NCBI RefSeq assembly: GCF_964204645.1
Contig: NC_134031.1
Coordinates: 15,373,307 to 15,437,306, forward strand
Direction of reading: 5' to 3'
DNA length: 64,000 nt
Origin: Tubulanus polymorphus
Lineage: Eukaryota > Nemertea > Palaeonemertea > Tubulaniformes > Tubulanidae
The notes below the pieces were generated by a model. That model did no database searches, was not told where the DNA came from, and worked only from the letters and a program-made list of their open reading frames with translations. Both the position numbers and the translations under genes were made by a program. Shown one piece after another: positions 1-64,000 of this stretch (position 1 is its first letter; every line of letters starts with the position of its first letter).

Positions 1-1080
1 TCTCAATATATTCTATGATGTAATCTTAGCGCTTTTAATAAAATGAGACAAAAGTTCAAAACAAACATGTTAGGAATACTCGACATAAAATTGACGACTA
101 CCTCCGGTGATAATGACAAATAGGTTCGTTGGAAGAGATAAGTTTTCTGATTAGATTTTTAAAAGATTCGACTGTAAGATAAGATCTGATATGACTAGGC
201 TTATCATTCAAAAAGTGCAGAAGCTGCAGCATAATTAATTAAAAAAGTCTTAAGCCATAAGTACGTATGTACGCAATATTTAGCCGAATTTTAAACTGTC
301 TCTCCCCATGTATGCTATTTTAAACAATGTTGGAACGCACATAGGGGGAAGTAGCCTATGGTCTTTATGAATGACCTTTTGAGTGTTTATTTTCTCGGAT
401 TCTAATGGTTAAGGACATTGGAAATTGATTCATTTTGAGTTCAAAATCGACTGTGAAATGTCTCCTTATTATTTCTAGTACTACTATATTACTACTACAA
501 TGATACTACTATAATGTACATTAAAATAACATTAGCCACCTGTGACAAAATATCTACATGTACAGGACTCGATGAAATGATGTCTTATTCTTTGAATTGA
601 GGCAGTTTTCAGGTGCAGCTGTTGTGTACGCTGTAGATATCAGCTTTTAATTAATATTCATTAGTTTTTCGTTAAAAATTTTTATACGGTTGGGATAAGG
701 AGTTAGCTGGGAGGGGGGTGTTGGATTCTCAGAATGAAGGAAAAGGTCCGCTCGTTAACTAAAAAACAAGTTAATATGCAGCGATTTAATGAACCTTGTA
801 GCTTATCAAGGAAGTTCTGGGGATAGATTAAAAAAACAATGCTGTATCTGATACTTCCTTGTGAAAGTAGAAGTAGGTTATGGGGAATCCCAAATTTCAA
901 TTTAAAAATCGACCCAGTCCAACATTTCTAAAAAGTTAAAAATTCTAAAAATCTAAAAAAGTCAAAATTATCAAAAAAGTTCCGTGAAGATCTCACGAAG
1001 CTCTGCGCTCAGTAGTCTGGCTACGCCCCTGCATTGTCTCGTTAAACCCGAAATTTGAATTTTATTTCGATCTTTTTCAG
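1..1080. other. Intron or upstream flank of the TPR gene
   Basis: AT-rich DNA with no convincing exon. It ends in a pyrimidine-rich tract and AG at about 1070-1080, the acceptor of the exon that follows, so at least the right part is an intron of the TPR gene. Upstream exons must lie outside the window. Open frames here are short and without family resemblance. Confidence 0.5.
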
Positions 1081-1662
1081 CGTCCGAAGTCTGCGCAGGT
1101 TTATAATCAGATAGGAAACTTTTGGCGCATCAAAGGCAACACGCAATTGTCGATAGAATGCTTCCGCAAGGCGTTATCGATATCTCCGAATAATCCGGAC
1201 GTTCTGTTGAATCTAGCGCGCGTACTATTCAACTTACAATATCTGGACGACGCGATATTCTTAACGCGGCGCTCGCTCGAGATGCAGCCGCCCGACCAAA
1301 ACCCGTGGCTACAACATTTCACGCTTGGCGAGATTCTGAAAGCGTACGGCCACTATCAAGAGGCGACCCATCACTTCCGTCACACACTCGAGTTGAAGGC
1401 CGGGTTCCAGCCGGCGCAGGCGCACCTGCGCGAGATGGAGGTCAACCCGGACGGAACGGTGACGTACTACACGTTGTTCATCATACTGTTTCTCGTGATG
1501 GTCGTGTTGTGCGGGATACTGACGACCGTCGAGGCGAACATCGAAGAGTACGGCGAGATGATGAAAACGCAGCGCCACTTCAACCGCGCGATGGCCATGC
1601 GATCGATTAAGCTCGGCATGAACACGCGGTTGATGCGCATGAAGAAGTATCCGCACACCTGA
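1081..1662 (+). CDS. TPR protein with C-terminal transmembrane helix, last exon (partial, TTC17-like)
   Basis: This is the terminal coding exon of a larger gene. It opens in phase 0 right after a TTTTTCAG acceptor, reads 193 codons and stops at TGA 1660-1662. The first part forms about three tetratricopeptide repeats (motifs NQIGNFWRIKGN, SIECFRKALSISPNNPD, HFTLGEILKAYGHYQEA, THHFRHTLELKAGFQPAQ), the helical hairpins used for protein binding. The repeat around HFTLG recalls, from memory, the end of human TTC17; that is a resemblance, not an orthology call. Unlike what I recall of TTC17, a hydrophobic stretch (YYTLFIILFLVMVVLCGIL) follows the repeats and looks like a membrane span, with a basic tail of about 45 residues ending KKYPHT. 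The exon is GC-richer than its flanks. A TTG at 1147 is not the start, because the frame continues upstream to the splice site. Confidence 0.75.
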   Translation, partial: RPKSAQVYNQIGNFWRIKGNTQLSIECFRKALSISPNNPDVLLNLARVLFNLQYLDDAIFLTRRSLEMQPPDQNPWLQHFTLGEILKAYGHYQEATHHFRHTLELKAGFQPAQAHLREMEVNPDGTVTYYTLFIILFLVMVVLCGILTTVEANIEEYGEMMKTQRHFNRAMAMRSIKLGMNTRLMRMKKYPHT

Positions 1663-1836
1663 CGCGTGTGTGAGGATAAGAGGGAGAATGTCCACGTCGC
1701 GGTCGCTTCGTAGCAGCAGTAGCAGCAATGGCACGACTTTGTATGTAACTTAACCGGGTATCGCTAATGGATTAGCAGGCGTAGCATTTAGAATATTATT
1801 CATCTGGCCACCCCCTGAGTTTCATAGATGCAGGCT

Positions 1837-2054
1837 CAGTGGCGGATCTAAGGGGAGGGTGTAGGCTGCGAAAAAGTTGTTCCGAAATTTTATGAGAAAA
1901 TAGTAAAGCCTATACCGAAAGAAGTTTAAATTCATAAGCTTGAAATGTAATGAGATGTAAATGCGATAAGTGTTTTCCGATGAGCTTTCTTTTGGGGTGC
2001 ACTTTAATAATTATATGACATGTCTACCTGAATTAGACCCTAGATCCGTCACTG
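1837..2054. mobile_element. MITE with CAGTGGCGGATCTA termini
   Basis: A 218-bp element begins CAGTGGCGGATCTA and ends TAGATCCGTCACTG, a near-perfect terminal inverted repeat. The same CAG(G/T)GGCGGATCY end recurs at 52694-52898 and, more weakly, near 19.2, 35.0, 37.2 and 50.7 kb, marking a dispersed non-autonomous DNA transposon family. No transposase is encoded. Confidence 0.65.
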
Positions 2055-3585
2055 GGGCCATTTTAGAATTTGTCAGTTCTTTCCATGGAACATGTCTCAC
2101 ACTGTATGTCACCCAGGTTGAGGATCTACCCTCAGGGGTATTCTATAATGAACCAGTCTATGAAACCGGGCTCCCAGATCTTAACAATTGAATGACGTTT
2201 ATCTTTGTCGGGTTACCGTAATTTCCATTCCGATATTAGTGAATTTTGTTGATATTATTTCTCGTTTTTAGTTCGGCGCTAATAGAAATATTCAGTTATC
2301 AGTAGTTTAGATTTAGACTTTGATTGCCTCGGGACCGATCAATTTTCTCCTGGCCTGTCAGAGCGACAATGGATCGTCGCAACACTTGAATGGAGTGGTG
2401 TATGGTCAAAATATTTCGTCCGGGACATGCGGATCTGAGCCGAGTGCAGTCTACTGTAGGCTTACTGTCACGCCGACTTATGCGTTTAGTTGATTCGTTC
2501 GGAATGGTCACTTCTCTCGCGGCTGAGTTATAATCGTTTTAAGGATTTACAAGAAATATCGAAATTCCTTTAGAAACAAGATTAAATCGTGAGTTTTTGT
2601 TTGCGAAACCGTCGGACCGTAATTTTGAACTTCCATCGTTCGCCAATCCAGTTCCGGTTCTAGGATGAAATAGCGCGACCGACTTGTTTCTTATTATTTT
2701 CCCGAGTATTTCGTGCTTTCTCCGTGTTTATTCATTATCGTTGTTGTTGTTATTGTTGTTGATTTAATGTTAAAACCCACCGCGCTTCCTCAGACATACG
2801 ATGACGATCGTATTTATCATAATCGGAATTTGAAAGTATTTTCAGTCTAGAGAAATGAACGAAGAAGAAATCGTATTTTAGCCTATTTAGGAGCAAAGAA
2901 TTTAGATTTTTTTAACGATATAGAATGTACAAGGTCTGCCATTGCACTAATGCAATGCACTATGCTTACATATTTTACATTGTTTTAAAAAAAACAATGT
3001 CTAGACGACATGTATATTTGTACTGGTGTCTCGTCAGTATTAAATTTGTCTTGCGTGTGCTGCCGGAAACTCGATCGCGTGCTGTGCCATTTATCTATCA
3101 ATCATAATTCGCCGAATTCGTCGTTGAATTTTGACGCTTTTCCCTTGTGACGAACGAATGAATTTACCAAATATTTCTTCATATTTTCAAGTACCGTAGT
3201 ACGAAATAAAGAACATTATTAACACTCGTATATATGTAAATCTTGTCGATTTTTGCGTCTTTTTTACTCCATCCACAACGCGGTTCAACGGTTGCCGGTT
3301 AATTTAGACTCTTATCAGATTTTAAAGATAAGTCTATTTCCGATGTTAAACTCAACTAGAGTATCGGTATGAGGGCTGCGGGTGGCGAACTTCAGGACCT
3401 GTTTTGAGGAGAGTAAAAATTCTTTAATACCGTTGTACATACGGGAGTCCAGAGGATAAAAATGGATGATTGCTCCTCCAGAATAGAAATTTTGCCGATG
3501 ACTCCTAAAAGACTCAATGACTGAATGACATCGCATGTGACTTCTGTTGGTTCCTCGAGTCCCCATTCGGTAACTAATTACATCC

Positions 3586-3926
3586 TAATGTCTATTTCAA
3601 CCTAACTTGAGAGCATTCCAGGTGGCCTAGCTCACTCATTTTTGGTAGTACATACCTGATAAAGGTCTTAGTAGGACCAGAAAGGACAGGCAGTTGACCT
3701 AAATCATCATTTTTTAATCCATTTGAAACTGTATTGAAGGATTTCCAAAAAGTCTTCACTGAAAGGGGTTCATGAGAGAAAAGAGACTCCATGATTAAAA
3801 AATGATGATTTAGGTCAACTGCCTGTCCTTTCTGGTCCTACTAAGACCTTTTTCAGGTATGTACTACCAAAACTGACTGAGCTAGGCCACCTGGAATGCT
3901 CTCAAGTCAGGTTGAAATAGACATTA
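3586..3926. mobile_element. Foldback element with 130-bp arms
   Basis: The left arm (3586-3720) and right arm (3793-3926) are reverse complements over about 130 bp with few mismatches, around a 72-bp loop. Ends are TAATGTCTATTTCAACCT and its complement. The whole element could fold into a long hairpin. No open frame of note; most likely a non-autonomous foldback or MITE insertion. Confidence 0.75.
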
Positions 3927-5551
3927 GTCAAGACACCAGTTTACTTATTCAGTATCAACGATTGGTCATTGGTAACTCCCACCACTTTCACAAACCAAAT
4001 CTACCAGAAATTTACTTGATAAAATTATCATATATATATTTATTTATTATCGGTATGTATATATATATATATTTATATATATTATTGTTAGATATATACA
4101 GTCATCATTCGCATTATCTTATCTAATCTTAACATCACATAATTATGTTTTTTTTCCTCTATTTCGAAACAATATTTAATGACTTATAAATGCATTAAAC
4201 CATGCACATGATTACTGCGGGAAAACGATATAGAAATCAGGAAATAACGCGAAAAAAAAAGACGAGCTACGGGCTCTGCTTTGAATTCCTATACTACTTG
4301 TAATCAAAGTTTGATAATATGACCCAAATTAGTTATGCCAAGCCAGTACAAAGGCTTTATTTACCTCATAAACCTACAATCGGTCTACATAGGCATGTAT
4401 TGAATATATTTCATATCGTGGCACCTGAATAGATGCTATTTCCTGTTGTTATTGTAAAAAAACAATCGGCCCTTATAAAGAAATTTCTCGCCATATCACT
4501 TCCATATCTGTGTACGAAGTAAAAATGAAATAAAGTCTGATTTTCAACGTAAACTCGTAAAAGTGAAGAATCGTTGTGCAGGTAATAATATACAACCATT
4601 GATTGATTATAAAATACACAATTCATAATAAAATAAACGAGATAATTACATACGTATTAGTGATCACAAGAACGAAAAAGAGCAAAATATCAGTGCCCAC
4701 AGTAACTCCTCCATAATATTATCAGCTCGATAACATCAAAACATACCGGTACTACGTATCTTGTTTTTCTTTGGTGCGATGTTATCAAATAGTTCATTTC
4801 CGATGTCAAACTTTTACCCGAGAACTACGAAACTCCTAGACTACGCATCATAGTCACATAAAAACCACTTCCATAACTGATTGCACTACCTCAGATTTTA
4901 CCGGTCTATCTATTTACATACAAAGCTAATTTACCCGAAGCCATTTAACAACATAAACTGGCATAATAGAAGAGTTGAATTACTCCCGAGGTTATCCGCT
5001 AAATGACCAGTGAAACTGACCTCATTACGCAACTCTAACCGGTCAGTTCGACCACCGACCATTCTCTGTTGGTAACTACCGTTCTGGGGCCAAGTTCAAA
5101 AGTTGGTTAGAATGGATAGTTGACATGGTGAAAATTTAAAGTCTATTTTTGCTACGGTATTTATCCACCGGTTGTCTTTGAGCAACTGGCCCCTGGATAC
5201 TCTATAGATATCGAATATATTTACACATCGAACTAAGCCTACCCTAAGATTCTACATTTTTGGAATGATTTTTTTTGCCATTTGAAAATCTCGAGAACGA
5301 AACCGACAAAATATGGACTCCCGACATTTCGTCCGCAGCCAGGCTGTTCTCGGATCAGGTACCGAATACAATGCATGCTAATTACTAATACACTATAAGA
5401 ATAATGGTTTGTTTGGATTTTCTTTTACACTTAAGTATTGTATGTTATGACTAGTTAGTTCAGATAACACAACCATAATCACGATCAAACTCGCTTATAT
5501 CATCATCAGATAATAAGTCGTCGAAGTCATTAAGTCATCTATTTATTTTCA

Positions 5552-5680
5552 GGGCCCAGTTTCACGAAAAAGTGTAAGCTTAAAACGGTTAAGTTTGAAT
5601 TTTTGCCACATGAAGTAACCAATGGCAATTACATGTTCACCAAAAATTTGAGTTTTAACTTTTTTGTGAAACTGAGCCCA
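5552..5680. mobile_element. Short palindromic MITE, GGGCCCAGTT family
   Basis: About 129 bp, starting GGGCCCAGTTTCACGAAAAA and ending with its approximate inverse (TTTTTGTGAAACTGAGCCC). The ends match a family of short imperfect palindromes found many times in this window. Confidence 0.6.
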
Positions 5681-5719
5681 GTAGCAATTCATAGCACACC
5701 AGCACACCAGATGGCGCAA

Positions 5720-5852
<133 letters not shown>

Positions 5853-6420
5853 AAATGAGTGTACGGCATAGTTTTACTGAAAAGAAAAAAGATTTGCCGC
5901 AGAGAGTTGATTCGAATTTGATTGAAATGTAGAAGAAATAAGAGCGCGGTAACCGAGCAACCACTAGAGAACTTGGTGGATCCTCACCTGCCATAAATGG
6001 AATCCTCGATTGCCACAGAAGTGGTGCCGGTACCCTGTTTACTACAAGTATAAGTCATCGGTCGATTAAGTCATCCACGATACGATCAGACCTACGATGA
6101 CTTAAGCGAGTTTGACCGCGGTACATAATAAACACGACGCAGGTAGATTCCATGTAGATGATACGTTTCGCCAGACCAATCGATTCCTTACTAAACCGCG
6201 CGCGTAATAATGTCATCTGTCGAGATTCTTTTTTTGGGATCCGATGAATTTTTTCCGTGTAAGTTCTGCGACGGGGCAACTCGCGCACTGAATTTAACCG
6301 GTACCAACTATCTCTGAACAGGGTAGTAGGGTTTTTCTGTCAGGAGTTGTCGCTGCTTTTTTCTATCACGACATCCGCGAAGTCTCTTCATTACGTATAT
6401 CGCCCTGCTGTCTGTAACTG

Positions 6421-6426
6421 TTTATT
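6421..6426 (-). terminator. Poly(A) signal of NECAP
   Basis: TTTATT on the plus strand is AATAAA on the minus strand, only 5 nt after the NECAP stop codon at 6431. It is the closest candidate and implies a very short 3' UTR. Confidence 0.6.
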
Positions 6427-6430
6427 ATAA

Positions 6431-9400
6431 CTAAAATGTGACCCAACTAGTGTTCGTTTGTTGCGAGCTGAAAAAAAATTACGAATCAACATTTATCTAT
6501 AACGTTCGAATAAAGATGATTTCAGAAGTTATTATTCAGGACCCTACAGTTGTGAGTTTAAGTTAACTCTTGAGTTGAAATCAGTTCATTTTCAATGAAT
6601 TAACTCAGGACTGTGGAACTGGCTCCAGTACGGAAGAAGATCCATCCTTTCATTCATTCTTCATTTTTAAGTCGGGTGGCGGGTTTTTCACTAATAAAGT
6701 TTGAACGATGTTATTTATACAGTAAACTATGCGTTTTAGTTGAAACTTTGTAATGTATCCTTAGCCGTAGAACGAGATATTCGCTTTCCGACACGACTGC
6801 GGTTATTGCAATGTTTCTGGCGAAATGCATTAAATTAAAAATTTCAACGGGAACGCTCGAATAACCGATAATTTCATGAAGTGCACAATAAACAGCTTCT
6901 CATACAGGGTCCCTACGGATCAGTCATTCCAGAATTCAAGGACTTTTCAAGGTGTTTTCAAGGGGAATATTTAAGATTTCGAGTAGTGTATGCATCACTT
7001 TTCACAAGTTACTCTAGACTCCTCCTAAATTGGTATTGGTAAACCATTTAATTCAGTGGAATCTGTGTGTATAAAAGTCATATGACTACTAACTAGGTCT
7101 AAAATTTTCCAATTGCCAATTTCTTAAAAATGCAAGGAGTTTTCTAACACTTTTGGACATTTTGCTCAACTTCAAGGATATTCAAGGGCCTTGAAAAAAA
7201 AATTTTTTGTTTAGAAGGAGTTTTCGAAGAATCAAGGAGTCATAGGGACCCTGTCATAAAATACAAAAAATATACAAAAAATATACGGAAGCAGGGAAAA
7301 CAGGATAAAGTGCAATACAAATACGAAGTACAAATAGATGATTTTAAACTTTGAATTATCGGCTTAATGAATGTCTGTCGAAATATCTACCGGTATGCTT
7401 TGATAGCGGAGGAACGAAGCAGTGAATATAGGTTTTATCTATAGATTTTACTTACCTAAAAGCCACCTCTGATGCACAAGAGATAGACATTATATAAATT
7501 TTACGTCGAGGGTTCGTTAGAATGATTTTGAGACAGATGGAAAGAAACGTTAACTTATTTGATTCCGATGCTTTCGAAAACGCTAGTTGAAGAGGAGTGT
7601 TATCGGTTAAAGGTAGCTCACGTAACGAAAACAAGGTACTACTTACTTGGCAGACGCAAAATCGCCCCACACGTCGGTGGCTGGAGCCGCAGGTGCAGCG
7701 TTCGCCGCGCCAGGTGCATCCAAGTCTAACAATAAATCTATATTACTCTGAGATTGAACTGTTGGTTGCGGTGGAGCTGAAAAACGAAGACGTAACAAAT
7801 GAACACCCGACCAACACAAAATCGACGACTAAGCAAAAAGAATATTCGTTTACACTTCGGGTATAGAAAAAATCTTCAAAGATTTATGAATCACGCTAGA
7901 TTTCATTTATTTCAAAAAGGCAAAGGTACAGGGTCCCTACTACAGGGATCAAACATTCCTCTGGATACGAGGGGTTTTCTAGGAGTTTAAAGGAGAATAT
8001 TTCATATCTCAAGGAAGTATCAGCATCACTTTCATTATTGTAGACTCTTCCTAAATCAGTGCTGTTTATCTTGGTAAATCTATTTATTTGGTAAGCAAAT
8101 TCTTATCCTAGACCTACCCATAGAGCTCAAATCAAATTTGAGTTCTATGACCTACCTAACCTCGGTTTCTAATTTGACTACCGCTAATAGGGTCAACGAA
8201 AGTCCCAAAACTGTACCAATTTAGGCATAGTTTAATGTACAACTACAAACTAGACAAAACTTTCACAAAATTGAAGTAGGTTTGAAATAGATTCAGGCAT
8301 TTTTTTTCAAATGAAAGGAGTTCCGAGCACCTGTAAAGGCAAATTCCATTTAGAAGGAGTTTTTTAAGGACTCGAGGAGTAGTAAGGACCCTTTGGGGTA
8401 GTATTCCAAATAAGGAATAAATTTCCATCGTTAAATCTTAAATATCGTGAGTGTGACGTATATCATATATACTTCAAAGACTGTGACTCATCTTAATTGA
8501 TTTTGACACCCGCAGCAGCGTTCATTAATTATGTATACTGGTACTGGAAGCTGATCTGTGTATGTAAATAGGTAGCAATTTGTTTAGTGACATTTCAGAA
8601 TGTATATATTTAGAGGGTATATTAAGACTGACATTGATGAGAAACACCGTAAGGTAGGTTCGCCATTAATAAGACACTAGGAATATATCTTGTGTTGTGA
8701 CAATCTTATATAAAGAGAATGCCACAATAACGAAAAAATAAAGTCTGAAAAGTTTCCTTGAGCTGGTAGTTAATTCAATGTTTCAACTTTATTCTAATAG
8801 TCATCTTCAAGAATACTGAGATACAACAGAAATTATGAAATATATATTCAATCTAGGGCCCAGTTTTATAGACTGGTATTAACTTAGCTCAACTGAAAGT
8901 GAATCGAGTTATCTCTCTGGGTTAAAGTTAATACCAGTCTATAAAACTGGGTCCAGAACGTTGAAAAACCTACAGTTACTAGCTCAAGGAAACATTTTTG
9001 GACTTAATTTTTCGGCATTCTAGTGGGATTCTCTTTAAATTACAACGAGGTAGGAGTTAGTACCACTACCACAAAGGGTAGGGGGTCATCATCTCTGAAT
9101 TGGAAAATTCTCCCCCTAAACCGCATTTCCGTAAATACAATATTCACCTTGCGATTGGACAGTTGGTTGCTGACTGAATAGATTTCCTACGGCTGGTTGT
9201 TGGGGTTGCATCTGCGCGGCTGGTGCCACAGGATGAGGATGCTGTCGACTGGTCGCACCCGACGATGGAGGCGGTTTGATTCCTCCCGGCGGGGGTGGTA
9301 GGATGCCTATAGCACCTCCGGCTCCTGCGCTCGCTCGCGGACGAGCTTTACTAGTTCCGTTGCCAGACTTCGTGTGCAGGTTCAACTTAATAGTTTGACC

Positions 9401-11140
9401 CTCTTTAAATCCTAAATCTAATTTCGGTCCCGAATCTAACGTTGACTGAGTTTCTAAATCTTTCTCTTTTTTTAACCACCTGAAAAATGAAAACGCATCG
9501 AAAAATAAATCTTCCATCTTGAAACAGGTAGGTGAGCTTTTTTGTCTGGCCCCAGTTCCACAGTTGCGAATTAAGATTTGACCCATAGTTAACTCATTGT
9601 AAATGAACTAGTTTTAACTTATGAGTTAATACTAACTAACAGATGCTTCTCGACTCACTTAAAATGGTCTTGAAGACTAACGTTAAGATCGAAAGCGTCG
9701 CTACGATCTTCAAATCCAACACCGATGAAAGCACTTCGACCTGCCAAAAAAAAACAAATCTTGATTGTTGACATATTGACAATTAAAAGTTAATTTTTAC
9801 TGTGGTATTTATCCGCCGGTTATCTTTAACAAATATTGACCAACTGGCTCCTGACATTAGATACTTTATCTGATATCGGCGCGCCGCCAAAAACTGATCA
9901 TCCAGGACTTCACCTGAGATATTTCTAATTGAAAATAACTACAAACATCAGATATTTTACCAGCATACAAAATTGATCATCAACACTAAGCACTAAAATG
10001 CTGGACTCAGTTCCACAGTTGTGAGTTAGAGTTAACTCTGAGTTAAAGTTAGTTCATTTCAATGAGTTAACTCAGAGTCAAATCTTAACTCAGAACTGTG
10101 GAACTCGACCCTGAACGTCTGAAAGGGTAGTTGCAGCCTGAAAGCTAAGACCCCACCAGCGAGATTTTAACTCATAGACCAGAATATTCAAAACGCGGTA
10201 TCTCGACTCTCAGCCCCTCATACTACATACCTGATACATCTTTAATGCGTATGACAAAATATCGACTTGAATCTAGAACACTTTCGCAAGCGGTACTGGG
10301 GTATTCCTCAATGGGAGCATTAGCGAATAGTTCACCTGAAATATCGCAAATTAATCATTGAGAATTTCATCTACCGAAAAACCACATATCTCAGTCAGAC
10401 TTTCGACAGATATGAAGCCACTGTTCTCTAATTGTACAAACCTGAGGCTTTATCTTCAAGTTTGATGCTTAAATCTTTACCCTTAACGACTACACGCATT
10501 CGACCGGTCCAGTCAGGCTGATCTAATGACCAATCAGAGGCTCTAAAAAGTAAATAGAAATTTTGCTTTTATCGAAACAGCAGTTTTCGAGTGACGAATG
10601 ATTGGGATTGTGGGGCATGCTAAACGCTAGTTCATCTGAAATCAGAATCAAAGCTGCCTCAGTTACTCAGTAGGGAGCAGTTGCATTCACTATCGGTGAG
10701 TGCCGAGTGACAAGCTGGTTCGAAATCGAGTCCTTCGGCTGCAATAAAGAATGCGGGCATTGGACCACAGTTCAGAGGCTGGCGGTGCCCTTGTTAGATG
10801 AACATGATCTACAATAGAATCTAGTCCTGGCAAACCTAGATCCTAAAGAAGTAAAGCAAAACAAACTAACAAACATGTCATATAAATTCATCATTGGTTG
10901 TAAAAATACAGTGACACCAACCCTGGCAAGTGAAATGCGGAAGTGATTTCGGTAGCAATTTTCGCCAATTATTCCGTTATCTTAAGGATAACTATCGGGT
11001 GAATAATCAAAAACTAGGTATTAAATTGAAGCCCCGTTTGTGCTCTTTTACCTGTAGCCTCTGTTCGTAGTTCTCGGGGGTATACGGTAGACGAAAACCT
11101 CATTTTTCACGCACACAACGCTCTCGTAATCCACCGACAT
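6431..11140 (-). CDS. NECAP: NECAP endocytosis-associated protein (7 exons, complete)
   Basis: NECAP is a cytosolic adaptor of clathrin-mediated endocytosis that binds AP-2 and regulates coat assembly. Coding exons from 5' to 3' on the minus strand: 11140-11052, 10542-10442, 10335-10231, 9740-9659, 9479-9148, 7776-7647, 6467-6431. All joints keep phase, giving 291 residues (human NECAP1 275). It starts [20 protein letters not shown], the N-terminal PHear domain, followed by [43 protein letters not shown]-like and LQDHFKWLKKE segments of the family. [13 protein letters not shown] is strongly conserved. The tail carries a clathrin-box-like LLLDLD, a VWGDF motif (WxxF type) and ends in WVTF, matching the C-terminal WVxF appendage-binding motif (WVQF in vertebrates). 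The final exon was found by requiring phase and that ending. It is divergent from ZMYND12. Confidence 0.93.
6539..6626. mobile_element. Short palindromic MITE, GGxCCCAGTT family
   Basis: About 88 bp: GGACCCTACAGTTGTGAGTT at the left and CTGTGGAACTGGCTCC at the right, with mirrored internal AGTTAACTC blocks. It lies just upstream (minus-strand sense) of the last NECAP exon, inside the last intron. Confidence 0.55.
6905..7253. mobile_element. MITE with CAGGGTCCCTA termini, copy 1
   Basis: 349 bp bounded by CAGGGTCCCTA and TAGGGACCCTG, perfect 11-bp inverted ends. Inner sequence includes repeated AAGGAGTTTT and CAAGG motifs. CAGGG starts are typical of hAT elements; a clean 8-bp target duplication is not evident. 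It sits in the last NECAP intron. Confidence 0.75.
7929..8393. mobile_element. MITE with CAGGGTCCCTA termini, copy 2
   Basis: Starts CAGGGTCCCTACTA and ends AGTAAGGACCCT. It shares internal blocks with 6905-7253 (for example GGAGAATATTT, AGACTC.TCCTAAAT and AGAAGGAGTTTT), so it is a second diverged copy of the same family, in the NECAP intron between the exons at 9148-9479 and 7647-7776. Confidence 0.7.
8714..9034. mobile_element. Foldback element carrying a nested MITE (8856-8953)
   Basis: The outer arms AGAGAAT..CAC...AAGTCTGAAAAGTTTCCTTGAGCT (8714 onward) and the reverse complement ending at 9034 form about 55-bp inverted repeats. Inside lies a separate palindromic MITE (8856-8953) with GGGCCCAGTTTTATAGACTG ends. 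A related outer element with a different nested insertion is at about 32130-32518. Confidence 0.7.
9545..9650. mobile_element. Short palindromic repeat, GGCCCCAGTTCCACAG family
   Basis: Begins GGCCCCAGTTCCACAGTTG and continues into mirrored AGTTAACTCATT/ AATGAACTAGTT blocks; the right end is decayed. It lies between the NECAP exons at 9148-9479 and 9659-9740. Confidence 0.4.
10003..10110. mobile_element. Short palindromic MITE, GGxCTCAGTTCCACAG family
   Basis: About 108 bp with ends GGACTCAGTTCCACAGTTG and its near inverse ACTGTGGAACTCGACCC, mirrored internally by GTTAACTCTGAGTTAAAG. One of the best-preserved copies of the family in this window, in a NECAP intron. Confidence 0.65.
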
Positions 11141-11434
11141 TTTGTTCGGTTGTCAGCAAAACGCGGATCTGGACTCTTCGATATTGGTAAAATGTAAATT
11201 GCTTCCCGGAAAGCCGTGAAAATATATACCCATAATGATTTAAGATAAGATAATAGGTTGACTTAATTAAGAATAAACATCGTTTTTAACTATTTTGGGT
11301 AGTCTTTTTTATTGTTTTTAAGTGAATTGATATGTACGTCGTTTCAGCTCTGATTCTTAGTTTTCGTAGCGATCGTTGTTTATATTGGCAACCAGGAAGT
11401 GAACAAATTATCAGTTCCAAAAAAAATTACGAAA
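11141..11434. promoter_or_regulatory. Bidirectional promoter between NECAP and ZMYND12
   Basis: 294 bp separate the two divergent start codons and must hold both 5' UTRs and both core promoters. No TATA box is obvious close to either start. A GGCAAC half-site (11387-11392) preceded by GTTGTTTATATT resembles half of an RFX X-box, which would suit the ciliary gene ZMYND12, but the left half is imperfect. Confidence 0.6.
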
Positions 11435-14400
11435 ATGACGCTAAATCCACTGGCAAATCCTAAAGGAGTGAAGCTGGTTTGTGAATTGTGTCAGAAACCT
11501 GCTTTTATTCAGTGCACCGATTGTAGAGTCACGTATTATTGGTAGGTTTTAACGAAACCAATATCTTTCTTCTCTATAGACTCTGTCAGTGACACTCCAG
11601 TGACTGTGTCACTACGTGTCTGTGACTGTGTATTACGCCTACGGTACCACCAGAAAACGAAATTGGGAGCGACTCCAGTTAAGTTGTCCTGGTTTTAACC
11701 TAACTTAACCAACACTATACCTCCTCAACTGGATGAACGGACGACCCAGGCAACAACTGCCGATTAGTTCCGGCGTATGATCGGCCTGCGCTCGGACTAA
11801 AAACCCAGCGCTCTCCTCCCAGTTCCAAGTGCCTCATCAGGACAAACTTGCAACTGCTGTTACAGATACAGATGATACTCTATTCCTTAATCACATAAGC
11901 GCCACACAGGTGACAGCTTTAACTACCTACAGTAAGATCCAAAATTGTAATATCAATTAAAAATCCTCCTTTTTCTCAATTCAGTGGCGTGGAGCATCAG
12001 AGAGCCGACTGGTTGGGAATTCATGAGAAGATATGTCAGTTACTCATACCGTTAAGAACTGCGACACCTTTCATCGCCTCAGAGGAAGATCGACAAAAAC
12101 GTCGATTTCAAATCCTTGAAAAACAGGTTCGTTTTTAAACTGTTCTTAGACTTAAAATTATTCACATGTGAAAATTAAAACCAGGGTCCAGTGCAGGCTT
12201 AATTCCATTAAAGTGGTCCTTAAAACTATGAAACTGGGGTCAGTTGTGCAGTCATGGCTTAGGTTTAAGACCAGTCTAAAGCCATTCTGGTTCTATGGAC
12301 AATCAAACAACTTCATTCTAAAACAAATATTTAAATTTAAATCATGACTATATGCAACTGGGCCCGTTGTAATTTGTTAGATTGGTTATGTAGATGGACT
12401 TAAAACTGGTCTTAAGCTAAATCTAAGCTTCTACTGACCCAGATTCTTTTTTGAATTCTCCATTCTTTATTCTTCAGAGGCAGATGATCGACCTGACGCG
12501 AACTACCGGTCAGAAATTATTATTCGAAAGCAAACATGAAGAGGCAGTTCCTGCGGCTATGCAGTCGTTACGATTTGCTATCGATGTTCACGGTATCGCT
12601 AGCATCGAATTAGTTCCTTCATATCTCATACTTGGAGAGGCAAGCATAGGTATGTTTTTAAACACTATTTTCTTAAACACTACTATTTTCACACTATTGC
12701 TAGTTTAAATTAGTGTAAAATATAGTATATGATACCTATTCGCCATGTATGTATGCAGTATAAATGATGTATGATTACAAGCAAAGGAAAAAATACTTAG
12801 TTACATACATGCCAATGGAGGCTGTGTCCCATAGGCATCCAAGCACCCAGGTATGTTTTTAAAAGCAGTGTTCACACTATTGCTAGTTTAAGTTAGTGTG
12901 AAATTTAATATATATGTGTAGTATCTATTTGCCATGTTTATATGCATTGTAAATAATATATATGTATGATTACAAACAAGGAAAAACATATATATAGTAA
13001 CACACATACATGACTGGATGCTTGGAAAGCCAATAGAGGCTGTGTTCCATAGGCATCCAAGTGCAGCACCTAAGTATGCTTTTATAAGCTGCGTTCACGC
13101 TATTGCTAGTAAGTTAGTCGTAACGTTTAGAATGTTCCTGGATCGCTCTTTTTAGTCAGTCTAAATTTGTTCTAAAAGGGATTTTTTGCTAGCGTTCTAC
13201 CATAACCAGTCGGTTGTGGGACAGGTGACTGCAAGCTTCGTCCTACCCTTCCACGGTGACAGGTGGTAATTATAATCTCAATTGCTGAATTCAATTCAGG
13301 TTAGGGATCATTCATTTATTACGTACGCATAAAATTTGAATTTTTCAACCCCCCTCCCCCTCTGTTCGTGTAATCGGCCATTTTTTAATATACATTAAGC
13401 ATTACAGTACGCAATTGCACTGACCCCTCCCCCTCCCCTAATGCGTACATAATAGATGATTGACCCCTTGGAGATGGGCATCTACCATGTTGCAGGACAT
13501 AGAGTCTTCGTCCTGCAACAAAGAGGATGTATTTAAGTTGGGTCCTCTTCTGGTATGCAGAGACTGTGCCCAAGGACTCTCACTTGCTCGATCAAATCAA
13601 TGTCCTGTGCAGTTAGCTCAGTTGGTTGAGTGGAGGACTGGGAACCAAGAGGTCCCTAATTCGAAGCTACGTACTATGCACTGCTGAGTTAGTCAGGTTA
13701 TGAGCCATAACAAGAAGGCCCTGGCCGTTTCTTAAGACCCATTAGGGTTACACTGTTACTTGCAGTTGGGACATAAAATCCTTCTAAACTAAGGTCTAAA
13801 CTCAATGGGCTAGTTTTGATCAACTGTTGGAATAGTGCAGGTGCATTGGAAGCAATTTTTGAATGCCACAGCCAATTGCCAATTTTTGACAGTTTCTAAT
13901 ATTGTCGCGGCGAATTTACTTCAATTTCGTCAAAAACGTAGTAGAGAAAGAAAAAAATTTCATTCAGTAAATTATTGCCGCCACTGCAGTTGCTACGGTT
14001 CCAACACCAGTAGTGTAAACCCTCAAATTAAAAACGTTCTGTGTGAACGCACCTATAATTGCTAGTTGAGCTGAACGAATTAAAGCAAGGTTTAAACGAA
14101 CGTCAAATATTGTTTGCTTCTCCCAGGGTTAGATCGTTTGAATCAAGCGGAACAATACTTGGCACAAGCTCAGTGGACCGTTTTGAAAACGCCCGAATGT
14201 TCAAACGCCATCAGATCGAAGTTGTACCGTAACCTCGGTTTATTGTACGCCGCAAAAGGCGACTTCTCCGAGGCTCTGAGATCTTTAGCCGATGATGTGA
14301 GTACAAACTGCTGTTTATAGAATAGTGTTAGAATTAACGGAAATCAGAAGATTGGATATGAAAGTTATTCGACCTTCCATTCAACTTTTTAGGTGAATTA

Positions 14401-15737
14401 GCAAAAATTCATAAAGCGGATGAAAAATACATAAAGAGATACATATTTTTGCAATTAGCTTCTGAGCTGGAACCAGGATCCAGTTCCAGGTTCAAATTCA
14501 TTTTAGAGTGAAAACATTGAAAGTAAACTACAGTGGAACCTCGTTACAGCGAACTTCATGAGACCAGAAAAAATGTTCGTTATATACGATAGTTCGTTAT
14601 ATCCAGTATAAAATTTATCAAATAATGTCTTACTTGGGACAAAATTCTATATTTGTTATGTCCGAAGAATCATTGTATCCGAGTTCGTTGTAACGAGGTT
14701 CCACTGTAATTCTAATTTTAGAGTCAATCGTGGAACTATGTCCAGTTGTTTTTTGACTGATACTAACTTCATCTGCAAGCGGCAATTGATAAACTTTTCA
14801 ACTGCTGCTGAAGTTTATAGTGTTATTTTCATTCAGATTTGGTATGCCTCGAATGAATTCGGAAGCGATGACATTCGAACGTCGGGCGGCTATTTTCACA
14901 TGGCTAACGTTTTCTTGCGGAAAGAAGATATGGAAACGGCAGATTCATTGTACAAAAGGGTGAGTTGTTTTACTTAATGACTAGAGCCGACTATTTCGAC
15001 GTTGATGGTTGATTCATTGAATTTATGAAAACTTCTTTCTCGTTCAGGTGTTAGATATATGGTATGATCATTTGCTTAAGATAGTGAAGATGAGGACGAA
15101 AACACCAATCGCTCCGAAGGGAGTCGGTTTGGTGGTCGCCGAAATAAATCAAGAACCGGATATTGGTTTAGGTTAGTTTTAGGTCGTTCGTTCTGGGGTC
15201 AGTTCCTCAAAGTTGCTTTAAGATAACCAATGGATAAATATAATAGTAACAACAAACGTTTAATTGTTACTATGTCAATTATCCACTGGTAAACTCTAAA
15301 TATTTTAACTCTTTTATTTTAATTTTTCAGATGAAGCGCAAGAAGCCGAAGCAAAAAAAGTTTTGAACTTGATTCAGGAAGTTTATGGACAGAATAACGA
15401 GGTGACCAAAGCGACTCTGATTAAAGTTACTCATGCTCTGGCAATGCTGTATTTCGTTCTGCGGGATGGAATCAAAGTAGGTTTTCTCCGAGCAAACTTG
15501 AAACAATCACGCGTAGCCTTCTTAATTAACTGATGAGCGTTTGAACGCTGACGCGTAAATGGAACAAAAATCTAATCGGAACAAAAATAGTGGTTTAAGC
15601 CGGTACATTTTCTTTTCCAGGCTGTAGAATTCAAAAATGTGGCGATTCGCACTTGTCAGGATTTTCCCGAAGACGACCCCGTAGCAAAAGACATTTCATC
15701 GTTTGATCGTTTCCTAACGAACGCTTCTGGTATTTAG
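11435..15737 (+). CDS. ZMYND12: Zinc finger MYND-type containing 12 (8 exons, complete)
   Basis: ZMYND12 is a MYND-finger plus TPR protein; in mammals it is linked to sperm flagella and dynein-arm assembly. Coding exons: 11435-11541, 11985-12126, 12478-12649, 14127-14296, 14837-14959, 15048-15171, 15331-15476, 15621-15737, all with GT/AG borders and matching phases, giving 366 residues (human 365 as I recall it). The N-terminal MYND finger reads CELCQKPAFIQCTDC..TYYCGVEHQ...HEKIC. Helical repeats follow: HEEAVPAAMQSLRF, IELVPSYLILGEAS, LNQAEQYLAQAQWTVLK, RNLGLLYAAKGDFSEAL, DDIRTSGGYFHMANVF, LDEAQEAEA-type near the end. These segments match the human protein closely in order. Intron 3 carries a tandem duplication and two MITE-like inserts; intron 4 a pogo-like MITE. 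Confidence 0.95.
12183..12442. mobile_element. Palindromic MITE remnant in ZMYND12 intron 2
   Basis: GGGTCCAGTGCAGGCTTAA at the left and AGCTTCTACTGACCC at the right, with internal partial inversions around AAACTGG(G)GTCAGTTGTGCAG and GCAACTGGGCCC. It looks like one or two decayed members of the GGGCCCAGTT palindrome family. Confidence 0.45.
12647..13130. repeat. Tandem duplication beginning at the ZMYND12 exon 3 splice donor
   Basis: Two full units and a third partial one, each roughly 200-230 bp, start AGGTATGTTTTTAAA (12648 and about 12850) and AAGTATGCTTTTATAA (about 13073). Units share TTCACACTATTGCTAGTTTA, TGCCATGT.TATATGCA and CCATAGGCATCCAAG. The first GTATGT is the real donor of exon 3. 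Confidence 0.75.
13303..13468. mobile_element. MITE with AGGGRTCATTCAT termini
   Basis: Ends AGGGATCATTCATTTATTAC and GATGATTGACCCCT are inverted copies, with ACGTACGCAT/ATGCGTAC continuing the arm. The interior has C-rich stretches on both sides. About 166 bp, in intron 3 of ZMYND12. Confidence 0.65.
13606..13686 (+). repeat. Decayed tRNA-like sequence (tRNA-derived SINE head)
   Basis: TTAGCTCAGTTGGTTGAG fits an A box and D arm, and AATTCGAAGC resembles a B box/T arm about 35 bp later; GTGCAGT and ACTATGCAC can pair as a poor acceptor stem. The anticodon stem is mispaired and no clean anticodon loop forms, so this is more likely a SINE relic or tRNA pseudogene than a functional tRNA. Confidence 0.45.
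14531..14706. mobile_element. Pogo/Tigger-like MITE flanked by TA, in ZMYND12 intron 4
   Basis: Ends CAGTGGAACCTCGTTACAGC and GTTGTAACGAGGTTCCACTG are inverted repeats, directly flanked by TA on both sides, the target duplication of the Tc1/mariner/pogo superfamily. A related copy is nested at 32261-32431. Confidence 0.8.
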
Positions 15738-15988
15738 ATAGTAGACTTGAAAAACCTGATTACCATCGATCCGTCCAAGATTCAAAAGATATCTTACAGA
15801 GCAGCAGTGTGGCGTTCTTATAGTCGTTTAAACGTACTGTAATAGACTGTGATAATACTTGCGTGATTATAATCAAACGTTTCGGAAAAATTAATGTACA
15901 TATATTCATTCGCAAAAAAATGATGATGTATTTTAGTAAAATTTTTGTTGGAATTTCTGAATTACAGAACGTTATATTATTGTTGAAA

Positions 15989-15994
15989 AATAAA
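15989..15994 (+). terminator. Poly(A) signal of ZMYND12
   Basis: AATAAA about 250 nt after the ZMYND12 stop codon; the first good candidate downstream. Confidence 0.7.
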
Positions 15995-16934
15995 CGGCAT
16001 ATTAATTTGAATAATTCGCGTTCTTTTTTGTCGATACAAAGTGCACGTACTTTTCTGCATTTAGGGGACGTTAATTATGTAGTTAATGTAGCTAGGACTG
16101 CGGCATACCGACAATGAACAGAACTTCGATTGAACTTCGATCATTAGTAATTCAAAAACAACAGCTGTTGCTGGTGATATGTATATGTATTTATATAGAA
16201 AGAAAATGAAAATACTTGCTTCTTATGGTTTACGATACACTTATACTGGAAATCATCAGACTCCTCGGAGAAACCTGTTTCCCTACCGGTATGCACAGTG
16301 ATTTGCAAGTTTTTTGTATTGTATTTTTGAAAGCTACGTCTTGAAGTACTTGGTAAGATAGACACTAGAGCTGTAGCTGATATCTCGGGAGAGCCGAGCT
16401 GGGCAGAAAAGCTGCAGTATCAGTATGACCATCGGTTTACTATGTCACTGGAAATATGAATGAAGTTCATGTGATTTATTTTGACAATAAGAAAATACCC
16501 GATCAGGACTTCAGTGGTACTAGCGAAATAAAGGATTTTTGGTAGAATGTTCACGGTCTTGTAACTGCTATCTAAGGTGTTGTTGCGAATAAAGCATTCT
16601 ACAACAACCATGTCACCAAGCGTAACCGGCTGATCACTAGCCATAGCCTTTGGCCACCACGATCACAATCATCACTGGATCTTTTACACTACGGACCTCC
16701 AAGCATATTGAGTTCCCAGGTTTGAAATCGGGAAAGTTCGGTTGTCGGGCATTTCTTTTTTCAATTAGGTGAAATAGCGTTGGAATTTAATCAATGGACC
16801 CTTCCTGGTGCAAACTCACGCATTAACTTGCTTTTACAGATGGGACCTCATGAATAGTATTTAGAGCTTAATACGATACCTAACTGTATATTGCATATAC
16901 ATATATTAACTAATCCTTTACTGCACATGTTACC

Positions 16935-17104
<170 letters not shown>

Positions 17105-17272
17105 CTTATAATGCGGGTAAAAAATCTGCCGATCTTCTGATATGTATATTGCCTGTATCTGTGATGTGAAACCTCGGTTTGTTTAGTAAAATAACATTCT
17201 TGGTGTTTAAACACAGAGAACGGCGAAGCTGCACTCTCACAAGAACTGGATCGACTGACACGAGAAAAGGTC

Positions 17273-20200
17273 ATGTCTGCTTCGCTCGAAAACATCCGAC
17301 TATCGAGTAGTTTAGAAGATCTTAAAAGTTTGCAATTTTATCAAGCGCTGTTGGCCGAATTTTTCGGCACGATGCTATTTCTGGTAGTTGGAGTGACCTC
17401 GACGTTAACCTGGCCCGGAGCGCCAGCTCCCGTAACGCCGGGCATAGCAGCGGCTTTCGGACTCGGACTGGGCACTGTTGTTTGGATTACGGCCGGAAAA
17501 AGCGGAGGCCACATCAACCCGGCCGTTACTCTGGGGATGTTAGTTGCGAGGAAAATCAGCGCAATTAGGTAACACTTGTGAATTTAATAGTTGAATTTAA
17601 TTAATGATGTCCAATATTTTCCGAATAAAAAAGATATGATCAGAATTTTGATTGCGTAGGCACCAAGCTTTTAGCCATGTAAAACCTGATAAGTATAGTA
17701 AGATAAAAACCCACTATCTACAAATTAAAAGAATTTAAAAACAAGAAATATATTTATTCGAACAATCTAAAATATATAAAATACACGACGTTTCGATCTC
17801 ACTCTAGAGATCATCGTCAGATGTAGGGTGAGATCGAAACGTCGTGTATTTTTTTATATTTCAGATTGTTCGAATAAATAAATTTCTTGTTTTTGAATTC
17901 TTTTAATTTGTAGATAGTGGGTTTTTTTTTAAATCTTATTATCCGTTCACCACGTTTGAGTGTGGTTGGTTATCGTTCTCTGATAAGTGTAGATTTGTGA
18001 GAAATCGAACCGTACCTGACACCATGACTTTTTTCTATTCTTTATCGGGAAAACCCTGTGCGCATAATTATGATCGTAATGCGATACATTGTATAATATG
18101 CTCAACTTCCTCAGCTTCGTTTTCATATGATGGTATCGACATTTGCAAATCGCTAGTACCATCTCGGTTGCACGGCACAATTAGTCCTCGAGCAGCAATC
18201 ATAAAATGTAGAGCAAAATTAACTTATATATTGGAAATGACGAATGTTTTTTTTTCTATTCAAGGTTTTTCTTGTACTTGGTTGCTCAGTGTTGTGGTGC
18301 TATTGTGGGAGCTCTTTTGGTCAAGGGTGTAACCCCTACAAGTGTTGGTGGAAGCTTCGGCGCCACAGTCGTATCAAAGGTCTCTAAACTACGAAGTCTT
18401 TTTGTATTTCTTTCTTTATTATGATATTTTGGATCAAAATTCATTAAAGATACCGAAATATTATACTCAAGGGCCCTACATGTATTTTCGTTACATCTTC
18501 AGGGCCGGCAAGGGGGCAGTTCCTCCCATTAATTTTGGAAAAGTGCGCTTTTTTGCGAATATCCTATATATGTTATATCCTATAGAACTGCCCTTTTACG
18601 GGTTTCTCTGCCCCCCCCCTAAAATTCAAATGTTAGGTACGGCCCTGATCTTTCGTAAATTTTTTTTTAAGGATCTTCAATCGTGGCAAGGATTGATTGT
18701 TGAACTGGTGTTAACCGTGGTGCTTGTAACGACGGTATTCGCGTCGACTGATAACGCCAGGAAGGATCTGAGCGGTTCGGGACCGTTGGCGATCGGCATT
18801 TCATTATTCGTTTGCGTAATCGGCGGGGTACGTGCACAATGTAGTGTCGTTGAAACAGATTTCAAGTTGATATCAATTTTTCATCTCCTCTCGTATCGTA
18901 TCCGTTCTATAAAATATGCATCGTGTACAATAACTCGATATATTGAAGATACAAACAGCCCGTTTACCAGCACAATCGCATGGTATTGTTTGTAATCTGC
19001 TAAGAGTTCCTACTCGTTAGAATTGATAAATTAACTGTAAAATATAAAGATTATTAAATAGATAATGAACTTTGTGCTGTTCACTCACAGCACGAAAAAT
19101 CTCCGTTTCAGCCAGTACTTCCTTTTCATACGTACGTTACTCCCAGTGGTTTTTCTATGTTGGTTATCAGGTTATCCGGATTTGCGATATGAAATCTCAG
19201 GGGTGGGATTTAGGGAGTGGTCTCAGGGGTACCGTACGGACCCCTGCCTTCCCATTGAAATTGCCCTTTTCGTCATGACAACAATTGTTAAAGCCTGCAA
19301 ATTCGAAACTCATCGTTTCGCGGGAAAATTGCCCATTTTCGGATATATTTCTTAGACATGGCTACTTTAACTGAAAAACGCCTTTTCTTTTCTTCTGGGC
19401 CCCAGCTTCCCAAAGTTCCTAGATCCGCCCCCGCATCTTAACGATATCTTTTACCATCATTTACGAGTCTCAAGTTACAGACCAACTCATGTAACAAGTT
19501 GGCCCCTTTAGCCTGTTGATCCATCATATTGTTTATTGGATTTCATAGTTTCCCTGTATATTCTAGTACTTAGGCTAAGAATCAATATATATATACCTTA
19601 TTTCTCGTTTCTGCTGAGCTTAGAGTTGACTCGGCCAGCCGCCTAATACCCTGGGGCCGGTTTTATAGATAGGTATTAACTTCAAACCGGGGGCTAACTC
19701 AATTAATTTTCTCTCATCACTCTTTAAAATCTTGATCAAGCTAACTGAAACCGACCCGGTAGCTAAAGCAATGAACTTTTAGTAATATTTTTTTCCACAC
19801 CAACTCAATGCGTAAACTCCAAAGCAAGCATCACGTACATCAATTTACCGCATTTTTCGACCATCGATTTTACCTTTGCTTTTCCGTTTCTAGCCGTGAA
19901 ACATCTCCTCACATACTTTTTCCACGTGAATCCATATTTCATGGATCATAAAAAGCTGCGTTGAAATATCCAATAATTGTTTACCGGGAATACTCGAAAA
20001 ACCACTAGTAACTAGCGTTTTGACGGGTAATTTGTGTTATGTCGTCAATTCAGGTAAACTAAACATCGATTTTTTTTCTCAAACTTGCGTGTCTAGGCGT
20101 CATACACAGGGCCAAGTCTGAATCCGGCTAGGACTCTTGGGTCGGCTGTTGCGGGAAACGTTTGGAAAACACATTGGGTAAGGATCAAATTCCTCGGCGG

Positions 20201-20716
20201 CAAAACATATATACATACATTCTATACCTTTGCATCCCTTGTTCAGTTATATAGTGCTAGATTCTCGGAAAATCCTGCTTCTTTGAAATATCATAATGGG
20301 TTTCACATAATTAGCTTAATAAAAAATTCGAATTTCCGGCTTAATGTAATTAACTATATTCATCAACCTGGTCGATGAAGCTACTATACGCGGCAGCGAA
20401 AGCTCGTGCGCCAAATAAAATAACCTACAATACTCCACCTACAATACTCATCTACGAATCTTCTACATAATGGGTTGAAATTAAGAATTGATTTGAAAGG
20501 ATTTTAATCAAGAAAGGTTATTTCATATTCCAGGTGTATTGGATCGGACCGATGTTGGCGGGTGCGGCGTCCGCGTTGTTCTGGGAATTTACAATCGCCG
20601 CCAATGCGTGTCCGTTGCGGATAAAATCATGGATCGTCGACGTGGACTACGATCCGGACCGACCAGCCGATCAATACGGCGAATATATCGTACCAGCACT
20701 ATCTGATCAGAACTAG
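17273..20716 (+). CDS. Aquaporin, major intrinsic protein family (5 exons)
   Basis: A channel for water or small solutes in the plasma membrane. Coding exons: 17273-17568, 18265-18379, 18672-18827, 20097-20177, 20534-20716; phases agree and give 276 residues, a usual aquaporin length. The two pore motifs are intact: HINPAVTLG (NPA at 82-84) and SLNPARTLG (NPA at 198-200, with Arg201). AEFFGTMLF in helix 1 and AQCCGAIVGA in helix 3 are family signatures. Aligned to AQP1, the selectivity filter reads Phe62, Val186, Pro195, Arg201, so the His and Cys of orthodox water channels are replaced. The frame stays open for 22 codons before ATG 17273 down to a possible acceptor at 17216, so an upstream exon could add residues; no in-frame ATG exists before the nearest upstream stop. 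Intron 2 is half filled by a MITE. Convergent with the cyclase gene. Confidence 0.92.
17698..17940. mobile_element. Foldback MITE, AACCCACTA...GATCATCG family, copy 1
   Basis: Two arms of about 110 bp (17705-17812 and 17825-17937) are inverted copies, with AAACCCACTATCTACAAATT outermost and GACGTTTCGATCTCAC near a short loop holding GATCATCGTCAG. It lies in aquaporin intron 1. A diverged copy is at 38337-38512. Confidence 0.75.
18500..18646. mobile_element. Small MITE filling half of aquaporin intron 2
   Basis: 147 bp with CAGGGCCG at the left and CGGCCCTG at the right; ATCTT occurs on both sides as a possible short target duplication. Runs of G and C lie inside each end. The host intron is only 292 bp. 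Confidence 0.55.
19198..19436. mobile_element. Degenerate insertion with GGATC-type ends in aquaporin intron 3
   Basis: Begins near CAGGGGTGGGATTTAGG and ends near CCTAGATCCGCCCCCG, resembling the CAGGGGCGGATCYAG family but diverged. Read-through open frames here have no resemblance to known proteins. Confidence 0.4.
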
Positions 20717-20911
20717 TCGCGCGAATTGTCCTCGTTTCTTATATCTAATGGACAATTTGCGTGATGAACTTGACGCTTGCCTCGAAACTTAGAAGATATT
20801 CACTCTTAAGTAGTCTCGAGGATCTTTACTGGTCGTATTTATCTAAATTATGTATCAACGGATGTAAAAAACCTGGCGCACCTAGCAATCGATAATAATG
20901 AATTTGTTAGA

Positions 20912-20917
20912 AATAAA
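20912..20917 (+). terminator. Poly(A) signal of the aquaporin
   Basis: AATAAA about 195 nt downstream of the aquaporin stop codon. Confidence 0.7.
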
Positions 20918-21541
20918 TGTTATGTATTCATCATCTATCAAATAGGTTCAATGTGTCGAAATATTGAATCGTTAACAGTTGCGTCGTCATATTACTTTGA
21001 GGTTATGCAGCTTTTTCGATCACGATACCGTGATGAGAGGTTTACGTCATGACACATCCCCAAAATCTTTAAATAGGCCGATTTTGTTACGTCTCTGAAA
21101 CTGACGGTTAAGCAAACTACACCGTTACGTATAGACGACCAACATTCTCAACGGCCTTGTTTGCAAGCAAGCTCGTTTCTAGCAATCTATTTAGCAAGAC
21201 GGACGCCATTTTAAATGGCTCTATTGATGCATCTCTCACGAACTGAGTCCTCTATGAATAGGAGCGGCGGTGATGAATGCGTATAGTTAGATCAGTAAAC
21301 CTCACCACGTGGCTGCAAAGCGCCAGAAACTGTTTCCTCTACCGAATCACTCACTCCGACATGTTGACATTTATCGGTCTATTACGTAGGTTTGCGCTTC
21401 TAGATATAATACTGTTTATTGTGCGCCAAGGTCGTCTATCTTAATAGCAGACACTGGAGATCCATTCGCTTTTAAGATCTTCAACGAGCTTGAGCAAGCG
21501 ATCTTAATTTAACTGGAATGATAATTCATAAACTGTGTCAT

Positions 21542-21547
21542 TTTATT
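21542..21547 (-). terminator. Candidate poly(A) signal of the receptor cyclase gene
   Basis: TTTATT on plus equals AATAAA on minus, about 235 nt beyond the stop codon at 21780. Another TTTATT at about 21569 is an alternative. Confidence 0.5.
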
Positions 21548-21779
21548 TTCTAAAATGGAAGGCGTCGCTTTATTCAAATCGTACGAGTGTGCGAATAGTC
21601 AGGCGTGGAATTAAAAAAAAATGAAGGGAATAACATTGAGATAAAACTGATATAATGACAAACATTCGTTCTCGATTATTCTGCTGAATTTTCTCACAAC
21701 CGGACGCTTCGTGGATGGTGGTTATTTCGTAGAGGTCTCTTATCGCTTAACCATGGCGAACAAATCTTCCGAGCTGAAA

Positions 21780-24700
21780 CTACACAAGTGTCGGAGGTAC
21801 AACTTCCACCAAGCCATTCAATCGTTTTAAACCGTTCAGTCTTTCGGTTGTTGACGTATCCAATTGTCTGTCGTCTTTCCCTTTCAGCCAGTACGTCATA
21901 ACACTATTCTTCCCCTGAAGAAAAAAACGCGAGGCCTTGGCTAGTATTGCTAATCGTGATTAGATAGAAAGATAAAGCAGAAAAAATATACCAAGGTTTC
22001 ACTCTTTATCACAAATAAATTAGACATACTGGTACGGTGTTAGTAAGAGTAATTCTTTTGTGACAACGTTCGCTAATGAAACGTTTGGTACCTCGTTAAT
22101 GGTACATACACAATACATCACCAATAATGAGGCAATAGATCCGTTCGTCCTCGTATCAATTTTCAAACAAAAGGGAATCACGGAATTACCGCCTTTTTGT
22201 TTGAAAGCACATTCATTTGGGCTCTATTGATTCCACGGAACAATACATGTTTTTGCGGTTTCGATTCGTCATTTCTTTTAAAGAGTGGAATCGTTTTAAA
22301 AGTCTGTATTAACTGTGTGGTTACTTTTATTCAAAATAAAAACTCAATGGCATGTGTGTGCTAATTTTCATGTTGCATCGCGGTGCGCAATTGATTGGGA
22401 ACGAAAAATCAGTGTCAGAGGCCGAAGCGATGTAGATGATCCATAAAGAAAAATTGATCATACCTTCAAGAAAACCTCTCCTCTCGGTTCGAACATATAG
22501 CGTCCGATGTTGCAGAGAATTCTGTGCACGGTTTCGGACACTTGGATACAGTTCGTCTGCGACGTGTACATCAGTGTCAAGGCCGTATTCACCGTGTCGC
22601 CGAACACGCAGAAGTTGCCGGTGCAAGTTTCGCCGAGCATACCGGTCACCACAGCACCGCAGTGAAATCCGCAACGAAAGCTAACCGGCGCGGAAGACAA
22701 CGGCGAATCACCGGTCGGTAGTTTGTAGTTGAGGCACGCGTCGACGAGTTCCAGAATAAGGCAAGCGATTCGATTCACGTGCTTTTTACCGATACGTTTC
22801 GTCAGCCCGGACATGCAGACGACCGTGTCGCCGAACATCTGCAGCTGATAGATGTCCGGCTTTTTCTTCACGATATCGTTTAGTGTTTGGAATAGATTCG
22901 ACAACACGGTCAGCGTTTCGTGACATTTCGACGGGTCGTTCATCACAGAAGTTAGATTGTTTAATTCGAGCGCCATAACGGCTACTGATCGGTGTTCCTG
23001 CGGATCGACGGCAAACCCGTCAGTGATCCGTTTCACGATATCTCGCGGCAGTGAATTACAGAACATCCTTTGTATGCTCATTTTGCTAGCTTCGATTTCT
23101 GTCGTTTTCTCTTCGACTTTATCCTCTAATAACGACGTGTACAATTCCATCTCTTCCATCATTGAATCGAGCATGTTCTTTTTCGTGGGGTTCGCGTGTT
23201 TGATCATTTTCGCCATTTGGTCGAAGCTCGGACGTGTCGCGGGATCGTCCGCCCAAGCTATCTCCATCAGTTGTTTGACCTGTATCGGTGTATCGTCATC
23301 GGGTTCGGGTCGTAGGTTATTGTTCACGATTGCTTTTAGTACGTCATCGGCGTTCATCGTATCGGCGTGTTCGATATACGGATCATTCCTGCTGAATATC
23401 TCGTATAGGATTATCCCGAAACTATACACGTCAAGCGACGACAAAGGCACGATGTCATAACCAGCTCGTATCGCCTCAGGAGCCGTCCAGAATTCGCGAA
23501 ACGCAGCTTCGTGTTTTCCAATATCATCGGCGGACGCTCGTATCGCCAATAGAGGGCTCCGTTTTCGTTTCGATTTTATGGTCGAGTATATTTGTACGTA
23601 TTCCCAATCGGCAACTCGCACGGTCCAATGGGAATCGACCAGACAACAGGCCGACTTTAGATTTCCGTGCACGATATTGTGTCCGTGCAAGAATGCCATG
23701 CCCATCACGATATCGGACGTTAACGAAAACTTTATGTCTAGGTTTAAATTGAACTTTTCATCTCGTAGGATTTCTAGAATTTGTCCCTTCGAACAGTAAT
23801 CACTGACGACGTAATGGTCGTTTTCGATTTTGGCCAGTCCGTAGAATCGCAGCACGTTCATGTGATTTATCGAATCGCGCATGTTCAATAACAGTCGTTT
23901 CGTCGCCGTCTGCATCGGTTCAAGGTCGGATAGTTCGATTAGCCGAAATCCAATCGTGTAACTCTTCCATTTGCCCGGCCATTGTAAAACCTCGCGGATC
24001 TTTTCGGTGCTGCATTCGACCATTTCTTGAAAGCTCTCCGAATCGCCGATGGAACTGAACGATTTAAGAGATTTTCCCGAACGGCTGCCCATCTTACGCA
24101 CCGTCGGCGAATAGTAGAACAGCACCTCTTCGATGGGTATGTCCCATTCGTTACTGTTTATCATCTTCCAAACTTTGTAGCGCTGAAACACGATATAGCC
24201 GACCAGGCTGAATATGACGACGAACGTCAGCGGGATGAACACGGCTACCGGGATGACCCACGTTTCGGCTACGTAATCTTCTTCTTCCTTTTGCGTTAAC
24301 ATAAGCCGATAAACGTTTTCCCCGCGGCACGAAATATTCTTGAGAATCTTTTGTATGATTCTTTCCGCGATACGAGGACTCATCGCCGTCATGTTGTGAG
24401 CGATGCAAACATCTTTGGCGACGTCGTCCACCAGGAACCATTCGATGAATCTGACCAGTTCGGTGATTATCTCGCAGGCGTCGTAGCCTTTTTTATGAAT
24501 GAGGAAGTACGTATAGCTGGATATCGGATACGAGTGAGCTCCCGGTGGGTCGACTATATACACGTTTAGGTTACTATCGAAATCGTCCATGAAATCGTCC
24601 ATAGCATTCTGTACCTCGGTCGGGCCGCTTTCAATGAAGTTTCCCGCCTTGTTACCGATGGCGGCCGTGCTTATGCCGGCCTCTTTTGCGTCCGATGGCG

Positions 24701-27700
24701 ACAGATACCCGATCGTGTACCTGATTGACATCAGTATACCGGAAACTCCGCGCGTCCGATGTCCGTATTGGTATATGACGCGTTTCTCCCAGTGTATCGG
24801 CTCCCACGTCGTTTCGTTCAGTCCTTGCGAGAACGAACCTTTCGTCCGCTTCCACGCCTGGCTAAACGAACCCAGCGCTCGCGTGAAGGTCGATGTCGTG
24901 CCGGACTTATCGGCGCGAACGACGACCAAAATCTTCTCGTCGGGCAACGTGAAATTCGGATTCGTTCGCTGTAACGACGCGTGGTTCCAGTTCAAAATAG
25001 TCCCGTTGAATATTCCGACTATTTGATCGCGATTCAAGCGTAATTTTTGGCCCTTCGGAATTCCTGGCAAGTTGTATCCCAAAACGATGGCTCTGAAAAA
25101 GACGGAAAGATCGTTTTTAAGGGTTATTGAGAAGATATTTCGCGCGTCATCGCCGACAGCCGCACGAGAATGACTTTACAATACCAATTACGACGTGTTA
25201 AAACTGAAAACCGCACAAAAGCTATGAAAAAGTGAAGCAGGTGCCTTTGTAACGATCGTATGTTTTACATTTATTTTTTTAATCGGAACAAAAGGTGATT
25301 CGCCACGTTCAGTAAACGCTGAAACAACCATCGATCACCATACTAACGCCGTTACGTTGAATTTTATAGGATTTCGCAACGACGCGCCAGCTAATTAATT
25401 ATGCCGGTTTCATACACCGGCAACTGTGTTCATTCAATAATCGACGTACGCTCTAACGCCAGAGTAGGTAACGCTGCTGAAAAACACTGCATTAAACTAT
25501 ATGATTTACGCAGTTGGAACGATATAAATAAAATGTCCAACTGTGTCGTTTCACCTGCTTACATATAAGTCAAAATGAATTGGACAATAGCTATAGTGTA
25601 CAGATGTTATTGATCCGAGAACTTGAAAGACGGACTCAATATTTCTAAGAGGATTTTATTGCATTGTATTAAATTAGGTCCATGGTTTTATTGACAAACG
25701 GTGTGTATAATGAACATTGAATTTTTTTCGAATTTAGAATCTAAACGAAGTTGAAACGATTTTATCAGCGGCTTTGCTCGATCGAAAAGTTCGTCGATGT
25801 TTAAAGCTGTCTACCTATTTATGGTTGTATTTCTGACCCGTACCGACTGCTGTCTCATTAGAGAATGTGGCCTTCGCCCGGCGCAGTTCTGGCTCATATC
25901 GGTGTGTACTGAAATATATCCCCCTTACGACGATGCTTATTGGAAACACGAGAAACGTGTTGTTTGCGAAAAGTGATCTATCACTAATAGGCTGGATAAA
26001 ACACGTCATGTTGTCAGCAGGGGTGGCACAATTTCCACTATTTCCACTGCCTTTCAAGTGCCGCGTCGTCAGTGCTTTTCATCTGCAAAAAAGTGATATT
26101 AATAGAATGTCCTTTGACATCCCGTTGTTTTTTTTCAAGTATTTTTTCACAGTTTTTAGCCGATTGTATTTTACAGCGAAATAAAAATGATTGCACGCGT
26201 GCGTGAAGGCGAGCATCAATCGGCGAGGGATGACTTGCAACAGCAGACGGTCTCATTCGATGAAATTAAGTAGTTCTTAGATCAGCGAATGACAAGAAAA
26301 TATAATACCCCTCATTATCAGTATAGTTTTCCAAGTTCAACGTAGTTGAGGTTTAGTCTAAGCCTGATGAATTATAGAGACAGGACCTGCGGGTTTGCAA
26401 TCTAATTCCATCGTCAGTTAATACGGGAATTATGGTTACTTTGCTGAGACAAATTTATCTTTAAGGATTACACTGATTTTAAACATTTCTTGCTGGGTAG
26501 TCATGTAATGGCTTCTCCAACTGCCTCGTTTCACATCTAGGGGCCAGTTTCTTTTGGCGTTTTCCTGCGTAAGCCTTTAAAATCTATAAAACAGGCCCTG
26601 GGGCTGGTTTCGCTAATCAGACGACAACAATCTTTCCATTTTCCAAGAATGAGAGAGCATATAAAGCCATCAACTTAGATAATCAAAGTATAAATCGTTA
26701 TTTCCGCGCATGAGTCATATTTTCGAACTTATCGATCGGATCAGGCTATTAACGGTCGAAAATGAATTCAATTGATTTAACTCGAAACAGTGGCGGGAAT
26801 TGCAGACACCGAAATCTACGTATACCATTCGCATACGCGATCATAAAAAGAGAACTAATCTAAACCAGGTAAACCGAAATACGTCAAATGCATGCAACTA
26901 GCAATTAGTTCGTTCGCTCGATTTGTGCTAATGATTGATGGATGGAAATCACCCCACATACACACGTATACTCACTACATACGAACGGTAATACATAGAA
27001 TATTTGAATTATTCATTAGGCCCATATAATAATATATTTCAATACTATGACGATGACTAATAAATTAGTATCGCGCATGTCATTCGGCAGATTTTTAGCC
27101 TGAATACGGAGTTGTTATATCACCGCCGCATCAGTCGGCGCCGCTTTACTAATTATAACGTTGTTGGTTAAACTCACTCAAACGCCGGAACTTTGCTTGT
27201 TGAACGAGTCGTATTACGCATAAACAGCGGAATCAAACCGATGGAATTAATAACGTCAATTTCGACTAATTGATTTTTCGAGAGAGAGAGAGCGAGAGTT
27301 TGTCTGCCCCAGCCCTATACCGAACTGGGCGTTAAGAGTTTAATTTTTTTGTGTTTGCTGTGCAATTGAGAAGTTGTGGAAATGAATGATTAATTCTGAA
27401 TTGCGACGGTGAACAATTTCCAGCCATCGCCTGCATGATGGCCCAAGTTCAAGTTCAAGTTTGAATTTATTTCATGGAAAGCATATGAAAGGCTCTATAC
27501 AGAGAATAAAGGAAAGACAAAACAAACAGCAATAAAATTTACCATTTGTCCAACAAGCGCAATTATAAAAAGAAGCCGAGAAAGGAAAGTAGCTATCTGT
27601 GTGGGCCAAGTAAAGCCTTAAGGGGCCGCAGCCTTCCTCATCCCTGTAAGTATCAAAGTCGTAACAACAGGTTCCTAACCCGGGCCTTGAGAGTTAGCCT

Positions 27701-29069
27701 TCTCCGGGTGAAGTACTCGAGAAGTGTTGGAATGAATGATTATGTCACGAAGGTGAATTTCTTTTTTAATAGAATGCATGACGTTATTCAACAAAGAATA
27801 GGCCTAATGATATTGAAGGTTTGCTTACTAGGGATAATGCATTTAGATTGATAGCAACAGAGTTATAGGCTGGGGGTAATAATACCAAATTGGCGCGCAT
27901 CTGAACCCACTCAGGTTAGGATCCCGCGCTATATAAATGTCAATCATTATTATTATTATATGATAGCAACACCGAAAGGATGATTGTAAACATAAGGTCA
28001 TGTACATTATTGACATTTAGATACACAGTAAGATTAAGAGAACACGAGAAAACTAGAGTTCAAAACCAAGAAAACGACGGTGAGCGAGTTTCGGCGATAC
28101 GTTCCGGAAATTAGTTGCCTGAACAGGTAAAGAAATTGTACGACTGACTGTTGATCCCGGTGCGTCTTCAAATCGATACAGAGCTACAGGAATCATGAAG
28201 TAAAAACCAATAGTTGATATAGAGAGTTTAGTTTCCATCAGTTTCGGGGTTTATCTAAACCCCCATCAGAAAGTAGAACGATAGACTTTTTATACCAACT
28301 GTAAGACTTTACTTGTTAACTCTAGGTCATACGGATCAGAAACTTTGTAACACAACAAATCATTCGAGTGAAAATCCAACGAGTTCGGATGGGTAATCCG
28401 TATAGATGAAATCGTTAACGACAAACTCCAGGGAACCGGGCCCACACCCCAGATTATCGCCACAAGACAAGACCATTTACGTGTTGATACCGGTTTAGAT
28501 TCGAGCCCAATTTTAAAACTCTAGATTAACGAAGAACTGAACCAAACAAGTCACAACACCACTACAGGCAACACAATTACGAGAGAAATCCCACAATAAA
28601 TTCAGTTAAAAACGAAAAGCTCTGTATTAAAATGATTATATTTCGAGCAACGTTTCCGCTAAATGCCATTAGCCATCATCAGGCGTACTGATGGAAAATT
28701 CACCTTTATTGGCGGTCATGCTATTATGGAGTACGATACTTACCCTGCCATAGCCGGTATCTCTAGAATTTCAGATTTCTCAGCTAGATTCCTGTCATCC
28801 AGTCCGTTGTCGGACCCGGCAAAATCGACCTTAGAAGCTCGAATATCTCTGACGCCTGCCGACGATCCTTTAACTGTGTAACTCATGAGCAGGTCGATGT
28901 GCTTACTGCGATACAACTTGTATTGTTCGATCCAGGAACTGTAAACCTCGGCCGGGAACGAAGCCCCGGAACCCGCGATGGACACGACCGGTCTAGTTTC
29001 CGGCAATACTCGGCAAGGAAATAAAGATAGAAAAACAATAAGTCCGGTAGTTACCGATGCGTTCCTCAT
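21780..29069 (-). CDS. Receptor guanylyl cyclase-like protein with PstS phosphate-binding ectodomain (3 exons)
   Basis: Exons on minus: 29069-28744, 25092-22464, 21914-21780; phases match, giving 1029 residues. An in-frame TGA lies two codons before the ATG. Residues 1-24 are a signal peptide; about 28-365 match bacterial PstS from GSGASFPAEVYSSW through RADKSGT to a YTYFLIHK segment. The PstS phosphate ligands are kept: Ser37, Phe38, Ser69, Asp87, Arg168, Ser172-Gly173-Thr174. One membrane span is at about 387-410. A kinase-homology domain follows with HGNLKS (Asn586 where kinases have Asp), as in natriuretic-peptide receptors, then FWTAPE and DVYSFGIIL, a coiled-coil linker (about 750-785) and a class III cyclase domain (about 810-1000) with FGDTVNTA. 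The last exon supplies GKNSVMTYWLKG. Key cyclase residues differ: metal Asp to Glu818, guanine Glu to Gln860, catalytic Arg to Thr948; Asp864, Cys937 and Asn944 remain. Domain calls are secure; phosphate binding is inferred. Confidence 0.92.
25093..28743. other. Intron 1 of the receptor cyclase gene
   Basis: A 3.65-kb intron that splits the PstS-type domain after residue 109 (a Gly codon split 2+1). Donor GTAAGT and acceptor TTTTTCAG are strong. It contains a retroposon-like repeat at 27440-27962 and otherwise AT-rich DNA without recognisable exons. Confidence 0.7.
27440..27962. mobile_element. Retroposon-like repeat (SINE or LINE 3' end)
   Basis: Opens near TTCAAGTTCAAGTTTGAATT and closes with CCCGCGCTATATAAATGTCA followed by (ATT)n, the kind of short-repeat tail seen at the 3' end of non-LTR retroposons. 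No reverse transcriptase remains. The left boundary is uncertain. Confidence 0.45.
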
Positions 29070-30589
29070 AGCTCATATTAATCGCGTCGCTACGTTTGAA
29101 CGAGAACACGAACGACATGGAAATGCCGGCGGTGGCGGCGGTGCTTGGTTTTGCGAGTGAAATTTCGTGACATCGAAAAGCATTGCGCGTATCTAGTGGT
29201 GTCACATGTTATTCAAATCGGGTATACGCGAAATTATCATTCTGATAAACGGGGACACTTAATCACGCATTAAGCTCTAAACTTCACCATAATCGTCGTG
29301 TAAATTACGAAATTCTAAAATGCAGCAAATCCGGTCTGCCTGGTTGCGGTGTGTATAATCGACACGCGTCGACCAGTAAACGGAGTAACTACTGGCCGAT
29401 GCACACTCAATATTATACGATATATTCTGCCGCTTGTTAATTGAAATTCTCGCCAAACCTACCCGAACACGTTCGCCACAACTTATGCGTGCGTTTTTCG
29501 TATTTATCCTCCAGATTTACGCGTACTCGTCACATCATTATTAGATCCCGCTCGCTTGTACCGATTGTAACGAGCATCTCTTATACACTCGAGCCACCGA
29601 TCGTGGTATCGACGGACTAACAGTGATAAGGGTAACGCGAAACATTACGCAATACGTTTTTCCAACGCTGTCCCTTTCGTCTTTACAACGAACATCCATA
29701 TGTTTCATGCGTGACATTTTTCATATTCCTAGTTGTTCTACGTCACTGAAACATGCGTTCCACGCGAAGCAGCTGTACAATCAGAAAATCAATCGCCGAT
29801 AAATATCCACGGTCGCGATTCAATGATTACTATCAAAACGTACGTATACAAAATAGAATTTCCTTTCGAAAATCAGGCAGCTGGCGACTAAATTTCAGTT
29901 GAAAATTGGTCGACTATTTAAACCGGTAATTGGAAATCCGACGACCTATCATACAATATACAAAATTAGATTCGGAAATGAAACGTATATGCAGCAAAAT
30001 TAAATCGTAAATACGAACTGTTACACGCTGTGTATATGAAAATTACATCGAGATTTTCAACCGCTGTTTTGTCGAACGGTTTGTCAATAATTCCAAGTGA
30101 AATTTCTTTATTTTTTTTTTAGAATCATTTTTTCATCACTGAACAAAGCGTAGATTTGAATGCAATTCGCGTTATAGCATGACGGAAAATTGAGTTTATG
30201 GCGCGCGTTTGTTTGCGCTACTCTTCAGAAAATGATTGGCAGCAATATTGATGCAGTAGCGGAAAATGAGATTTCAATTTTCACGCGAGTTTTATGCAGT
30301 TAAAAAAAATGTTATATTCTCCATTACTTACATTAACACGGAATTCATCGTGCGAGTCAGATTTTTCTTTTTTTTCTAGTGGTAAAATCTCGTCCATGTT
30401 TCGACACTTTTGGAATGAAATAAAGATATCACGTAAGAATAGGAATTTGATTTATTTGTCATTCTATGTTCTAGATGCGCTCTTACAAAAGCATAACGAT
30501 AATACAATTTTTTGTTTGAGATATATGTGAGAATGTGAGCCGAGGGATTTAGACTAGAGTAATAATTGTCATTTATCCGAACAAGAGTC

Positions 30590-30840
30590 CAATGCGCTCC
30601 AAATTTGGTATCGTTACCCTCAGCCTATTACTCTATTCATGTATCCATGTATCAGTACCTACCTGGGGAGAGGTAACATCCGAGCTAATATGTGCGCAGG
30701 AGTCATATATCAGGCCAGGCACCCATTTACTCCTGGGTGGAGGGAGGCAATGAGGATAAGTGTCTTGCCCGAGGACACTACGGTGTTGTACAGGGTTCGA
30801 ACCCACGACCCCACACCGCTCGGACAAGAGTTAAAACATT
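30590..30840 (+). mobile_element. SINE-like repeat with Pol III B-box-like sequence
   Basis: Contains GGATAAGTGTCTTGCCCGAG followed by GGTTCGAACCCACGACC, a strong match to the B box (GGTTCGANNCC). The same block recurs in many marine invertebrate SINEs as I recall them. Small open frames across it on both strands are chance. Confidence 0.5.
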
Positions 30841-31779
30841 TTTTCTTCAACTGACTTTAAATCGAATCAAATCAAATAAAATCTTGTCATATTTGCTATC
30901 TAATGACAGAAAACTCTATAGAATAACTAAAAGAATAGCTAATTCTAGCTACGTTGTAATGATAATCAATTTCTTTAGTACGACTGGGAAGGCTTTCTTT
31001 ATTCAAAATGAGGTGATAAGAACGTATCAATTATCGCTTCTAGCCTAAACGGGTAATATCGATCGATGAGATAATTGATGGGCCAGCACAAAGACTCAAT
31101 TGGATCTGTGTCTGTGATTCTGGTAGCTACGACTGTTTTGGCGAAAGAAGTCTCGGTGATGAGCTGTATTATGGCTTCAAGCGATAATCGATGGCCCAGT
31201 CTTACGCGTACGTACGTTCAGAGCGTGCCGCGAGTCAGATCTTTTCGAAATTTCTCACGTGAGGTCGATTTTCGAAGCGGCTTTATGTTCACCGCGTTGT
31301 TTTCTATCCTCCTGGGTACAATATAAGGGCATGATTGCTTTTTAAATTTCTCAGGATATCGCTAGATTATTCATAATCAATTTGTCGATAGAAATTGGAT
31401 CGTCGACTATACACGAAATTCGACGATTTAAGAGCACGAATAATAACTGTTTATTGAGACTTTTGTATCGTAAACTGATAAAATGCACGCATAACTCGAT
31501 AATAGATTCGAAAAATAAAGCGATCAATTCGTCATGGAGTCAATTTCTCATCGCACGAATGGCCATGAAAGCAAACCGATATCGAAGCCGTGTTGATTTG
31601 AGCCTTGTGGCAAAAACTTCAATAACTTATATAAAACTGTGAATGCATAAATTGATAATATGTAATCTCCATCGAAAATACACTATAATAAACAAACTGT
31701 TTCCCCTCAATTTTTGACAAATCCAACTACCCAAAATCTGTGTAATATTTTGTGTAAATTCATTAGAATCTGTACCGGC

Positions 31780-31995
31780 GTCAAGTGAAAAACCTTTTCT
31801 ATACAGTATTTAATGTTAACCGTTACCCTAACGACTTCGTGTCGATGCTGCAACCAAATGTGACTTATTTTAATTATCATATTATGTAATATTCAAAATA
31901 AAACACCAAGTGATTTGTGTCTAGCGGAAAACCCATTCTATATTTTGTGTAAACCGTGTCCCTAACGACTTCATGTCGATGCAACCAAATGTAAC
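31780..31995. repeat. Tandem duplication of about 110-130 bp
   Basis: Two copies share AAACC.TTCTATA, CCCTAACGACTTC.TGTCGATG and CAACCAAATGT.ACTTAT (from about 31795 and about 31925). Confidence 0.6.
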
Positions 31996-32129
31996 TTATA
32001 TATCATAATTACACATACAGTACCGCGTTTATCTCTGTACTTGAACGTAATTTTAATTGTTTAGTGCAAATTTTCTATGTGACCAATAAATGAAACGAAT
32101 GAATGAACGTGTTGCGACGATAAGATAAC

Positions 32130-32518
32130 GAGAATCCCACAATGATGATGAAAAAAAGCCCAAAAATATTATATATGCTAATAGTCGTCTTCAGGAATAT
32201 AGTCATCTTCAATAGTCATTTAATAGTCATCTCTGGTGGTATTCCTTATTAAGATGATTACAGTGCTACCTCGTTATAACGAACTCGGATACAACGATTA
32301 ATCGGATATTACAAATATAGAATTTCGGGTCCCAAGTAAGAAAATTTGATTAACTCATATTGGATATAACGAACTGTCGGTTATAACAAAAATTCTGGTC
32401 CCGTGAAGTTCGCTGTAGCGAGGTTCCACTGTAGTGCATATTCGAAACCTCGATTAAACTACCAGCTCAAGGAAACATTTTCGGACTTAATATATTCTCG
32501 TCGTTATTGCGGGATTAT
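32130..32518. mobile_element. Foldback element interrupted by a nested pogo-like MITE
   Basis: Outer ends AGAATCCCACAATGATGATG and AGCTCAAGGAAACATTTTCGG...GGGATT match the outer arms of the element at 8714-9034. Nested at 32261-32431 is a MITE with CAGTGCTACCTCGTTATAAC and GTAGCGAGGTTCCACTG ends flanked by TA, related to 14531-14706. Confidence 0.65.
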
Positions 32519-33650
32519 CGGTATATGATAACGTGTAACACCATCGAGAGATAAAGACAGGTTTTACTGGACGTATTTTCCACACGGTGCCGACCCGCTG
32601 TTGACGCTAATGTCAGAATTCATGTGTAATTCACACACGAATATTGAATATCTGATCAACCGCATCATCGCAAGAGCAAAAGCAAATAAATACACGATTA
32701 AAATAGTGTTTTATTCGTATTACATAACGGTGCTATGGTGACGTGCATTTATAGATAGATGATATCGAATGATATTGCGGTTGTATACAGATCGCAAGTG
32801 AAAAAAACCCACATTTTAAGGTTCAAATATTCAACACATTCTAACAGAGTTCACGTTTGAGAATTTTCTAAAAGTTCGTTTTGTTCTTTTCGATCGCGTT
32901 TCGCGGATTCAAATCTAATTCAAACTGAAACTGAAATTGTAGTTATATTAAAAGTATGCATTTAATCATTGAAGTATTACAGAAAACAACTGGCTTATCA
33001 GATGATTACATAGGTATGATTACATATATCTCGTAAATCAAACTGTAATCATAGTTTATTATGTGTGCATTTTTGTTTGTTGAGGGTTGACTGTGAGCGT
33101 GTTCTTTACATTTCTCATTTTTCTTCTTCAATTTTCCCTTTTGAGGGACCTGTTTTATATAAATTATTTCATAGTTTCTACAAATCTCTCCAGTCTAATT
33201 TACTGTATTTTGTATTATGCTTTTTTGTACACTATATGCCGTAAATTATATTTCAAAATAAAGCGTTCGTTCATTCGTTCAAAAACGTGCTATAATATCA
33301 ACAGGGTTCTGATTCGCCCCTACGTGATGGATCTTCTTGCTCCGTCGATTTAATAACAATTAATAATTTCATGAAATGATACGATCGTTTGGATAATTAG
33401 AACGATTAATTATTCAATTCGTGTTGAAATAAAACGGTGCCCCTGATGATTGAAAAATGACTCGGAAGGTTTACAACGCTTGCCTCGCATTTCGTGTATC
33501 CTCCCGCCATCTAGTGACAAATGTTTTAACTTTAACGAGTCGCCAGTCTTTTTGAACATCATAGAATTTCTAGTAATTTTCTCTAATTCCTTTCAGGGAA
33601 GACTCTTAGAGGAGCCGCGTGTTAACCGAGTGTAGAAAAAAGCAGCGAGG

Positions 33651-33811
33651 CGAGTACTACTTTATAGGTTAACTATTCTATTTGGCGCACGAACTTTCGC
33701 TACTAATGTATAGAAGCTTCATCAGGTGAATGAGTGATGAAGATTCTATATAACATTATTCGCGAAAGCTCGTGCGTTAGATAAAACAGTTAACCTATAT
33801 AGCACTACTCG
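33651..33811. mobile_element. Small inverted-repeat element
   Basis: About 161 bp with CGAGTACTACTTTATAGGTT at the left and its inverse ACCTATATAGCACTACTCG at the right; arms of about 75 bp include GCGCACGA.CTTTCGC. A fragment of the same sequence (AAAGCTCGTGCGCCAAATAAA) is at about 20398-20418 in aquaporin intron 4. Confidence 0.65.
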
Positions 33812-34015
33812 TTTTGTTGTATTCGTTTTTTTCTGTAATGGCACGAAAAGGTGCTACCGGAGAGCTTTTCTTCTGCCACAACGGCTGCGACTCGAAGTTG
33901 CAAGGTCGAGTCGACTTCGAAAGTGCTTCGAATTACGTATAAATTGAAGAGAATTTTTTTTGTATACGGTTTTTGCTCTATAAGTCCTATAATGTGGCAT
34001 CGGCTCCGACTGCTC

Positions 34016-36331
34016 CTAAACTTGTCCGTTTGGTTCACATAGAATCGGACGCACGTATGAACTTAGATTGCATTGGTATTCGAAATCAACGCTGTAGTCC
34101 TCAGCAGTCTCACCGTCAACGTTCAACATTGAACAGTATTTACCAATCTTAGTTTTTCTCCAATAGTAGAAAGCTGTCAAACAAAAATATATAAATGACA
34201 CAAACTATGATAAATTACGCATAAAATGTCAATTTGATGCTCCACCCTTTCGTTGTACGTTGTACAGCGAGGGTGTAAATTCGGATTTGTTTGGCAGCAA
34301 TTATGATGCTAAGTCTGACAAGAAAATGATACCTTGTTTCTCCTTTCTGCTGAGCTTTAGAGTTGACCCGGCCAGTCACCTTATTTACCCTGTACATTAC
34401 GTTTTAAAACATCATGTTCAAGCTTACAATAAACAGACATGAAATGAACTGATGAACAAGTTTTATTGCGATTTACAAAATGACCCGGCCGATTAGGAGA
34501 AACAGGGTATAATTTTTATCCTAAATCTTCGTTCGTAATACATATCAGATTCACTATCAATTATTCAAATGTTTAAGACTACATTTCATGGAATAGCATC
34601 CATCAACGTCTTCATTAGTTAGTTACCTAATCGTTGGCGGTAGCTATTATAATCGGATGGGCTTATACCAACATCCGATCGTGAAACTAAACCACAGACA
34701 GGATACTGACTGAGGTCTTTACTTACTTGGATTGGCGCCGAAGGGACGGACAAAGTGCCAAATAGCTTTCCTTTTGAGAACGGCGTTGGCATTTGCCGCC
34801 AGATCAACCAACGACGAACCCGATGGACAATTGTTTACTGCCTGATTATGCGTGACCTTATTCGTGTCTACGGAGAAACACCACGACATCACACGGCTGA
34901 ACCCATCGAGGCATTGAATATCTGAAATTTGAGAGACACCTCACATATTCACTGACAGGGGCGCATCTAGGATTTTCCGGGGGGGGGGGGGGTGTCCAAT
35001 GAGAAAAAGAGCAGTTTTCATGAAACACCACGTACTCCGGACACTTCTTCAACATTTTAGGGGGTTTCATACGTTGAAAAAAAATATTGTAGGTGGAAAA
35101 CCTTGGACAAAGAAATTTTTGGGTGACATTTTTGAAGGCACTTCAAAGTTGAGGGGGATCCGGACACCCAGACTTCCCCTGGATCTGATGACGTATTGAG
35201 CTCGCATTCAGGGCCAACTCCGGTTTTGGTAGCTAGTCGACTGGTGGTCGGAACTAATAACCGAACGCACTATAGTTCGGTCGTAACGTATTTCACAGTG
35301 TCGGCCATCTTGGAAATGGGTCGGAACTACAGCGATCGTGCTCAATCCCGTGGTCGACCATTTCCGGACCATAGTTCCGACAAACAGATATTCGGTAACC
35401 GACTAACTCCGATAACCGAAGTTCGCCCAGGTCGTCAAAAGTGAATATTGTATTATACGCAAATCTACGGTGGCTGATTTGTATGGTGGCTGATTCGGGC
35501 CATACTAAAAAAATGCAACGATAAACAAATTTTCGCATTGGCCCGTTTTTGGTTTTCTCGCGCAAGAATTAAAAAAAGTTTGGTTTTCTCGCGTGAGAAT
35601 TCAAAACTTTTTTTAAAATTCCGCACGAGAAAACAAAACATTTCGGTTTACTCGCACGAGAATTCAAAAAGTTTGGTTTTCTCGCGCGAGAATTCGAAAC
35701 TTTTTGAATTCCGCACGAGAAAACAAAACATTTTCGTTTTCTCGCGTGAGAATTCAAATTTTTCATCTAGCTTCTAGGCAGTCAGAAAAAGTTTTTCAAT
35801 CCAAAATGTTTTGTTTTCACGCGCGAGAAAATAAAAAAACGGGCCAATGTGAAATTTTTTTTAACGTGTTTTATAGCCGTACAGAGAAATTTTTCAGTAT
35901 GGCCCGAATCAGCCACCGCACAAATCAGATTGTGTTCTATGAAATTTCTATCGCTAATTTTACTTACTTGGATTTTCGTAGATCGAGAATTTCTTATCGA
36001 TCTGTATTATTCCAGCTGGTGCCGTCGCCGACGACCGCGTAACATACAATAAGCCTAGGTTACCCTGACCCCCGTGCTGGGTATCTTTGGCGTACGAAAA
36101 CCCGTTACATCGCTGCGCATTTTCGGCACACTGCGCCGCGCACCGGATGCGGGTAGCTTTCGGCCCGCTAAGCGCCATGAATATGTTCCCGGTGACGTTC
36201 TGCGGGTCGTAGACTTTCCCGCGAAAGGTTCGGGCGAATTCCGCGGTATTCGAGGTCGCCGCACAATTAGTATCCGACGAGCGACCGACCAATATTAGCA
36301 AACTTGCGATATATCTTACTACTAAAAACAT
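34016..36331 (-). CDS. Secreted PAN/apple-like plus C-type lectin domain protein (3 exons)
   Basis: Coding exons on minus: 36331-35968, 34921-34727, 34173-34016; phases agree and give 238 residues with stop TAG. Residues 1 to about 18 form a signal peptide (hydrophobic VRYIASLLILVG), so it is secreted. Residues 23-115 resemble a PAN/apple module (CAAQCAENAQRCNGFSYAKD) but lack the usual next Cys, reading GNLGLLYV instead. From about 124 a C-type lectin-like domain begins, CLDGFSRVMSWCF, with later CPSG, KYCSML and a final QCNL...ILCE. The calcium-binding EPN/QPD and WND motifs are not present where expected, so classical sugar binding is uncertain; the EPN near the end falls after the last Cys and is coincidental. 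A typical role would be extracellular recognition. Intron 1 contains three different transposon insertions. Confidence 0.8.
34330..34512. mobile_element. MITE with ATACCTTGTTTCTCC termini
   Basis: Left end ATACCTTGTTTCTCCTTTCT, right end AGGAGAAACAGGGTAT. It holds TGCTGAGCTTTAGAGTTGAC. A second diverged copy is at 39497-39690 and a fragment at about 19597-19650. It lies in the last intron of the lectin gene. Confidence 0.6.
34956..35190. mobile_element. Degenerate MITE of the CAGGGGCGGATC family in lectin intron 1
   Basis: Starts CAGGGGCGCATCTAGG, then a run of 14 G, and ends CCCCTGGATCTGATG. The ends are imperfect inverted copies. Short open frames here are chance. Confidence 0.45.
35211..35428. 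mobile_element. MITE with GGGCSAACTYCGG termini, copy 1
   Basis: 218 bp beginning GGGCCAACTCCGGTTTTGG and ending AACCGAAGTTCGCCC. It contains inverted internal blocks around GGTCGGAACTA/TAGTTCCGAC. The reverse orientation of the same element is inserted at 59032-59260. Confidence 0.75.
35473..35928. mobile_element. Transposon with GGTGGCTGAT...GGGCCATA termini and TCTCGCGCGAGA minisatellite
   Basis: Ends CTGATTTGT..GGTGGCTGAT and TCGGGCCATACT are mirrored at the right (AGTATGGCCCGAATCAGCC). The interior is a run of repeats of GGTTTTCTCGCGNGAGAATTC separated by A- or T-rich spacers, with arms turning over near the middle. Ends match those of 57421-58045 although the interiors are unrelated. 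It lies in intron 1 of the lectin gene. Confidence 0.75.
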
Positions 36332-37908
36332 GATGTCTCGAATTTGACGAATTTAAAAGATAGTGACCCGCAAAATGTTGGAGCAGCCCTTTTTTGACCG
36401 CCAAGTTGTTTCGGATTCGATCCACGATCGAAGCTGTTTCAGACACGCGGCTGCCGAAATGTCTTAACTGCAATTTCAGGTTTTTATTTCAAAAACAATG
36501 ATGAAATGCCCACGTGCCAAAGCACAAGCGCCGAAGATTAGAATCCGAACAGAGACGAGAGAATCGTCATGGAAAATTTGCGGGGAACTTTGTCAATAAA
36601 CGAGACGCACAACTACACGCGACTAGCCGAAGCATGTTTTCGACGATAAAACCAACACAAAACAATTATCCGCCACGAGTCAAAGCAATCGAAAACGTTT
36701 AGTAATCTTCGCTTCGCGTGACAAGAACTCGCAAATAATGGGAAGACAAAATGAAAACTGATTAATTTTATTGAGTTGTGACATTGTAAATAAATTAACT
36801 TTCACGTGAGTACCGACAGGCGTCGCGAATGGTGGCAACTCAACTTTACTATCGCGAATATAGCAGTACTGGGCGCTACTGGGTAATCGTAATTTCACGA
36901 CCATCAACTTTCTTATATCACGTATAAGAAGGATGCGCATTTCTATTTGAAACGTTCTCTTGATTTTAAAGAAAACATAGCATGCAATCACTGGCCACAG
37001 AGAACTAAACTATCGTAGTTCAAGAAAAGATAAAATAAGATAATTTTACAACATAATTAATACATGCACATAATATTTGCAGTACACTTTACAATTCATG
37101 AGAGATCAATATCTAAAACGTTTGTTAAACATTTTGTTAATTGGTAGGTTGGAGTATCAAGACCGTATCCAGGATCAAAAGAAAGGGGTGGGGGTAGGGG
37201 CTGTTGTCCAATTGAGAAATTAAGGGCGTTTTTCTAAGTTTCGCTGCAAATTCGTTGCTCACACACACAATGATGTTTTAGATAATCTAGAATTGGAAAA
37301 ACAGCTAATTATTGCCACAACAAAATGTTGGATTTTTTCAGTTGTTCAATGATCGTTATCAATGATCTGAAAATTTTCAGTCCAGAATATTTGAGGATGG
37401 ACATTTTAAAGGACCTAAATGTTAGGGGAGGTACCTGGATCCCCATGGTTACCCCCTGAATCCACCGCTGGGTTTTGGATATATCAAAGTTTCTGTAAGT
37501 ACATGTATTTCGATTTGAAATGATTTCTCGAACACTGGTCGAAACTAATTTCACACTGAATTAATGCTGCATTTTTGTTCAACACGACCCATAGTCTGAA
37601 TACCTGACCTTCTAACGGTCCCCTGTTTGAGGAAAAAACGGCTAGGTACTAGACTACGCGACCCCCGAATTCATTATGCGTAATCATCGTTCGCGAACTC
37701 TGATGATTGTGCAAACAATCATTATAAATATGTTTGAACGTAATTATCGGGAAAAATACCATTTATACAATATAAAATAATTACCTGTATCGCCAGGCCT
37801 ATTATCAAAAATTACTCCCGTTTAGCGGAAAATAATCGAGCTAGTCTATATAAACAGGACACTCAGTACCACCAGAAAGGTTAGAAAGGTTTTGTTCCGT
37901 GTGTCGAA
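36332..37908. other. Intergenic: divergent promoters of the lectin and Ly6 genes
   Basis: Contains upstream sequence of the lectin gene (-) and of the Ly6 gene (+). A degenerate insertion with GGATCC-type ends lies at about 37153-37470. A TATATAAACAGG motif at about 37847 sits some 60 bp before the Ly6 start. Nothing else is recognised. Confidence 0.45.
37846..37854 (+). promoter_or_regulatory. TATA-like box of the Ly6 gene
   Basis: CTATATAAA lies about 55-60 bp upstream of the Ly6 start codon at 37909, a normal spacing for a core promoter with a short 5' UTR. Confidence 0.5.
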
Positions 37909-38823
37909 ATGGATTTTACGCTGAGGATTTTATTGTTTTCTTGTATCATCGGTAAATATTCGGATCCAGTCTCTCAGGTATACATGTCCGGGGTAAAAAT
38001 CTGTATAATAAAGTTTCCTTTTGTTTCACACTTTCAGGAGTGGCGGCGAGTGTACGCTGTTACCACTGCGGTTATTACAAAGAGATGCCTGATCATTTAA
38101 AGAGATACTGGGTCACGAGACCGATCTCCAAGGATTGCTTGAAACCGAAGTCTAGCATGTTGAAAAGCTGCCCAGGAGGATACCGATGCGGCGTAGGTTT
38201 TATCATATAATAAATATCTCTGGATAATTCTAAAATTGTCTCTCTAATTCATTATGTTTCATAAGAAACGTATACAGTTTTTCGTGAGATATTCAGTAAA
38301 TAATTTCAAAACTTCGAGAACAGATGATAAGTTTTAAACCCACTACATACAGAATTTAAAGATCAAGAAACTAATTTTATTTAACGAAGACTTAGAATAA
38401 AAATATGCGGCGTTTCGAACTCTCCCTTGAGATCCGCGCCTGGCGATGATCTCTTGTGTGAGTTCGAGACGTCGCGTATCTTGATTTTAATTCTTGATAA
38501 ATAAAATTCGTTTTTAATCATGTCTTTGATTAGAAACATCAGATAGATTTCGTTGTGACATGTCGACGTTTCATTTCTAGTTTTCCTTTTATCATACAAT
38601 TAACGACCTTCTACTTTGTAAACTTCAGGAAGGAGCCGTAACTTATAAAGGCTTGAAGTTCTACGAACGGTTATGCGTGCCGTCGATGGCCTGTATGTCG
38701 AAAGCACGAATGCAGGGTTTGGTAAAAACTCTTGACAAGGATCTGAAAGTGGAAAGTTTTCATTGCTGTACAGGAAGTCGATGTAATCGAACTCCGTCGA
38801 CAAAACTTATTAGCAAACAATGA
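37909..38823 (+). CDS. Secreted Ly6/three-finger domain protein (3 exons)
   Basis: Coding exons 37909-37951, 38038-38192 and 38629-38823; phases agree and give 130 residues, stop TGA 38821-38823. Exon 1 encodes a signal peptide (MDFTLRILLFSCIIG), cleaved near VAAS. The mature part has ten cysteines in Ly6/uPAR order: CYHC, DCLK, SCPGGYRC, LCVPSMAC, then HCC and the closing CN, which is the hallmark of the fold. The C-terminus (RTPSTKLISKQ) has no hydrophobic GPI-attachment segment, so the product is predicted to be soluble and secreted. Family members act as receptor modulators or signalling ligands; nothing here tells which. The exon layout (signal peptide exon plus two domain exons) is the usual one for this family. 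Intron 2 carries a foldback MITE. Confidence 0.88.
38337..38512. mobile_element. Foldback MITE, AACCCACTA...GATCATCG family, copy 2
   Basis: Resembles 17698-17940: AAACCCACTACATACAGAAT at the left, GGCGTTTCGAACTC and GAGTTCGAGACGTCGC facing each other, and GCGATGATCTCTTG in the loop. It sits in intron 2 of the Ly6 gene. Confidence 0.65.
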
Positions 38824-39142
38824 AGAGACGGATGAGACCCGCGCATTCTCGGAAAAAGTTGGAGCATTCCAAGCTTGTCTTTTCAGGCATTTCAGAGATT
38901 AAACTCTCTACTTTTTACCACTTCCACCGACCATAAACAACGCGTATTTACCATGTTTTCTCTTTTCTTTGTTTTCTTTCGCTTGTTATTGTCATCATTC
39001 TGATAATTGTCAATACTATATGGCGACCTTGAGTTTGAGGTTGAAAAATTGTAAAACGATTGACGCGCCCTTTCGAAAATCTTTGTTATTGGAAAAAAAA
39101 TTATGCTATAAAATATATACAGCGAATGTTTCATCGAAATAG

Positions 39143-39148
39143 AATAAA
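39143..39148 (+). terminator. Candidate poly(A) signal of the Ly6 gene
   Basis: AATAAA about 320 nt after the Ly6 stop codon. Confidence 0.5.
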
Positions 39149-39496
39149 CAGACGGTTATTCTTTATCCAAAAAGATATTCATGTGTTCGCAATTTAATGT
39201 GTGCTCTGAATTTTCCAGCAGGATCGCGCGATTCTCTGATGGCAGTGTCGAGTGTCATTTCCACGATAGATGGCGCATAGGTAGAAGGCGGAAGGCGTAG
39301 GCGGAAGTTATACGTTGTCTCGTTGTCATGACACGTAAACTTCAAGTTCGAGCGTATAAGAGAATATGAAACCAAACAGGTTCTATTAAGTAGGCCATTT
39401 TGAATAGAATCGAATCGACAGCACGAAAAAACCTGGAAAACATAATATTTCCCATGAACATGTCGTATTCGTCGTTTCGGCTAAAAATAAAATTGA

Positions 39497-39690
39497 TACC
39501 TTGTTTCTCCTTTCTGCTGAGTGGTGGGCCGGTGGGCCACTATCTACCATGTAATACATTACTTCATTTTAAAATCATGTTCAAGTTAACTATAACGGAC
39601 CCGGCAACTGTTGAAATGAACTGATTACAAATTCTAGTGTGTTTTAGAAAATTTCCCGGCCGGTATCACTTTTAGCCTGATATAAAGACT
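39497..39690. mobile_element. MITE copy related to 34330-34512
   Basis: Starts ATACCTTGTTTCTCCTTTCT and contains ATCATGTTCAAG and GAACTGATTACAA as in the first copy; the right end is decayed (CCCGGCCGGTATC). Confidence 0.5.
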
Positions 39691-42321
39691 ATCGAAAGCC
39701 CTACGTAGTCAGTATACAAATATATTTTTCAGTTTTTTCTCAACAATCAAACGCTTTCGTCGATTTGGTTACTCGATAGATCGATGATGCCCTTCGCGCT
39801 ATATAATAATGCCATCGTTTAAGATAGAAATTTCCCTAACTTTTAACATAGCCAGTTTACACAGTAAGATTCTTGAAAAACCCTAACAGCGTTAGATCTA
39901 CTTCGCGAATGTGTGAGGGATCACATTTTTAATTACACCAGAAACATGTTTACATTTAATATAGTTGAAATATATCAGTGAGTCATATCTTCGCATATTC
40001 GATCTGAAAATCTAACTTGTAAGACAGTGACACTTATCGACGCGTCTGCAAACTCAGAGTGCTGTATTTGTCTTGGAGATAAGATTCTCGTTGGTAAAAA
40101 CTGTTTAAACGTGAAATGTCGGTTTTGTTTGGTTAAGCGAAAATATTTCCGATATGACTTTTGTAGATTTTGATTTATATGGTGATTCAAAACAAGAAAA
40201 AATACTGTACACTTTAAAAACACTATCAAAAAAGATTTTGTTGTTAGAAACCAACCATGGTTCTAAAAGTCATTGAAAGAAATCAGGATTCGTCACTCCT
40301 CGACAGTGTCTGCGAGAGAACGCGTTCACACAGGACGCCACAGGCCAGTACCGGTACCTTTTGTCAAATTTCAATAGTTTTACAACAGGATCTCTGTGTG
40401 TCTAAATATAAACCCGATTTTTGGAATTCAACCCCGCGTGTGTACGCATTCTCAAGACAAAATATGTATGTCAACTTTCGTCGTGAGAATTCGCGACAGT
40501 GCTCCGCGCGCGGTTTGCTTCCATTGGCGACGGCAAACAAACACGCGCAGTGTGGTTGTCAACCGCGGAACATTTCGCGACAAACAAGTTGAATCAAATC
40601 GTTGTCAACGATTAATCAAGACCTCTACCAGTGCGTGTAATATGAATACGTATTGCAATAGTTTAATTTAGACGGTACTGAGTAACTGAGTAGATACTGG
40701 TCGACGGTACTAGTTTATAGATTAGGGGACCGGCGCGACACTGAACGGGACAAAAAGTCAGATAAAAATTCAAACAATTAACCAAAGATTAGAAACTTAA
40801 TAAGAATGACGTCATACTGAACAGCTCAATTGTTTGGAGAATAGACAATGATGATAGTTTAACTACCTTCAATGATGAATCATATTGGGAGATAAAGGGC
40901 AATTCGAATAAAAACCTTTGCTATAAAAACTAGCTATTATAACTCGTTGGTAACGGGCCTATGAGATCACGACATTCCATATTTAATCAATGTATTCTGT
41001 GTACACGGTATAAATATAGACCGACATTGACATTATACGAGTTTGCACTTGTTAGACCAACGGAAATTTGAAATATGAAATCGACCGTTTAGATTCGAGA
41101 GGATCAACGATTCTATTTAACCGACGATTCTCAAATATAACCATGAGGCTCTTTTGTGAAAAGTCGAGTCGCATCGATGGTCACCATTGAGGATGATGAT
41201 TGAACACCTAGTAAACAGGTGTATATGCGCTTTTAGAAACTCGGCGCCCATTTAGATTTTCGCATCAAACGAAGATCCATAAAATTGTTTTCATCTAAGA
41301 AGCTATACCATTCAAAAGCCCGTTGTCATTTTATAATGGGGACTCGTAAAGGATCATATACAAAAATAGACAATGAAGCGACTACGACTGTTGTATTGCA
41401 AATCTTCTGACCTGGATGCTGAACAGTGGGCTAAAGATTTCACAACACCGATCGCGCCGCAACGACGGGAGGCTATTCTACGCTATCGGCAATTACGCGC
41501 GAATATACAGATTACCTAAGATCTCTGATTGTAGTAATTTTCACCAAAAATTAGATTAAATTGACATGGAAAATAATAGCCTAGTTAAAATGAAAATGAG
41601 ATTAGTTTGATTTTGAGAGTATTTTGATATTTTCGGCAGTTTAGTTGGAGCTCCTTACAGAATATAGAAACTACTCACAAATAGCAGCCAAAATGAAACC
41701 TGATTTATTTTTCGGGAGTCTCTTACAAATGCAGTCCCAGCTAAGTCAGATTTAGTTTCGTTTCCATCTAATAGTTGAAATATGAAAGGTCCCTCATTCA
41801 ATAGTCCCACAGGTAAAAACAAGCGTCAAGCACTAAAATAACGCTCGTCGATGTTTGTTTTATTTTGACCAGTAGTCATGCAGATGACCTGACCCAAATA
41901 TTTCCCCGGAAATTTTCTATGTTATCGTAGATCCAATGCTGATGTTTATGGGCGTATGTATGACTCACGTAAATTATCAGTACATACACGAAATGCTAAG
42001 CAACAGGTGTCGAAAATATGGTGCCCTCGATCTGCACATGCAGTACATATTACATTAATACCGACGATGTTAATCGTCCCGCGGAAAGAGTCACCCATAT
42101 TTACTAATTCAATTCGAATAAAAATCATCGCTCGAATTCGTTGCCTAAAAGTTAATCCGCCGCAACGGTACGGGTCCTATTTTCGTTGCGGACTAGTCTG
42201 AGCCGAGTAGAACTCGCTCAACTATTGGACGACGCCGATTTTGCGCGGGAAGCGTGTCCAATCATCGACCAGCCCGCGTCATGGAGACGCCGCCGTTGGC
42301 TTTGTCAACAGCGACGGTTTA

Positions 42322-42333
42322 GTTGCTAGCAAC
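42322..42333 (+). promoter_or_regulatory. Palindromic X-box-like (RFX) site upstream of beta-tubulin 1
   Basis: GTTGCTAGCAAC is a perfect 12-bp palindrome 19 bp before the TATA box. It matches the X-box pattern of two inverted RGYAAC half-sites, bound by RFX factors that drive ciliary genes. Confidence 0.5.
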
Positions 42334-42340
42334 GTCCCCG

Positions 42341-42348
42341 TATAAATA
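42341..42348 (+). promoter_or_regulatory. TATA box of beta-tubulin 1
   Basis: TATAAATA, 98 bp before the start codon, followed by GC-rich sequence and a likely short 5' UTR. Confidence 0.75.
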
Positions 42349-42445
42349 CGCCGGCGCACCCGTCGTTCAGCAGAAGTGCAAAGGCTTTCAAGCTATCTAC
42401 AACGTTAATATAATTTGTATCACAGAAGAAATCTAACCAGCCAAC

Positions 42446-45082
<2,637 letters not shown>

Positions 45083-45522
45083 ACTTGAGCATTTCTCAAA
45101 AAAATGTGAACAAAATATGAAAGTCTTTGCTGTAATCTAAAAAAAGCCCATAGTACTGTATATGTTATCATCGTTTTTGTCTGCTGAAGTCTAAAAATTT
45201 ATTTTCTACTTTATTTATATTTTGGTTAGTACAAGATCCTTTTACTGGGTAACATAATAAAAATTGCAGCATCCCATAAATGATTCTTCTCGCTTTGTTT
45301 TCTTTTTGTTTGTGAGGAAAAACGCTGCAGACATTACCAGAGGAAATCCCAATGCTTCTTGCTCCCTTCATATTTGGCCAAGAGGAATCGCCCTTAAATT
45401 GCAGACTATATATACTTATGAGAATTCACATCTAATTCTGCACTTGACAAGCATTACACGAAAACACACTTCCTAAATAGGAGTTAGAATTTTGAAATAC
45501 ATGTAAATATCTGGTTTGAGGG
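45083..45522. other. 3' flank of beta-tubulin 1
   Basis: The 3' UTR with AATAAA at 45256-45261. The stretch 45170-45390 recurs at about 58676-58985, marking one end of a segmental duplication. No other gene seen. Confidence 0.7.
45256..45261 (+). terminator. Poly(A) signal of beta-tubulin 1
   Basis: AATAAA about 174 nt after the stop codon, close to the distance seen in copies 2 and 3. Confidence 0.7.
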
Positions 45523-45600
45523 GCTCGACCAAGGGTGTCACTAAACCTAAGACCCCCTAAACCTAAGACCCGTTAGGTCTTATGTTTAGGGGTCTTAGGT

Positions 45601-48600
45601 TTAGTGACACCTATATATAATATACTAAACCTAAGACCCCCAAATATCTCGTCTCTGATAAATGAACCAAATTTAAATAGGCCATCGATGGATCATTTTA
45701 ACTAATATCTATATATTAGAACCATTTTGAATAGTCTAAAGTACACAAATAATGATTTAGAGTCGGGTCGTAGGTTTATGGGTCTTAGGTTTATGGGTCT
45801 TAGGTTTAGTGACACCTATATATAATATACTAAACCTAAGACCCCCAAATATCTCGTCTCTGATAAAGAAACCAAATTTTAATAGGCCATCGATGGATCA
45901 TTTTAACTAATATCTATATATTAGAACCATTTCGAATAGTCTAAAGTACACAAATAATGATTTAGAGTCGGGTCTTAGGTTTATGGGTCTTAGGTTTAGT
46001 GACACCTATATATAATATACTAAACCTAAGACCCATAAACCTAAGACCCCCAAATATCTCGTCTTCGAACTATCTGAGCTGCTACTTCATGCCGTATCGC
46101 AAAGAGGTTATGTTTGGCCACCTTTTATCTATTTTTTGTTTGTTTCCATGAAACTTTTTATTAGCAAAATAACTCGGGAAGTTATGAAACGATTTCTGTA
46201 AAATACGTTTACACATGAACAGTTGATTCCTCTAAAGTTAAATTTATTTATTTTCAAGTGTCCACTCTTGATTCGCCAAAACAACAGGCTGAGTTTAAAT
46301 GATCTTATTCAACCAAATAACTCTCCTCATCGAGCTACATTTTTTGAATATTCATTCTTTTTTTCTAGAGATTTATAAGTAGCTGGTGAACTGACACATG
46401 TATTTTAGAACCATTTTTAAATCATCCAAAGTACACAAAATAACGAATTAGAGTCGGGTCTTATGTTTATGGGTCTTAGGTTTAGTGACACCTATATATA
46501 ATATACTAAACCTAAGACCTATAAACCTAAGACCCTCAAATATCTCGTCTCTGATAAATACACCAGATTTTAATAGGCCATCGATGGATACTAATATCTA
46601 TATATTAGAACCATTTTGAATAGTCTAAAGTACACAAATAATGATTTAGAGTCGGGTCTTAGGTTTATGGGTCTTAGGTTTAGTGACACCTATATATAAT
46701 ATACTTAACCTAAGACCCATAAACCTAAGACCCCCAAATATCTCGTCTCTGATAAATGAACCAAATTTTAATAGGCCATCGATGGATCATTTTTACTAAT
46801 ATCTATATATTAGAACCATTTCGTATGGTCTAAAGTACACAAATAATGACTTAGAGTCGGGTCTTAGGTTTATGGGTCTTAGGTTTAGTGACACCTATAT
46901 ATAATATACTAAACCTAAGACCCATAAACCTAAGACCCCCAAATATCTCGTCTCTGTTAAATGAACCAAATTTAAATAGGCCATCGATGGATCATTTTAA
47001 CTAATATCTATATATAAGAACCATTTTGAATAGTCTAAAGTACACAAATAATGATTTAGAGTCGGGTCTTAGGTTTATGGGTCTTAGGTTTAGTGACACC
47101 TATATATAATATACTAAACCTAAGACCCATAAACCTAAGACCCCAAATATCTCGTCTCTGATAAATTAACTAAATTTTAATAGGCCATCGATGAATCATT
47201 TTAACTAATATCTATATATTAGAACCATTTCGAATAGTCTGAAGTACACAAATAATGATTTAGATTCGGGTCTTAGGTTTATGGGTCTTAGCTTTAGTGA
47301 CACCTATATATAATATACTAAACCTAAGACCCATAAACCTAAGACCCTCAAATATCTCGTCTCTGATAAATACACCAGATTTTAATAGGCCATCGATGGA
47401 TCATTTTAACTAATATCTATATATTAGAACCATTTTGAATAGTCTAAAGTACACGAATAATGATTTAGAGTCGGGTCTTAGGTTTATGGGTCTTAGGTTT
47501 AGTGACACCTATATATAATATACTAAACCTAAGACCCATAAACCTAAGACCCCCAAATATCTCGTCTCTGATAAATACACCAGATTTTAATAGGCCATCG
47601 ATGGATCATTTTTACTAATATCTATATATTAGAACCATTTCGTATGGTCTAAAGTACACAAATAATGACTTAGAGTCGGGTCTTAGGTTTATGGGTCTTA
47701 GGTTTAGTGACACCTATATATAATATACTAAACCTAAGACCCATAAACCTAAGACCCCCAAATATCTCGTCTCTGTTAAATGAACCAAATTTATATAGGC
47801 CATCGATGGATCATTTTAACTAATATCTATATATAAGGACCATTTTGAATAGTCTGAAGTACACAAATAATGATTTAGATTCGGGTCTTAGGTTTATGGG
47901 TCTTAGCTTTAGTGACACCTATATATAATATACTAAACCTAAGACCCATAAACCTAAGACCCTCAAATATCTCGTCTCTGATAAAGAAACCAAATTTTAA
48001 TAGGCCATCGATGGATCATTTTAACTAATATCTATATATTAGAACCATTTCGAATAGTCTAAAGTACACAAATAATGATTTAGAGTCGGGTCTTAGGTTT
48101 ATGGGTCTTAGCTTTAGTGACACCTATATATAATATACTAAACCTAAGACCCCCAAATATCTCGTCTCTGATAAAGAAACCAAATTTTAATAGGCCATCG
48201 ATGGATCATTTTAACTAATATCTATATATTAGAACCATTTCGAATAGTCTAAAGTACACAAATAATGATTTAGAGTCGGGTCTTAGGTTTATGGGTCTTA
48301 GGTTTAGTGACACCTATATATAATATACTAAACCTAAGACCCATAAACCTAAGACCCCCAAATATCTCGTCTTCGAACTATCTGAGCTGCTACTTCATAC
48401 CGTATCGAAAAGAGGTTATGTTTGGCCACCGTTTATCTATTTTTTGTTTGTTTCCATGAAACTTTTTATTTGCAAAATAACTCGGAAAGTTATGAAACGA
48501 TTTCTGTAAAATACGTTTACACATGAACAGTTGATTCCTCTAAAGTTAAATTTATTTATTTTCAAGTGTCCACTCTTGATTCGCCAAAACAACAGGCTGA

Positions 48601-49900
48601 GTTTAAATGATCTTATTCAACCAAATAACTCTCCTCATCGAGCTACATTTTTTGAATATTCATTCTTTTTTTCTAGAGATTTATAAGTAGCTGGTGAACT
48701 GACACATGTATTTTAGAACCATTTTTAAATCATCCAAAGTACACAAAATAACGAATTAGAGTCGGGTCTTATGTTTATGGGTCTTAGGTTTAGTGACACC
48801 TATATATAATATACTAAACCTAAGACCTATAAACCTAAGACCCTCAAATATCTCGTCTCTGATAAATACACCAGATTTTAATAGGCCATCGATGGATACT
48901 AATATCTATATATTAGAACCATTTTGAATAGTCTAAAGTACACAAATAATGATTTAGAGTCGGGTCTTAGGTTTATGGGTCTTAGGTTTAGTGACACCTA
49001 TATATAATATACTAAACCTAAGACCCATAAACCTAAGACCCCCAAATATCTCGTCTCTGTTAAATGAACCAAATTTAAATAGGCCATCGATGGATCATTT
49101 TAACTAATATCTATATATAAGAACCATTTTGAATAGTCTAAAGTACACAAATAATGATTTAGAGTCGGGTCTTAGGTTTATGGGTCTTAGGTTTATGGGT
49201 CTTAGGTTTAGTGACACCTATATATAATATACTAAACCTAAGACCTATAAACCTAAGACCCCCAAATATCTCGTCTATGTTAAATGAACCAAATTTAAAT
49301 AGGCCATCGATGGATCATTTTAACTAATATCTATATATAAGAACCATTTTGAATAGTCTAAAGTACACAAATAATGATTTAGAGTCGGGTCTTAGGTTTA
49401 TGGGTCTTAGCTTTAGTGACACCTATATATAATATACTAAACCTAAGACCTATAAACCTAAGACCCTCAAATATCTCGTCTCTGATAAATACACCAGATT
49501 TTAATAGGCCATCGATGGATCATTTTAACTAATATCTATATATTAGAACCATTTTGAATAGTCTAAAGTACACGAATAATGATTTAGAGTCGGGTCTTAG
49601 GTTTATGGGTCTTAGGTTTAGTGACACCTATATATAATATACTAAACCTAAGACCCATAAACCTAAGACCCCCAAATATCTCGTCTCTGATAAATACACC
49701 AGATTTTAATAGGCCATCGATGGATCATTTTAACTAATATCTATATATTAGAACCATTTTGAATAGTCTAAAGTACACAAATAATGATTTAGAGTCGGGT
49801 CTTAGGTTTATGGGTCTTAGGTTTAGTGACACCTATATATAATATACTAAACCTAAGACCCATAAACATAAGACCTCAAATATCTTGTCTCTGATGAATA
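45601..49900. repeat. Satellite array of ~200-bp units with internal hairpins
   Basis: Nineteen copies of a unit containing GTGACACCTATATATAATAT, ATATCTCGTCT, AGGCCATCGATGGATCATTT and AATCATT-like blocks. In each unit, GGGTCTTAGGTTTATGGGTC and the inverse flank a ~22-bp loop, so every unit can form a hairpin of about 29 bp per arm. A 0.4-kb variant block occurs twice (46063 and 48371), 2308 bp apart, showing a higher-order duplication. Confidence 0.9.
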
Positions 49901-49904
49901 AACC

Positions 49905-50695
49905 AATTTGAGATGTTTCATTAAAAACATTTCTCGGAAATCTGGTACCCTCTCATGCTCGCTATTGATCACTTTTGAAAGGTTGCGGGGAATTGCTCCA
50001 AGTGCGCTTATAAAGTATCGTATGTCTTGGGTTTTCAATCCATTTCCAATAAAACAATCTCGGATGGAATCCAGAACATGAGTGAATTATGGTCGATCAG
50101 CCTTTTCACTAGCATCAGATTTTCATTCCCACTATGACTAGATTAGTTGAAATTAGTTTAGAACTTGATATGAAAACTTTCATGAATATGTCATATTTAA
50201 CTGTGTGAGCCATCCTCGCTCACTCTAAACATTATAAACAAGACGACCGATCTCAAGTGTTTTCCACCCGGTTAACTAGTATCCATACTTCTCGGCCTTT
50301 AAAATTTTGTTCTACCCGGTACCAGACATGCCGCGGCCATGTCATGCCACGTGCGCGGACTACACTGATGAATATGGTTTTGGCAAGTGAGTTTTATGAC
50401 CCGTCTTGTACTGGTTGCCGGTAGTGAAATAAGAAAATATCTTTGATTGTAGGACAAGCGCCCTTTTTATTGTAAATAAACACACACAGAAATTTCGTTC
50501 TTCGTAGTTTATCACCTATGTAAAAGAGAAAACGGTCAGTTTTTCAGACACATTATTTGAATTTTGGGTCTTTAGATTGTCTCAGAAAGAGTCTGAGAAG
50601 CAGAAACTTCGTAAATTTCGCGCTTCGGTGGGTATGCCGGGATATTATCGAGATGGGCGCCCCCTCTTTCCTAGAATCCTGGATCCGCCCCTGTT
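49905..50695. other. Unique middle of the foldback transposon
   Basis: About 0.8 kb that is not part of the tandem units. It ends in GGATCCGCCCCTG-like sequence reminiscent of another MITE family. Only short chance open frames (about 60 codons) are present; no transposase domain is recognised. Confidence 0.55.
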
Positions 50696-51619
50696 ATTTA
50701 TCAGAGACGTATTTGAGGTCTTATGTTTATAGGTCTTAGGTTTAGTATATTATATATAGGTGTCACTAAACCTAAGACCCATAAACCTAAGACCCGACTC
50801 TAAATCATTATTTGTGTACTTTATTTTTTTATTTTTTTATTTTTTTACTATTCGAAATGGTTCTAATATATAGATATTAGTTAAAATGATCCATCGATGG
50901 CCTATTAAAATTTGGTTCATTTATCAGAGACGAGATATTTGGGGGTCTTAGGTTTATGGGTCTTAGGTTTAGTATATCATATATAGGTGTCACTAAACCT
51001 TAGACCCCCTAAACATAAGACCTAACGGGTCTTAGGTCTTAGGTTTAGGGGGTCTTAGGTTTAGTGACACCCGCTCGACCAAAGGCGATAGCAATATCTA
51101 ATATCCGAGGGCATGTATCGTCCAGGATCCAGTTCCACAGTTCTGAGAAGATTTTACTCAACTCACAACTGTGGCCTGGACGATATATGATATCCTGAGG
51201 AGATGTGTATTTTCATGAAAAATGAACTTCAAACTCCAGACATGCCCATACAAAAACTAGTCGTTAAGACGTCACATTGAAATGTCCAGGGGTCTGAAAG
51301 CAATGGATTCGGGGCAGGGGAATGATAATACGCAGGAGCTCTTTTCAGGTCTTATACGATATCTGAAATAATTCGTAAAAAACATGTATTGATCGTTAAT
51401 CAACACAGGTAAAGCAGTCAGTTCGTTCAGAATGCCCTGAAGGCAAAGAACGATTATCTATACCAGACGGTAAAATTAATATTGCGATCGAATTTGCAAT
51501 ATTTTAATCACTGAAATTGATTCAATATATTTCGAAATTTTCTACGCTCGTAATCTTTCTGTTCTTGTATTTGCAATAGATAACGATCTATACGTAGTTT
51601 ATCAGACGGCGCATCAGAC

Positions 51620-52594
51620 ATGAACCACACCCAACAACTAGTCCCGCGGGCCGTGACTCCTCGCTTCACCGTCGGCTTCTACGCTCTGCGCGTACAAGCG
51701 TCTTCGCAGATAGACGGAAATGTTTACTTTTACTTGTATTGTAGCTTGAATTTTGTGAGTCTGTGTCTCGGATTTATCGGCAATATCTTTATCGTTTGCG
51801 TCATGTTGACGGAGCGTCTGCGGCGACGATCTTACAGTCGTTTCTTCTTTTGCCTCGCGCTGTCCGACACGGTTATTCTAGCCTATCAACTATGTATCTT
51901 CTTAAACGTAGTCAGCTATTACTTTTTCGGAATCGGAATCATTCCCCTAAACGGTTACATATCCTGTTGTTTCTACGAGTACACGGTAACGACGTGTACT
52001 TTCAGTCCGTACGTTCTCGTGATCATCTCAACAGAAAGACTGAGCGTAATTCATTTCCCGTTCACCGCTAAACGATTCTGGACGCTGAAACATAATTCAG
52101 TTTGGATGATAGGGCTGCTCTTTGTCATATGTTCGCTGTATAGTTTTGTCTGGTGGGAGATCGCTTACGTCAGAGATATGGGATGTATATTCACGTCACC
52201 AATCGTGTATTCGTATTACATGTCAATCGGACCGGCCATCACGGCATTCATTCCAACCTTTATTCTGATGCTCACCACGAGCGCTATAATCATTTCATTG
52301 CGCACCAATAAAATCAAAACCCTCAAATCTTCATCGGCCTCGAAACAAGCGACCGTTATGATTTTGGCGACTTCGATATTTTTTCTCATTACCATATGCC
52401 CGCTGTGTACGATAGCCGTACTAATGACGCTCCATTCCGGGGACAGTTTCAACGAATCGTTCAATGTACCGTACAAAATAGCTAGCACCCTGTTCAGTCT
52501 GAATTACTCCGCCAATTTCTATATCTATCTATTAACCGGGAAAGAAGTTCGTGATTCCGCAAAGCAGCTTATTTGCTGCACGAAAAGTCGGTGA
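51620..52594 (+). CDS. Intronless class A (rhodopsin-like) G-protein-coupled receptor
   Basis: A single open frame of 324 codons with seven hydrophobic spans, probably a peptide receptor of the FMRFamide-receptor-like type; the ligand is unknown. Helix 1 has GFIGNIF, helix 2 LALSD, and helix 3 ends STERL where DRY is usual. Helix 6 shows ITICPLCT, without a CWxP motif. Helix 7 reads SANFYIYLLTGKEVR, a form of NPxxY seen in peptide receptors, with a short tail ending in ICCTKSR that could be palmitoylated. An N-glycosylation site (NHT) is near the N-terminus. The start was taken as the first ATG of the frame. A MITE (52694-52898) follows closely. A fragment encoding its last helix is repeated at about 58990-59345. 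Confidence 0.85.
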   Translation: MNHTQQLVPRAVTPRFTVGFYALRVQASSQIDGNVYFYLYCSLNFVSLCLGFIGNIFIVCVMLTERLRRRSYSRFFFCLALSDTVILAYQLCIFLNVVSYYFFGIGIIPLNGYISCCFYEYTVTTCTFSPYVLVIISTERLSVIHFPFTAKRFWTLKHNSVWMIGLLFVICSLYSFVWWEIAYVRDMGCIFTSPIVYSYYMSIGPAITAFIPTFILMLTTSAIIISLRTNKIKTLKSSSASKQATVMILATSIFFLITICPLCTIAVLMTLHSGDSFNESFNVPYKIASTLFSLNYSANFYIYLLTGKEVRDSAKQLICCTKSR

Positions 52595-52693
52595 AAGTAT
52601 TCAGCTCCCCTGTTGTATTAAGTACATGAACATTGTATATTGTAAAACTGTCCATCACAAAACGTCTGATGACAGCTCAACCGCTCACTCTAT

Positions 52694-52898
52694 CAGGGGC
52701 GGATCCGGGGCGGACTTTGACAGGAGCACAATGAAATGAAATGGGCATAAAACAAGTGTCTGGAGAATTATGAAATTGAATCTTGCTCATTGTGGGAGGA
52801 AAAAGTGCCCTGAAAAATATTGCTATCGTATTTTCAAATAGGGACAGGAAAATCGCGATGGAGCGTGTGCTCTTTGTGCCCGGCTGGATCCGCCCCTG
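52694..52898. mobile_element. MITE with CAGGGGCGGATCC termini
   Basis: 205 bp with perfect inverted ends CAGGGGCGGATCC and GGATCCGCCCCTG, the best-preserved member of a family scattered over the window. It inserted 100 bp after the GPCR stop. Confidence 0.8.
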
Positions 52899-53262
52899 GT
52901 AACTGTTGCGCTGATGCTGTTAATTTCCCGCCACTTTTTGCGTTTGATATTTGAAGCGATAGACACTGACTTCCTTACCGACACAGAGACCGTGGGATTC
53001 ATTGCTCGAATAAGTTGAATGGTTTTGATTTATGAAATAAGATGTTCGGCATTATCCTTATCCTTAACATCAGATCATGATGCGTTTGTATCTATCCTCA
53101 TATGGGATGTTCCTGCAGAAATGTTAGTTCGAATCCTGCTGATTGCAGTGTAAAAGAAATGTGGGTTCGAATCCAACAATGCGATGGAATTTTGAAATCC
53201 TGGTATGACCTGTGCGAGATCTAAGAATGTGTGAAGATAAGCTTTGAAATATATATTTGCTT

Positions 53263-53268
53263 TTTATT
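53263..53268 (-). terminator. Poly(A) signal of beta-tubulin 2
   Basis: TTTATT on plus is AATAAA on minus, about 170 nt beyond the stop. It lies in a block conserved with copy 3. Confidence 0.65.
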
Positions 53269-53436
53269 CTGCACCCAACAGACGAAAATGAATAAATTAG
53301 TTAACAAAAATAAATATATACGGCTTGAAACAACTACGGGCAGCAGGAATAGATGAACAAAATAATTTCATTTTTGGTCCATCAGTACTTGTTAGAAGTA
53401 CATCTAATTCACATTTCCTGAGAACGTGTGAACAGT

Positions 53437-55273
<1,837 letters not shown>

Positions 55274-57133
55274 GTTGGCTGGTTAGATTTGAAGATTCTT
55301 GGCGAGTTGTGAACCTTTAGGTGTTTATTGACACTACTGATATCCGTCACTAGCGGGCTATGGGTTTTATAGTAAAGTCGTTGCCACCTTTGAATGTTTT
55401 GTTTATTGTCGCTATGACACTGTGTAAGTCCGAACACGTTGATAGTAGGCGGTCAACCAATGGTTTTCAATTGGTCTAGCCATGTCCGCTCGAGTGGCCT
55501 CCGTCAATTTCTCATTGATTAAAAATCTTCAGTAGGATTTATGATGGATTACAGTTTGTTCAAAGCGATACGAGGTTAATCGCCTCTAAATCGACAAGGA
55601 ATCTTGTGGCGTAATATTAAAACAAGAAAACTGTAACTTGAATGTTTTTTGTCGCCTTTTGAAATATGACACATATATGTCATAATGTCCACAACATTTC
55701 CACGATAAATAAAATGATTTAGAATTATATGATATTAGTAAAGGATCAATTAGGTTATCCTATGAATATATCGATAATTTAAATGAATTTCACGGCAACC
55801 AGTATAGCCCCATTGTATTGATGACGTAGTGCACATCCTCTCAAAATATATGATCAAAATTATTTGAAAATGAAATTAGAGTTATGAAATATGTTTAATC
55901 ACAAAATAAACGCCAAAGTTCTAATTGTTATATTAGAACGCCAAGATTGATGCACATCTACTCTCACAGAACCGCTTAAATAGCGCATACTGGGTATCAG
56001 TGTATAAAAACATTATTGTGTCGGTTTTTACGGTTGACCAATTTGAATATCAAGTCTGCAAGAAGAAAAAATCGAAATCTGTGCAGGAAAAATGCATTAG
56101 AATATTTAAAGATGGGCTAGATATAAAATTAAATGTTGTGGGATTTCAACACTTTTCGTCTTATCCATGGGTGTCCCTAGGGGCGTTCGGTAGTTCGAAC
56201 GAACCCCTTTTTGGATTTTCAAACGTCGGCACATGGTCTGCATTTGCTAATTTAGCAAAATAAAATCAATAAATCCAAAGTAAACAGGAACCAGTCTACC
56301 AATCGGCCTTAGATTGCACCAGAACGCGCCTGCTTGCACGAAATGTTCAAACATTTTCTGGGGAGGACCCCCACATCCCCTCTATTCCTAAAAAGGCACT
56401 CCCCAAAAAAATCCTGTGGTCGCCCATGTTATCACGAATATTGTGATCAACTGATCCATCTTGTTTGCTACCCACGGATCTTCGATTGCTTTTTTTCAGT
56501 TTTTTCATGTTGGTCTTTCCGCGTCTGGTCATTTGAGACTGAAGAATGGTGGTAGAAACCACCTGAAATATTTCTTTGTTTTCAGTAAACGTTTTAGTTA
56601 TTCATTCTATTATTGTGGGATTTTACACTTGTAAACTTAAACTGTTCGGATTTCGACCGCGTGCATCGTATGTGAATCATATATTATCGGTTAGCTTATA
56701 GCAGATCAAAAACTTGCTTACAAATCCGTATTTGGCTAAATTACTAAAGATTACGCATTTCAATCAAGATCTATAATTATCTATTACGTTTGATAGCTTG
56801 ACTAGTCTCGCTCTGTCGGCTGCAACTCAAATTTTCTCATACCATATCGTGTTTGGATCAAACCATGCATAAACTATGTTGATTATTATCATTATAAGTA
56901 CAGTTTTACTTTACTATCAATAAATTGTCATAATCGCGTTGTCATGTCACTACTTCTAAGTTGTATCAGTCATTCATACTTTTTTCATATAGTTGCACAT
57001 ATTATTTTTTTCTTCATTCGCGTGTTTGGCTAGTTCATACTTTTTTCATATAGTCGCACATATTATTTTTTCTTCATTCGCATGTTTGGCTAGTTTATGA
57101 AGTTGACTCAGCCCTGTAGCACCAATCGTTATT
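55274..57133. other. Promoter side and intergenic region upstream of beta-tubulin 2
   Basis: Contains the copy 2 promoter. Farther right, no gene is recognised; a direct duplication of about 60 bp (CATACTTTTTTCATATAGT..., about 56977 and 57036) is present. Open frames at 56000-56560 look like chance. Confidence 0.5.
55365..55372 (-). promoter_or_regulatory. TATA box of beta-tubulin 2
   Basis: TTTTATAG on plus is CTATAAAA on minus, 92 bp upstream of the start codon. The same motif at the same distance precedes copy 3. Confidence 0.75.
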
Positions 57134-57239
57134 GTGTATAAAACTGTAGATAATCAACATATATTATTTACTGACACCACATGTATCTTGATAATACCAG
57201 CAGAAATCACCTTTTTTAGAAATATTTTTCTAATACGTA

Positions 57240-58128
57240 AGTGTTCGGGAAATGAAAAGTTTACCGAAAAAGAAATGGATGAAAAACAGATAAACTTTCA
57301 ACAATTAATTGATGATGATGTAGAACTATCGAACAATGAATGTCCTTATTTGGAGCTATTCCAGTGTGCATCTAGATATATGAAACATCGAACAGAATTT
57401 GTCTAGTATATACATGAACCTATGGTGGCTGATAAGGGCCATAGCGTAAAATTCCTGGTATGTAAATGAGGGCGCCAGAACGCCAGAACGCCAAAACGAA
57501 AAAAAACGTCCAATTTTCTCTTGGCGCGCCAAAACGAACTTTTAGAGAAATTTCGACGTTTTTCGTTGTTTTGGCGGGGGCGCCAAAACGAAAGTTCGTT
57601 TTGGCGGGGGCGCCAAAATGAAAGTTCGTTTTGGCGGGGGCGCCAAAACGGAATTTTCTTTGTTTTGGCGCGCCAAAACGAACTTTTAGAGACATTTCGA
57701 CGTTTTTCGTTGTTTTGGCGGGGGCGCCAAAACGAAAGTTCGTTTTGGCGGGGGCGCCAAAATGAAAGTTCGTTTTGGCGGGGGCGCCAAAACGGAATTT
57801 TCTTTGTTTTGGCGCGCCAAAACGAACTTTTAGAGAAATTTCGACGTTTTTCGTTGTTTTGGCGGGGGCGCCAAAATGAAAGTTCGTTTTGGCGGGGGCG
57901 CCAAAACGGAATTTTCTTTGTTTTGGCGCGCCAAAACGAACTTTCAGAGAAAATTGGACGTTTTTTTTCGTTTTGGCGTTCTGGCGTTCTGGCGCCCTCA
58001 TTTACATACCAGGAATTTTACGCTATGGCCCTTATCAGCCACCATATGAACCAGTAGATCAGTTTCAAGATCAAAATGTAGAATTTGACGCAATTTTACT
58101 TTGTGAAACTATTGATAAAATCACATAA
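57240..58128 (+). pseudogene. Possible decayed reading frame split by a transposon insertion
   Basis: A frame rich in acidic residues (KEMDEKQINFQQLIDDDVEL, NNECPYLELFQC) runs to a TAG at 57404-57406. The element 57421-58045 follows, and beyond it the same frame continues (EPVDQFQDQNVEFDAILLCE) to TAA at about 58128. Removing the insert and one copy of its ATGAACC duplication leaves one frame with a single internal stop. I do not recognise the protein; it may be a transposase or gene relic, or chance. Confidence 0.25.
57421..58045. mobile_element. Transposon with TATGGTGGCTGAT termini and TTTTGGCGCGCCAAAA minisatellite
   Basis: Inverted ends of about 80 bp begin ATGGTGGCTGATAAGGGCC and include GGCGCCAGAACGCCAGAACG. 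ATGAACC flanks both sides (57414-57420 and 58046-58052), a 7-bp target duplication. The interior repeats GTTTTGGCGGGGGCGCC and GTTTTGGCGCGCCAAAACG at spacings of 114-144 bp. Long open frames (up to 193 codons) on both strands merely translate this repeat. Ends match the element at 35473-35928. Confidence 0.85.
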
Positions 58129-58893
58129 CAAATAGATAAAGAACAGGCGTCGGAGGCAATTTTTGATTGAAGCGTCCAACATATACAGGGTCCCCCATGC
58201 TTTACGTGTCATATGATGCTTAAATGAATATGACAATGAAGAAAAAATATGGTCGGCAGAAATATTGGGGTGGCCAAAGCCACTGTGGCGATTTGTGAGT
58301 TGTTTCCTTTAGGTAACTCTACCGAAAGACAAAACAAACAAACAATTATTATTCTTTGAGAAGTATATCGAGTTCAAGGATCAAAAGTGAAAGAATTTCT
58401 ATTGATGATTATTCTGATGCCTAAATCAGAGAGGAAGGCAATATCAATTGTAACAGATCAAAATCTGGACGATTTAAAAATACAACCGCACAGAAATACT
58501 ACGCAATTTTTGGAATAAAGATCTAAACAGAAATTTCTTACCCGCATTGTAAAACCAACTAGAATAACACAGAATACAACAGCCGTGCTGGTTGATTATA
58601 TTCATCTTACAGATAACTTCTCCTAATTTAAATCCAGTATATCTTCCCAGATATCTGACCATTTACACCTTCATTTGTAATCATCTTTTTTGTCTGCTGA
58701 AATCTTAAAATTTATTTCTACTTTATTTATATTTTGGTTAGTACAAGATCATTTTACTGGGTAACATAATAGAAATTGCTGCATCCCATAAATGATTATC
58801 TTTTCGCTTTGTTTTCTTTTTGTGAGGAAAAACATCTCGATGGATCTGTCGTTTTCAGCCCGGAGGATAAATAATCAATCGTGACACAGCTCG

Positions 58894-58947
58894 TAAAACC
58901 ATGGACGTATAAACTAGATATCTAGTTTATACGTCCATGGTAAAACC
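58894..58947. mobile_element. Spacerless 42-bp perfect palindrome between 7-bp direct repeats
   Basis: 58899-58940 is a perfect palindrome (CCATGGACGTATAAACTAGA and its inverse, centred on GATATC). TAAAACC precedes and follows it exactly (58894-58900 and 58941-58947). The duplicated tubulin flank around it lacks the hairpin in the original copy, so it looks inserted. Confidence 0.7.
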
Positions 58948-59031
58948 AAACGCTTCCTTCATATTATTTGGCCAAGAGAAGAAGGCAGTGTACCAATGTA
59001 CCATAGAAATAGCTAGCACCCTGTTCAGCCT

Positions 59032-59260
59032 GGGCGAACTTCGGTCGACGAGTTAGGCGACTAGACGAAACCGACTGTCAGTTAGTCAGTCCGAACTATG
59101 GTCCGGAAATAGTCGAACACGCGTTTGGGGTCGGTCGCTGAAGTTCGGACCCAAGTCCAAGATGGCCGACACCGTAAGTACGTAACGACCGAACTATAGT
59201 GCGTTCGGTTTATTAGTTCCGACCACTAGTCGACTAGCTACGAAAACCGAGGTTGGCCCC
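59032..59260. mobile_element. MITE with GGGCSAACTYCGG termini, copy 2
   Basis: Starts GGGCGAACTTCGG and ends GAGGTTGGCCC, the reverse orientation of the element at 35211-35428, with shared TAGTTCCGACCAC and GGTCCGGAAAT blocks. It interrupts the GPCR pseudogene fragment. Confidence 0.8.
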
Positions 59261-59345
59261 GAATAATGCTGCCAATTTCTATATCTATCAAGCGGGAAAG
59301 AAGTGCGTGATTCCGCAAAGCAGCTTATTTGCTGCATGAAATGTC

Positions 59346-60170
59346 GATATGTAGATTTAGGTCCCCTGTTGCAGTATGTGTACAAAATATGTAAGCTCAT
59401 GTCCACCAATGTCAGAAAATAGAGGACGAGCTCCATTTTGTTGTGGCTTGCGGCAACCAATCCTGGACAAACTATCTTAATTCATCCACAATCAAAGTCC
59501 CTCAATACTCAAGAAAAATTTGTAATCCTTCTAACAGACTGTTATCTACAAAAAGACATTGAAAAATTCATCTCTGAAGGCTTTGATAGAATGCAATCAT
59601 TTAAGTATATGTTTAGTCTTCATAATAACTTCTTAGGTTTCTTTACCACTGTATAACTATTACCAAGGTATAAGTAATAAGTGTATATAATAACTTGCGT
59701 TCTTTTTCTCAAATTTGTCTGTTATCATTGTTAACCTATTATATCTTATTTTTATACTCTGTATGTCACAGTCCGTAAGGATTTTTGAATACAATAAGGA
59801 GTCCTTTTGAATTGAATTGTCGTGAAAATCGTAGTTATTCAGACGACAGCTCACTTTGTAACTGATGTGCTGATGCTGGCAGTTTTCTGCAACTTATTTG
59901 TGACATTTGAAGAATGGATGATTAGTTCTTCTGAACACAATGACGTATTACATTGTATTTACGTAACTTCGTATGGACTTCAACTACGCGACAAGTCCCC
60001 GCGGGTGCTATCGATGTAATGTTCCGCGTATCCTCATGACAAACAACCTCAGAAACGACGAGGTTCCGCAAAATGTGGGTTCGAATCCAAAAATAAGGTG
60101 AATCTCCTGTTTTGCCATCTACGAGATCTGAGAATGTATGAAAATAAGCTTTGAAATATGTATTTGTTTT
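59346..60170. other. Intergenic between the GPCR fragment and beta-tubulin 3
   Basis: AT-rich. The part from about 59800 is a diverged copy of 52660-53260 (CTGATGCTGGCAGTTTTCTG against CTGATGCTGTTAATTTCCCG; GTGGGTTCGAATCCAA shared). The GGGTTCGAATCC piece resembles a tRNA B box but no tRNA folds. Confidence 0.5.
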
Positions 60171-60176
60171 TTTATT
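60171..60176 (-). terminator. Poly(A) signal of beta-tubulin 3
   Basis: TTTATT on plus equals AATAAA on minus, about 180 nt past the stop, in the block conserved with copy 2. Confidence 0.65.
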
Positions 60177-60353
60177 CTGCACCCAACAGACGAAAATTGA
60201 TAAATTAGTTAACAAAAATAAATATAAACGATTTGTAACAAAAGTAGTATTTACGGGCAGCAGGAATAGATGAACAAAATAATTTCATTTTTGGTCCATC
60301 AGTACTTGTTAGAAGTACATTTAATTCACATTTCCTGAGAACGTGTGAACAGT

Positions 60354-62228
<1,875 letters not shown>

Positions 62229-62319
62229 GTTGGCTGGTTAGATTCGAAGATTCTTGGCGAGTTGTGAACCTTTAGGTGTTTATTGACACTACTGATGTCC
62301 GTCACTAGTGGGCTATGGG

Positions 62320-62327
62320 TTTTATAG
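62320..62327 (-). promoter_or_regulatory. TATA box of beta-tubulin 3
   Basis: CTATAAAA on minus, 92 bp upstream of the start codon, identical in position to copy 2. Confidence 0.75.
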
Positions 62328-62753
62328 TAAAGTCGTTGCTATCTTGGAATGTTTTGTGTTTTGTTTATTGTCGCCATGACACTGTGTAAGTCCGAACACG
62401 TTTACAGTAGGTGGTCAACCAATGGTCTTTATAGCTTTTATGAGTCGCCATCTGCTTGACCAATTATCAACCCGAATGCCTGTCCATACTCGTGTTCACG
62501 CTTATGATAACGTATGTACGTCAACTATATATATCAGAAAATTCCGGCATTCTACACAATACAATCTCGTCGAATACCTCAAATGCGGATTACGAATCTA
62601 ATCCTGTCCAGAGTTGTTTGTGGCATTAACTGTGACCGGCGGTTTCCTTAGTGACCCGCTATTTAAAGACTTACAATAATATCAATCCACGAAACCGTAG
62701 CTGGCCCGTTTGAAAAGAGATTTCTTTATTTTTGAATTTGCCCGGATAGTTAG

Positions 62754-62803
62754 ATCTGACCTACGAGCAATTATCTGAACAGATAATTGCTCGTAGATCT
62801 GAC
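62754..62803. mobile_element. Short hairpin between 7-bp direct repeats
   Basis: CTACGAGCAATTATCTG and its exact inverse (62761-62777 and 62780-62796) are separated by only AA. ATCTGAC flanks both sides (62754-62760 and 62797-62803). Confidence 0.6.
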
Positions 62804-62929
62804 ATACAACCAACTGTAATAGATATTCGATCACAAGTTCCAGTAAATAAAGGTTTACTGTTTCTTGATATTTCTCTACTGGGCCCGGGTTTCTTGGCCG
62901 TGATATGTTTAAGTGGCTGATCGGTGTAG

Positions 62930-62987
62930 TTTGGATCAGGGAGGTGGGAGTGACGGAATTACCTGACTAACACCTCCCTGTTTGGAT
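62930..62987. mobile_element. Short inverted-repeat insert between 7-bp direct repeats
   Basis: CAGGGAGGTG and CACCTCCCTG bound a 44-bp insert (62937-62980). TTTGGAT flanks it on both sides (62930-62936 and 62981-62987). Confidence 0.6.
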
Positions 62988-63242
62988 AGTACGAGCAATG
63001 AACTTGCTCTTAGCTTGTTGTCCGATGCAGGGGGCTTTCTACTCATCACTTGCCACTATGTATTATTGCTGATACCACGGTAAATGAGTCTAAATAATTG
63101 AGTGTCAATCTATTCTTCAATTATAAGTGCATTGTGATTGACCTCCTGTGAGCTCGCGTGGAGGTCCAGTTCCTCCCAGGGTAATGAAATGAATTATCAA
63201 TACACCAATAACAATAACAATACAGTAATAAACTTTATTGTC

Positions 63243-63719
63243 CCTTAAAGCTAAGCATACATCGACAAAGCGACTGGAGACAACTAGTTGCTAGTGAGCG
63301 AGTACCCCGCGCACATCGAAAATTTAGTAAAAACCAGCAACTGCGTGGCTCATGCCGGTCGCTAGGTCCATAGCGCACACATCGACAGCAACTGAGATGT
63401 GGTTTAGCAAATATTCTTGAGGGCATCACAAGTCACGTGACAAATAGCTTTGTTTTATTCAGTTACAACCATGTGTTGTTGATTATGGAGCGCTCACATC
63501 GACGGATATGACTGTGATTGAGTACAACTAGTTGCTCAAAAGTAGAACATGAGCAACTGGGTGGAACTGGAGATAGATGGACGCTAACCAGTCGTAAGCT
63601 CGCTCACATCGACAAATTCGAGCAACTGATTGTATCCAGCCAGTTGCTCTCATGCGCCGAAAACTACCTGGCAACTAGTTGTCTCCAATCGCAGTGTCGA
63701 TGTGCGCTAGGCTTTAATG
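63243..63719. mobile_element. MITE with ~48-bp inverted ends
   Basis: Left end carries GACTGGAGACAACTAGTTGC, right end GCAACTAGTTGTCTCCAATC; the outermost parts (AAAGCTAAGCATACATCGACA and AGTGTCGATGTGCGC...TTT) also pair. The interior repeats CACATCGAC several times in both orientations. Short open frames inside are chance. Confidence 0.75.
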
Positions 63720-64000
63720 TTACATAACATCATCGGTAAAAGAAATACAATAAAGCAATAAATACACAGTACAAAAATATAGAAAGTGTAATACAAAGAA
63801 CACAAAAAACAAACAAACAAAAACAAGCACAAGAAAAGACCGGTAGGGTATATATACATTACAATGTATATACCCTATTGGCTCATCCTCGTTTGCCAGG
63901 GTCCAACGACCTAACTGAATGCTTCGGCGGGAGACGGTCAGGTGAGGATGAGAGGTTAAATGCGGCATACAATATACGATACAGTCATTTACTTAAAAAG

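Follow-up and report, generated by a model that had tools for sequence, protein, structure and literature searches.

The window analysed here is a stretch of 64,000 nucleotides from the nemertean Tubulanus polymorphus (GCF_964204645.1, contig NC_134031.1, positions 15,373,307 to 15,437,306 of the forward strand). It contains a minus-strand gene, at 21780..29069, whose product combines a PstS-type, putatively phosphate-binding ectodomain with the membrane helix, kinase-homology domain and cyclase domain of a receptor guanylyl cyclase (RGC). Its features, from the start codon onwards, are the following (residue numbers are those of the present model, except for the two cysteines, which follow NCBI protein P0002).

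28744..29069, minus strand: exon 1 (coding), residues 1-109, with the signal peptide MRNASVTTGLIVFLSLFPCRVLPE and the first third of the PstS domain; Ser37, Phe38, Ser69 and Asp87 are located here, and the GT donor lies at 28743
29009..29054, minus strand: 46-nt stretch, an intron in the NCBI model; in the present model it encodes the signal peptide's hydrophobic core
25093..28743, minus strand: intron 1, 3651 nt, interrupting the PstS domain between AMAG and AIVLGYN
22464..25092, minus strand: exon 2, 2629 nt, with the remaining PstS domain (Arg168, Asp170, Ser172-Gly173-Thr174, and Cys316 and Cys365 in P0002 numbering) and, downstream, the membrane helix (about 385-411), the kinase-homology domain, the coiled coil and most of the cyclase domain
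21915..22463, minus strand: intron 2, 549 nt, close to the end of the cyclase domain, between EVFLK and GKNS
21780..21914, minus strand: exon 3, with the last part of the cyclase domain and the C-terminal tail; stop codon at 21782..21780

The three-exon, phase-consistent gene proposed in the initial annotation was recovered from the genomic sequence with the same coordinates and joints. All joints are of the GT-AG type: GCAGG/GTAAGT at the donor of exon 1 (29069..28744), TTTTTCAG/AGCC and AAG/GTATGA at the acceptor and donor of exon 2 (25092..22464), and TTCAG/GGGAAG at the acceptor of exon 3 (21914). Once joined, the exons encode 1029 amino acids with zero internal stops. The NCBI protein, P0002 (listed as 'retinal guanylyl cyclase 2-like'), has both joints in common with this model and is 100% identical over 98%. 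It differs at its start, placed at 29118, with the 46 nt from 29054 to 29009 spliced out, so that the hydrophobic stretch of the signal peptide is lost. We judged the signal peptide by a hydrophobicity scale and by comparison with relatives. The Kyte-Doolittle mean over 11 residues is 2.3 for the N-terminus first proposed, versus 0.5 for that of NCBI, and a hydrophobic stretch is also present at the N-terminus of the relatives from Lineus (2.0) and Haliotis (2.2). Because its stretch is strongly hydrophobic, like that of these relatives, the N-terminus with a signal peptide appears more plausible than the NCBI start. A pseudogene is ruled out by the 1029 codons without a stop and by the intact relatives, and when four members of the family described below were compared with the window by tblastn, this gene was the sole match.

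The exons were scanned separately with Pfam. The first joint divides PBP_like_2 (PF12849) into two non-overlapping parts, profile positions 10-90 in exon 1 (E 1.3e-7) and 94-265 in exon 2 (E 7.3e-18). Profile, alignment and structure comparison agree in placing the ectodomain in the PstS family, with a PstS fold. PF01094 (ANF receptor) was not detected in either exon at E up to 1, nor is it in the precomputed domain list of P0002; this domain content rules out an ordinary natriuretic-peptide or retinal receptor, as the database names would have it. The nine ligand residues of E. coli PstS, which we take to be T10, F11, S38, D56, R135, D137, S139, G140 and T141, align with Tubulanus Ser37, Phe38, Ser69, Asp87, Arg168, Asp170, Ser172, Gly173 and Thr174, respectively. 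All nine positions are kept, with Ser replacing Thr at the first; every ligand residue named at the outset was found again, and Asp170 is added to them. Further downstream, Pfam detects PK_Tyr_Ser-Thr (E 2.3e-34), followed by Guanylate_cyc (E 1.2e-23). The succession of ectodomain, membrane helix, kinase-homology domain, coiled coil and cyclase fold is that of RGCs, according to Pfam, the predicted model and an alignment with GC-A that spans exon-2 residues 295-873. The single membrane helix, also part of the original proposal, was placed only by eye (385-411) and from the predicted model, which has a long helix at 370-422.

This architecture is not a single oddity. Two full-length searches of 5.8 billion proteins yielded 19 members and then 7 more, making at least 26 proteins of this build in spiralian animals and metagenome sources. 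Eighteen of the 26 come from named sources in three phyla: Nemertea (Tubulanus, and two genes of Lineus longissimus), Mollusca (Haliotis, with two types in three species, Patella, Gigantopelta, four scallops, Octopus and the chiton Liolophura) and Annelida (two from Paralvinella, one from Owenia). The other eight are metagenome proteins. Two members were counted by alignment: P0048, a fragment without a precomputed PstS call, and P0013, without a precomputed cyclase call. Members are called ordinary receptor cyclases in the databases (retinal, natriuretic peptide, speract, GC-E, gcy-29-like), except that NCBI has the three annelid ones as hypothetical or unnamed and that those from metagenomes are nameless but for one JGI label. 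No second Tubulanus protein was found among the matches of either full-length search, the second of which scored only the 7993 candidates with the most shared words. At the protein level, three of the eight metagenome ORFs (P0010, P0013 and P0020) start at the first joint with what appears to be a translated acceptor, R/A[IV], and four of the eight (P0010, P0018, P0046 and P0047) run on into Val at the second joint, as a GT donor would give. Both intron positions thus look like family traits.

The whole pocket is visible in 16 of the 26 members. With Ser and Thr scored as equal at the first position, all nine positions are kept in 11 of these 16, across nemerteans, gastropods, scallops and Owenia. 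The equivalents of E. coli Arg135, Ser139 and Gly140 are retained in all 26 members, and of the 17 rows that cover the position of Asp87 (E. coli Asp56), 14 have Asp there and the other 3 have Glu. The pocket deviates in five complete members: P0008, P0011 (Octopus), P0017 and P0045 (Paralvinella) and P0042 (chiton). Only three members with a canonical cyclase (see below) have the whole pocket visible, and among them only Owenia keeps all nine positions. Since 5 of 16 pockets deviate and the canonical members have a whole pocket only in Owenia (1 of 3), different lineages may have different ligands. In other flytrap families, receptor ectodomains have often switched ligand, and the deviating pockets, those of Octopus and Paralvinella included, would fit a domain that serves as a flytrap for something else (another oxyanion, a phosphorylated metabolite or nucleotide, a phosphonate) or as a protein-interaction module. 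Against this reading, which we consider unlikely, Tubulanus and other complete members (11 of 16 in all, from nemerteans, gastropods, scallops and Owenia) preserve every one of the nine positions, and the Asp87 position is Asp or Glu in each row that covers it. The ligand is much more likely to be phosphate or a close oxyanion, and the sensor function proposed initially stays the best guess, supported by nine pocket positions out of nine.

To describe the cyclase domain, we followed seven positions, with the heat-stable enterotoxin receptor GC-C (P0024) as the reference: metal Asp, guanine Glu, metal Asp, guanine Cys, Asn, Arg and Lys, to which we assign roles in metal binding, guanine selection and catalysis on general knowledge. 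Tubulanus reads E-Q-D-C-N-T-K. Four of the seven positions are kept (the second metal Asp864, Cys937, Asn944 and the late Lys) and three are changed (Asp to Glu, Glu to Gln and Arg to Thr), so the complete catalytic set of a guanylyl cyclase is absent. The kinase-homology and cyclase domains of the initial annotation stand as Pfam domains, and the latter as a cyclase fold, but the catalytic residues are not intact. In the same way its label of receptor cyclase suits the RGC-type body, but it had missed the degeneration, and a working cyclase is doubtful. Because the set is incomplete, the protein is best classed, on its residues, as an RGC-derived receptor and not as an active RGC.

In the whole family, with gaps scored as departures, the cyclase is degenerate in 19 of the 26 members, canonical in 6 and truncated in 1 (P0048, with 3 of 3 visible positions kept). 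Degenerate members keep 0 to 4 of the seven positions, i.e. depart at 3 to 7. All seven are kept in Lineus P0014, Paralvinella P0017 and P0045, Owenia P0044 and metagenome P0018 and P0047, so that Lineus has both kinds. We then compared the conservation of the two intracellular domains in 19 pairs, which share members and are hence non-independent. In 10 of the 11 degenerate pairs (the exception is P0015/P0016), conservation is lower in the cyclase than in the kinase-homology domain, with 40% versus 60% for Tubulanus and Lineus. The constraint is reversed in canonical pairs, where the cyclase is the more conserved domain in 6 of 6 (64% versus 33% for Lineus and Owenia), and in the two mixed pairs both domains are about equal (30% versus 31%). 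A tree built without cyclase columns, i.e. on PstS and kinase-homology domains, makes Tubulanus and Lineus P0003 sisters at 100/100, and on it the canonical or degenerate label needs 2 changes (bootstrap range 1-3; long branches meet at the outgroup). The simplest reading is that catalysis was given up in the Tubulanus branch, and that selection continued to act on ligand binding and on the kinase-homology domain.

Cyclase activity is therefore, with high probability, strongly reduced or absent. The replacement of Asp by Glu at one metal site is a mild change. As the second metal Asp, the Cys, the Asn and the Lys are also kept, some residual activity is possible. A phosphate-gated guanylyl cyclase that still works, as a homodimer making cGMP (or cAMP) in spite of Glu for Asp and Thr for Arg, would agree with these four residues, with the good confidence of the predicted structure in the cyclase region and with the six relatives of the same build that keep 7 of 7. 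Three catalytic or base-selecting positions are changed in Tubulanus, however, the cyclase is the faster-changing part in its branch, and most of the family departs at three or more positions; we hold this alternative to be somewhat less probable still than that of another ligand.

To place the PstS domain, a tree was made of 91 rows: 43 of 120 listed matches (175 found), 9 further rows taken as prokaryotic, the 26 rows of the family, and 13 more, which come from 11 comparison proteins labelled eukaryote. Only three of the latter have names, P0023 (ANDGO prefix), P0025 (Endogone) and P0038 (Batrachochytrium); the other eight were labelled by their partner domains (class C 7TM, MHYT, ANF receptor, kinase-homology start), P0034 and P0037 by similarity. 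The prokaryotic rows, which are matches to animal queries and do not include E. coli PstS itself, fall on one side of a single branch (SH-aLRT 99); in this tree Tubulanus is not joined with Lineus P0003. After removal of 27 of the 91 rows for redundancy, length or long branches, 26 eukaryote and 38 prokaryotic rows are split at 100/100 with one change, 15 receptor-cyclase rows group at 100/99, and Tubulanus and Lineus P0003 join at 83/81. All 26 family rows have the pair Cys316/Cys365, as do 10 of the 13 other eukaryote-labelled rows and 0 of 52 prokaryotic rows; the second Cys occurs alone in 1 of these 52, and the second position is gapped in 33 of them. Among eukaryote-labelled rows the pair is missing in P0023, P0025 and the half-domain P0037, which has the second Cys without the first. 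Finally, a GTDB scan with one protein and six peptide patterns, which detects close relatives only, gave one match, a Chloroflexales protein with 31% identity over residues 2-155.

These data suggest that the PstS domain is part of a eukaryote receptor-PstS group, whose members are found on 7TM, cyclase and other outputs as well. In view of the 100/100 split, the Cys pair and the single GTDB match at 31% identity, it does not look like a recent bacterial transfer into the worm. PstS is typically bacterial, but a recent pstS transfer, a contamination or a mis-joined gene model is highly improbable given the two introns at positions recurring in other members, the same build in 26 proteins (18 named, three phyla) and the ordinary animal genes present in the window; the recurring introns, the PstS trees and the GTDB scan together led us to reject contamination or recent transfer.

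The reading that we favour, as reasonably probable, is a phosphate-binding single-pass receptor whose own cGMP production is most likely small or nil and which acts through a partner or through its pseudokinase. The PstS flytrap would capture extracellular inorganic phosphate (or a close oxyanion), and its closure would alter the receptor dimer. We infer that the membrane helix would pass this change on to the kinase-homology domain and the coiled coil. With catalytic residues missing from its cyclase domain, the Tubulanus product would make little or no cGMP alone. Its output could be that of a partner or a brake of an active cyclase, either of the canonical sister type, as in Lineus, or another receptor cyclase; or it could signal to effectors through the conserved kinase-homology domain.

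The family is probably an unrecognised type of phosphate sensor. A bolder reading, to which we give an even chance, is that of an unrecognised family of eukaryote extracellular phosphate receptors, in which an old PstS flytrap, mostly marked by the Cys pair, was set on varied outputs, and in which one nemertean and mollusc branch went on without catalysis, signalling through the pseudokinase or in partnership with an active sister. The outputs concerned would be receptor-cyclase bodies in spiralians, class C 7TM domains in fungi and protists, and a bare cyclase in a jakobid.

Extracellular phosphate sensing in animals is described as poorly understood; the candidates in mammals are PiT2, FGFR1c and the calcium-sensing receptor (PMC8199323). 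To our knowledge, a receptor whose PstS pocket is intact would be the first protein of animals to have a flytrap dedicated to phosphate for an ectodomain, and a single purified domain makes the question testable. A receptor family in which constraint has moved from the cyclase to the pseudokinase would also be a natural experiment on the kinase-homology domain alone.

Among known systems, the closest in build are the RGCs of the GC-A/NPR1 type, which share the signal peptide, an ectodomain, one membrane helix, the pseudokinase, the coiled coil and the class III cyclase fold; by sequence, the best PDB match is GC-A, which also ranks first with Foldseek. Their ectodomain is an ANF-receptor domain (PF01094), which is usual in RGCs, though not universal, whereas that of Tubulanus is a PstS-type flytrap, and the catalytic residues are degenerate in Tubulanus and 18 other members of the present family. 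Compared to bacterial PstS (E. coli 2abh/1ixh), the Tubulanus version is the ectodomain of a single-pass membrane receptor, and it has the Cys316/Cys365 pair, absent as a pair from all 52 prokaryotic PstS domains. The DING proteins, with the human phosphate-binding protein (2v3q), match it structurally less well than classical PstS does. They begin with DINGGG; Tubulanus has SIAGSGASFP instead, which rules out membership, and its gene sits in an animal genome, with introns. The DING dispute is touched nevertheless: phosphate-binding proteins are reported from eukaryote tissues and their genes are missing from genomes, and the genes described here are genuine animal ones with a PstS fold, without being DING genes.

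Protein P0023 (ANDGO_00956, 'Phosphate-binding protein PstS'), presumably from the jakobid Andalucia godoyi given its prefix, shares the PstS and class III cyclase domains, with a membrane helix between them by eye, but has no kinase-homology domain listed and no Cys pair. Endogone P0025 and Batrachochytrium P0038 lie on the eukaryote side of the tree, outside the 38 prokaryotic rows. A PBP_like_2 domain is reported on a fungal class C receptor (PMC3251606), and such domains are also reported on Plasmodiophora 7TM proteins, which were read as transporters (PMC4815078). These proteins share a PstS-type ectodomain on a eukaryote membrane protein, but their output is a class C 7TM domain. No described PstS-type receptor cyclase was found in the open-licence full-text literature, among the matches listed, in line with the initial claim that no animal receptor of this build had been described, and the word 'periplasmic' is absent from the parts consulted of a survey of the guanylyl cyclase family (PMC1435932). 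What appears to be new is the PstS-type ectodomain on a receptor-cyclase-derived body; receptor cyclases, on the one hand, and PBP_like_2 7TM proteins, on the other, were already known.

Besides the receptor gene, the window carries the following protein-coding features and repeats:

988-1659, + strand, exon of a TPR-repeat protein (Pfam TPR_2, E 3e-16)
5534-5983, long TA-type simple repeat
16930-17337, long TA-type simple repeat
43910-45079, + strand, tubulin ORF (Pfam Tubulin and Tubulin_C)
51584-52591, + strand, rhodopsin-family 7TM receptor in a single ORF (Pfam 7tm_1, E 2.6e-12; Srw, E 7.7e-11)
53440-54570, - strand, tubulin ORF (Pfam Tubulin and Tubulin_C)
57521-57978, tandem array with periods of 30, 114 and 144 bases
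60357-61526, - strand, tubulin ORF (Pfam Tubulin and Tubulin_C)

The translations of the three tubulin ORFs, judged by eye to be of the beta type, are nearly identical to each other; these ORFs are duplicates, clustered locally and in mixed orientation. The units of the tandem array resemble TTTTGGCG...CGCCAAAA and leave several frames open on both strands, the one frame scanned having no Pfam family match. Both TA-type repeats translate as Ile-Tyr runs, and the ORFs found there are spurious.

Two PstS domains in tandem were found in each of P0021 and P0022, comparison proteins from 'ena' sources labelled eukaryote in the PstS-domain tree. They are followed in P0021 by what reads by eye as a membrane helix and the start of a kinase-homology domain, and in P0022 by the start of an ANF-receptor domain.

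At the N-terminus of the Tubulanus receptor, the core of the signal peptide (29009-29054) is treated as a 46-nt intron in the NCBI gene model, which is likely an annotation error. In P0003, one of two family members from Lineus longissimus, the signal peptide is followed by GINGGGASFP. This recalls the DINGGG signature of DING proteins, a likeness that is probably a coincidence, on the GxGASFP motif of PstS.
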